This document shows positions 1-38,100 of a stretch of 38,100 bases of DNA, one piece after another. The DNA is from a virus: the IMG/VR virus record IMGVR_UViG_3300009181_000167, positions 1 through 38,100 of that record, one strand, 5' to 3'. The notes beneath the pieces are model-generated. The model was given only the letters and a program-made list of their open reading frames with translations. It searched no databases and had not been told where the DNA came from. The stretch's first letter is position 1, and every line of letters begins with the position of its first letter. The position numbers and the translations under genes were made by a program.

Positions 1-614
1 AAGGTTGCATCTGTTGGGATATTGAACTGGGCAGTCGCCGCGTTGTTCATTGAAAATAAGTTGCCTTCATCTCCACTTGCGAAGGTATAGGCGGCGGTCT
101 TGGCGGTGTAAGTTGATGAGATCAAAGGAGTTGCGATAACGGGAGAAGTTAGAGTCTTATTAGTTAAAGTATCGGTTGTAGCCTTACCGACAAGGGTATC
201 GGTAGCAGCAGGAAGGGTGAGAGTTGTTGATCCTGCGACAGCACTTGATTTGAAAAGAGTTGAACCGGAAGTAGAACCAGCCATAGCAATACCAGTACCA
301 GCAGTAATTCCACTAACAAGGCTATTGGCTTCATCAAAGTCAACGGCAGTAGGAACTGGGTAAGTAATAGCGCCAGCAATATGAGAAGAAGCGGTTGTAT
401 TGTCATATCCGCGAGTAGTAATAGTAACAACAGTTCCTGTGCGGGAAGTGGCAAGGATTTTTTCTTCGCCTGCTAGCCCCGGATCAATAACAAAAGAAAA
501 TGAGCCAGTCGGCCAATTGGTTGCATCGGTTAGGGTTAAAGAAGTAGCCGAACTTGTAATACCACTTGTAATGGTGGTAGGAGTCGCAGCACCTTTATAT
601 TCACGTCTTGCCAT
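1..614 (-). CDS. Tail fibre / virion surface protein, N-terminal part (runs off the left edge)
   Basis: The ATG at 614 opens a reading frame with no stop down to position 1, so about 204 residues are visible and the C-terminus is missing. The product starts MARREYKGAA and is rich in Thr, Ser, Ala and Gly. It contains the stretch LPAATDTLVGKATTDTLTNK, which is common in phage fibre and appendage proteins. It follows the 628-residue tail protein after one base, so it belongs to the end of the virion operon. It probably forms a beta-rich fibre or adhesin. The exact family is not recognised with certainty. Confidence 0.8.
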   Translation of the reverse strand, partial: MARREYKGAATPTTITSGITSSATSLTLTDATNWPTGSFSFVIDPGLAGEEKILATSRTGTVVTITTRGYDNTTASSHIAGAITYPVPTAVDFDEANSLVSGITAGTGIAMAGSTSGSTLFKSSAVAGSTTLTLPAATDTLVGKATTDTLTNKTLTSPVIATPLISSTYTAKTAAYTFASGDEGNLFSMNNAATAQFNIPTDAT

Positions 615-615
615 A

Positions 616-2502
616 TTAACCTACTATCTCTCTTAGTTGAGCATAAAAGATGCCTCTTGGGTTTCCATCTATATCAAGGGCCTCTGGCAACCATTGATAA
701 TCATACATTACCACTTGCGAAACTGCATCAGCGAATTGATAGGTAATTACATTTTGGGCTTGATGCAAAGCTGTTAAAAAGCTAACTTCAGAATTTACAT
801 CAAATGACCAATCTTTATCTCCAGCGACCACAATTGGGGCAAGAATAATAGGAACATCCCATTGAGCGCTGCGAACGGGGGCAGGGTAAGAACGCAAGGT
901 ATAACGACTTAATACAGGACTTGCAGTTCCGCTTGAAGTTAAAGTCAAAACAATTTGGAAATTTTCTCCTACAAGTTGCCCACAAGGAAAAGCATTTTCG
1001 GGAGAAACACTACCTGCGGTATTTGATACACCGATAGTTGCAACTACATCGGTATCTAAATCTGAATCACTTTGGTCAGCAACAATTCCAACGGTAATGC
1101 TTCCAACTAAAGGTTCATGTTTGATGTCTAAATACATAGCTACTTTAGGATCAGAAATTCCGTAAGAAATAACTCCGCTTACTAAATAACCTGAAGCAAC
1201 GGGAATATCGGCTTCAATATAAAGACCTTTTCCATCTACGGTAAAGATGCGCTTATTATTGAAAGTGGCAACAGAGCGAACCGTTCCAGTTGAATTTTGA
1301 ACCATTAAGTCTGATGCGTAAGCAGGGGTTAGGGTAGAAGTAAAGTTTGTTAAATCCATTCGACCTAAGCCAGTATTTTCATCATAGTTAGACCAGCCAA
1401 ACCAAACAAAACGGTCTTGACCTTCAAAACAATAAACAGGACTTTGGACATTAGTATCGTAATGTTTTGTCTGAGTAAGTGAACCAATAGTCAAAGAGCC
1501 ATCAGTATTGACTGAACAGAAACGAACGCCCAAATCGCTACCAATAAGAACATAGCCAAGATAAGTTCCAAGAGAACGGACAATTTCTCCATCAGGAAGT
1601 TCTGCTGCAACAATAGGAACATCAAGGGCAGTTCCATCAGATTTAATTGCTGTTCGGTAAACAAGGGATTTATCTCCTGAATATCCTGCTGCATAAATTT
1701 GTGATTCTCCGCTAGTAATATCTACCCAAGTAAAGTTACGGGCAGAAAGGTCAAGCAGGGCAGTTGGTAAAGCTCCTGAAGCAGTTATATTGTAAAGTTT
1801 TCCACCACCAGCAGCCATCAAGCGAGATTTAACAAAACGAACAAGAGTAGCAGTTCCTGTTGCGTAACTAGATACTGAAGCCCCGGCAACAGTTCCTGAA
1901 TAAACACCATTAGTATTGTTAGCAGTCCAAATAGTGTTTCCATCAGTTGCCATTGATAATGGAGAACCTGTCATTCCTGTTACAGAAGTCCAACTACTTA
2001 ACGCACCTGAAGAAAATTTAAGGGCAGTTGAATCAATCATATAAACATAAGTGCTTGCAACTAAACATTGAAGTCCTGTATTAACACTTGTATAAACATT
2101 AGTTGTATCGTTTAGAAGTTTAAGTTCCCAAGGAGTCCAAGGGTCAATGCCATTGCTCCAGTTATATCTGCGCAATTCGCTGTTAGCGCGATCTAGTTGA
2201 ATTTGCCCTGCACCAAATTGCCAAGAATCTTGTGATCTGCGCCAAAATTGTTCAGGAGAAATAGATTGCTCGCCAGGAGTATTAGAACTATCAGCTTGAG
2301 TTCTAAGTAACGGTAAAGAGTTTTTCTTAAAGCGAGCGCCCCAAACACCAATGGCAGTTGAATCCCATTGAACTTGATAAGCGTGTCCAGCAATAGAAAT
2401 AGGAAATGGATATGGAACTAATCCGCTATAAGAAGTTCCTGCATAGAATGAAGGAGATGGATCATAAAAAGGAGTTTTATAACTGATTCTTTCTATCGCC
2501 AT
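616..2502 (-). CDS. Putative tail nozzle / tubular tail protein
   Basis: This 628-residue protein has many short beta-like segments, such as repeated small loops with YVYMID, TIWTANN and SQIYAAG, suggesting a beta-propeller as in T7 gp12-type nozzle proteins. It lies directly after the adaptor candidate (start at 2502, upstream stop at 2505) and before a fibre gene. That is the position of tail tubular protein B in podoviruses. Its N-terminus (ISYKTPFYDPSPSFYAG) resembles the N-terminus of the repeat protein at 32986-33990, which may be a shared docking motif. Fold and role are inferred from gene order and composition. Confidence 0.7.
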   Translation of the reverse strand: MAIERISYKTPFYDPSPSFYAGTSYSGLVPYPFPISIAGHAYQVQWDSTAIGVWGARFKKNSLPLLRTQADSSNTPGEQSISPEQFWRRSQDSWQFGAGQIQLDRANSELRRYNWSNGIDPWTPWELKLLNDTTNVYTSVNTGLQCLVASTYVYMIDSTALKFSSGALSSWTSVTGMTGSPLSMATDGNTIWTANNTNGVYSGTVAGASVSSYATGTATLVRFVKSRLMAAGGGKLYNITASGALPTALLDLSARNFTWVDITSGESQIYAAGYSGDKSLVYRTAIKSDGTALDVPIVAAELPDGEIVRSLGTYLGYVLIGSDLGVRFCSVNTDGSLTIGSLTQTKHYDTNVQSPVYCFEGQDRFVWFGWSNYDENTGLGRMDLTNFTSTLTPAYASDLMVQNSTGTVRSVATFNNKRIFTVDGKGLYIEADIPVASGYLVSGVISYGISDPKVAMYLDIKHEPLVGSITVGIVADQSDSDLDTDVVATIGVSNTAGSVSPENAFPCGQLVGENFQIVLTLTSSGTASPVLSRYTLRSYPAPVRSAQWDVPIILAPIVVAGDKDWSFDVNSEVSFLTALHQAQNVITYQFADAVSQVVMYDYQWLPEALDIDGNPRGIFYAQLREIVG

Positions 2503-2504
2503 AT

Positions 2505-3395
2505 TTACGCCCTAAAACTTGGGTATAGTGCATCCAATTTAGCCGCTTCAGCAGCAATTCTTTGAGCGCGAAGTTGTTGTAATCCGCGTGATGATTGTAA
2601 TACTGCCCCAGGTGGAACTTCACTTGCTCTACGAGTATCGCCTTGACCTTCAGTAAAGTTACGCTTGATTTCTCTACCTTGCATTAAACGTATTGCAGCG
2701 CCTAATGGTGGAAGGTCAGTAGCACTTGCTTGAAGTCCTGTTGAGGAAACATTTGCATAAGTAGTTGTAGGCATAACAAAGTTGGCGCGGTAAAGAACAC
2801 GAAGGTTATAACCAGGATAAGCAGGTTGAAATAGTTGCAATGAAATACCTGAAGGATATTGAGTAGTTGTGGCATCGCGGTTCAAGCGCCATCCATTTGA
2901 GTTAATGCGTGGGTTATCTAATTGAGGCCCAGGAGTTAAATACTTAACTTCATAAACTGATTGGAGTTGATCCCCAACAGGCCCTAGGTCATAACCATTG
3001 ACAATGGCATTGTAAGTAAGGTCAACAACTTGCATTGCATAAAGTGAATTAGCAGGAGAAGAAAGGTCGCCCAAATCTTCAGCTAGTGTCTTCCAAATTT
3101 CATCATCTGTAAATCGTGGAGCAACTCGAACTAAAGAACCTGTTATAGCACTTGCATCAGTTGAACCATCTTCTGCTGCTGATACGGTTGCTGTCTGCCC
3201 GTTTACTGCCCAAACATAAAAAGTATTTGTGCCAATACATAAGCGAGCGCCAGGGCGAATACCATCTACTGCATATTGAAATGTTAAAGTGCCAGAACCT
3301 GCTGTGTAGGCTGTTGATAATTTGTTTCTATTCTCTGCATAACCCGACATTAAATATCCGCGAGTTTTAGTTATCCAGTCTGCGCCTGTTGTCAT
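2505..3395 (-). CDS. Putative head-tail adaptor (connector) protein
   Basis: This 296-residue protein has a helical middle (about 90-135, FTDDEIWKTLAEDLGDL) and a C-terminal helix rich in Arg and Ala (LRAQRIAAEAAKLDALYPSF). This is the style of phage adaptor proteins that sit under the portal, such as T7 gp11. A small beta-rich segment (about 30-85) precedes the helical part. The start overlaps the upstream stop by ATGA. It sits between the capsid block and the large tail protein. Sequence identity to a named family cannot be proved here. Confidence 0.6.
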   Translation of the reverse strand: MTTGADWITKTRGYLMSGYAENRNKLSTAYTAGSGTLTFQYAVDGIRPGARLCIGTNTFYVWAVNGQTATVSAAEDGSTDASAITGSLVRVAPRFTDDEIWKTLAEDLGDLSSPANSLYAMQVVDLTYNAIVNGYDLGPVGDQLQSVYEVKYLTPGPQLDNPRINSNGWRLNRDATTTQYPSGISLQLFQPAYPGYNLRVLYRANFVMPTTTYANVSSTGLQASATDLPPLGAAIRLMQGREIKRNFTEGQGDTRRASEVPPGAVLQSSRGLQQLRAQRIAAEAAKLDALYPSFRA

Positions 3396-3760
3396 AGATT
3401 CACCGGTGTTGTGTTAGGGGTATAAAGACTTTGACCAGTCGCAGATTCAAACGCAGAAACTGTTGCTTCAATTTTCTTTGCTTGACCTTCTAAGACTTGA
3501 CCACTTTCAACTTCAAAACGTGTTTCAGCTCTTGCGGCTAAATCAGCAGAGCCGTCAATATGAGGCGGTTGTAGCCCCTGTGCGCGTAGTTCTTTATAAG
3601 CAGGCATATCTTTCTTCCAACGGCGTTCGCGGGCTTCTACTGCCTCTGCACCGGGTCTGCGGGTAGGTGCTGTGCCACTACCAAAAGAAATTGTGGAAAC
3701 TTTACAGACAAAACAATCTTCAACAAAATAGCCTAGGTGGTCGTTATGGTTTAATTCCAT
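3392..3760 (-). CDS. Small virion-module protein, function unknown
   Basis: This is a 122-residue protein. I chose the ATG at 3760 because AGGGGGAAACA precedes it and because starts further upstream (frame open to 3856) would overlap the preceding gene heavily. The N-terminus has a CxxC-like pair (EDCFVCK). The middle is charged and helical (ARERRWKKDMPAYKELRAQG), and the C-terminus is helical (QAKKIEATVSAFESATGQ). It lies between the 97-residue protein and the adaptor. It could be a head-completion or connector protein, but no family is recognised. Confidence 0.65.
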   Translation of the reverse strand: MELNHNDHLGYFVEDCFVCKVSTISFGSGTAPTRRPGAEAVEARERRWKKDMPAYKELRAQGLQPPHIDGSADLAARAETRFEVESGQVLEGQAKKIEATVSAFESATGQSLYTPNTTPVNL

Positions 3761-3773
3761 TGTTTCCCCCTGT

Positions 3774-4067
3774 TCATCCGACAATGTTATCACCGTATCC
3801 AGCTTGGGTAAGAATCTGTTTTTCATTTTCGGTGATCTCATAAGACCTACCGCCATAAAATACCTTTTTTACTCCAGGCTGTGTAGCCGTAGCTTCCCAC
3901 AATGGGGGTTGATTTTCAGAAATAATGTTATTTGTGTAAATCCAAACATTAGCGCCTCTAGGAATAGATGCTTTGAAATAACCAAATGGGCGTTGTTGAA
4001 ATTTGGGTGTTGCTGGAGTTACAACAGGCACGTTAACCCGTGAAGGTGGGGTAAAAATAATCGCCAT
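3774..4067 (-). CDS. Small virion-module protein, function unknown
   Basis: This 97-residue protein lies immediately downstream of the major capsid gene. It starts MAIIFTPPSRVNVPVV, has a Pro-rich N-terminus and a short beta-like centre (ANVWIYTNN). It is separated from the capsid gene by 74 bp that hold a hairpin. Position suggests a head decoration or head-completion protein. No motif confirms this. Confidence 0.6.
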   Translation of the reverse strand: MAIIFTPPSRVNVPVVTPATPKFQQRPFGYFKASIPRGANVWIYTNNIISENQPPLWEATATQPGVKKVFYGGRSYEITENEKQILTQAGYGDNIVG

Positions 4068-4094
4068 TGCAAATCCTATCTAAAAGGGTAAAGC

Positions 4095-4132
4095 GGGGAG
4101 TGAGCGAGAAAGGTATTAAGCGCCCACTCCCC
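4095..4132 (-). terminator. Hairpin after the capsid gene, possible terminator
   Basis: GGGGAGTG at 4095-4102 pairs with CACTCCCC at 4125-4132. A further GCG/CGC pair inside, after one A-C mismatch, gives an 11-bp stem. On the minus strand it is followed by GCTTTACCCTTTT, a weak U-rich tract. It lies just downstream of the major capsid gene, where partial termination or mRNA processing would set capsid transcript levels. Confidence 0.5.
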
Positions 4133-4141
4133 TAACTTTAT

Positions 4142-5326
4142 TTATTGACCGATTGATGAACCTGATTCAATGCGGTATAGAGCAGCCTGACGGAATACAC
4201 CGTAACCAACAAAGTGCTTCCAGCCAACGCCTGTGAAACGGCGAAGTGTATCAATAACAGGAACGTCAACGATAATAGCTTGTTCGCCATAACCGCCACC
4301 TGTTGAAAATGCCTTAGCAAGTGCTTGACGACCCATTACAAGAGTTCCATAAACATCTACTGCGTTAACAGCAAGTGTTAGGGAAGTTCCTGCGTTAACA
4401 GCAGATAGACCAGCAACAGAAATTGTAAGAGTTGTTGTTGTTGGAACTGTTGCAACTGTGAACTGAGCGTTAAAGCCAAGTTGTGATGTTGATCCTGTTC
4501 CTGAAGTAGCGGTAGCACCTGAAATTGTCAGAGTATCGCTAACTGCAAGACCATGAGCAGCAGAAGTTGTGATTGTTGCAACTGAAGAAGCAACAGCAAT
4601 TGTTGAGATTGTGTATGAGTTTAGTCCACCATCAGCAAATAAAGGAGCGCGAGGTGTTTCCATGAACTGAACGCCCTGGAAGTTACCAATTACACCATTG
4701 TAGATACCTGAAGGATCAGAGTAAACGTGTGGGTCTGACCAGTTTGTTCCACCAGTTGCACCACGGAAGTCGTATGAAACGTCTGGGTGGATTAGACCCT
4801 TATACATACCATTGAATGTAGGAACGTTGTTCTTACGAAGTGAAGCAACAGCCTTACGGACATCGTTACCTGTAAGTGTGTTTGTCTTTGCAAGACCAGC
4901 ACGTGTTGTTCCTGATGTGTATGCAACGTTTGTTCCTGCGCCAGCAGCAGTTCTAGCGATAGCATCTGTTGAGATACCAGCGTTCCAACCGATTACGTTT
5001 GCAGCAATTGGGTTAACTTCTAGGAACGCAGTTGCGCCTAACTTAGAAGTAAGTTGAACAGCGTTACCGTATTCAAGAGGTGTAACTGTTACATAAGAGT
5101 CAGCCATTGCTACTGGAGTAACGTCTGAAGTTTCTGTAAGAGCTGTTGATGCTTCAGCAAGATCAGAAGCAATTGTGAATGTTACGGAAGTTCCGCGTGA
5201 TGTTGCGTTTGTTGCTTGAACTTCTACGAGTGAATCGTAGTATAACTCTGGGCGTAGTGCGTAGTAAGCAAGTTGCTCATACGCTGCCTTCGAGATGTCA
5301 AGCGAACTGACCTGTGTTAATGCCAT
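4142..5326 (-). CDS. Major capsid protein (N4-gp56-like, HK97 fold) with inserted beta domain
   Basis: This 394-residue protein is preceded by a scaffold-like gene. The N-terminal two thirds resemble N4-gp56-family capsid proteins: ALRPELYYDSLVEVQATNAT, then the T-rich E-loop region and LRKNNVPTFNGMYKGLIHPD. The C-terminus (VDVYGTLVMGRQALAKAF, then IDTLRRFTGVGWKHFVGYGV) continues that family. Residues about 236-322 break the capsid sequence with a beta-rich segment, VATITTSAAHGLAVSDTLTI, of the type called FCCH-like in phage structural proteins. It is probably a surface-exposed decoration domain. Confidence 0.88.
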   Translation of the reverse strand: MALTQVSSLDISKAAYEQLAYYALRPELYYDSLVEVQATNATSRGTSVTFTIASDLAEASTALTETSDVTPVAMADSYVTVTPLEYGNAVQLTSKLGATAFLEVNPIAANVIGWNAGISTDAIARTAAGAGTNVAYTSGTTRAGLAKTNTLTGNDVRKAVASLRKNNVPTFNGMYKGLIHPDVSYDFRGATGGTNWSDPHVYSDPSGIYNGVIGNFQGVQFMETPRAPLFADGGLNSYTISTIAVASSVATITTSAAHGLAVSDTLTISGATATSGTGSTSQLGFNAQFTVATVPTTTTLTISVAGLSAVNAGTSLTLAVNAVDVYGTLVMGRQALAKAFSTGGGYGEQAIIVDVPVIDTLRRFTGVGWKHFVGYGVFRQAALYRIESGSSIGQ

Positions 5327-5350
5327 TTGTTAGTTCTCTTTCGCTAAGGG

Positions 5351-5860
5351 TTAGACGAGTGAAACCCACCCGCCGGGTTGTTCGTTTGAAATAGCGATAT
5401 TGTTTTCTTGAAGAATTTTGAGAACTTCCTCGGGTGAAGCATTTTTAATTGCTTCAAGCACACCAGGAGCAACTGAACCAGTAGAACCAGTTGAGGCTTG
5501 AGATACACGATTTAGCGCTGCCAAATCATTTTGCACCTCGGGAGTTTCAGATGTGGCTATTAGACCATATTCTGTTGCTGCCGCCTTGATTGCATCTGCT
5601 GATATTTCTCCATCGTATGCCTTCACAAACAATTTACCTGTTGGAGAATCCAAATCAATTCCTGCCTTCATTAAAGCTAGTTCGCGCTTTGCAGCATTTG
5701 CATCCGCTTTGGCTTCATCAGCCTCACGTCTTGCTCTTTTGCCGTCTTTCGCTTCCTGCTCCAACTTACGCACAAATGACCGAGAATCTCTGTCGGTTTC
5801 GCCTGTGTTGTCATCCGTTGTTAGTTCTAATTCTTCATTGTCAAGATCGTATTCGCTCAT
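5351..5860 (-). CDS. Capsid scaffold protein
   Basis: This is a 169-residue acidic, helical protein. A charged coiled-coil region (KLEQEAKDGKRARREADEAK) is followed by an Ala-rich helix and a C-terminal helical tail (ASPEEVLKILQENNIAIS). This is typical of scaffolding proteins encoded just upstream of the major capsid gene. I prefer the ATG at 5860, preceded by GGAAAAAGC. An in-frame ATG at 5887 would add nine residues but has no clear ribosome-binding site. Confidence 0.8.
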   Translation of the reverse strand: MSEYDLDNEELELTTDDNTGETDRDSRSFVRKLEQEAKDGKRARREADEAKADANAAKRELALMKAGIDLDSPTGKLFVKAYDGEISADAIKAAATEYGLIATSETPEVQNDLAALNRVSQASTGSTGSVAPGVLEAIKNASPEEVLKILQENNIAISNEQPGGWVSLV

Positions 5861-5887
5861 TGCTTTTTCCAATTCTGTTTCGCGCAT

Positions 5888-6085
5888 CTACTAGGAATGT
5901 GATGCGGCAGGGCTTAGTAATACATGATTTGGCTCGAAAGCCAGAGTTGACACCGTATAGCCATTCACGGGGCAATTCCCATCAAATCTCTTTAAGGTCT
6001 GAGATAGACGATTTGGAAACTATCTACAACAAAGTCGGACCTTAGTAATGAAATGCTATCCGAGTCAACCTTATGGTGCAAGTTA
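5888..6085 (-). other. Intergenic region with nested stem-loops between internal virion gene and scaffold
   Basis: This is a 198-bp gap in an otherwise overlapping operon. TAAGGTC at 5993-5999 pairs perfectly with GACCTTA at 6038-6044, and inside it AGATAG at 6002-6007 pairs with CTATCT at 6020-6025. A second hairpin, TGGCT-CGAA-AGCCA, lies at about 5930-5943. No open frame is convincing. It may be a leader, processing site or internal promoter region for the scaffold and capsid genes. Confidence 0.5.
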
Positions 6086-7372
6086 TTAGACGTTAGATGA
6101 AGTGCCTAATCCAACAATTCCTGCTTGAGTAGCCGCAAAGTTTCCACCTTGTTCAAACTCAGAAAGTTTCTTTTGTTTGGCAATTTTAAGAGCTTCAACA
6201 TCAGGAGCATTTAACCCAAATTGGGCATTGATTAATTGTTGTTCGGTCAAAGGAGCAGTTGCTTCTCCAGGAAGGGCTTGTTGGTATTGACCCATTTGAC
6301 CTAGGTTAGTAAATCCTTGTTGGGCCTGTTGTTGGGTAATTCCCGCAGCAGCCAAAGCATTTGCTTGTTCTTGAGTAAGTTCTTTATTAGCACTTTGAGC
6401 GTTATAACCAGCAGCAAGGGCAGCACCACCAATCTTAAAGGCTTCGGCTTTTTGTTGAATCGCTGGCAATGTTTTAACTGGGTCTAGCGCCCACCCCATT
6501 AAATCGCCTTCAGATAACCCAAAAGTATCTTGAGCATATTTAAGGATTGAAGGATCATAAGATTTCACAGTATCTCGAACCGCAATAAGACGACTATTAA
6601 GATCGTTATAAGTTACATTGTTTTCAATAAGGCTTCCCAAATAAGCAGTAGTTCCATAAACGCTTAAAGGAATATCATATTGTTTCATTAAATCAATATC
6701 AGCTTGTTCTTTAGCAATATAAGCCGCTTCAGAGATATTGCGCCCTGCTTTGTTAAGAGCAGCCATTGCTGGAAAACGAGCCGCATATTGAGGGGTTTTA
6801 CGAACATAATCAATAATTTGTGGAGCGCTAGTTCCTGCTGTCCATTGCGACCAAACATCATTGCTTAATTCACCCATGCCTGATTCCAAAAGGAATTGAT
6901 TAACAATATCTTTAGCGGATTGAGTTACTCCTTTAATAGCAGCAGGTTGAGTAGCCGGAGTAGTTGGAGTAGTTGGTGGAATGTAACCACCACCGCCGAC
7001 ACCCCCGCCTGTTCCATTAGAAACATATTGCCAAGTGTTGCCTACGCGGGTAACTGTATAACCTGCTTTATCTGCTGGCTTAGGACCAAGGGCAACAACA
7101 TTTTTTGCTTGAGTTAAAGCATTGTTAGCATCAATATATGCTTGAGAGCCAGGAGTTGCTGCATCTTTGGCTTGTTGTGCCAAAGTAACACCATAAGTAG
7201 GGTCCATCTTTACAGTTGCTGCTTCTGCTTTTGTTTGTGCTGCAAGAGCAGTTGCTGTTAAGTCTTTTACTTTTTGTTGTTGAGCAGCAATATCTGCTTG
7301 AAGTTGAGCAATAGTTTTGGTTGGTGTGGGTGCGACACTAGGAGTATTCATGTCCATAGGATTAAATGCCAT
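6086..7372 (-). CDS. Putative internal virion protein
   Basis: This 428-residue protein has an N-terminal coiled coil (about 20-60, Gln/Ala/Lys rich), a Gly/Pro/Thr linker (about 120-145) and a helical domain with TPQYAARFPAMAALNKAGRN followed by ISEAAYIAKEQADIDLMKQY. The RFPAM..L...GR.ISE signature recurs in uncharacterised virion proteins of actinobacterial and marine phages. It sits between the large internal virion gene cluster and the scaffold. Role as an ejected or inner-core protein is inferred from context. Confidence 0.6.
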   Translation of the reverse strand: MAFNPMDMNTPSVAPTPTKTIAQLQADIAAQQQKVKDLTATALAAQTKAEAATVKMDPTYGVTLAQQAKDAATPGSQAYIDANNALTQAKNVVALGPKPADKAGYTVTRVGNTWQYVSNGTGGGVGGGGYIPPTTPTTPATQPAAIKGVTQSAKDIVNQFLLESGMGELSNDVWSQWTAGTSAPQIIDYVRKTPQYAARFPAMAALNKAGRNISEAAYIAKEQADIDLMKQYDIPLSVYGTTAYLGSLIENNVTYNDLNSRLIAVRDTVKSYDPSILKYAQDTFGLSEGDLMGWALDPVKTLPAIQQKAEAFKIGGAALAAGYNAQSANKELTQEQANALAAAGITQQQAQQGFTNLGQMGQYQQALPGEATAPLTEQQLINAQFGLNAPDVEALKIAKQKKLSEFEQGGNFAATQAGIVGLGTSSNV

Positions 7373-7373
7373 T

Positions 7374-8288
7374 TTATGCCCCGTGTCCTGTTAGTGAGCG
7401 AATTTGTGAACCTAGCGCGTATGCTGAATCTATTGCGCCTTGAGTTGTATCGTATCCATAAATAGGATTTGTGCGCATTTCTTTAATTGCTTCAGAGTTT
7501 GATCGTGCAACATTAGCCCCAGTCTTAGGGTCTTTATAATAAGCAAGGTTCATCCATTTACCGCTTGGGTCATTAAAGTCAATTGCAGCAGGATTAATTT
7601 CTAAGTTAGTTTGAATTAAACTTTTTAATGGAGAGAAATAAGTTTCAGGAGTTACTGAATCAATAACGCCAGACATAAATGGATATAAACCAGCAGCTTG
7701 ACCTTTAAGATATTTAGTCATATCTTCAATAGTAGAAGTGCCTTTAGAAATTGCCTGACCCCATGTATTTAGTGTTGTTTGGTCTAAAGGAATCATATAA
7801 CTTCTAGCAAGACTTTTCATTTGGTCTGTAAGGTTTTGAGCAGTTCCGCTAGTTACTTTAGTAACGTCATAAGTTCCACCGACTAATTCAGCAATGCGTG
7901 GGTCAGTTGCTTTCCAACCTTTTAAGAATATGTCATCAATAAGTTCTTGACGTTTGTTAGTGTCAACAGGAAGTCCTGATTTTTGAATTGCGCTATCAAC
8001 AGAAGCCGTTGCTTCACCAAGTTGAGATTTATATTCTCCGGGATTTGAAAGACTAAGATTAAATAATGCAGCTTGATTTTTATTCCAAACTTGAGTTATG
8101 TCCCAATTATAAGTGGCAGCAGCAACTTGTTGATCTGTAACAGGCTTGCCTGCTTCGGCTGCTCTAGCCCAATCAAGATAAGTTTTTCCGTGTGTTGGGT
8201 CAGTAAGAAGCGGAATAAGCCAAGGCGTATTTTTCTTTGCCTTAGCAATTATCTGCGCATCAGTTGAAGGTTTCTTTTTAGTTGCCAT
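7374..8288 (-). CDS. Putative internal virion protein
   Basis: This 304-residue, mainly helical protein starts MATKKKPSTDAQ. The ATG at 8288 overlaps the previous stop as TAATG, which argues against longer in-frame starts. Segments such as NRQELIDDIFLKGWKATDPR and IPLDQTTLNTWGQAISKG look like the repeated helical units of the neighbouring virion proteins. No enzymatic motif is visible. Together with the genes on both sides it may form the inner core or the ejection apparatus. Confidence 0.6.
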   Translation of the reverse strand: MATKKKPSTDAQIIAKAKKNTPWLIPLLTDPTHGKTYLDWARAAEAGKPVTDQQVAAATYNWDITQVWNKNQAALFNLSLSNPGEYKSQLGEATASVDSAIQKSGLPVDTNKRQELIDDIFLKGWKATDPRIAELVGGTYDVTKVTSGTAQNLTDQMKSLARSYMIPLDQTTLNTWGQAISKGTSTIEDMTKYLKGQAAGLYPFMSGVIDSVTPETYFSPLKSLIQTNLEINPAAIDFNDPSGKWMNLAYYKDPKTGANVARSNSEAIKEMRTNPIYGYDTTQGAIDSAYALGSQIRSLTGHGA

Positions 8289-9253
8289 TATGCCAATCCA
8301 CCCCCACCGAGAGATTTGAACCAATTACTTAAAGCTGAGTTTAATCCTTCAACCCCTGCCATTGTAGGGTCTGCTTGTCTAGCAAATTCTGCTGCTGCAA
8401 CATCTGCATTAGGAACATCTTGTTTTCCAACAACGGAAACAGTTGGGGAAGTTTGTGCTTGAGCAAAGTTTTCAGCAATTGTAGGTTGCTTAATACTTGG
8501 CTTTGTTTGTCCGGGAATAGTTGGAAGTTGAGGCGCAGCCGCTTCTGGCATCTTAGGCATTGCAGGAGCAGTAGCCGCAGCATTAGCGCGGGCAACAGCC
8601 ATAACATCTGCTTGATAAGACTTAGCAAATGCGGCGCTTTCTTTAACGGTAGGTGGGCGACCTAGCGCGCTTCTAAATGCTTTATCTGAAATGTAGTTAA
8701 GGTCAAGGGTATTAGGAACAGTTACCTTTGCTATTTGAGGGCGGATTCCATTGCCGCCTAAACTAATTGCAGCATTTTCTTGATCCGTAAGAAAAGTATT
8801 AACAGATGCAGGTTTAGTTGGGTCATCATTTAATAAAGTAAGTGCTTCCATAAATTGTTTAATGCTAGTTAAGTCTGAATTTTTGTCCCATGTTCCAAAA
8901 GTAGGAGTTGTTTTGCCATAATAATTTGCGCGATACATCGCGTATTGAATTCCAGCCCAAGCGCCAGAATCAGTAAGGGCAGTCTTTTGTAGTGCTTTAA
9001 TAAAAGTATCTGCATTCATTGTGGTTTTGCCGTTAGTTACTGTGGCAGGAAGACCTAAACCTGTAATGTCATATTCGTTGGCAGTTATATCTACTTTGCC
9101 AATGCCTGAACTACCTGAACTGCTCATGCCTGGCAAATTAGTAAAAGCCGCAAATGGATCAGAAGTTACGTTATCTCCTACTTTATTTGGATTTCCTTTT
9201 CCATCAGCTTTCCAGACGGTAAGTTTTCCTTTAGAGTCGGCTACCCAGGTCAT
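8288..9253 (-). CDS. Putative internal virion protein
   Basis: This 321-residue protein starts MTWVADSKGK. It has a long helical body with the segment AFRSALGRPPTVKESAAFAK, a motif seen in the same class of phage virion proteins, followed by an Ala/Pro-rich tail. The start overlaps the stop of the giant upstream gene by ATGA. A palindrome matching an SOS box lies 23 bp upstream of the start, inside the preceding coding region. Function beyond virion association is not known. Confidence 0.6.
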   Translation of the reverse strand: MTWVADSKGKLTVWKADGKGNPNKVGDNVTSDPFAAFTNLPGMSSSGSSGIGKVDITANEYDITGLGLPATVTNGKTTMNADTFIKALQKTALTDSGAWAGIQYAMYRANYYGKTTPTFGTWDKNSDLTSIKQFMEALTLLNDDPTKPASVNTFLTDQENAAISLGGNGIRPQIAKVTVPNTLDLNYISDKAFRSALGRPPTVKESAAFAKSYQADVMAVARANAAATAPAMPKMPEAAAPQLPTIPGQTKPSIKQPTIAENFAQAQTSPTVSVVGKQDVPNADVAAAEFARQADPTMAGVEGLNSALSNWFKSLGGGGLA

Positions 9254-12200
9254 GGCTTAAATCCTTCCAATGGACCGAACAAACGTTCGTAATGTGTCTT
9301 ATAAAAGTCAGCAAAGTTTCTGTCCTTAACGGACAATTCTATCGCTATACCTCTAAATATATCTGTAATCTTAGCAAGATTATCCAAACTAACGTTGTCT
9401 TTGTTTATAGCGTTGCTGACCTTGACTGCGGCATCTTCAAATTTACGATAACCCGCCCCAAGTTGGGGATTCCTCTTGGTTGTTTCTCCGATGAAACGAT
9501 CTGCTTCAGTAAGTTTTCGGGCAGATATAACTGCTGATTGGGCATTATCCCAAGCAGGGTATTTATAGTGGACTAATTCTCCAATAGTAGCCTTATTAAT
9601 TGGCTTTCCAATAAGTCCTGTTTCAACTGGAATCAAATTGGGCCATACAACTCGACTATTAGGATTTTTATAATTGTGTTCAAGGACAGGAGAAAGTCCT
9701 GTTATAAGGCGAGAACGATAATCCCAAGCTGCGTTTTGTTGGGCAGCATCAGGCATTAAAGGATGGCGTTTTGGTTGAAAGTCAGTTTCAACCTGATAAC
9801 TACCAGTAACGCGTTTAATGTTTTCTGCAAGTCCAAGACCTAGAGCAATAGTTTTAGCGGTATCGCCAACTTGACCACTAAGAGCCAATTTGTTTTTATC
9901 TATAAACAAATCCATAAATTCTTTGACCACAGGAACATATTGTTTTAGAAGTTGTAGGTTTCCATCATTCTTTTTTGGTGCGCCGTAATCTAATGTTTTA
10001 GGTCCAAGCAAAGTAAGAAGCCCACTAATGTAAGGAGCGTTAATACCAAAACCTTGCCCAAGTCCTACACCATGTTTAAGAGCGTTTAATTGTTCTACTT
10101 GTTTGATAAGTGGCGTATTGTCTTCCATCCACTTTCGGAATTTAGGTCCATCTACTTGATCGTATAGTTCCATGATTCCTTCAATAACTAAACGTTTGCC
10201 AGGATGAGTCAAAAGGAACATTCCAAATTGGCGCATAACAGTTTTGTTAAATGAGAATGGGAAAAAGATTGCATTGAGTGAACGTTCGGCTGCTGTGCGC
10301 TCGCCATAACCCATAACGTTTTCTAATTTTTGAACTATCTCAGTATCAGAATATCCTTTTTTAGAAAGCCAATAAGCAGACCATTTTTCATATTCCCGTG
10401 GGGAGTAAAGGTTATAAAAATCTGCTTCTTTGATTACACGTTCAGCATCATCAAGAAACATATCTTTTGCTAAGTTCTCAGGGAAAATACGTTTGTAAAT
10501 TTTGTCAGCAGTAGCAGTAATACCCATTTCTTCCATTTTAGATTCAGGATACATAACAGGTGGGATGTCTTCGGTAATACCTTTAAGCATTGTTTTGCTC
10601 ATACGGCGATAAGCAAACACAATTGATTCTTGATAACGAACACGACTACGAAGGTTTTGCAAGCGGGCAGGCGCGCCCTTCATAGTAAAAGCGGTCTTTT
10701 GCACCCATTTTTGTTTAGCAAAACTTCCAAGTCCAACTTTTTCCATCCACGCGGTATTTCCAATACCCATGCCTGCATACAAAATATCTTCAATTTTAGC
10801 AAGGCCACCAATCATTTCCATTGGAACACTTACTCTTGCGCGCCACAGGGCTTGAATGGTTTGTCTTGCAGATTCTTTGCTCATAAATGGATAACCTGCA
10901 TCAAGACCCATAAGTTCTGCAACATCTTTTTCTAAAGGCTTTGTAAGGATTTTCATAAGAACATCAGGTGGAACTTCGCGCAATCCTAATTCTGATTTTT
11001 TGGCTTCTAAAATTTTTGCCCATGCTCCTTCTTCCGTAAGAGAAGAATCTGCTTCCATTAAACGTTTAATAGGAATTTCATAGTTATTTTTTTTAAGAAA
11101 ACTAGATTTAGCAAAATTTAATACTTTTTCTTGACCCCAATATAATTTAGATGTTTTAGGGAGATTTTCATAAATGTAAGTTCTTAAATAACTTGCATTA
11201 AATCCAGGCAAAACTTCAATTTTTCCACTATCAATTCTGTCTTGTAATGTGCGCAATTGTTCTATATTAGATCGAGCAGATACCGCTTCTGAACTAGACA
11301 GGCGAGGACTTATTCCTAACCAAGCATAAGTTCTTGAACTATTCCTAATATTGGCTGCACCTAGATTTGTATATTGAACACCTTTGGTAAATTGATGACC
11401 AATATCAGTTCCATATACAGGTTTGTAACCAAGGTCTTTAAGTTGAGCAACCATCGCCTTTAATTCTTCAGGCGCATCTTTCATTAAATGAAGGTCGCCT
11501 GCAAGTTTATTACCTTCTGCTTCTACTAATGCAAGTAAATCATAGGAATCGTGTCCACCTAATTTATAAACATTAACGCCAAATTCTTCAATTAGGGCTT
11601 TGCCAATAGCAATCTTTGCTGCCATTTTTTCTTCGGGTGTCCCGGCATCTTGCACTTGTTGAAATAATTTATCATAAAGTTTTTTAGCATCATTCTTTGT
11701 CAAAGTATCAATGCGAGCAAGTCCTGCTGCCCCATCAGCCATTTCAGGATTGCTTATATCGCTTATGTTTAATTTAGATGGTGGCACTTCTCCTGTGCCA
11801 ATTCCTGCTTCAAGGTCAGATTGCGCAAGAAGTGATTTTTCTGCTTGTAAAGGTTTTTGAACTTTATATTCATTTAAGGTAGATGGATGAATAAAGTATT
11901 TTTGTAATTCGGGGGCTAAGGCATTTTCAAATACAGCGTTGGCTTTAACTTGATTAGCAAAACTAGAAGTTCCCTTTTTGGCTAAAGAACTAGCGCGGAA
12001 ATCTCCACTAGCTTGAACGCCAATTTCTCTAAATCCTGTTTCCATAGCATTATGATCAACAACTAAACTTTCCCTAGAGGCGGCTAGTCTTCCTTTTGGA
12101 TTAACTACTGCTTCGCGCCAAATCATTTGTTGGGTTTTTTGCGCCCATTCTTCTCTTTCATCTTTGGTCATCTTTAACCAAGTGCCATCTTCAATCAATG

Positions 12201-13689
12201 GTGCTTTTTCAATATCCATAGCATGATCTAAAGCAATTTTATTAAATTGTTGCCCTATGGTTTTTAGAATATCTATTTCTTTACCACCTGCTAATTCATT
12301 ATTTGCTACTAAAGTAGGATAATCATAATCTTTGCCAGGGTTGGCTTTTTGCCATGCAACAAGTATGCCTGTGTCATCCATAGCATTACGTAAAGCAACT
12401 CCTGCTTTTGCAGTATCGCCAATGATTTCTTTAACACCTGCTCTTGTAGCACCACCCGGATTCATTTGTATTGAAAAAATATTTAAAGCCGCGGCAAGTT
12501 TTCCACTAATAGGGGCAAGTCCATAAACAGTTGTATCTAATGTTCCCTCACGCGCACCTAATTTACTTTCGCCAAGTGCTATTGCTTGTTCTTTTAATCC
12601 TGCACCTAATACTGCTAAACCTGCTTGGTTTGCTGCGCGAACTATTGGAAGACGAAGACGTTGTGCAATTGTATTTCTAATAGGAATTTGCATAGGGGCA
12701 GTTTTAGAAATGCCAACTGCAAAACCTTTATAAATACTATTCAAAATTGGTTTGTTAAGAAAAGCCCTAGCGGAAGGTTGCATAATTCCAATAGTGCCAG
12801 TCTGTGCTGTTGAAACCATAGAATTCAAAAGAGTATATTTTGGAGCAACTTCTGCTGCGGTTAGAACTTTACCTGTTTTTGCAGTAACTCCTGCTGCTTT
12901 TAATCCTGAACCCAAACGAGCCATTGGAAGAAAAATTAAAAGAGTCCCTAAATCTTCAATAGAGCGTTGTAATTCTTTTTGTTTTATTTCTTTAGCGGTT
13001 GTTTTTGCGCCCAATAAATTTTCTGTGGCAGAAGCAATTTGTGCTTTTTTTTCAGAAGCAACTTCTGTGGAATAAAATCCTTTGCCAAACATTGATCCAG
13101 TTTCCCCAACAGCATCACCTATCAATTGTCTAAGAGAGCCGGGCATTTGTTTAACAACCTGTAACAATACATTCACATTACGAGAAAAACTTAAAGCATC
13201 AAGAACGTGTTGAACAGTTGATTTTGCTGGCGCGTTACCTACGGTTGGTTTGTCAAAACTTTCAATTCGATAATTAGCCATAGCATTAGTCCAAGAAGAA
13301 TCCCATACGCCATTTGCCACAGCGCCATCAGGGGCTGCTTTTGCTTTAATCATATCTTGCTGAATTTTATAAACATGGTTTTCGGTAATAATGCTTGGGT
13401 CATAAACTGATTTAAGCAATGAAGTTGCTTTTTGAGTTATTGAAGGAATACGACTTTGTTGGGCATCTGCAAAAAATGATTCAACTGCACTTTTGTTATT
13501 AGCAATTGCTTTATTAATTGTGTCAACAATACTTAAAGTTTGATCTTGATTTTGTGGTCCGGCAGCAACAGCAACTTGTGCAGGCACATCCATATAACTA
13601 TTTCCTGATTGGTGAATAGCATCAAGATTTGCTGCTAGTTGTTCAGCAGGGGTTAATGGTGCTTGAGGTAATGGAGTGTTTAGACTCAT
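9250..13689 (-). CDS. Large internal virion protein (1479 residues)
   Basis: This is the largest gene in the window. The product is mostly helical, with a hydrophobic stretch near 245-265 (LGTLLIFLPMARLGSGLKAA) and a late region with FFPFSFNKTVMRQFGMFLL and INAPYISGLLTLLGPKTL, which could interact with membrane. It carries no polymerase, protease or lysozyme motif that I can identify. Size, position after the portal and overlap with three further helical proteins fit a podovirus ejected core protein. A large virion-associated protein of another kind is the main alternative. Confidence 0.65.
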   Translation of the reverse strand: MSLNTPLPQAPLTPAEQLAANLDAIHQSGNSYMDVPAQVAVAAGPQNQDQTLSIVDTINKAIANNKSAVESFFADAQQSRIPSITQKATSLLKSVYDPSIITENHVYKIQQDMIKAKAAPDGAVANGVWDSSWTNAMANYRIESFDKPTVGNAPAKSTVQHVLDALSFSRNVNVLLQVVKQMPGSLRQLIGDAVGETGSMFGKGFYSTEVASEKKAQIASATENLLGAKTTAKEIKQKELQRSIEDLGTLLIFLPMARLGSGLKAAGVTAKTGKVLTAAEVAPKYTLLNSMVSTAQTGTIGIMQPSARAFLNKPILNSIYKGFAVGISKTAPMQIPIRNTIAQRLRLPIVRAANQAGLAVLGAGLKEQAIALGESKLGAREGTLDTTVYGLAPISGKLAAALNIFSIQMNPGGATRAGVKEIIGDTAKAGVALRNAMDDTGILVAWQKANPGKDYDYPTLVANNELAGGKEIDILKTIGQQFNKIALDHAMDIEKAPLIEDGTWLKMTKDEREEWAQKTQQMIWREAVVNPKGRLAASRESLVVDHNAMETGFREIGVQASGDFRASSLAKKGTSSFANQVKANAVFENALAPELQKYFIHPSTLNEYKVQKPLQAEKSLLAQSDLEAGIGTGEVPPSKLNISDISNPEMADGAAGLARIDTLTKNDAKKLYDKLFQQVQDAGTPEEKMAAKIAIGKALIEEFGVNVYKLGGHDSYDLLALVEAEGNKLAGDLHLMKDAPEELKAMVAQLKDLGYKPVYGTDIGHQFTKGVQYTNLGAANIRNSSRTYAWLGISPRLSSSEAVSARSNIEQLRTLQDRIDSGKIEVLPGFNASYLRTYIYENLPKTSKLYWGQEKVLNFAKSSFLKKNNYEIPIKRLMEADSSLTEEGAWAKILEAKKSELGLREVPPDVLMKILTKPLEKDVAELMGLDAGYPFMSKESARQTIQALWRARVSVPMEMIGGLAKIEDILYAGMGIGNTAWMEKVGLGSFAKQKWVQKTAFTMKGAPARLQNLRSRVRYQESIVFAYRRMSKTMLKGITEDIPPVMYPESKMEEMGITATADKIYKRIFPENLAKDMFLDDAERVIKEADFYNLYSPREYEKWSAYWLSKKGYSDTEIVQKLENVMGYGERTAAERSLNAIFFPFSFNKTVMRQFGMFLLTHPGKRLVIEGIMELYDQVDGPKFRKWMEDNTPLIKQVEQLNALKHGVGLGQGFGINAPYISGLLTLLGPKTLDYGAPKKNDGNLQLLKQYVPVVKEFMDLFIDKNKLALSGQVGDTAKTIALGLGLAENIKRVTGSYQVETDFQPKRHPLMPDAAQQNAAWDYRSRLITGLSPVLEHNYKNPNSRVVWPNLIPVETGLIGKPINKATIGELVHYKYPAWDNAQSAVISARKLTEADRFIGETTKRNPQLGAGYRKFEDAAVKVSNAINKDNVSLDNLAKITDIFRGIAIELSVKDRNFADFYKTHYERLFGPLEGFKP
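9276..9289. promoter_or_regulatory. SOS-box-like palindrome inside coding sequence
   Basis: CGAAC-AAAC-GTTCG is a perfect 5-bp inverted repeat with a 4-bp spacer, matching the actinobacterial LexA box. It lies inside the 3' end of the giant virion gene and 23 bp upstream of the next start at 9253. It could be fortuitous. It is listed because two more copies occur in the intergenic hub at 19.63-19.69 kb. Confidence 0.35.
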
Positions 13690-14168
13690 CTAGTCGCACC
13701 ATTAGCCGCATTAGCTTGTAAATAACTTCTAATCATTGCGACTTGTGGTGAAACGTTATCGCCAAGTGAGTTAAGAAGCCCTAACGCTTTGACTGTTACA
13801 TCAGTATTCAATGGTGGAGTAACTGCGTTTGCAGTTCCTGGCATCCCATAATCTAAAGGTAAACCATGATCCGTAGGAGCGTTAAGTGGAGTTAAAGGCG
13901 CTCTTGGTGCTTGTGGTTGTCCTGTATTCATAGGAGCAGCAGGAGCAGCAGGAGCAGCAGGAGCATTAGCAATTGGCAATGCTTCTTGCGCATTTAATTG
14001 AGCAGTTGCAGCGCCATAGGCTTGACCACTAGCGGCTTGTGCAGCCATTTTTTTCCCTGGTTGATTTGAGGGTTGTGCAGAAACTACATTCTGTCCTTGT
14101 AGGTCAGTTCTATTTGAATAGTTCTTTCCAATAGCACCATCTCTTTTACCACCGCGACCTCTAGGCAT
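13686..14168 (-). CDS. Small head protein, Pro/Ala-rich
   Basis: This 160-residue protein begins with a basic segment, MPRGRGGKRDGAIGKNYSNR. It contains an APAAPAAPAAP stretch encoded by three and a half copies of a 9-bp repeat (13933-13965), then a low-complexity region and a short C-terminal helix (VSPQVAMIRSYLQANAA). Proteins with this basic N-terminus and disordered centre commonly follow the portal gene in actinophages. Both ends overlap neighbours (TAATG and ATGA). Function unknown. Confidence 0.65.
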   Translation of the reverse strand: MPRGRGGKRDGAIGKNYSNRTDLQGQNVVSAQPSNQPGKKMAAQAASGQAYGAATAQLNAQEALPIANAPAAPAAPAAPMNTGQPQAPRAPLTPLNAPTDHGLPLDYGMPGTANAVTPPLNTDVTVKALGLLNSLGDNVSPQVAMIRSYLQANAANGATR

Positions 14169-15928
14169 TATTGACCACCTGCTCCGAGTGATGCTAGAAA
14201 TGCTCCAACATCTTGTGGTTGTGGTTGTGCTTGTGGTTGTTCTGCTCCCATTCCTGGTGCGCCAAGTCCAGGCATTGTTTCAGGTGCGCCAGTTGGTGCA
14301 GGAGTTGCTTGTCGCTTTTGTGCGGCTTCGTGAACCTTTGTTACGGCTTCAGCCAAGCTCGCTTTATCGCTTGCGACCATTGCCACAATAGCAGCCACAT
14401 CGCTAGGGGGAATAGAACCTTGAGATGCTTGAGTTTGAATGGATTGTAAGAGTGCTTGTTCAAGTCCTTCACTTACTACACGGTCTTTCTCTAATTCAGG
14501 ATCGGATATGAATGGGTCAATTTCTTGTGCGGTTTGCTTAGACATAATTCCAATACCAATGCGCTGTCCAAGTCCAACTACAAGTGAGTTGGCATCTGCG
14601 CCTGAATGAGAATAAGTAACAACATTGTTGTCATCTTCAAAGTCTTTGTTTGGAATGTAATCAACGTGTCCTTTTGCGCCTCGACTTGAAACATAAAATG
14701 ACTTGCGTTCGTTTCCAAAGTAAGTTTTAGCAATAGCAATAGCGCGTTTATTTTCTTCCTGCAATGAAGCTGCAAAGATTTCTTGTGCTTCTTGAATTGG
14801 GAAATCAACTACGGCTGAAAGAATGGCATCGCCACGCTTTCCTGTGCGAACGTTAGATGTTGATTCTCCACCAAACTCAGCAGGAGTTCCTGAACCAATG
14901 CGTTGTGCGCGTTCGATTCTGTCCATCATGCCATTAGTAGCAAAGCCAGGGTTAGCAGTCATCTCTCGGATGTCGCCACCTTGAACTACGTTTACTTGAC
15001 CTGAGCGACCATCATAAGGACCTGCTACGAAACGAGCAGTTTCTCCTGGGCGAGATACAAGATAAGTATCAGGAAAGATTCCGCGTTCTACTGCGATAAC
15101 TTCAAGTGCCATTAACTTAGATTGCAAGTTATACATTCCAACAAGTGAATCAAATTGACCCATTGGGCGATCTAAAGTAATGCGACCCGGAACTACTGCA
15201 AGGCAAAGCCCTGTGCGGTTAGCAACGCGCTCTAGTTCAACGTTAGGCAAACCACGAATGTCAGTTTCCCAAGGATTAGGTTTTGTAGTTGAGCAAGCCA
15301 TAAGGACAGTTACTTCGGCATCGGTGTATTCAACAATGCGAACCATGTCGCTTGGCTTTGGGTTTACTGCTTTTAATTTTGAAAGTGCTTCAGGGTAACG
15401 ATTTTGTAACCAAGCGCGTGAACGAGAATAAGTAAAAATACAATCGTTAGGAGTTATTTGGTCAGGGTCTTCACCTGTTGATGGAAATGTATTTAAGGGA
15501 TCACGAATATCCCAACGAGCAGCACCCCATTTAGTATCAGGGCGAAGAATTACAGGAGATGATGCGTAGCCAATTAACCAACGCGCTCTACGGCGCATTT
15601 TAAGTGGCATCTTATTTGCTTCCCACCAACCCATTGTTGCTCTCTTGCGAGTGCGGGCGCGCTTTTCAGACATACTTTCGCCTTCTTTAAGCGCAGGATA
15701 ATAAACGCTTGGCATTGTTGAAGCAATGCGCATAGCAGTTTGGTCAAGTCCTGTGGTTATTAAGTTAGCAACTGCTGACTTTTCACGGCGATCCATTTCA
15801 GGTAGCGGAATAATAAGGTCGCCATTGTAAGCATCACGCAATTGGCGCATTGAATCAATGATTGGGCCTTGCAATGCTTGGCGCTCTGAAAGAAGCGCAG
15901 CAATTTCATCTACCGTTGGACCGAGCAT
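14168..15928 (-). CDS. Portal protein
   Basis: This 586-residue protein is of typical portal length. Features include the N-terminal helical part (LRDAYNGDLIIPLPEMDRRE), the region GTPAEFGGESTSNVRTGKRG before the tunnel helix, and a Gln/Pro-rich C-terminus. It forms the dodecameric ring through which DNA enters and leaves the capsid. It lies in the classic order terminase - portal - scaffold - capsid, though here internal virion genes are inserted between portal and scaffold. The start overlaps the DUF6496-type gene stop as TAATG. Confidence 0.88.
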   Translation of the reverse strand: MLGPTVDEIAALLSERQALQGPIIDSMRQLRDAYNGDLIIPLPEMDRREKSAVANLITTGLDQTAMRIASTMPSVYYPALKEGESMSEKRARTRKRATMGWWEANKMPLKMRRRARWLIGYASSPVILRPDTKWGAARWDIRDPLNTFPSTGEDPDQITPNDCIFTYSRSRAWLQNRYPEALSKLKAVNPKPSDMVRIVEYTDAEVTVLMACSTTKPNPWETDIRGLPNVELERVANRTGLCLAVVPGRITLDRPMGQFDSLVGMYNLQSKLMALEVIAVERGIFPDTYLVSRPGETARFVAGPYDGRSGQVNVVQGGDIREMTANPGFATNGMMDRIERAQRIGSGTPAEFGGESTSNVRTGKRGDAILSAVVDFPIQEAQEIFAASLQEENKRAIAIAKTYFGNERKSFYVSSRGAKGHVDYIPNKDFEDDNNVVTYSHSGADANSLVVGLGQRIGIGIMSKQTAQEIDPFISDPELEKDRVVSEGLEQALLQSIQTQASQGSIPPSDVAAIVAMVASDKASLAEAVTKVHEAAQKRQATPAPTGAPETMPGLGAPGMGAEQPQAQPQPQDVGAFLASLGAGGQ

Positions 15929-16095
15929 TATTTACCCTTTTTCTTCTTCGACTTTCCTGCTTCTGAAAGTGCTATTGCAACTGCTTGTTTTTGTGATTTA
16001 ACAACAGGGCCTTTTTTAGAACCAGAGTGGAGTTTTCCACTACCATATTCCTTCATAACTTTTGCGACTTTTTTAGCCGCCGCAGCTTTTTTCAT
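15928..16095 (-). CDS. Lys-rich small protein, DUF6496-like
   Basis: This 55-residue gene starts at ATG 16095 and overlaps both neighbours by TAATG. The central segment GSGKLHSGSKKGPVVKSQKQ followed by AVAIALSEAG matches the pattern of the DUF6496 family as I remember it, and the C-terminus is a Lys run. It is strongly basic, so binding to DNA in the head or to the terminase complex is plausible. Its role is unknown. Confidence 0.75.
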   Translation of the reverse strand: MKKAAAAKKVAKVMKEYGSGKLHSGSKKGPVVKSQKQAVAIALSEAGKSKKKKGK

Positions 16096-16253
16096 TAGAC
16101 AGATTTGGCAATCTTTTTCTTAGCCATAGGCTTAACTACATCTTTCATGCCCGCCTTGGATTCTTTCTTTTCAACTTTTTTGCCTTCGCCTTTTTCGTGC
16201 TTTTTCATAGCAGACTTAGACTTGTAAACTTCTGACTTTTTCTTCGCTGCCAT
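16095..16253 (-). CDS. Lys-rich small protein, function unknown
   Basis: This 52-residue gene starts MAAKKKSEVYKSKSAMKK at ATG 16253 and ends with a TAA that overlaps the next ATG. More than a third of residues are Lys, with Glu and Ser between. No fold is recognisable. It sits between terminase and portal next to another basic small protein, so it may condense DNA or act during packaging. Confidence 0.65.
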   Translation of the reverse strand: MAAKKKSEVYKSKSAMKKHEKGEGKKVEKKESKAGMKDVVKPMAKKKIAKSV

Positions 16254-16290
16254 TTGTTTCTCTTTTCTGTGGGCGCGGTGTAAGGTGTGT

Positions 16291-16312
16291 AAAATATACC
16301 ACTCAAGAGTGG
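16291..16312 (-). terminator. Short hairpin after the terminase gene
   Basis: CCACT and AGTGG (16299-16312) form a 5-bp stem around a 4-nt loop. On the minus strand this is followed by TATATTTT. It is a weak intrinsic-terminator or processing-site candidate in the 67-bp gap between terminase and the first Lys-rich gene. The same AT-rich stretch could instead serve as a -10 element. Confidence 0.35.
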
Positions 16313-16320
16313 CATTGCGC

Positions 16321-18243
16321 TTATTTGAGCCAGCGAGAACCTCTGCCAGTCATCCAACTAGGTCGTGCAAATGTTGGTGGTTTATCCATCCCAATATGAA
16401 AAAGATTTGGTGCGTTCCAAATTAAAAACCAATGCGCCATTACGCAGTCATCAGTTGATCCTTCGGGCCAGTTAATAAGTTCTTTTACCATAGGTTTTAT
16501 TGTTGCTTTTGACCCTGAGTATTCAGAACCAGGAAGACGAACTCGACCAGCTTTGTAATGGGGAGCAAGAGTTTGAACTCCATAGCCTTCATCAGATTTA
16601 TTGCGATTTGTTTGGTGTGGAATCAAAGTGATATTTCTAATTGCAGACCACCGTTTGAAATGGTCATACTGAAGCATGAACCTTTGAGCAGCATTAGCCT
16701 CAACTATTAAATGGGTAAATGGGTGTCCTTGGTCATTTGAACGAAGCCACCATTCTTCAAGCAACCCTGTGAACTGACGACTATCTTGGTTGTAGTCTAG
16801 GAAATCCGGGGCATCCATAGGTGAGCGCACTAGATCAACTAAATGTTGAATTTGAGTTTCAGGGTTATAACCCCACCATTGAACTGCCCAATACTTTGTA
16901 GGAGATGGGTCAGCCGTTACAACAGAATAAGCGTTTATGTTATCGGGCCATTTACCTGCCACTCGGCTTTCATCCCAACAGCCTTGGTGCATTGAACCAG
17001 TCGAATCAATACCCCCGTCAATCCAAGTTTGTTGAATTAGGCTTGCTTCTTTATCCACATCTTCCTGTTGATAAAGTGTTTGAAAACGATCTAGGCGGTT
17101 TGATTTAATACGAGCTAATTCTTTCCAAGGCAAACGATATTCATCTAGCAAACATCCATCAGGATAATTTCCTTTATGCCCGGCATGGCTTTTTTCTGTA
17201 TCACACAATTCTTCGTAGTGTGCTTTGTAAACAATATGATGATATTTTTTTGGCGCTTGTTCAGGTTTATCCTCAAACTCTAAAGACCAGTCAACAAGGT
17301 TAAGTGCGTAACGATACAAGTCATCAGATGCCATTCTTTGTCCTTGTAAAATTAAAAGCCCACCCGGATCAAGGCGAGTTTCAGCTTCTGTTTCCCACCA
17401 GTTAATTAAATTCTCACGCGCTTCGGTAGTTCGGATATTTGTTTTATCCACAAGGTCATCCCAAATAACTGTATCGAAACGACCACCAAGAAATCCTGAG
17501 TCCATACCGTAAGCAACAAAGTTAGGTTCTTTATCATCAATAGCAACCCCGCCATCTTGCGCAAGGATGAATTCTTCCAAACGCCAAAGGTCAGAGTTAG
17601 CAGGTTTGAATCTTCCGTAGTCTGTGATGAGGGTTGAAACTGCATCTTTAGCAAGCCCACGTTCAATCAAATCTGCATCAGCTTTAACAGGAGTTACACG
17701 TTCAAAAGTTCTGCGGATACGACCTGTGTATTTAGTTGCTTGTCCTGCGGTTCTTGAACCAATCATTGTTCGGCGTGAGCGATCACGAACAGCAAGCCAA
17801 ACAGGTAGGTCATGCGTAAAGAAAGTTGACTTACCAACGCCAGGTGGACAGTTAACTACAACGTATTCTTTTTGTTTTGTCCCGGCTAATTCTAAAATCT
17901 TATACGCCGCTTCCTCAGCCCAAGGTGAAGTTGAGCGAGCAAAATATCTTTGACGAAAATAACCAAAGTCTTCTAGCGCCCTAGCAGCATCACCCTTAAC
18001 AGAGTCAAGTCCAAACACGCCTGCTTTCTCAAATCCAATTTCACCGAGAGCTTTGTTTAAGCGCGAAGTAGGAATCTTTGCTTGGCGCATTACAGATGCG
18101 TAACTAATGCCTGCCATACTTGCAGCAGTTCTTTGTGAGTGTCCTTGACTTACAGCCTTAGCATATTTTTGCCAACGAGTATCATCAATTCTTTTATTGG
18201 TTTTACCCGCATTGCTAGTCGCCAATTTCTTCTTCTTCCTCAA
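16321..18243 (-). CDS. terL: Terminase large subunit with N-terminal HTH-like extension
   Basis: The frame gives 640 residues from a TTG at 18243; a TTG at 18225 is also possible, and no ATG lies nearby. It is the packaging ATPase and nuclease. Motifs: Walker A PPGVGKST (133-140), Walker B FDTVIWDDLVD (256-266), coupling motif GQR (301-303). Nuclease acidic residues: D445 in TADPSP, E515 in IVEANA, and DD near 598. The ATPase begins unusually late. Residues about 25-60 (QGHSQRTAASMAGISYASVM) look like a helix-turn-helix, as in small terminase subunits. No separate small subunit gene was found. Confidence 0.95.
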   Translation of the reverse strand: MRKKKKLATSNAGKTNKRIDDTRWQKYAKAVSQGHSQRTAASMAGISYASVMRQAKIPTSRLNKALGEIGFEKAGVFGLDSVKGDAARALEDFGYFRQRYFARSTSPWAEEAAYKILELAGTKQKEYVVVNCPPGVGKSTFFTHDLPVWLAVRDRSRRTMIGSRTAGQATKYTGRIRRTFERVTPVKADADLIERGLAKDAVSTLITDYGRFKPANSDLWRLEEFILAQDGGVAIDDKEPNFVAYGMDSGFLGGRFDTVIWDDLVDKTNIRTTEARENLINWWETEAETRLDPGGLLILQGQRMASDDLYRYALNLVDWSLEFEDKPEQAPKKYHHIVYKAHYEELCDTEKSHAGHKGNYPDGCLLDEYRLPWKELARIKSNRLDRFQTLYQQEDVDKEASLIQQTWIDGGIDSTGSMHQGCWDESRVAGKWPDNINAYSVVTADPSPTKYWAVQWWGYNPETQIQHLVDLVRSPMDAPDFLDYNQDSRQFTGLLEEWWLRSNDQGHPFTHLIVEANAAQRFMLQYDHFKRWSAIRNITLIPHQTNRNKSDEGYGVQTLAPHYKAGRVRLPGSEYSGSKATIKPMVKELINWPEGSTDDCVMAHWFLIWNAPNLFHIGMDKPPTFARPSWMTGRGSRWLK

Positions 18244-19039
18244 ATTCTACAAAGCAATTGCAACCGCCAATATCTAATTCATCAATCATAGTTGGAGAGG
18301 CTTCGTGTCTGCGCCGTAATTCAATTAAAGGCAATGGGATTCTAACTCCATCTACCATCTCTCGAAGGATAGTTACATCTTGCCCAATAACTTCTCTTAT
18401 GTGGTTTTCTTTTTCTTCCCATACAGAAAAGCGATCTGGCATAACTTCAAGAAGTTTTTTGAATTGACCTTGACCTGCACGAACACAACCACCACCGCAG
18501 TTGTTATGCGAAAATCCTAAATCATAAAGGCGTGGGGTTTTTAATCCTTCGCGTTGCGCCCATTCCATAAGTTGTTTTTTATCGTAGTAAGGTGGTTCAG
18601 ATAATGGTGCTTCAGCTTTGTATGGAAGATAATTTTTAACAATTGCTGGCAGGCGATGAGTTTCGCTCCAGTCAATGCCTACATAAATTACGGTGTCTTC
18701 AGGGTCGCAATTTTCTTTTAACCATTTACGAGCTGGTCGTTGCTTAAGAAGTTTAGAACAATTAGCCACACGCGAGTTACCTAAGAATTTTTGATCCTCA
18801 AACAAAGTCCAAATATCTCTGCCTTCATTAAGGTAAATGTAATGACCGCCACCGATATTGGTAATTGCATCTTTGATAAATCGGTAGGTGTCTTCATCTT
18901 CGCCTATGTGGGGATTATTAGAAGCGCCTTTAACATCAGCAAAAACTAAATACAAATCTTCAGTTCCAAAACGCTCAGTTACAATCTTGGCAGTTGCCCA
19001 AGAGCCGATACCACCTGAGAACATTACGACACGCTTCAT
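18215..19039 (-). CDS. PP-loop ATP pyrophosphatase / PAPS-reductase-like enzyme
   Basis: This 274-residue protein has an N-terminal PP-loop, FSGGIGSWATAK (residues 7-18), placing it in the adenine nucleotide alpha-hydrolase superfamily that includes PAPS reductases, DndC and tRNA thiolases. Cys residues in VANCSKLL, NNCGGGCVRAGQGQ and GGCNC could bind a metal or Fe-S cluster or carry sulfur. A good site (AAAGGGTGTT) precedes the ATG. It is the first gene of the late operon and overlaps terL. The substrate cannot be read from the sequence. DNA or RNA sulfuration or base modification is a hypothesis. Confidence 0.8.
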   Translation of the reverse strand: MKRVVMFSGGIGSWATAKIVTERFGTEDLYLVFADVKGASNNPHIGEDEDTYRFIKDAITNIGGGHYIYLNEGRDIWTLFEDQKFLGNSRVANCSKLLKQRPARKWLKENCDPEDTVIYVGIDWSETHRLPAIVKNYLPYKAEAPLSEPPYYDKKQLMEWAQREGLKTPRLYDLGFSHNNCGGGCVRAGQGQFKKLLEVMPDRFSVWEEKENHIREVIGQDVTILREMVDGVRIPLPLIELRRRHEASPTMIDELDIGGCNCFVEFEEEEEIGD

Positions 19040-19130
19040 AACACCCTTTCATCAGGTTACACTCTATCACTTGCGCATTATGAATAATCAATGCTAAGGT
19101 GCTTTTGCTTCACTAAAACTTAATAATGGC

Positions 19131-19530
19131 AGCGTGGCACACCATGTAAAAAACCACGCACACTACCGATCCTAGTGTGGCCCCGTTTGATGGGTAAGTC
19201 ATCCATGCCCAAGTATTGCTTGGCAAAAGGTGTAGCTGACCGAGGAACTTATTTATAAGAGCAATGAGTTAAAACAGCGAGATGAATCTATTGGCGACTA
19301 AACACGAACTGCCTTACCGCCGATAAAAAGAATAGACCATCACATAGCGCAGTTGGGTGTAAGCCCCTATCTAACAGATAGTCCTTAACTAAGGCTATCT
19401 ATGCCCCGGCTCGATAAGATTGTGGTTTTAAGTCCACTAAATAAAATTACATAAATGTCTTAAAGCAAAACGATAAGAAGCAGTTTAACGACTTGCTCAG
19501 GTCTGGAGAGATCAGAACTTAAACCTGACC
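19131..19530. ncRNA. Candidate large structured RNA
   Basis: Perfect pairings occur in series. GCGTGG 19133-19138 pairs with CCACGC 19155-19160. ACACTA 19161-19166 pairs with TAGTGT 19074+100-19179 (that is 19174-19179). GCC-AAG 19208-19214 pairs with CTTGGC 19220-19225 with one bulge. TCTATTGGCG 19288-19297 pairs with CGCC 19319-19322 and AATAGA 19332-19337. AGATAG-CCTT 19377-19387 pairs with AAGGCTATCT 19392-19401. TCAGGTCTG 19498-19506 pairs with CAGA 19514-19517 and CCTGA 19525-19529. CTATCT at 19368-19373 offers an alternative partner for AGATAG. Strand is not determined. Confidence 0.5.
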
Positions 19531-19632
19531 TAAATACAAGTCTAGCAAATAGATTACGGTAGTGAGATATAGTTCGTATGGTGATATAAATAAGCGCGCC
19601 CACACACACCCTCGGCACACTACCCGTCAAAG

Positions 19633-19646
19633 CGAACAAGCGTTCG
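19633..19646. promoter_or_regulatory. SOS box 1 (LexA-type operator)
   Basis: CGAAC-AAGC-GTTCG is a perfect palindrome with a 4-bp spacer and a flanking A giving GTTCGA. It fits the LexA box of Actinobacteria (TCGAAC-N4-GTTCGA). It lies in the intergenic hub 43 bp from a second copy, close to four helical turns. Host LexA is the likely ligand, since no LexA or CI-like repressor is recognised in the window. Confidence 0.65.
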
Positions 19647-19676
19647 AGTAAATAGGGGATACCTAATAAATAATTA

Positions 19677-19690
19677 GAACAAGCGTTCGA
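19677..19690. promoter_or_regulatory. SOS box 2 (LexA-type operator)
   Basis: AGAAC-AAGC-GTTCGA shares the whole core of box 1, including the spacer AAGC. Between the two boxes lies the AT-rich stretch CCTAATAAATAATTAG, which could hold a -10 element on either strand. Paired operators around a promoter would let LexA occlude or loop it, giving induction on DNA damage. Confidence 0.6.
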
Positions 19691-19924
19691 ATACTTCCAT
19701 ACATTCGGGGCGATGCCCCCAATATCTAGGACAATTCAACACCCCCACCCCCTTAAGTCTTCTCTATCTTTCGGCGATAAATGCGGGCAAACATTGGGGC
19801 AATGATGGGCAACTAATAGAGAAAGAAACTACGGGGCAGGGGTCATCTATCTGCAAAGTTTGCGGGGATCAAAAATAAAGAAGGCAAGAGTTCGGGCAAT
19901 AACCAAGGGCGATGCGTAGCTTTT

Positions 19925-19972
19925 GGGGATTAAATGGGGATAAGTTGGGGAAAACCTTTGGGAATGTGGGGG
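19925..19972 (+). other. Phased G-run array, possible G-quadruplex
   Basis: G-runs lie at 19925-19928, 19936-19939, 19947-19950, 19960-19962 and 19968-19972. The first three start exactly 11 nt apart with similar spacers (ATTAAAT, ATAAGTT). Loops of 7, 7, 9 and 5 nt permit a G-quadruplex on the plus strand. It could also be an iteron-like or polypurine element at an origin or regulatory site. Confidence 0.4.
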
Positions 19973-20215
19973 AGAGAAACTATAAATCCCCTTTCCTCTC
20001 TTTCCTTCCTTAGTTCACGCTCAAATTAAAGGTTCGGCGGTGGTTTACCCTGGGTTTTACAAAGGGCAGGTTTTTGTCTATCTCTTGCCCCTTATTGATA
20101 CCAAACAGAAACCCCCTTTTTGCCCCTTTCGGTGGTTCTTTTTTGCCTTTTTATAGATTACGCTTAGGGCAACAGATTCGGCGAGAGTGTCGGATCAATG
20201 ACGAAAGGCTAGAAA

Positions 20216-20740
20216 ATGAAAACGGAACTTAAATATCCGATGGTTTTCGATGTACTAAAAGAAATGGAAAAAACCTGCCCCCCCTATTGGCGCTTATCTT
20301 ATGAATACCCCGATTCCATCGGCATTTGGCATCCTTCCTTTATTTCCGATGAACAATTCATCATGTTTGGGGATGTAAACGAACATTTCGGTTTTAATGA
20401 TACAAATGCCGACAAAGTTTGCGGATATATGGAAGGAATCTACGACACCGCCGAAATTATAAAAAGTTTTTGGGCGCAAATTGCGGAAATTTATCCCGAA
20501 CTTTTCGAACTTTCCACTTATCACGGTTTGATAAAGGTTTCCTGCATTTTGTGCGAATACGAAACCAAAAGCGTTTCTGAAATGGAAATGTTAAACGATT
20601 TAGACGGAACCTGCCCAAAATGCACTAAACAGTTTTTTAGATGGGAAAATAAGGATGGTTCTGTTGTTGTTTCTTTAACAAAAGATTTTGACGGATTGCA
20701 CACTTACGACAATTTACAAGACACAAAGGGAGAAAAATAA
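20216..20740 (+). CDS. Unknown protein with C-terminal zinc ribbon
   Basis: This 174-residue protein starts MKTELKYPMVFDVLKEMEKT after AAAGG. The N-terminal two thirds are aromatic-rich and match nothing I know. Residues about 112-140 contain CILC and, after about 20 residues, CPKC, a zinc-ribbon pattern. It is first in a rightward block of six small genes, opposite in direction to the packaging operon, and the leader comes from the structured non-coding hub. Confidence 0.75.
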   Translation: MKTELKYPMVFDVLKEMEKTCPPYWRLSYEYPDSIGIWHPSFISDEQFIMFGDVNEHFGFNDTNADKVCGYMEGIYDTAEIIKSFWAQIAEIYPELFELSTYHGLIKVSCILCEYETKSVSEMEMLNDLDGTCPKCTKQFFRWENKDGSVVVSLTKDFDGLHTYDNLQDTKGEK

Positions 20741-20741
20741 A

Positions 20742-21155
20742 ATGGGCGCTTTAACTACCTGCAAAGACTTTGTTTCTCATCCTCATTTAGTGGAAACCAC
20801 CCACATTTTCAAAGATAAAGACGGCAAAGAAACAAAAGATGTAAGAATGGGCGGGTGTTATGTGTGCCGATGTGCAAGCGCATCCGAAGAAATAAACCCA
20901 ATCGCCGAAGAATTAGAGTCTTTGGGGATCAAAAACGAAATTCATCAAACGGGCGGTTTCACTATGTGCATTTACATAAAGACAGGGAAAAATTCCTACA
21001 TTTACGCAAACACCGAAGGCGCGGGGCATTACACAAACGACGAAGACGACGAAGGAACAAACCTTTTGTTTTTCGGCGATGAAGATACCCCAACAATCAA
21101 GGCGCAAAAACTTTCCTTAGTGATGAAACACAACAAAATCAAAGTCAAAAAGTAG
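20742..21155 (+). CDS. Unknown accessory protein
   Basis: This 137-residue protein starts at ATG 20742, preceded by AAAGGGAGAAAAA; the frame is open further upstream but would overlap the previous gene. It has Cys in GGCYVCRCASA and a mixed alpha/beta look (GFTMCIYIKTGKNSYIYANT). An acidic stretch (NDEDDEGT) and a basic C-terminus (MKHNKIKVKK) follow. It is not assigned to a family. It is part of the rightward accessory block and is followed by the tRNA-like element. Confidence 0.7.
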   Translation: MGALTTCKDFVSHPHLVETTHIFKDKDGKETKDVRMGGCYVCRCASASEEINPIAEELESLGIKNEIHQTGGFTMCIYIKTGKNSYIYANTEGAGHYTNDEDDEGTNLLFFGDEDTPTIKAQKLSLVMKHNKIKVKK

Positions 21156-21160
21156 TAAAA

Positions 21161-21207
21161 GCCCTTCCCGAAATTGGGGGTTTGCGGTTCGAATCCGCGC
21201 AGGGCGC
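21161..21207 (+). other. tRNA-like mini-element lacking a D arm
   Basis: A tRNA T arm is clear: TGCGG-TTCGAAT-CCGCG at 21184-21200, with the canonical GGTTCGAATCC. It is followed by CAGGGC, which pairs with GCCCT at 21161-21165 (GCCCTTC against GCAGGGC, one mismatch). Only about 15 nt separate the 5' strand from the T arm, enough for a small CCC/GGG hairpin but not for D and anticodon arms. It may be a tRNA remnant, an attachment-site core or a tRNA mimic. Confidence 0.5.
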
Positions 21208-21235
21208 TAATCCTAGAAAATCGGTTCTAGGATTA
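21208..21235 (+). other. 11-bp perfect hairpin after the tRNA-like element
   Basis: TAATCCTAGAA at 21208-21218 and TTCTAGGATTA at 21225-21235 are exact inverted repeats around the loop AATCGG. No U tract follows, so it is not a standard terminator. It directly abuts the tRNA-like element and precedes the next start at 21252, so it could protect or process a short RNA or shape the downstream leader. Confidence 0.6.
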
Positions 21236-21251
21236 AACGAAAGGTAAACAA

Positions 21252-21674
21252 ATGCAAACAAAAGAAAAAACCCTTCAAGAGTTAGTTTCGGAATTAGGTT
21301 TTACCGCCTCATTTCACGAACTCCCCGCCTCATACAAGCGCCCTGAATGGGCGGTTAAATACGAAAAGCGGGCGGTCATTGCCAAATTAACATTTCGCGG
21401 AAATTCTTTTTCATTTCCTTACTATTACGGAACACAAAAAACGGAAAACATAGAACCCACTCCTGCGGATTTGGTTTGGACGATGGGAACGGAAAGTTCA
21501 TCGGTTAACGAATTAAGTTTCGCTGATTTCTGCCGTGAGTTCGATTATAACTCCGATTCGATGCGCGATAGAGGGATTTATTCATCCATGAAGCAACGCG
21601 CTACAAAATGGAGCGCCTTCTTAAATGACCCAAAAATAGAAAATGAACTTATAACCGCAGGAAATGACTATTAA
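21252..21674 (+). CDS. Unknown accessory protein
   Basis: This 140-residue protein starts MQTKEKTLQELVSELGF after GAAAGG. It has a mixed fold with an aromatic-rich beta region (FRGNSFSFPYYYG) and a helical half (SFADFCREFDYNSDSMRDRG). The length and layout suggest a complete single-domain protein. The family is not recognised. It sits third in the rightward block, directly upstream of a small membrane protein. Confidence 0.7.
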   Translation: MQTKEKTLQELVSELGFTASFHELPASYKRPEWAVKYEKRAVIAKLTFRGNSFSFPYYYGTQKTENIEPTPADLVWTMGTESSSVNELSFADFCREFDYNSDSMRDRGIYSSMKQRATKWSAFLNDPKIENELITAGNDY

Positions 21675-21833
21675 ATGAAACTCACAAAAAAAGGAAAACG
21701 CCTGCGGGCTTTGTTGATTGCTTTTCTTGTTGGCTTGATTTGGTGGGCAGGATACGCAACAACACCCGCAAAATGTAGAGTTCCTGCGGATCGGATGGAC
21801 AATTTCTGCAAAGAGTTAATTTTCACCTCTTAA
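21675..21833 (+). CDS. Small single-pass membrane protein
   Basis: This 52-residue gene starts one base after the previous stop. A basic N-terminus (MKLTKKGKRLRA) is followed by one hydrophobic helix (LLIAFLVGLIWWAGYA) and a short tail with two Cys. The topology predicts an N-in single-pass membrane protein. It could be a host-takeover or exclusion factor. No family assigned. Confidence 0.65.
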   Translation: MKLTKKGKRLRALLIAFLVGLIWWAGYATTPAKCRVPADRMDNFCKELIFTS

Positions 21834-21848
21834 TTCTTGCCTCTTGTT

Positions 21849-21864
21849 CATCGCTTAGGCGATG
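21849..21864. other. Perfect 6-bp hairpin with TTAG loop
   Basis: CATCGC-TTAG-GCGATG lies in the 82-bp gap between the membrane protein and the 64-residue gene. No U run follows. It may be an mRNA stability or processing element. Confidence 0.4.
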
Positions 21865-21915
21865 GGCAGGGGGAAGGGCTTAAACGGGCTTTTCAACTAA
21901 CTAGAAAGGGAAAAA

Positions 21916-22110
21916 ATGCAAAAAATAGAAATAAAGGTGAAAAGGGCTTTTCCTTCAGGCGCTTTTGTAATTTCTGCATGGAATGAGGATTACCTAGGGG
22001 AAGAAACTTTCTATGGATACACCGAAAGCGAGGCGCGGAATTTAGCCCTTGCCAATATCGCCAAAAATGGCGGTTTGGGTATTTGGGCAAAAGGCAGGGG
22101 GGATAAATGA
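21916..22110 (+). CDS. Small unknown protein
   Basis: This 64-residue protein starts MQKIEIKVKRAFPSGAF after GAAAGGGAAAA. It looks like a small alpha/beta domain (beta strand, YGYTESEARNLALANIAK helix, then a Gly/Lys tail). Its end overlaps the next gene by ATGA, so the pair is translationally coupled. Not assigned. Confidence 0.65.
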   Translation: MQKIEIKVKRAFPSGAFVISAWNEDYLGEETFYGYTESEARNLALANIAKNGGLGIWAKGRGDK

Positions 22111-22322
22111 TTCTTGCAATTTGTGATGGAGTTGCTGACCCCATTTATGCTTTTGGAAAAACCGAAGAAAGAGCGAAAGAGTTGCTTTGGCTTAGGGTTT
22201 CCGCTTATTTGAAACATCGTGGCGCGCCTATTACTTCCGAATACAACTCAAAACAATTAGAAGAAGAATTCGGGTATTTAGTCATCAAAGTAAAAAACGA
22301 TGAAACGGGGTTTTTAAGATAA
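22107..22322 (+). CDS. Small unknown protein
   Basis: This 71-residue protein starts MILAICDGVADPIYAFGKTE. Its layout of strand, helix (EERAKELLWLRVSAYLKHRG) and strand (GYLVIKVKNDE) resembles the preceding 64-residue protein, and the two may be distant relatives. It is the last gene of the rightward block and converges on the early operon. Confidence 0.65.
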   Translation: MILAICDGVADPIYAFGKTEERAKELLWLRVSAYLKHRGAPITSEYNSKQLEEEFGYLVIKVKNDETGFLR

Positions 22323-22342
22323 ATAAAAGCTACTACGAAAGA

Positions 22343-22396
22343 AAAAACCCGCCCTTTGGTTTGGATCGGAAAACCTAGAAAATCGAAGGGTTAGGG
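22343..22396 (-). terminator. Putative terminator of the early operon
   Basis: Read on the minus strand, CCC-TAA-CCCTT (22386-22396) can pair with AAGGG-C-GGG (22349-22357) across a 28-nt loop, followed by TTTTTTCTTTC. It lies 87 bp beyond the last early gene. The convergent rightward transcript meets a T9 run at 22476-22484 with no good stem before it. Confidence 0.4.
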
Positions 22397-22482
22397 TTTA
22401 CCAGGGTTCAAAATTTATGACCCGATTTAACGGCATTGCTCGGCAATCAGGCCCGGCAGCTTAGACACAATCAAATTTTTTT

Positions 22483-22668
22483 TTACTGCACAACGCTCTT
22501 GCTCAACATATCGAGCCGGGCATCTAATAAATCGTCAATGCTCGACATTAAAATTTCTTTCTTTTTCCAAGTCATGCGATCCCCATAGGTATCAGTTTTT
22601 AATTGGGCCGCAACATGAGCCAATGCTTCATCGAGTTCTAACACGGTAACTTCTTCTTCGATTTGCAT
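22483..22668 (-). CDS. Small unknown acidic protein
   Basis: This 61-residue, fully helical-looking protein starts MQIEEEVTVLELDEALAHVA and contains DDLLDARLDMLSKS. No clear ribosome-binding site precedes it. It is the last gene of the early leftward operon, downstream of the HTH protein. It could be a dimeric helical regulator or anti-host factor. Not assigned. Confidence 0.55.
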   Translation of the reverse strand: MQIEEEVTVLELDEALAHVAAQLKTDTYGDRMTWKKKEILMSSIDDLLDARLDMLSKSVVQ

Positions 22669-22677
22669 AGGAAAATG

Positions 22678-22863
22678 TTACTGCGAATTACGGTCATCGC
22701 GCTTCTTTCGATAAGCCCGAACATCATCAGCTAGGTAAAAGACTTCCTTACCTACTTTTTTAACCCACCTAATCGCGCCTCGGTGCTGCATTTGGCGTAA
22801 GTTATTAAGGTTAACTTCTAAGTGTGCAATTACTTGGAGTGATGACCAAAGTTCCTCGCTCAT
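22678..22863 (-). CDS. Helix-turn-helix DNA-binding protein (excisionase/MerR-like fold)
   Basis: This 61-residue protein has SSLQVIAHLEVNLNNLRQMQ, a helix-turn-helix, followed by a wing-like hairpin (RGAIRWVKKVGKEVFYLADD) and a basic tail. This is the usual layout of HTH_17-type excisionase-like regulators. The start overlaps the SSB stop by TAATG. It may regulate early or late transcription. No integrase is present, so excision is unlikely. Confidence 0.65.
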   Translation of the reverse strand: MSEELWSSLQVIAHLEVNLNNLRQMQHRGAIRWVKKVGKEVFYLADDVRAYRKKRDDRNSQ

Positions 22864-23234
22864 TAGAAGGGTGCAGACTGATTAGCGTTAGTATCTGCGC
22901 TCTCCAATTTTGTGTAACGCTCAACCTTTACAATATCAAAAGCAATTATTTCGTGTCCTGATTTATCTTCGCCGTCTTTGGTAGTGTAGAAAGATTCTTC
23001 TAACTTGCCAGATACGGTAACGGTATCGCCTTTCTTAAAGCGATCTACGGTTTTCTCAGCAGGGATGCCAAAGAACTTAACCTGCAACCACATAGGTTTG
23101 CCATCTACCCATTGCCCGTTATCTTTTGTGCGTTGACCAACAGCAAGTGAGAAACTTGCAATAGCTTTGTTTTCTTTTGAAAACTTTAACACCGGATCAT
23201 TACCTAAGTTTCCTGTTATTACTATGTAGTTCAT
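22863..23234 (-). CDS. ssb: Single-stranded DNA-binding protein
   Basis: This 123-residue protein has an OB fold from the first residue: MNYIVITGNLGNDPVLKFS, then SFSLAVGQR and PMWLQVKFFGIPAEKTVDRF. The C-terminal tail is short and ends NQSAPF; it keeps the final Pro-Phe but not the acidic run of host SSBs. It protects single-stranded DNA for the RecT/exonuclease system in the same operon. Overlaps both neighbours. Confidence 0.93.
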   Translation of the reverse strand: MNYIVITGNLGNDPVLKFSKENKAIASFSLAVGQRTKDNGQWVDGKPMWLQVKFFGIPAEKTVDRFKKGDTVTVSGKLEESFYTTKDGEDKSGHEIIAFDIVKVERYTKLESADTNANQSAPF

Positions 23235-23566
23235 TATTTTCCCTTTCCTAGTTCAAACACGCTTCCATCATCTTTTAATAGAACGCTACTGCCATCGGGT
23301 CTTAACATTGGTGCTTCTTCGGGGTCTTGCCACGATGCAACCATCCAACCTTTTTGTTCAGCCTTCGCTGGATTTAGGTGGATACTATAACTTGCTAGGT
23401 TATGGCAGTCATGGTGGACACAGATCAAGTTAGCAATAGAATCTTTACCCCCACGGGATTTTAATTTCCTGTGGTGAAGTGCGTAATCGCTTGCTAATGA
23501 AAAGCCACAGACTTCGCAATGCCCCTTAGCTCGCTCTAGGACTGCTTCTGCGACCTTTTTATCCAC
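23234..23566 (-). CDS. HNH endonuclease
   Basis: This 110-residue protein starts at GTG 23566 with GGGAG five bases upstream. HCEVC (16-20) gives a Cys pair, LHHRKLKSRGG (30-40) carries the first HNH His residues, and ANLICVHHDCH (45-55) completes the motif with a further Cys. The C-terminal half is a short beta-rich extension. It lies in the early recombination operon, away from terL, so DNA processing or homing-type cleavage is more likely than a packaging role. Confidence 0.88.
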   Translation of the reverse strand: MDKKVAEAVLERAKGHCEVCGFSLASDYALHHRKLKSRGGKDSIANLICVHHDCHNLASYSIHLNPAKAEQKGWMVASWQDPEEAPMLRPDGSSVLLKDDGSVFELGKGK

Positions 23567-23574
23567 TTAACTCC

Positions 23575-23955
23575 CTAATACCAGGCATTACCTCTCTTAG
23601 CCTGGCGTTGCCAAAACGACCAAGCCCGGCAAGGAGTCGAATATCTTTTATAGATATAACGAAGTCCTGCCGTAATCTGAACACTAGCCTCTTTTGGCTT
23701 AAAAGGAAACTTATAGTTTCCCCATGTTTCAGGCATAAATTGGGCAATCCCGTATGCACCAGAACTTTTATTGTGCGCTTTTGGATTCCAATGACTTTCG
23801 TGTTCCCACAAATTTTCCAAACAACGATACTCAGCTTTGGAATTCCATTGCTGCATGACTTTAGTTTCAGCGAAGACCTTTGGGGCCATCTGAATACTGA
23901 TCCCCATTTTAGGCGCTTGTGCTTGCGCTGGAATCATATTAAAGAGTCCTACCAC
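23575..23955 (-). CDS. Secreted lytic transglycosylase-like (lysozyme-fold) protein
   Basis: The domain is clear: CLENLWEHESHWNPKAHNKS (residues 45-64) with catalytic Glu53, then SGAYGIAQFMPETW and QITAGLRYIYKRYSTPCRAW. This matches actinobacterial transglycosylases of the SLT/resuscitation-factor type that cut peptidoglycan. The GTG at 23955 leaves only a truncated signal peptide. The frame stays open upstream to 24013 and would encode RFRRRVLVIALVVGLF before AQAQA, a full signal peptide, but contains no ATG, GTG or TTG there. The true start is unresolved. Confidence 0.85.
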   Translation of the reverse strand: MVGLFNMIPAQAQAPKMGISIQMAPKVFAETKVMQQWNSKAEYRCLENLWEHESHWNPKAHNKSSGAYGIAQFMPETWGNYKFPFKPKEASVQITAGLRYIYKRYSTPCRAWSFWQRQAKRGNAWY

Positions 23956-23990
23956 AAGGGCTATTACAAGAACTCTCCTACGGAAACGAA

Positions 23991-24083
23991 CTACTCTCTC
24001 GTTTCGCCTTTCTTACAGACTTCGCAAGCATTAGTTGCGTATATCCAACTGCCACAATTACAACGGTTTACATTCTCATCCAT
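23991..24083 (-). CDS. Tiny zinc-binding protein (30 residues)
   Basis: An excellent ribosome-binding site (AAGGGGGAAATC) precedes the ATG at 24083. The product has CNC and CEVC pairs spaced for one zinc knuckle. The stop lies 35 bp before the GTG used for the transglycosylase, and the two frames overlap if that gene starts further upstream. It is one of several minute zinc proteins in this operon. Confidence 0.6.
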   Translation of the reverse strand: MDENVNRCNCGSWIYATNACEVCKKGETRE

Positions 24084-24118
24084 GATTTCCCCCTTAAAGG
24101 TGTTGGTTATGGACAGTA

Positions 24119-24337
24119 TTATTTTAGCGTAATTGAATCCTTTATTTGTGCTTTTGCCATATCTCTAGCCCACTCCAAAGCCCGCTTATACGCTTGTTCG
24201 GGTGTATCATCCTCAACTTTTTGGTATTCATCGAGTAATTTAACCTGGATATTGCTAGCTATATTCTCGGCGCTCTTATTATGAAAGGTCAGCATCAACG
24301 CATTGATCTGCCCCATTTTTTTAATATCAGGAATCAT
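24119..24337 (-). CDS. Small unknown helical protein
   Basis: This 72-residue protein starts MIPDIKKMGQINALMLTFHN. The start at 24337 overlaps the previous stop by ATGA, which I take over a longer in-frame start at 24415. The C-terminal half is a long helix (TPEQAYKRALEWARDMAKAQ). Not assigned. Member of the early operon. Confidence 0.6.
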   Translation of the reverse strand: MIPDIKKMGQINALMLTFHNKSAENIASNIQVKLLDEYQKVEDDTPEQAYKRALEWARDMAKAQIKDSITLK

Positions 24338-24498
24338 TTTCTTGATATTCCTTTCACTCGTATATTTGGTGTTGGTCGAATCATTTTCCGCATTGGCAAT
24401 ATGCAAGCCTGGCAATAAACAATTTGTTCAAAGTTGATTGGAATATAAACCTCGCGTTCAGTTTCGCATTGGTCGCAAATAAAATCGTAATTAGGCAT
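24334..24498 (-). CDS. FmdB-like zinc ribbon protein
   Basis: This 54-residue protein starts MPNYDFICDQCETEREVYIP, the signature of FmdB-family putative regulators (M-P-x-Y-x-F-x-C-x-x-C). A second Cys pair (CQAC) completes a zinc ribbon, and a basic tail follows. It may bind nucleic acid or modulate transcription. The start at 24498 overlaps the preceding gene. Confidence 0.7.
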   Translation of the reverse strand: MPNYDFICDQCETEREVYIPINFEQIVYCQACILPMRKMIRPTPNIRVKGISRK

Positions 24499-24679
24499 GG
24501 CTAGTTTTAACCACACTTGCCGCTTTTAACATTCCGTCAATAAAGTAACTTGTTCTTGGGGCTAAATCAATGTTATCCATTTTTGCCTGCATCTTTTTGG
24601 CTTCATCTTCGATTTCCTTGATGATTTTTGCTCGCCAATAGGCTTCGGCAATTGGATTATTTAACACTTCTTCGGTCAT
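24491..24679 (-). CDS. Small unknown helical protein
   Basis: This 62-residue protein starts MTEEVLNNPIAEAYWRAKII. It is a charged helix (KEIEDEAKKMQAKMDNIDLA) with a short C-terminal segment, likely an oligomeric coiled coil. The start overlaps the preceding stop by ATGA. No family assigned. Confidence 0.6.
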   Translation of the reverse strand: MTEEVLNNPIAEAYWRAKIIKEIEDEAKKMQAKMDNIDLAPRTSYFIDGMLKAASVVKTSHA

Positions 24680-24966
24680 TGGTTTACCAATCTTGAAATC
24701 TCGCGTTCATCTTCCCGTGGGTCTGCATATTCGCGTTCCCCATCTAGGACTAAAGCTGCTTCGGCTTCAGTATGGCAACAAGGAGTAACCATAAATTCAT
24801 TAGCAGGATCAAAAAGCATTTGAGGTAAGAACCATTCATTTTGACCTGCATTGCACCATCCACAAAGCCAAGATTCATTCATTGAAGAATCCATATCGCT
24901 TACGAATTTGGAAATTTCTTCTTGGGTAGGTTTTCTTAAATCAGAACAACTGCGAACTTCACTCAC
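24676..24966 (-). CDS. Small zinc-ribbon-like protein
   Basis: This 96-residue protein is taken from the GTG at 24966, eight bases after AAAGG; a GTG three codons upstream overlaps that site and is less likely. Residues CGWC and, about 30 residues later, CC-H form a probable zinc site. The acidic C-terminus (DGEREYADPREDEREISRL) is helical. Not assigned. It overlaps neighbours on both sides. Confidence 0.6.
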   Translation of the reverse strand: MSEVRSCSDLRKPTQEEISKFVSDMDSSMNESWLCGWCNAGQNEWFLPQMLFDPANEFMVTPCCHTEAEAALVLDGEREYADPREDEREISRLVNQ

Positions 24967-25138
24967 TTTTTTCACCTTTCTCTATAAATTGACCACGCTT
25001 TGATGAACGCAGAACAGCGCCCATTGAACACCATTCACACTCTATAACTGCATTAACCCCGGTGCGGTGAATAATTAACTGATTAGCAAATCCACCTTTT
25101 GAGCCACACCAAACACAATATAAATGTTCGTTGCTCAT
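24959..25138 (-). CDS. Small zinc-ribbon protein
   Basis: This 59-residue protein starts MSNEHLYCVWCGSKGGFANQ. CVWC and CEWC form a classic zinc ribbon, and the tail is basic then acidic. The ATG at 25138 overlaps the stop of a 26-residue membrane peptide (ATGA), and the frame upstream of it is not supported by a ribosome-binding site. Possibly a nucleic-acid-binding accessory factor. Confidence 0.65.
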   Translation of the reverse strand: MSNEHLYCVWCGSKGGFANQLIIHRTGVNAVIECEWCSMGAVLRSSKRGQFIEKGEKSE

Positions 25139-25215
25139 TTTGACCACCAAGTAAGAAGTTGATCCGCAGCGACTGCCACTAATGTAATTACAAGAGCCAT
25201 TAAAACTATAATCAT
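25135..25215 (-). CDS. Tiny membrane peptide (26 residues)
   Basis: The ATG at 25215 overlaps the previous TAA, and the TGA overlaps the next ATG. The peptide is almost entirely one hydrophobic helix, MIIVLMALVITLVAVAADQL, ending WWSK. Double coupling argues it is translated. It could be a small membrane-active early protein. Confidence 0.5.
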   Translation of the reverse strand: MIIVLMALVITLVAVAADQLLTWWSK

Positions 25216-25370
25216 TATGCACCTACCTTACTAAGAGCTTCTAACAACTCATAAGGCATACCTTTTGTATTTTCTAAAAAGCAATTGCGACACATACCTA
25301 AAACAAATGCTTCAAGAAGATAAGTTCCAATCTTTTGTGGTTCTAAACCACATTTGTTACAAGTTTGCAT
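25215..25370 (-). CDS. Small zinc-ribbon protein (51 residues)
   Basis: Starts MQTCNKCGLEPQKIGTYLLE at ATG 25370 after GGTGAAGTAA. CNKC and CRNC are spaced as in a treble-clef or ribbon zinc site. It is the first of five minute zinc proteins in a row. The 50-bp gap before it is one of the few spaces in this operon. Function unknown. Confidence 0.65.
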   Translation of the reverse strand: MQTCNKCGLEPQKIGTYLLEAFVLGMCRNCFLENTKGMPYELLEALSKVGA

Positions 25371-25420
25371 TTACTTCACCTTTTCTATTTGTGGGGTTCT
25401 TCGCCCCTGTAATGCGTAAT

Positions 25421-25798
25421 CTATGACTTACCGTAATCTTTGTCAATAGAATCGCCGTAACCTGCATCCCTTAATAAATCTAGGACTTGTCCAACGGTCA
25501 TTACTGCCCACCAATCGGACACAGAGCCAAGACCTACGCCGTTAGGTTTGACGATTAACACGCCATAATCAGCTTTAGCGTTTACGCGCTCGACTTCAGT
25601 TTCCTTTAGCCATTCGGGGAATTTGTAAGACTTATGGTTCTTGATCTCGAACACAAGTCCAGGAGCGCCTGCAACATCACCCATGTCATTAACCCCGGAT
25701 AAAGCTCTGCGCTCAACCATAGGAAATGATTTCAATACACGCTCGTTTTTAACGAACGCAGATTCTGCTGAAGTTCCTTTTTGTTTGCTTTTACTCAT
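25421..25798 (-). CDS. Holliday junction resolvase-like nuclease
   Basis: This 125-residue protein contains ERRALSGVNDMGDVAGAPGL followed by VFEIKNHK. That is the PD-(D/E)xK core (Asp in GD, Glu and Lys in EIK) common to small phage Holliday junction resolvases of actinophages. It would resolve branched recombination or replication intermediates before packaging, in line with RecT and exonuclease in the same operon. Confidence 0.82.
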   Translation of the reverse strand: MSKSKQKGTSAESAFVKNERVLKSFPMVERRALSGVNDMGDVAGAPGLVFEIKNHKSYKFPEWLKETEVERVNAKADYGVLIVKPNGVGLGSVSDWWAVMTVGQVLDLLRDAGYGDSIDKDYGKS

Positions 25799-25979
25799 TG
25801 ATGATTTGTATTGGGTCTTGAACTACTTTATGGCAATCGCCACTTTCGTTAGACAAATACAAGTCAAATGTCAAATTGTGATCTGGGCCGTCAATGGAAC
25901 GAACAATCCAACGTTCGCCACCAATAATTACAGGGTCGCCAATTTGTAGTGTTTCGGGTCTGACTGCTACAAGTGTCAT
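25791..25979 (-). CDS. Small unknown beta-rich protein
   Basis: This 62-residue protein starts MTLVAVRPETLQIGDPVIIG after GGAGTGATGT. It alternates hydrophobic residues in short strands (ERWIVRSIDG, LTFDLYLSNE), suggesting a small beta barrel. It overlaps the resolvase start by eight bases. Not assigned. Confidence 0.6.
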   Translation of the reverse strand: MTLVAVRPETLQIGDPVIIGGERWIVRSIDGPDHNLTFDLYLSNESGDCHKVVQDPIQIINE

Positions 25980-26001
25980 ACATCACTCCATTTCGTAAGC
26001 A

Positions 26002-26418
26002 TTACGGTTCAGGATACGCTCGCTTGGACCATAATTCAAGTAGTTGTTGTTTGATTTCGGGCGGCATTGGAACTGCGTTCTTACGGGCTTCCTCAGCCTC
26101 TCTGTGGGCTTCTAAAGCCCTTTTGCGTTCTACCTCATCTCTTTGCTTAGAGAACCGCAAATCTCGCTCCTTGAGTTCATCTAAGGTCAATTTACGGGGT
26201 GGGGCAGGGTCATCCATCCACCTTTCTTCCTCTAACCATTTGGCAGGTGCAGAGGTGAAAGTAGGGTCGCGGTTTGGATCGCTCGCATACTTTTTTACTG
26301 CTTCTAAAATAACCGCCGGGGATACTTTAGTTATGGCAACTGCCCATGCCTGGCGTGTGCTGACAACACTTATCTTTCGAGGATAGGCGTTCCAGAACAA
26401 ACCAAAGTCATCAATCAC
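26002..26418 (-). CDS. DnaT-like replication protein (primosome/helicase loader type)
   Basis: This 138-residue protein starts at GTG 26418, overlapping the WhiB stop as GTGA with GGAG upstream. FGLFWNAYPRKISVVSTRQA and the later FTSAPAKWLEEERWMDDP form the recurring F-x-x-F-W-x-A-Y-P-R-K plus W-L-x-x-x-x-W pattern of phage replication accessory proteins. The C-terminus is a long charged helix. It may recruit host helicase. No primase or helicase is encoded nearby. Confidence 0.65.
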   Translation of the reverse strand: MIDDFGLFWNAYPRKISVVSTRQAWAVAITKVSPAVILEAVKKYASDPNRDPTFTSAPAKWLEEERWMDDPAPPRKLTLDELKERDLRFSKQRDEVERKRALEAHREAEEARKNAVPMPPEIKQQLLELWSKRAYPEP

Positions 26419-26759
26419 TTTTCTCTCCAAACTAAATCCAAAACATCAGCTTCTGAAATTCCAAATACTTCTAATATCTTTACTGTTCGGTTTTTTATAT
26501 CTGAAAATCTATAAGTCTTAAATGAATTTCTTTCGGTGCTAGTTAAACCACCCCATACACCGAATTCTTCATTCTTCATTGCATAACGTAAACAATCTTG
26601 CCAAATAGGACAACTAAAACAAGTCGGGCGTATTACTTCCATCATTTCCATTTGGAGTTTGACGGTTTGGCGCTTTTCTTCCACGGTATAGAAATCATTA
26701 GTTTCCATACCGCGACACTTCGCCTTCTCCCAATCTATCCCCGTTTTAAGGAAGGACAC
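26415..26759 (-). CDS. whiB: WhiB-family Fe-S transcription regulator
   Basis: This 114-residue protein starts at GTG 26759 after AGGGGTGGATG. It has the four cluster ligands Cys15, Cys47, Cys50 and Cys56 and the turn motif GVWGG (67-71) followed by a basic region. WhiB proteins bind a [4Fe-4S] cluster and the principal sigma factor and occur only in Actinobacteria and their phages. It probably redirects host transcription early in infection. It overlaps the exonuclease gene by 25 bp. Confidence 0.95.
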   Translation of the reverse strand: MSFLKTGIDWEKAKCRGMETNDFYTVEEKRQTVKLQMEMMEVIRPTCFSCPIWQDCLRYAMKNEEFGVWGGLTSTERNSFKTYRFSDIKNRTVKILEVFGISEADVLDLVWREK

Positions 26760-27418
26760 CCATCCACCCCTGTTTCGTCATACCATTCGCAATACATTTT
26801 GCAGAAATGTTTAGGCTTTTCAGGATCGGGAATTTCCTTGTTTTCAGCCATAGTTTTCACTTCATCAAGCCATTTCAATCCGGCTTCAGCAATTTCAGGG
26901 TTATACGGTTCATGGTGAACCATAATTTCTTCTAACTTTCCATCTCTAGGAATAGTTACCAAAGAAACTGTCTTAGGGTCTTCGCCATTAGCTTTGAGAA
27001 TATGCGCATAGATTTGAACCTGCATAATCTGTTGTTCGCTAGGAAAGTAACGTAAAGATTTGCGAGTAGTTGTTTTCCAATCTACAACTAATTGCTTATC
27101 TCGAATATACAAATCAGTATGAGCAGGAATACCAAAGGCATCTATCTTCTGTTCAATTAAGAAGTTATCGCCAAATGGGTCTTCGCGTTTAATCGCATCG
27201 GCAATTCCTGCATGGATAAAAGTTCCAAGAATGGCAGCCAATGGCTCAGTTCCATTAAGAATAGGCTTCTCGGTTAATTGGTAATACACCTGACGGCGGC
27301 ATCCACCAATTTGCGAAGGCCCAATCTCGGTCTGCATTGAGCGATCCCTAAGATTATCCTGGGCAACAATTGCTCCTGTTAAGAGTTTGTATAAATAAAT
27401 CCCTGTATCTTCGCTCAA
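26735..27418 (-). CDS. Cas4/RecB-like PD-(D/E)XK exonuclease with Fe-S cluster
   Basis: I chose the TTG at 27418: GGAG lies seven bases upstream and it overlaps the previous stop as TTGA. The 227-residue product has GGC near residue 40, FIHAG, AHTDLYIRDKQLVVDWKTT (catalytic Asp, Asp and Lys) and QVQIYAH (QxxxY). A C-terminal CKMYC with a further Cys, together with the early Cys, gives four ligands as in Cas4/AddB nucleases. It is the likely 5'-3' exonuclease partner of RecT. Confidence 0.88.
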   Translation of the reverse strand: MSEDTGIYLYKLLTGAIVAQDNLRDRSMQTEIGPSQIGGCRRQVYYQLTEKPILNGTEPLAAILGTFIHAGIADAIKREDPFGDNFLIEQKIDAFGIPAHTDLYIRDKQLVVDWKTTTRKSLRYFPSEQQIMQVQIYAHILKANGEDPKTVSLVTIPRDGKLEEIMVHHEPYNPEIAEAGLKWLDEVKTMAENKEIPDPEKPKHFCKMYCEWYDETGVDGCPSLKRG

Positions 27419-27783
27419 GATAACTCCATAGAACTGCGAACTGATGACCCAATAGAACGAGTAATGTCCACTTGGGTTTTGATTCTTGCTGCATTTCCAC
27501 GGCAAGCTCGCACTAGGATTTCGGCAGAAAGCATTTGAAGGTGTAAATCTTCATTAGCAATCAGCGCCATATCTTCTTTTTCAGTAGCGGTTAAGGATTT
27601 GCCTTCACCACTTTTAGCCCCGGCAAGAGCGCGCCTAGCCTTTGCGAGCGCAATTTCATATTGTCCTTTGATCGTGAAGTATTGTTTTTCCGCTTCATTG
27701 AGTTCGACTTGAACTGTGTCAATCTCTTTGGAAAGCGAAATCAATCTTGCTTCGACCTGCATTGGAGTTACTGTTTGGCTCAT
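27415..27783 (-). CDS. Unknown coiled-coil protein
   Basis: This 122-residue protein starts MSQTVTPMQVEARLISLSKE at ATG 27783, overlapping the upstream stop by ATGA. It has a long heptad-rich region (KEIDTVQVELNEAEKQYFTI) and further helices. It sits between RecT and the exonuclease with overlaps on both sides. It may assist recombination. No family is recognised. Confidence 0.65.
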   Translation of the reverse strand: MSQTVTPMQVEARLISLSKEIDTVQVELNEAEKQYFTIKGQYEIALAKARRALAGAKSGEGKSLTATEKEDMALIANEDLHLQMLSAEILVRACRGNAARIKTQVDITRSIGSSVRSSMELS

Positions 27784-28085
27784 AACTTTTCCCAAAGAGC
27801 AATCATTCGAGCATGGGATGCAGAGCGCGTTGATTTCATAAACCCAATGCGAGTTATTGATTTGTTATGCGCCCAAAAACGAATCTTTGCACCGACTGCA
27901 TTATTAGCATTTGGACATTTATCATCAGGAAATCCAATTGCATTAGTTAAATCTTCTGAAGTTATGCGGAAGCCTGGCTCTAAACTATTTAACCAAATGT
28001 CAGCTTTGCAAGACCAAACTGCTTTGGCTAGCAATGCAGACTTTGCACCAACATCGGCTAGCGATTGACCTACCGCAACGCTCAT
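27780..28085 (-). CDS. Unknown recombination-operon protein
   Basis: This 101-residue protein starts MSVAVGQSLADVGAKSALLA at ATG 28085, overlapping the RecT stop by ATGA. It is a mixed helical protein with two Cys (WSCKAD and DKCPNA) and a basic C-terminal helix. It is coupled to RecT, so a role in recombination or annealing control is possible. Not assigned. Confidence 0.65.
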   Translation of the reverse strand: MSVAVGQSLADVGAKSALLAKAVWSCKADIWLNSLEPGFRITSEDLTNAIGFPDDKCPNANNAVGAKIRFWAHNKSITRIGFMKSTRSASHARMIALWEKL

Positions 28086-28897
28086 TCTGTTACCTCAACC
28101 GCCGGGGTTACTGCTTTAAGTTCAGCAACACGATTTGAAATTAAATCTTTCAAAGTAATGCCATCAATGTTGACATCTAAATACTTTTTATCTTCTGACC
28201 AAATTTCACGCAATTGGTCAATGTCAGTAATGGTTTTAACTTCATTAAAAACATCTTTTATGTATTTTGTTTCTTCTTCTGTAAAGATTACAACTGCTGG
28301 CTCAATATGAAGCGCAGGAGTTTTTGCTTTAGAAGGAGATTCAGGTTTCTTTTCAACCGCATCTGCCTGGTTCATTTCCTCGGTTGTGTAAACGCCGGAT
28401 AGATCGTTAGGAAATGCTTTGCGTAGTGCAAGTGCTTCTGCACATTTAGCCAACATTAAGTCAGGCATTTTCTTCCAAATAGGACTTGAAGGATTTGCAT
28501 AAGAATCCCATTTAGCAGAAGCGTAAGTTGCTTTATCAGAACCTTTGTAATAAACGCCAATACGAGCAGCAACAGGTGGAGTTGATTCCAACCAAATATC
28601 TTTCCAAACTCCATCCGTTCCACACCATTCAGCCATTGTTTGACCGCCGTAATTGCCAGAGCGTTGCGCAACAATGCGGAATCCATCAATAGAGGTTTGA
28701 ATTGTGTAACGACCACCGCGTTCAATCATATAAATTTGGCGGGCAAATGGGTCTAACCCTGTGCGTTGTGATTGGTGGAAGAAAACCTGCAAATCGCCCT
28801 TAGAAGCTCTTGAGAGTCCAAGTTGGCTAAGTGCAGCTATCTGTGAATCTGACCAAAAATCTTGGTCTGCTTTTAGAACTAATCCATGATCGCTCAT
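28082..28897 (-). CDS. recT: RecT/Bet-family single-strand annealing protein
   Basis: This 271-residue protein contains the family core: LQVFFHQSQRTGLDPFARQI, then YMIERGGRYTIQTSIDGFR, the WKKMPDLMLAKCAEALALRK region and FPNDLSGVYTTEEM. RecT/Redbeta proteins anneal complementary single strands made by the partner exonuclease. The C-terminal third is Lys/Pro-rich then acidic and variable. It is the first gene of the early operon, 36-40 nt after a probable promoter. Confidence 0.93.
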   Translation of the reverse strand: MSDHGLVLKADQDFWSDSQIAALSQLGLSRASKGDLQVFFHQSQRTGLDPFARQIYMIERGGRYTIQTSIDGFRIVAQRSGNYGGQTMAEWCGTDGVWKDIWLESTPPVAARIGVYYKGSDKATYASAKWDSYANPSSPIWKKMPDLMLAKCAEALALRKAFPNDLSGVYTTEEMNQADAVEKKPESPSKAKTPALHIEPAVVIFTEEETKYIKDVFNEVKTITDIDQLREIWSEDKKYLDVNIDGITLKDLISNRVAELKAVTPAVEVTE

Positions 28898-28919
28898 GTT
28901 TACCCTTTCGTTTGGGCCT

Positions 28920-28948
28920 TTGAATAGGCCATTGGTAGTAATCTATAC
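28920..28948 (+). promoter_or_regulatory. Candidate promoter for the peptidase operon
   Basis: TTGAAT at 28920-28925 and CTATAC at 28943-28948 are 17 bp apart on the plus strand. The -10 overlaps that of the leftward early promoter, so the two may compete. Start of the first rightward gene is at 29008. Confidence 0.35.
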
Positions 28949-28969
28949 GAGCGTAATGTTTGGTGTCAA
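28942..28969 (-). promoter_or_regulatory. Early promoter for the RecT operon
   Basis: On the minus strand TTGACA (28964-28969) and TATAGA (28942-28947) are separated by 16 bp, a near-consensus sigma70/SigA-type promoter. Transcription would start near 28935 and give a leader of about 40 nt before RecT. It overlaps the opposing candidate promoter. Confidence 0.6.
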
Positions 28970-29007
28970 TAACCCCCTCGTTCTGCGTGTCGTGAGAGGA
29001 TGACCCC

Positions 29008-29208
29008 ATGACATTTTCATCAATCGAAATACGGCTAGGTGGGTTATCCGTTTCTGTCCAAACAGAACTCACCTACCCCGATGGATTGCATGATATGACT
29101 TCTAGGGCGTTGGAAATGTTCCATGAAACTATTGAAACTGCGACCACAAAAGGTATTGACATTACAACTATGACTTTGCATACAGGGGTTGACGAGGAAG
29201 ATTTTTAA
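29008..29208 (+). CDS. Small protein coupled to the HslV-like peptidase
   Basis: This 66-residue protein starts MTFSSIEIRLGGLSVSVQTE after AGAGGATGACCCC. An N-terminal beta hairpin is followed by a helix (DMTSRALEMFHETIETATTK) and an acidic end (DEEDF). The stop overlaps the peptidase start as TAATG. A protein of this size before a proteasome beta gene recalls the pup-prcB order, but it lacks the C-terminal Gly-Gly-Gln/Glu of Pup. It could be a partner, inhibitor or adaptor of the peptidase. Confidence 0.7.
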   Translation: MTFSSIEIRLGGLSVSVQTELTYPDGLHDMTSRALEMFHETIETATTKGIDITTMTLHTGVDEEDF

Positions 29209-29753
29209 TGACCACGATACTTGGAATCGAACATGAGGATAGTTGCACCTTAATAGCCGATAACCGGGTAACGGATGATGGGGGAAGAATCTATACCCAC
29301 CCGACAATGAAGAAACTTTCTCAGGTTGGGGAGTTTATTATTGGGGGATCAGGGGAAGTTAGCCCTTGTGATATTGCCCAACACCTTTGGAAGCCACCAA
29401 CGGTTACTTCTAAAGACCGCCAAGACATCTACCATTTTATGATTTCAAAGGCTATGCCTTCGCTTCGTGAATGTCTTAAAGCCAATGGTTACAACTTTGA
29501 CGAAGACCAGGAAAAAAATTCAGGTTCAAGATTTCAATTCCTTATTGCAGTCAATGGCGAACTCTTTGATGTTGACCAAGACCTTGCAGTAATGAAATCT
29601 AGCAATGGGTTATATGGAGTTGGATCAGGAGCTGCTTACGCTCTTGGCGCTTTATCTGCCGGAGCAGAACCAATGCGGGCTATGGAAATTGCAACCGAAC
29701 TTACTGCTTTTACTGCACCGCCGTATCAGACAATGATTCAGTATTCAAAGTAA
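29208..29753 (+). CDS. Proteasome-beta / HslV-like Ntn-hydrolase
   Basis: This 181-residue protein starts MTTILGIEHEDSCTLIADNR. After Met removal the N-terminal Thr is the expected nucleophile. Counting from it, Asp17 lies in IADNR and Lys34/Lys35 in PTMKKL, matching the Thr1-Asp17-Lys33 pattern. The later GVGSGAAYALGALSAGAEPM carries the conserved Gly-Ser-Gly and helix of the proteasome beta fold. Like HslV it has no propeptide. No unfoldase gene is nearby, so a host ATPase or none is implied. It converges with and overlaps the methyltransferase by 44 bp. Confidence 0.82.
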   Translation: MTTILGIEHEDSCTLIADNRVTDDGGRIYTHPTMKKLSQVGEFIIGGSGEVSPCDIAQHLWKPPTVTSKDRQDIYHFMISKAMPSLRECLKANGYNFDEDQEKNSGSRFQFLIAVNGELFDVDQDLAVMKSSNGLYGVGSGAAYALGALSAGAEPMRAMEIATELTAFTAPPYQTMIQYSK

Positions 29754-30384
29754 CTAAGCGTTTAATAATATAATCAACAACAGGAACTGCTACTGCGTTT
29801 CCCATTTGCTTGTAACGGTTTGTATCGGCTTGGTCATCAGTCCAATTATCAGGAAATCCTTGAAGGCGCTCGCACTCAACAGGAGTTAAACGGCGAACAA
29901 TAGGAGAATCTGCAATAAACAATTGAGCATGGTGCGATTGAACTGAAGGCTGATGTGCCTGAACTGTCAATGCGGTATCCGTTTCTGTCGCACTAAAAGT
30001 ATTTGCCTTAGCATCTTCTCTTATTGAATAAGCCACGGCTTGCCCACCTGTTCTGTCAAGAGTATAAGAAGGATCAGTTTCATCACCAATGCCTAAACCA
30101 TTTTGGTTTTTTTCCATATCGCGCCCATCTTGTATTGGGTAAGAGATCATTGGAACATTTCCCCCGCCTGTTCCCATTCGTGCTTGCAATGTGTTGATTA
30201 CATCGCCCTGAATTCTAATGTCATCAACCCTATGTCCATCAAAAATTAAAACGGTTGCTCTTGTATCCCCATTATCAAATGCGTTCAATGTAGGAACTGC
30301 CCCCCCCTGAATCCAAGTTTCAAAATCTTCCGCGCTTTGCGCTCTACGAGCTTTCGTGAACCAAGAAGGTTTCACTTCCACCAC
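29710..30384 (-). CDS. C5-cytosine DNA methyltransferase, C-terminal fragment
   Basis: The frame encodes the target-recognition region (TKARRAQSAEDFETWIQGGA and LNAFDNGDTRAT), motif IX-like RRLTPVECERLQGFPDNW and motif X QMGNAVAVPVVDYI. It lacks the catalytic half. It begins in the +1 frame relative to the upstream fragment, and a GTG at 30384 could only serve as a reinitiation start. An 8-G run (minus strand) occurs near 30300-30307. It most likely forms one protein with the upstream fragment after a one-base indel. Confidence 0.82.
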   Translation of the reverse strand: MVEVKPSWFTKARRAQSAEDFETWIQGGAVPTLNAFDNGDTRATVLIFDGHRVDDIRIQGDVINTLQARMGTGGGNVPMISYPIQDGRDMEKNQNGLGIGDETDPSYTLDRTGGQAVAYSIREDAKANTFSATETDTALTVQAHQPSVQSHHAQLFIADSPIVRRLTPVECERLQGFPDNWTDDQADTNRYKQMGNAVAVPVVDYIIKRLVTLNTESLSDTAVQ

Positions 30385-31081
30385 CTAGGACACCACCAGA
30401 TTGTTTAAGAGTGCTTACTTGTCCTTCTTTGTATTGTCCAAAACTTGATTCGCCAAATGCTCCAATGCTTTCTGAAGTTGATTCGGCAATGTTTTTTCCC
30501 TTCGGTTTGCTCTGCGCAAGATACCCTGCGCGGCCTTCGAGGATAGCGAGTATTTCAGCAGGTGTTCGCCAGTCATCTCCAAGACATCCGACAATGAAGA
30601 CTCTGCGCCGTCTTTGGGGAACTCCGAAGTATTGAGCATCAAGCACTCGCCACGCGATGCTATACCCGAGGTCATCCAACGCTCCGATGACTGTTCCCAT
30701 ATCTCTTCCTTTGTTGCTTGAAAGTAAACCTGGGACATTTTCCAAAATGAAGAATTTTGATTTGGTTTCTTCGAGGATTCTAACAATTTCCCAAAATAAA
30801 CCTGATCTGCCGCCAGCCAATCCAGCACGTTTGCCAGCCACGGAGAGGTCTTGACAGGGGAATCCACCGACAATAATTCCATCTGAATTAAATCCGAGTT
30901 CAAAGAGTTGCTTTCCTGTAACATCGCACACATCCTCTAAAATTGTTGAATTGGGAAACCTTTTCGCCAATACCTTTCGTGCATTTTTATCTATCTCTAC
31001 TGAAGCAACAACTTCCATTCCATTGCGTTCAAGTGCTAAATCAAAGCCACCTACTCCTGCAAATAGTGATACCGCTTTCAT
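30344..31081 (-). CDS. dcm: C5-cytosine DNA methyltransferase, N-terminal catalytic fragment
   Basis: The ATG at 31081 overlaps the upstream stop as TAATG. Motif I SLFAGVGGFDLAL (5-17), motif IV GGFPCQDLSVAG with catalytic Cys76, motif VI ENVPGL (114-119) and motif VIII QRRRRVFIVG (156-165) are intact. The frame then ends in VLGGGSETFLVHESS before the recognition and motif X region, which continues in another frame. As an isolated fragment it should be inactive. It would protect phage DNA by methylating cytosine if the frame were restored. Confidence 0.88.
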   Translation of the reverse strand: MKAVSLFAGVGGFDLALERNGMEVVASVEIDKNARKVLAKRFPNSTILEDVCDVTGKQLFELGFNSDGIIVGGFPCQDLSVAGKRAGLAGGRSGLFWEIVRILEETKSKFFILENVPGLLSSNKGRDMGTVIGALDDLGYSIAWRVLDAQYFGVPQRRRRVFIVGCLGDDWRTPAEILAILEGRAGYLAQSKPKGKNIAESTSESIGAFGESSFGQYKEGQVSTLKQSGGVLGGGSETFLVHESS

Positions 31082-32109
31082 TAGTCTAACCAAACTTGAT
31101 ATTGAGCCGTTACGCGACCTTTATCGGGATCAACAAAGTGAAGTCGCTGACTAGGCATACCTGATGCAGCCATTGAATCTCTCGCATATCGGTTATCGCT
31201 TTCAGTAGAACCAGTCCAATAAAGATTAAAGTTCTTTTGGATTGGCTCTTGTGCGTGGCGATGGTAATGTCCTAAATAAATATCGTGGAAATCGTAATCG
31301 TGAGCGCCAGCCTTCCAACGGTTAGCACCAGCAATCCATGCAGCAGGACTAGCAAATCCTGATCGCCCTAGTTCGTCACCATGCATTAACAGAGCGCGGT
31401 AATTGCCAACTGCTACTTCTTGTATATCTTCAGGGCAATCTTCCCAGGTTAGTCTTTTTTCATTAGAAAGTATTTGTCTAGCCATTTCATAAACCATACG
31501 ATCAACATTGTCATTCTTGGGAACTTCAGCTCGCTTGCTACCTATGCGCCCGTGGTTTCCCCACTCAGCAACAACAGTTACCTTTTCAAAGTTGGTAAGC
31601 ATTACTCGAACAAAGTCCACACATAATCTTGATACGCTGGTAAATTGCCCAAATAATGAGGCATCAATTTGCCAAAGTTGTGCCGGATAATTGAATAAAC
31701 CTTCAACCATATCTCCACCGAACATAACTACACATTCCTTTACGGGATGATGTTGGCGTTGGAGTTCAGTAAGGTGAACAATTTTATCTGCAAATTGAAG
31801 AACTCTTTTTCTCATTACTTCACTATTGTAAGAAGTAGTAATTTTAGAGCCTTGCCAATCCGTTGAATGGACTAAAGCTACTTCAGGTTTTGCTTTACGA
31901 TTATCTGTTTTTGGAGCAACAACTGGTGTTACTTTTCCAAGAGCAAGCATCGCTTCATAAGCACCACGTTGAGTAGCAATTACAAGTTCATCATTGCGAA
32001 TTTTGGCTTTGGCTAATTGTTTTTGGGTGTTGTTTAGCGCTTTGCGCAATTCAACAATTTCAGGATCAGATTCTTTTTTTAATTCTTCTAGTTCATCCTT
32101 TAGAGCCAT
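31081..32109 (-). CDS. Calcineurin-like metallophosphoesterase
   Basis: This 342-residue protein has a helical coiled N-terminus (1-60) and a metallophosphoesterase domain: VHSTDWQ (Asp84), FGGDMVEG (130-137), WGNHGR (183-188), LMHGDE (241-246) and LGHYHRH (279-285). These residues bind the two-metal centre. Related phage enzymes are annotated as DNA repair exonuclease-like or phosphodiesterases. The substrate may be DNA ends or a nucleotide signal. The gene lies in an operon with a DNA methyltransferase. Confidence 0.88.
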   Translation of the reverse strand: MALKDELEELKKESDPEIVELRKALNNTQKQLAKAKIRNDELVIATQRGAYEAMLALGKVTPVVAPKTDNRKAKPEVALVHSTDWQGSKITTSYNSEVMRKRVLQFADKIVHLTELQRQHHPVKECVVMFGGDMVEGLFNYPAQLWQIDASLFGQFTSVSRLCVDFVRVMLTNFEKVTVVAEWGNHGRIGSKRAEVPKNDNVDRMVYEMARQILSNEKRLTWEDCPEDIQEVAVGNYRALLMHGDELGRSGFASPAAWIAGANRWKAGAHDYDFHDIYLGHYHRHAQEPIQKNFNLYWTGSTESDNRYARDSMAASGMPSQRLHFVDPDKGRVTAQYQVWLD

Positions 32110-32341
32110 TAAGACATATTCCTCTACGATGGCGGGCTAGCGTTCCTTCTTGAATGTTATGCCCGTTATTCTTAAGAACTTTGCTTAAAGCAGAACTTGA
32201 GGTGTTTTTATCTTCTAGTCTTTCTTTGATGGCTAGAGTTTCTTCTTTATTTAGCGATTCTAGGAATGTGCATACGCTGCAAATACCTCTACGAGAATGT
32301 AGGAAATTGCCATCATTTTTAAGATCGTCTAGTAATCCCAC
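32093..32341 (-). CDS. Small HTH-like DNA-binding protein
   Basis: This 82-residue protein starts at GTG 32341, overlapping the previous stop as TAGTG. Two RRGIC motifs flank a helical region with SALSKVLKNNGHNIQEGTLA, which has the look of a helix-turn-helix with an arm. Cys residues (GICSVC and GIC) might bind zinc. It could regulate the operon. The family is not certain. Confidence 0.6.
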   Translation of the reverse strand: MGLLDDLKNDGNFLHSRRGICSVCTFLESLNKEETLAIKERLEDKNTSSSALSKVLKNNGHNIQEGTLARHRRGICLNGSKG

Positions 32342-32580
32342 TATGCACCCGTGATTTGTATGCCGTGTTTGATATAACCAAGTTTGTCGTGCCAGGAATC
32401 TTTGTGGTCAGGATTGGCAATACATCTAACTGACTTAAAGGCATCCATCATTAAAGCTACTTGCCAAGCAGGTATATCTTCCATTTGGAGCATTGCCCCC
32501 CAAATACGCCCTGCAATAGCAAAATTGACTTCAGCATCGCCGTATTGTTCTTGCCGATCTTCAAGAATTTTGTCAATCAT
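32341..32580 (-). CDS. DUF6378-like protein
   Basis: This 79-residue protein starts at ATG 32580 after AAAGGGTTGAAG. The pattern EDRQEQYGDAEVNFAIAGRI, then VALMMDAFKSVR and HKDSWHDKLGYIKHG, matches small helical DUF6378 proteins common in phages as I remember the family. Its function is unknown; a fold related to all-alpha nucleotide hydrolases is possible. First gene of its operon. Confidence 0.75.
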   Translation of the reverse strand: MIDKILEDRQEQYGDAEVNFAIAGRIWGAMLQMEDIPAWQVALMMDAFKSVRCIANPDHKDSWHDKLGYIKHGIQITGA

Positions 32581-32660
32581 CTTCAACCCTTTCTATGAGT
32601 TGCGTAAACATTAACAGATTATGGTGATTTAATCCTCAATGGAAAGTTCGTGTCGCAAAG

Positions 32661-32693
32661 AAAAACCCCCACAAGTGATCGGCCTTGTGGGGG
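32661..32693 (-). terminator. Rho-independent terminator of the late operon
   Basis: CCCCCACAAG at 32666-32675 pairs with CTTGTGGGGG at 32684-32693, a perfect 10-bp stem with an 8-nt loop. On the minus strand it is followed by TTTTTCTTT. It ends the leftward transcript of tail and lysis genes 27 bp after the last stop and insulates the next operon. Confidence 0.92.
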
Positions 32694-32719
32694 CTAGGGG
32701 CGCATTATCTACGCAAAAA

Positions 32720-32989
32720 TTAGGATACTACAAAAGACCCGCAATTTATAACAGGTATCTCTGGCGAGTCGGTAATGCGCGCCCAAACATTCCAAGTTCC
32801 TGCTTCAAGGTCTTGAACTAAGACTCCAACATCTCCATTAAGAGCATAGGCAGTTACCCAATCAGACTCTGCGGGGCGAGCGCTTGGCAAGAGAACTGCT
32901 GTTTCTACAGCTGTTGTTACCGGAACTCCATCTAAAGTAACCAAGATAGGTTGGAATTCCACACTCTCGCGTGGGTAGATATTTGTCAT
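32720..32989 (-). CDS. Small virion or fibre-associated protein
   Basis: This 89-residue protein starts MTNIYPRESVEFQPILVTLD at ATG 32989, overlapping the repeat-protein stop by ATGA. It is beta-rich (ETAVLLPSARPAESDWVTAY, GTWNVWARITDSPE) and looks like a small Ig-like or jelly-roll domain often placed at the end of phage fibre clusters. It is the last gene before the late terminator. Exact role unknown. Confidence 0.65.
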   Translation of the reverse strand: MTNIYPRESVEFQPILVTLDGVPVTTAVETAVLLPSARPAESDWVTAYALNGDVGVLVQDLEAGTWNVWARITDSPEIPVINCGSFVVS

Positions 32990-33990
32990 TGTAAGATTCC
33001 TTCCCAACGCTTTTGAGCGAGTGAGCCAAACTTATTTCTGTCGCCAAGCATACCATTAGACCAACGCTTAGAACCTAGTGATCCTGCAAAATTAAGCATA
33101 GGAGATACTTCTCCAACCCACCTGCGGTCTTTAAGTTCACCCGCCCATGGTCTAGGGTAAATCTGACCAAATACCACAATATCGTGGTCAGTTATTGGGT
33201 TAGCTTTTTTAACCTTAGTCGTAGCGGTAAAAGTTGTGCTTGTTTGAGAATCAACTGTATGCCCACGGATTATCTCGCCTGTTAACCCTGCGACTATATC
33301 TAAGGTTGATTCAACATAAAATAAACTAGAAATAACTGTTTGTGAAGTTTCAATAATTGTAAGAAGTGAATCGGCTACAACACCCTTAATAACATCGGCA
33401 GTTAAAGTAGCACTAACAGAAGTAGTTGTATTTGCATTTTCGGTTTTTAATGAATCAGTAGTTAGGGCAACAGTTAAAGCGGTAGAAGCACTAGCGTATC
33501 TAGTTACAATTGAATCAGCAGTAAGAGTTGTAGTTATAGAAGTTGTAGTCTGAACGCGCATATTAAGCGTTGCAGTTCCACTAACCCCGGCAGTTGCAGT
33601 AAATGTTTCATCCGCAAATTCTGCGTGGAGTGCATCAGCAGTCAAACTTGCATTGGCAGTAGTTGAAGCAGCCAATAAAGAGTTGCGAAGTCCTGCTGCG
33701 GTTAATGCAGCACTAATAGAAGTATTAGCACTAGCAAAACCATTCTTTTGCGCAATCGAAGTAAGGGTTGCAGTTACTGTTGTTGAAACATCAACATAAT
33801 AAACAGGAGTTGGGCCAAAATAATAACGCGGTGTTCCATAAGAAGTTCCGTAAAACGGTGCTTGATATGACAATACTCTCGGATCATAACCCGAGAGATT
33901 GCTTGTTATTTGTCCTACATAAAACCCAGGAGCAGGTGCAAAGAAAGGGGTATCAAACTTTAATTGGGTATAACTAATGCCATACGCCAT
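32986..33990 (-). CDS. Tail fibre-like protein with ten 20-residue repeats
   Basis: This 334-residue protein has an N-terminal block (1-69) with repeated TPFFAPAPGFYVG and APFYGTSYGTP motifs. Residues 70-249 are nine exact 20-residue units plus a partial tenth (to about 265), consensus TTxTATLTADxLxxxxAxxx. The C-terminus has three RRW/KRW-G motifs (WVGE, WSNG, WEG). The repeats probably form a fibrous or solenoid shaft, with the ends as attachment and tip. The N-terminus resembles that of the 628-residue tail protein. Confidence 0.75.
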   Translation of the reverse strand: MAYGISYTQLKFDTPFFAPAPGFYVGQITSNLSGYDPRVLSYQAPFYGTSYGTPRYYFGPTPVYYVDVSTTVTATLTSIAQKNGFASANTSISAALTAAGLRNSLLAASTTANASLTADALHAEFADETFTATAGVSGTATLNMRVQTTTSITTTLTADSIVTRYASASTALTVALTTDSLKTENANTTTSVSATLTADVIKGVVADSLLTIIETSQTVISSLFYVESTLDIVAGLTGEIIRGHTVDSQTSTTFTATTKVKKANPITDHDIVVFGQIYPRPWAGELKDRRWVGEVSPMLNFAGSLGSKRWSNGMLGDRNKFGSLAQKRWEGILQ

Positions 33991-34015
33991 GCAAGCACCC
34001 CCGAACTACCGATAA

Positions 34016-34399
34016 CTAGGCAGCCAAAGGTGTAAGCGCGACTCCAAGTGTTGTGAAGGTAAGTGTATCTGTATTAACAACTGACTTAGAAGTAGTCAAC
34101 GCAGCAGTCCAAAGAAGATTGCCAGCAGTAGAAGCATCCCAAACAGAAATATGAGTAATAGTTTCTGTCGCAGTCATAGTGAAAGCAGGTGAGTTTGAAA
34201 GTGCAAGCGCTCCTGATGATGCGGCAGAAAATGTTGCAGCTTGACGAGTGGTAACTGCTGAAGCGTTTGAAGTTCCAGCAGCACCCGGATCGGCTGTGTG
34301 CAATTTGATATAGGTTGCAGATGGAGCAGTAAACGCAGTTCCGCGAAGCATATTAAGCCAATTGTTTGCCAAAGTTGTTGTGGCTAGTCCTACTGTCAT
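34016..34399 (-). CDS. Tail fibre / appendage-like virion protein
   Basis: This 127-residue beta-rich protein has YIKLHTADPGAAGTSNASAV, the hallmark of a small phage tail-appendage family, followed by TATETITHISVWDASTAGNL. It likely forms a trimeric or plug-like surface element. The start overlaps a 26-residue gene by ATGA. It lies downstream of the lysis cassette with other fibre genes. Confidence 0.72.
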   Translation of the reverse strand: MTVGLATTTLANNWLNMLRGTAFTAPSATYIKLHTADPGAAGTSNASAVTTRQAATFSAASSGALALSNSPAFTMTATETITHISVWDASTAGNLLWTAALTTSKSVVNTDTLTFTTLGVALTPLAA

Positions 34400-34476
34400 T
34401 CTGACTCCTTAGTTCCGTCTGCGTGAGTTACTTCCGCATCGGCGGTAATAACTAATTCCATTGCGACCTTATTCAT
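34396..34476 (-). CDS. Tiny protein of the fibre cluster (26 residues)
   Basis: The ATG at 34476 is preceded by AAGGTATAATAA, and the TGA overlaps the next ATG. The product MNKVAMELVITADAEVTHAD continues for six residues. Coupling and a good ribosome-binding site support translation. Function unknown. Confidence 0.5.
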   Translation of the reverse strand: MNKVAMELVITADAEVTHADGTKESE

Positions 34477-34486
34477 TTATTATACC

Positions 34487-34678
34487 TTAACCTTTAATTC
34501 CATATTGCTTTGTCAGAGCAGATACGCGAAGGACTGCTGATGTTAAAAGCGCTCCAGCGATAGGGGCGATACTTGCAGGAAGATTTACATTTGGAAGTTG
34601 GTTAGCCAATTCGCCTAGAAGTGAACCTAATAAAGCGATTACCATGTGGCGATTTGCAGGTGATAGTTTGTCTAGCAT
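34487..34678 (-). CDS. Small membrane protein, holin-like
   Basis: This 63-residue protein starts MLDKLSPANRHMVIALLGSL. It has two hydrophobic segments (MVIALLGSLLGEL and APIAGALLTSAVL) and follows the endolysin gene by eight bases. It may be a holin, antiholin or pinholin-like component of the lysis cassette. Assignment rests on context and hydrophobicity only. Confidence 0.6.
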   Translation of the reverse strand: MLDKLSPANRHMVIALLGSLLGELANQLPNVNLPASIAPIAGALLTSAVLRVSALTKQYGIKG

Positions 34679-34686
34679 ATTTCTCC

Positions 34687-35172
34687 TTAGTCTTTGTATT
34701 TTGGTCGAACAACCATTCGAACTAGGCTTGGTGATCTATGTCGGATGTGGACACCTTCTCCATTATCCTGACTGCCAGCTTTGCCTTCTCCCGAAGTATT
34801 GCCTTCGACAGTTTCAATCAAATGCTTCTTCTTATCATAGCCGATAACAAGCCCAACATGGATTGATTTGCCTTGTTTATTGAAGTCAAAGAGGACAATA
34901 TCCCCTGCTTGAACAGTATCAACAGGCACGTTTAATTCTTTTTTCTTAGCCCATGCTTCAAATGCTTCGCATCCAGCAAATCCTTTAGGGGATTGGGCGA
35001 TTAGGGAAGTAGCGCCCGGCACTTTTGAGAAACACCATGATACGAACATAGCGCACCAAGGCTGACCATTCATTCCATACCATTTGCCGTATTTGGTTTT
35101 GTTTACAGGTTCTTCTTCTGTGCCTACTTCGGCTTTAGCAATTTCAATAATTTTGTCAGCAGTTAGGCTCAT
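34687..35172 (-). CDS. CHAP-domain endolysin
   Basis: This 161-residue protein is a single CHAP peptidoglycan amidase/endopeptidase domain. QPWCAMFVSW gives catalytic Cys40, SIHVGLVI gives His105, and ETVEGNTS (Glu120-Asn125) completes the active site. There is no cell-wall-binding domain and no signal peptide, so it needs a holin for export. Holin-like genes lie immediately upstream and downstream. Confidence 0.9.
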   Translation of the reverse strand: MSLTADKIIEIAKAEVGTEEEPVNKTKYGKWYGMNGQPWCAMFVSWCFSKVPGATSLIAQSPKGFAGCEAFEAWAKKKELNVPVDTVQAGDIVLFDFNKQGKSIHVGLVIGYDKKKHLIETVEGNTSGEGKAGSQDNGEGVHIRHRSPSLVRMVVRPKYKD

Positions 35173-35173
35173 G

Positions 35174-35407
35174 TTATTCCTTTGGCTTCTTTACAGCTTT
35201 TGAAAAAACTTCATTAATTTCGGCTTTAGTTAATTTTCCATCATCAAGATAGGCTTTAGCCAAGTCTTTAATTACTTCAGAACAGGCTATCAAGCCAGCA
35301 ATACCAGCGCCAATAATAGGATTTACATTTAGGATAGCAGCAGCACCGATAGTTCCTAATGCGCCTAGAATAAATACTGATCCAACTCGGATAAATATGT
35401 CTTTCAT
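35174..35407 (-). CDS. Holin-like membrane protein
   Basis: This 77-residue protein has two hydrophobic segments (VGSVFILGALGTIGAAAIL and IIGAGIAGLIACSEVI) and a charged C-terminal helix (DDGKLTKAEINEVFSKAVKK). Both the size and its place directly before the endolysin fit a class II holin. It overlaps the upstream membrane gene by ATGA. Confidence 0.7.
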   Translation of the reverse strand: MKDIFIRVGSVFILGALGTIGAAAILNVNPIIGAGIAGLIACSEVIKDLAKAYLDDGKLTKAEINEVFSKAVKKPKE

Positions 35408-35586
35408 TTTTTATCCTTTGGATTGCGCAAACGGAATGTAGTTACCCATAGGAAAATAGAAATCATAATAGCGTAACCAACAACAGTCTTAGCAGAGCCA
35501 GTAAGAACTAGCCAAGCTGAAAATAAACCCACGAATGTCCATATTTGATGGGCTAAATCAGATAAAACTTCTTTAATAAATGTCAT
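35404..35586 (-). CDS. Small membrane protein of the lysis cassette
   Basis: This 60-residue protein starts [20 protein letters not shown]. It has two membrane helices (WTFVGLFSAWLVLTG and VVGYAIMISIFLWVTTF) and a basic tail (RLRNPKDKK). It overlaps neighbours on both sides (TAATG and ATGA). It may act as a second holin or holin regulator. Confidence 0.65.
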   Translation of the reverse strand: MTFIKEVLSDLAHQIWTFVGLFSAWLVLTGSAKTVVGYAIMISIFLWVTTFRLRNPKDKK

Positions 35587-36977
35587 TAAAATCTCCTTCT
35601 AAGTGCCGCTATCTGTCCAATTGTCGCAGTAATTACAAGAATTTTCTTGGCTTTCTTACGGGTAATCGGCGACATATCGTTACCTATATTTTGTAATGTA
35701 TTAAACGCTTCATTGATTGTTTCTGCTCCAGGTATTGCAGCAATTGCTCCTTCGAGTGGAATTAAAGGAATAGGAATAGCAACGTCAGGTGAGTTAAATG
35801 TTGTGCCACCTGGTTGACCAATGAAAGTATCTTCAACTGTTATTGCATCAGCAGGGATTGGCAAACCTGATCCTGGGGGTGGTGGTGGTGGTGTGAGGTT
35901 TCCATCTTCGCCAATTACTTGTGGTTGAGATTTAGTTCCAAAGAATTCAATACCACCATTTTCTACACCTGCTTTATCTTCTTGTATATGCGGTGTCAAT
36001 AAGTTATCTTCTGGCATCTTTGGTATATCGTCAGGCAATTGATTTGGGCTATTAGGTTCAAGTCCTTCAACTAAAGGTGGTTCAGATGGAAGTTCAGGCG
36101 CAGGTTCGGGAATTTGAGGAACAACAACTTCCTCTTGCTGAGGAATTGGAGCAGGCTCAGGAGCAGGTTCGATTGGCACAACTTCGGGTTCAGGTTGTGG
36201 CTCTTGAGGTGCAGGTGGCGGCTCTACGGGGGGTAATGGCTCAGGTTCGGGTTGAGGTAGGACAATTGGCTCAGGTTCTATAATTGGTGGCTGAGGTTCT
36301 ATTGCTGGCGGTGGATCAGGTATTGCAATAGGTGGGTCAGGAATAAAAACTGGCGGGTCAGGAATAACAATTGGTGGTTGAGGCGTAGGTGTTGGTTCGG
36401 GAGTTGGTTGCGCCGTAGGAGTTTGTGTTGGTGTCGGTTCAGGGGTTGGTGTAGGAATTATTGTTGGCGCAGGAGTTGGGTCAGGCGTTGGTTCTATTGT
36501 TGGCTCGGGAGTTGGTTCAGGAGTAGGTTGAATTAAATTACTGCTCAAAACATAAGTTCCTGTTGGAGTTCCATAGCCAACTCTGTTTAAGTATGAAGTG
36601 GCACGAATTGTATAAGTGCCAATATCAATAGTTCCTGTTAATTTAGAAGCATATTCATTAACCCCGGCAACATGGTTGCTGTCATCATCTGCTCTAAGAA
36701 CAACATCATTTTGCCGCAGTTCAATCCAAGAATCTACCCAACCAGCACGAACTGTCATCGTTCCATCGGGCGCTGTTTCAAAGCGTGGGCCAGTAATTGT
36801 TTCAATTACATACTCACTTGAGGCTATTACTTCTATTGTTGTATCTACATAAGCAGTATCGGGGTTTAAGTTAATAATAATGTCATCTGCCATCGCCAAA
36901 GCAGGAAACAAAAATACTGAATTAAATACTAAAAATGTTACTGCAAGTAATCTTGAAAACTTTGGGGGAAGTTTCAT
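35586..36977 (-). CDS. Secreted Pro-rich wall-spanning protein of the lysis cassette
   Basis: This 463-residue protein has a signal peptide ([20 protein letters not shown] to AMA at about 30), a beta-rich domain (31-150), then about 150 residues of Pro-rich repeats such as [10 protein letters not shown] and [12 protein letters not shown]. The C-terminal domain ends in a basic-hydrophobic segment ([20 protein letters not shown]). The layout predicts an exported protein with a stiff extended linker. It may span the wall like a spanin or display a domain at the cell surface. Function is not known. Confidence 0.7.
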
Positions 36978-36986
36978 ATCAACTTT

Positions 36987-37205
36987 CTATCTATTTTTGC
37001 AAAGGATTTCGTAGATTGAATCTACTCTTTCTTCCAATCGTTCTAAACGGGTGCTATTTACATTAACTGCATCTCGCATACTGCTACCGCCGTTAGGTTT
37101 AAGTTCAGATAAATAAGATTTAACTAAAAATCGCACTCCCCCGGCTAAAGCCCCAAGAAGGGTGCTAAAGCCGAGAAGTGCTACTAGGTAATCTGAGGTT
37201 TTCAT
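36987..37205 (-). CDS. Small membrane protein with coiled-coil tail
   Basis: This 72-residue protein starts MKTSDYLVALLGFSTLLGAL at ATG 37205, preceded by AAGGTGCAAGCA. One N-terminal membrane helix is followed by a C-terminal coiled coil (NSTRLERLEERVDSIYEILC). The topology recalls XhlA-type or small holin-associated proteins. The start I use avoids overlap with the preceding gene. Confidence 0.65.
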   Translation of the reverse strand: MKTSDYLVALLGFSTLLGALAGGVRFLVKSYLSELKPNGGSSMRDAVNVNSTRLERLEERVDSIYEILCKNR

Positions 37206-37228
37206 TGCTTGCACCTTACGGTTATAGG

Positions 37229-37474
37229 TTAATTTTCCATTACATAAACTGAGGCTGTGCTTGAAGCTGTAACGCCCCAAATTTCTGTTCCACCTGAAAT
37301 GGTAAGGACCAACTTTTGGTTAGCATCTAACTTTAATCCAGTAGAGGAAGTAACGTTACGATCACCAATAAATATAGGAGTTGTTTCAACGTGTATATTA
37401 CAAACACGCGAAGACCCTGCTTGGTCAAATAATTTTGCTGCTGTGGTGCTTACTGAGTATTGGCCTGTGCGCAT
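37229..37474 (-). CDS. Small beta-rich virion protein
   Basis: This 81-residue protein starts MRTGQYSVSTTAAKLFDQAG and continues with strands (CNIHVETTPIFIGDRNVTSS, LVLTISGGTEIWGVTASST). The pattern is shared by small phage proteins thought to form a beta sandwich or fibre base. It sits between a fibre-related gene and the membrane protein. Function is not proved. Confidence 0.65.
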   Translation of the reverse strand: MRTGQYSVSTTAAKLFDQAGSSRVCNIHVETTPIFIGDRNVTSSTGLKLDANQKLVLTISGGTEIWGVTASSTASVYVMEN

Positions 37475-37483
37475 ATTTGCTCC

Positions 37484-37717
37484 TTAGATAACGAGTGTGT
37501 CTACTTCTTCTGCTGTCAAAGGTTCGCCAGCAATTAACTTTGCTTTAGCTGATGCTTTTAGGGCAGCCTTGGCTGCTGCTTCGGCTTCTGCTGCTGCTTG
37601 TTGGTCTGCTGCTGCTAAGGCTGCTGTTTCCATATCAGCAATCTCAGCATCGGTTAGTTCGATAATAGAAGTTTCCCCTGTTGTGCAGTTGATTTCTATT
37701 CTGGTTGGTTTATCCAT
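37484..37717 (-). CDS. Small Ala-rich protein, possible fibre chaperone
   Basis: This 77-residue protein starts at ATG 37717, preceded by AAGGAGAAAAC. MDKPTRIEINCTTGETSIIE is a short beta part, and the rest is a long Ala/Lys/Glu helix (ADQQAAAEAEAAAKAALKAS). Proteins of this kind lie next to phage fibre genes and may help assembly. Not proved. Confidence 0.65.
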   Translation of the reverse strand: MDKPTRIEINCTTGETSIIELTDAEIADMETAALAAADQQAAAEAEAAAKAALKASAKAKLIAGEPLTAEEVDTLVI

Positions 37718-37727
37718 TGTTTTCTCC

Positions 37728-38100
37728 TTATGAGTTCTTGATGCCGTATAGATAAAAGGTTGAGTATTGGGCAAAATTATTAGCATTTGGGGTGCAAGTA
37801 ATTGAGGTAATTGCCGCAGGAGTTGCAGCCCATAGACCTGCGAGAAAATCAGCGTAAGCAGTTGCAGCATTATTTTCGCTGACCGTATCTGTACTAACAG
37901 CCTTATAATTGCTGGTGCTAAGGTAATTAGGTATGTAAACATCGCTGTTTGAAAAAGTAGAAGCGGTATAACTAGAAGGTACTAATTCGCTGTCCGTTCC
38001 AGTAATACTTCCTGCGGTAGATGAAGCGGCTGCACCATTTCCAGTGAGAATTTTATTTGTATAACTGCTTGATGAACCATTAAAAGTAATTACACAATCT
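37728..38100 (-). CDS. Tail fibre-like protein, C-terminal part (enters from the right edge)
   Basis: The stop TAA is at 37728-37730, and the frame runs open to the right edge, giving 123 residues. CVITFNGSSSSYTNKILTGN, the segment ATPAAITSITCTPNANNFAQ and the end YSTFYLYGIKNS are typical of a beta-sandwich phage surface protein whose usual N-terminal 50 or so residues lie outside the window. It is followed by a small Ala-rich gene with a strong ribosome-binding site. Confidence 0.8.
   Translation of the reverse strand, partial: DCVITFNGSSSSYTNKILTGNGAAASSTAGSITGTDSELVPSSYTASTFSNSDVYIPNYLSTSNYKAVSTDTVSENNAATAYADFLAGLWAATPAAITSITCTPNANNFAQYSTFYLYGIKNS

Follow-up and report, generated by a model that had tools for sequence, protein, structure and literature searches.

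Few classes of large structured phage RNA are known. GOLLD assembles as a 14-mer RNA cage and ROOL as a multimeric RNA cage, and phage tRNA genes are frequently, if not universally, found near or within GOLLD. The pRNA of phi29, whose gene lies close to the genome end at which packaging begins, is a folded RNA that works with the packaging ATPase and is required for its activity, while OLE, found in Firmicutes, is a cellular RNA that has protein partners. We know of no RNA component for TerL proteins of the phrog_38 type, the type encoded in the DNA analysed here. GOLLD and ROOL form cages of RNA only and often lie near tRNA islands in phages, and GOLLD joins a variable 5' part to a more conserved later part (PMC12286853). 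The RNA described below resembles GOLLD, whose name records its lake origin, in being a large structured noncoding phage RNA with a more variable 5' part, but it does not match the GOLLD covariance model, is about half the size (GOLLD often exceeds 800 nt), is not accompanied by a tRNA array and is linked in position to TerL and to a packaging-like site. With ROOL it shares the character of a large phage or prophage RNA with pseudoknots; however, it does not match the ROOL covariance model, and ROOL often lies near tRNA islands. Like phi29 pRNA it is a folded phage RNA; it lies between TerL and a cos-like element, a putative genome-end position, but it is 2–3 times longer, has no Rfam match and accompanies a phrog_38-type TerL. 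OLE is likewise a large ornate bacterial RNA class, but its model is not matched either. Since neither the covariance models nor the setting of GOLLD and ROOL fit, the RNA very likely belongs to a separate class outside the known families.

The window, the whole stretch of DNA analysed, corresponds to a viral record of 38.1 kb. Its − strand bears an operon headed by TerL; the capsid genes lie further left, and to the right of the gap that holds the RNA most genes have no known function. This 1.18-kb gap extends from a PAPS-reductase-like gene (18215–19039, −) to an unknown gene (20216–20740, +). The sequence-only reading of the locus had described 19131–19530 as gene-free, and indeed no ORF of at least 60 aa overlaps it on either strand. 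The PAPS-reductase-like gene separates TerL from the RNA in this phage, TerL directly adjoining the RNA in most relatives. It appears to be an insertion; its own relatives, tried as a source of homologues, lie in other phage contexts from which the element is absent. The open frames at the two window ends (3–614 and 37728–38099) run into each other in the same reading frame if the record is closed on itself, so this may be an entire genome that is circularly permuted.

Comparison of the whole window with all 4227 Rfam families gave no match at the gathering score, the packaging-RNA model (phi29 pRNA) included, and at E ≤ 10 the region 19040–20215 gave chance-level matches only, none to GOLLD, ROOL, OLE or HEARO. 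ARAGORN finds no tRNA genes in the window. This outcome fits the new class, and the earlier suggestion of a new or divergent large RNA is upheld by the Rfam results together with the strong covariation described below; an identity with GOLLD or ROOL is not supported, since neither model matches, the window lacks tRNA genes, and size and setting differ. A keyword search of the open-access literature, a scope outside which most subscription papers and preprints fall, returned no description of this RNA.

The element occurs in 18 further freshwater phage contigs of the same TerL clade (∼60–85% identity; TerL identity at least about 78%), upstream of TerL and in opposite orientation; 16 of these contigs span it and two (L021 and L029) are cut off by the contig end. 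All clade members whose upstream region is covered have the fold, at a constant position between TerL and a DNA element resembling a packaging site. A covariance-model search of 74 related and unrelated loci (735 kb) matched the window and 17 contigs at E ≤ 1.1e-10 and nothing beyond them up to E = 1; L029, which carries the 5' part only, stands outside these 17. Four pattern scans of viral contigs and one scan of genomes yielded no copy outside the TerL clade, the single match in the genome scan (L129) being attributed to chance, as it falls within a 487-aa ORF and is missed by the structure model. Pattern matches in L198, L200 and L201 were unconfirmed by that model, nhmmer shows no family relation for the other matches to the 3' pattern (∼60 loci), and annotated phage records gave no DNA match to the RNA.

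The abundance of stems on which the sequence-only reading was built proves nothing by itself, because the single sequence folds no better than shuffled sequence (MFE z = −1.01 on the + strand and −0.32 on the − strand, neither significant), and folding energy was set aside as evidence. On its own comparison of stems with shuffled sequence, the weakest of the tests it named, the sequence-only reading would thus have failed. The argument for a conserved structure comes instead from the homologues. Two sequence-only MAFFT alignments, D1 (PK1, P2, P3 and P4; 11 sequences) and D2 (P7a, P7b and PK2; 13 sequences), were scored against one structure proposed from the same sequences, and compensatory double changes were found in 34 of the 48 proposed base pairs. 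In D2, 87.5% of cells are paired, 21 of 24 pairs show changes on both sides, and the covariation score of 0.739 compares with 0.239 ± 0.028 for shuffled alignments (reached by 0 of 500). The corresponding values for D1 are 97.3% of cells, double changes in 13 of 24 pairs, and a score of 0.406 against 0.162 ± 0.019 (0 of 500). The shuffle control ignores relatedness; sliding the partner strand, a control that accounts for it, gave scores of at most 0.200 for D2 and 0.083 for D1. A measure of further pair types in D1 was not above shuffles (389 of 500). Proposing the structure from the same sequences favours it to some degree, a minor concern because the effect is large and the pseudoknot partners are independent. 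Strong covariation is observed in seven helices, as against the three or more stems that the sequence-only reading had named as supporting evidence, and indicates that a fold at the RNA level is under selection.

Features of the locus (window coordinates unless stated; strand as read)
Feature	Position	Strand	Details
Promoter-like site	19071–19100	+	−35 TTGCGC (19071–19076), N18, extended −10 TGC-TAAGGT (TAAGGT 19095–19100)
Structured noncoding RNA	19107–19550	+	ends inferred; homology in 18 contigs, covariation
PK1, H-type pseudoknot	19126–19159	+	all cells paired
PK1 S1	19126–19129 / 19142–19145	+	ATGG/CCAT; ACGG/CCGT in L045, AGAG/CTCT in L030
PK1 S2	19132–19137 / 19154–19159	+	GCGTGG/CCACGC; double changes in 4/6 pairs
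P2 hairpin	19160–19165 / 19173–19178	+	ACACTA/TAGTGT; double changes in 4/6 pairs, 100% paired
P3 hairpin	19182–19194	+	CCC/GGG, 7-nt loop GTTTGAT; invariant in standard 5' domain
P4 hairpin	19209–19213 / 19219–19223	+	CCAAG/CTTGG; double changes in 4/5 pairs
P6 hairpin	19246–19270	+	AACTTATT/AATGAGTT; different complementary arms in L017, L033, L019, L026
Invariant GCGAG	19277–19281	+	identical across all members
P7 long hairpin	19281–19341	+	double changes in 16/18 pairs
P7a	19281–19284 / 19338–19341; 19287–19291 / 19332–19336	+	GATG/CATC; TCTAT/ATAGA
P7b	19293–19296 / 19318–19321; 19299–19301 / 19314–19316	+	GGCG/CGCC; TAA/TTA
PK2	19307–19312 / 19349–19354	+	P7 loop AACTGC with GCAGTT; double changes in 5/6 pairs
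P8 hairpin	19355–19366	+	GGGT-GTAA-GCCC, GNRA tetraloop; loop variants
P9 hairpin	19377–19399	+	GATAG-T-CCTT-AACT-AAGG-CTATC; read from sequence and alignment, little variation
P10 candidate hairpin	19422–19437	+	GTGG-TTTTAAGT-CCAC; conserved letters in alignment
TCAGGT/ACCTGA hairpin	19497–19528	+	TCAGGTCTG; insertion in this phage only, gap in other members
Conserved DNA element	19549–19632		ATAGATTACG..GGTGATA (19580), exactly 34 bp, GGCACACTACCCGTCA (19614–19629)
Small basic ORF, L022	5055–5216 (locus)	−	
Small basic ORF, L030	3920–4108 (locus)	−	
Small basic ORF, L025	5318–5506 (locus)	−	

Conserved helices span 19126–19399 and conserved letters continue with gaps to ∼19465, the 3' third of the RNA (19400–19550) being poorly conserved. 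The 5' end was placed from promoter spacing and the 3' end from where the separate DNA element begins. The interval 19131–19530 first proposed does lie within the RNA, but the RNA starts earlier, given the promoter-like site and a first conserved helix at 19126, and its end shifts to probably near 19550. Most of the stems named at that stage are real parts of the fold: GCGTGG/CCACGC, ACACTA/TAGTGT and CCAAG/CTTGG are PK1-S2, P2 and P4, and the nested TCTAT/ATAGA with GGCG/CGCC is helix P7, whereas TCAGGT/ACCTGA is no conserved stem. P2 adjoins PK1, the loop 3 of which is A-rich (GTAAAAAA). The P7 loop pairs downstream to form PK2, the clearest case of covariation, with AATCAC/GTGATT, TGTCTC/GAGATA and AGTTAC/GTAACT in other members. 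P6 directly precedes a conserved AAACAGCGAG, though it is not recovered there in every member; P8 carries GTAA, GCAA or GAAA loops in half of the family and is an ACCCC/GGGGT-type hairpin in the other half; several homologues have GTGGTTTTAGAACAT at the position of P10. Two long-range pairs from a repeat search, CTTATTTATA/TATAAATAAG and CACTACCG/CGGTAGTG, show no conservation in the alignment, and the latter clashes with the conserved P2.

The 5' domain is modular, being replaced in L022/L023 and in L030/L025. The letters in L030 and L025 are unrelated, yet the same H-type pseudoknot layout (AGAG-TTG-TCAGAC-TAG-CTCT-ATGAAA-GTCTGA in L030) is followed by P3 with the loop GTTAGAT; L022 and L023 have a variant domain that keeps P3 with the loop GTTAGAG. 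P3 itself is CCTC/GAGG in L030 and CAGG/CCTG in L022 and L023, the loop reading GTTAGA[TG]. Directly upstream of the RNA, variant-5' members carry same-strand small basic ORFs (54–63 aa), a possible protein partner or leader; that of L022 is unrelated by BLAST to that of L030/L025.

Several observations bear on the strand. A TTG-N16..18-TGNTANNNT pattern, found in 0.2–1.5% of shuffles per sequence, lies 61–94 nt upstream of PK1-S2 in 11/11 members with the standard 5' domain; upstream of L022, L023 and L030, the three members with a variant 5' domain that were searched, it did not turn up. Across D1 and D2, G-U cells outnumber A-C cells by 23 to 13, the excess coming from D2 only (D1 alone has 0 G-U and 3 A-C cells), and the P8 loops vary exactly as GNRA on the + strand only. 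Read on the + strand, PK1 has ordinary H-type geometry: two nucleotides bridge the deep groove of a 6-bp stem, and loop 3, rich in A, has 8 nt. On the − strand, by contrast, a 2-nt loop would have to span the shallow groove of those 6 bp, which is not ordinary geometry. Because the G-U excess, GNRA loops, PK1 geometry and promoter-like site agree, there is a strong case for the + strand, which orients the RNA divergently from TerL. The promoter-like site stands beside a divergent TerL leader, TGCAAGTGATAGGGTGTAAGCATTACGAAAGG, which is conserved before the TerL operon (window 19045–19078, −) and upstream of TerL in relatives, recurs before another gene in L026 and is likely the late promoter of the clade. 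The two options originally offered, a late-operon leader or a separate transcript, can accordingly be weighed: the RNA is not the TerL leader, since it diverges from the late operon, and a + strand transcript of its own is favoured.

The block at 19549–19632 was set aside as part of the RNA because distant TerL relatives (about 46–47% identity; L151, L152, L156, L181 and L040), in which no such RNA was detected, carry it with the same fixed spacing; it is probably a separate DNA element. The 34-bp spacing is shared by most family members and these distant relatives. The second half reads GGCACAC.CCC.GTCA, with GGCACACNCCNGTCA after the spacing in the distant relatives, and L041 retains mainly this half. 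A DNA–protein site is indicated because the spacing is fixed while the letters between vary freely, and its place beside TerL makes a cos or packaging reading natural; the element is probably such a site. Contig ends lie near it in L158 (22 bp), L152 (55 bp), L181 (93 bp) and L021 (about 21 bp), a fit that is suggestive only. The likeness of GGCACACACCCCGTCAAAG to 16S rRNA ACACACCGCCCGTCA was judged coincidental because GGCACACACCCCGTCAAAG belongs to this element, and look-alikes of hammerhead (CTGATGA) and group I intron (GATATAGT) motifs in the block proved, by eye, not conserved or without partner motifs. LexA/SOS-like boxes of actinobacterial type, CGAACAAGCGTTCG, follow at 19633–19646 and 19677–19689 and recur at 9276–9289; they are paired beside the RNA in the window, L017 and L045. 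These boxes suggest LexA-type control and an actinobacterial host, and the freshwater phages carrying the RNA probably infect actinobacteria.

Our results are best accounted for by a phage gene whose product is a large folded noncoding RNA of ∼440 nt. A promoter of its own would drive + strand transcription, in divergent arrangement with the promoter region of the TerL late operon. The shared divergent promoter region points to late expression, and the product would act in trans as a folded RNA, neither mRNA nor simple antisense; we hold a trans-acting + strand RNA gene to be probable. The likeliest specific role, though no more than a tentative proposal, lies in late infection next to the terminase/packaging module, where the RNA would scaffold or regulate the machinery for packaging or assembly. 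The link to packaging is drawn from position alone, and vertical inheritance would hold any gene of the clade in its place. A packaging-motor RNA of cos-type tailed phages, unrelated to phi29 pRNA and co-expressed with TerL, is unlikely. Alternatively, and also doubtful, the RNA may be abundant and assemble with itself into a cage or dimer made of RNA only and without a part in packaging, with GOLLD/ROOL-like roles such as binding host ribosomes or holding tRNAs. The phage setting, elaborate fold, pseudoknots and GNRA loops are consistent with this, as are the swapped 5' domain of L022/L023 and L030/L025 and the variable 5' and more conserved later parts, as in GOLLD (PMC12286853), but the RNA is smaller, has no Rfam match or tRNA genes in the window and is confined to one TerL clade. 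Among the candidate roles, position slightly favours a packaging or assembly RNA and precedent a GOLLD/ROOL-like assembly.

A cis-acting alternative, in which the RNA is the leader at the head of a long + strand transcript and controls the genes rightward from 20216 as riboswitch or attenuator, is rather improbable. The gene at 20216–20740 lies on the same strand with no other obvious gene in the gap before it, and the small same-strand ORF upstream in L022, L025 and L030 indicates that the RNA can sit inside a longer transcript; however, ∼670 nt with the packaging-like element and paired LexA-like boxes separate the RNA from that gene, and the region yielded no + strand terminator. Still less probable is an origin-linked RNA, transcribed toward the right-hand region so as to prime or activate DNA replication there: single or paired DnaA-box-like TGGGGATAA sites lie to the right in several members, and TTATCCACA boxes stand beside the same DNA element in the distant relative L156, but the TGGGGATAA box is degenerate and missing in several members, the contig ends fit a packaging site better and a primer needs no elaborate fold. 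Conservation purely at the DNA level, as operator or cos arms with the inverted repeats acting as cruciforms or protein sites, probably describes 19549–19632 but is very improbable for the RNA, because protein sites conserve letters rather than pairing, and across 19126–19366 the arms vary freely in sequence without losing complementarity, partner strands form pseudoknots and one loop varies within the GNRA pattern.

The RNA is fairly well delimited, folds compactly with two pseudoknots, exists in many divergent natural variants and keeps a fixed address beside terminase, so that it lends itself directly to structure probing, cryo-EM and a packaging test. The freshwater phages from which it comes, probably phages of actinobacteria, have an RNA biology that is hardly explored. 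Further right in the window, 21155–21235 resembles the 3' half of a tRNA without a D-arm and without an ARAGORN call; it has a GCGGTTCGAATCCGC T-arm and a GCCCT/AGGGC closing stem and is followed by a terminator-like hairpin.
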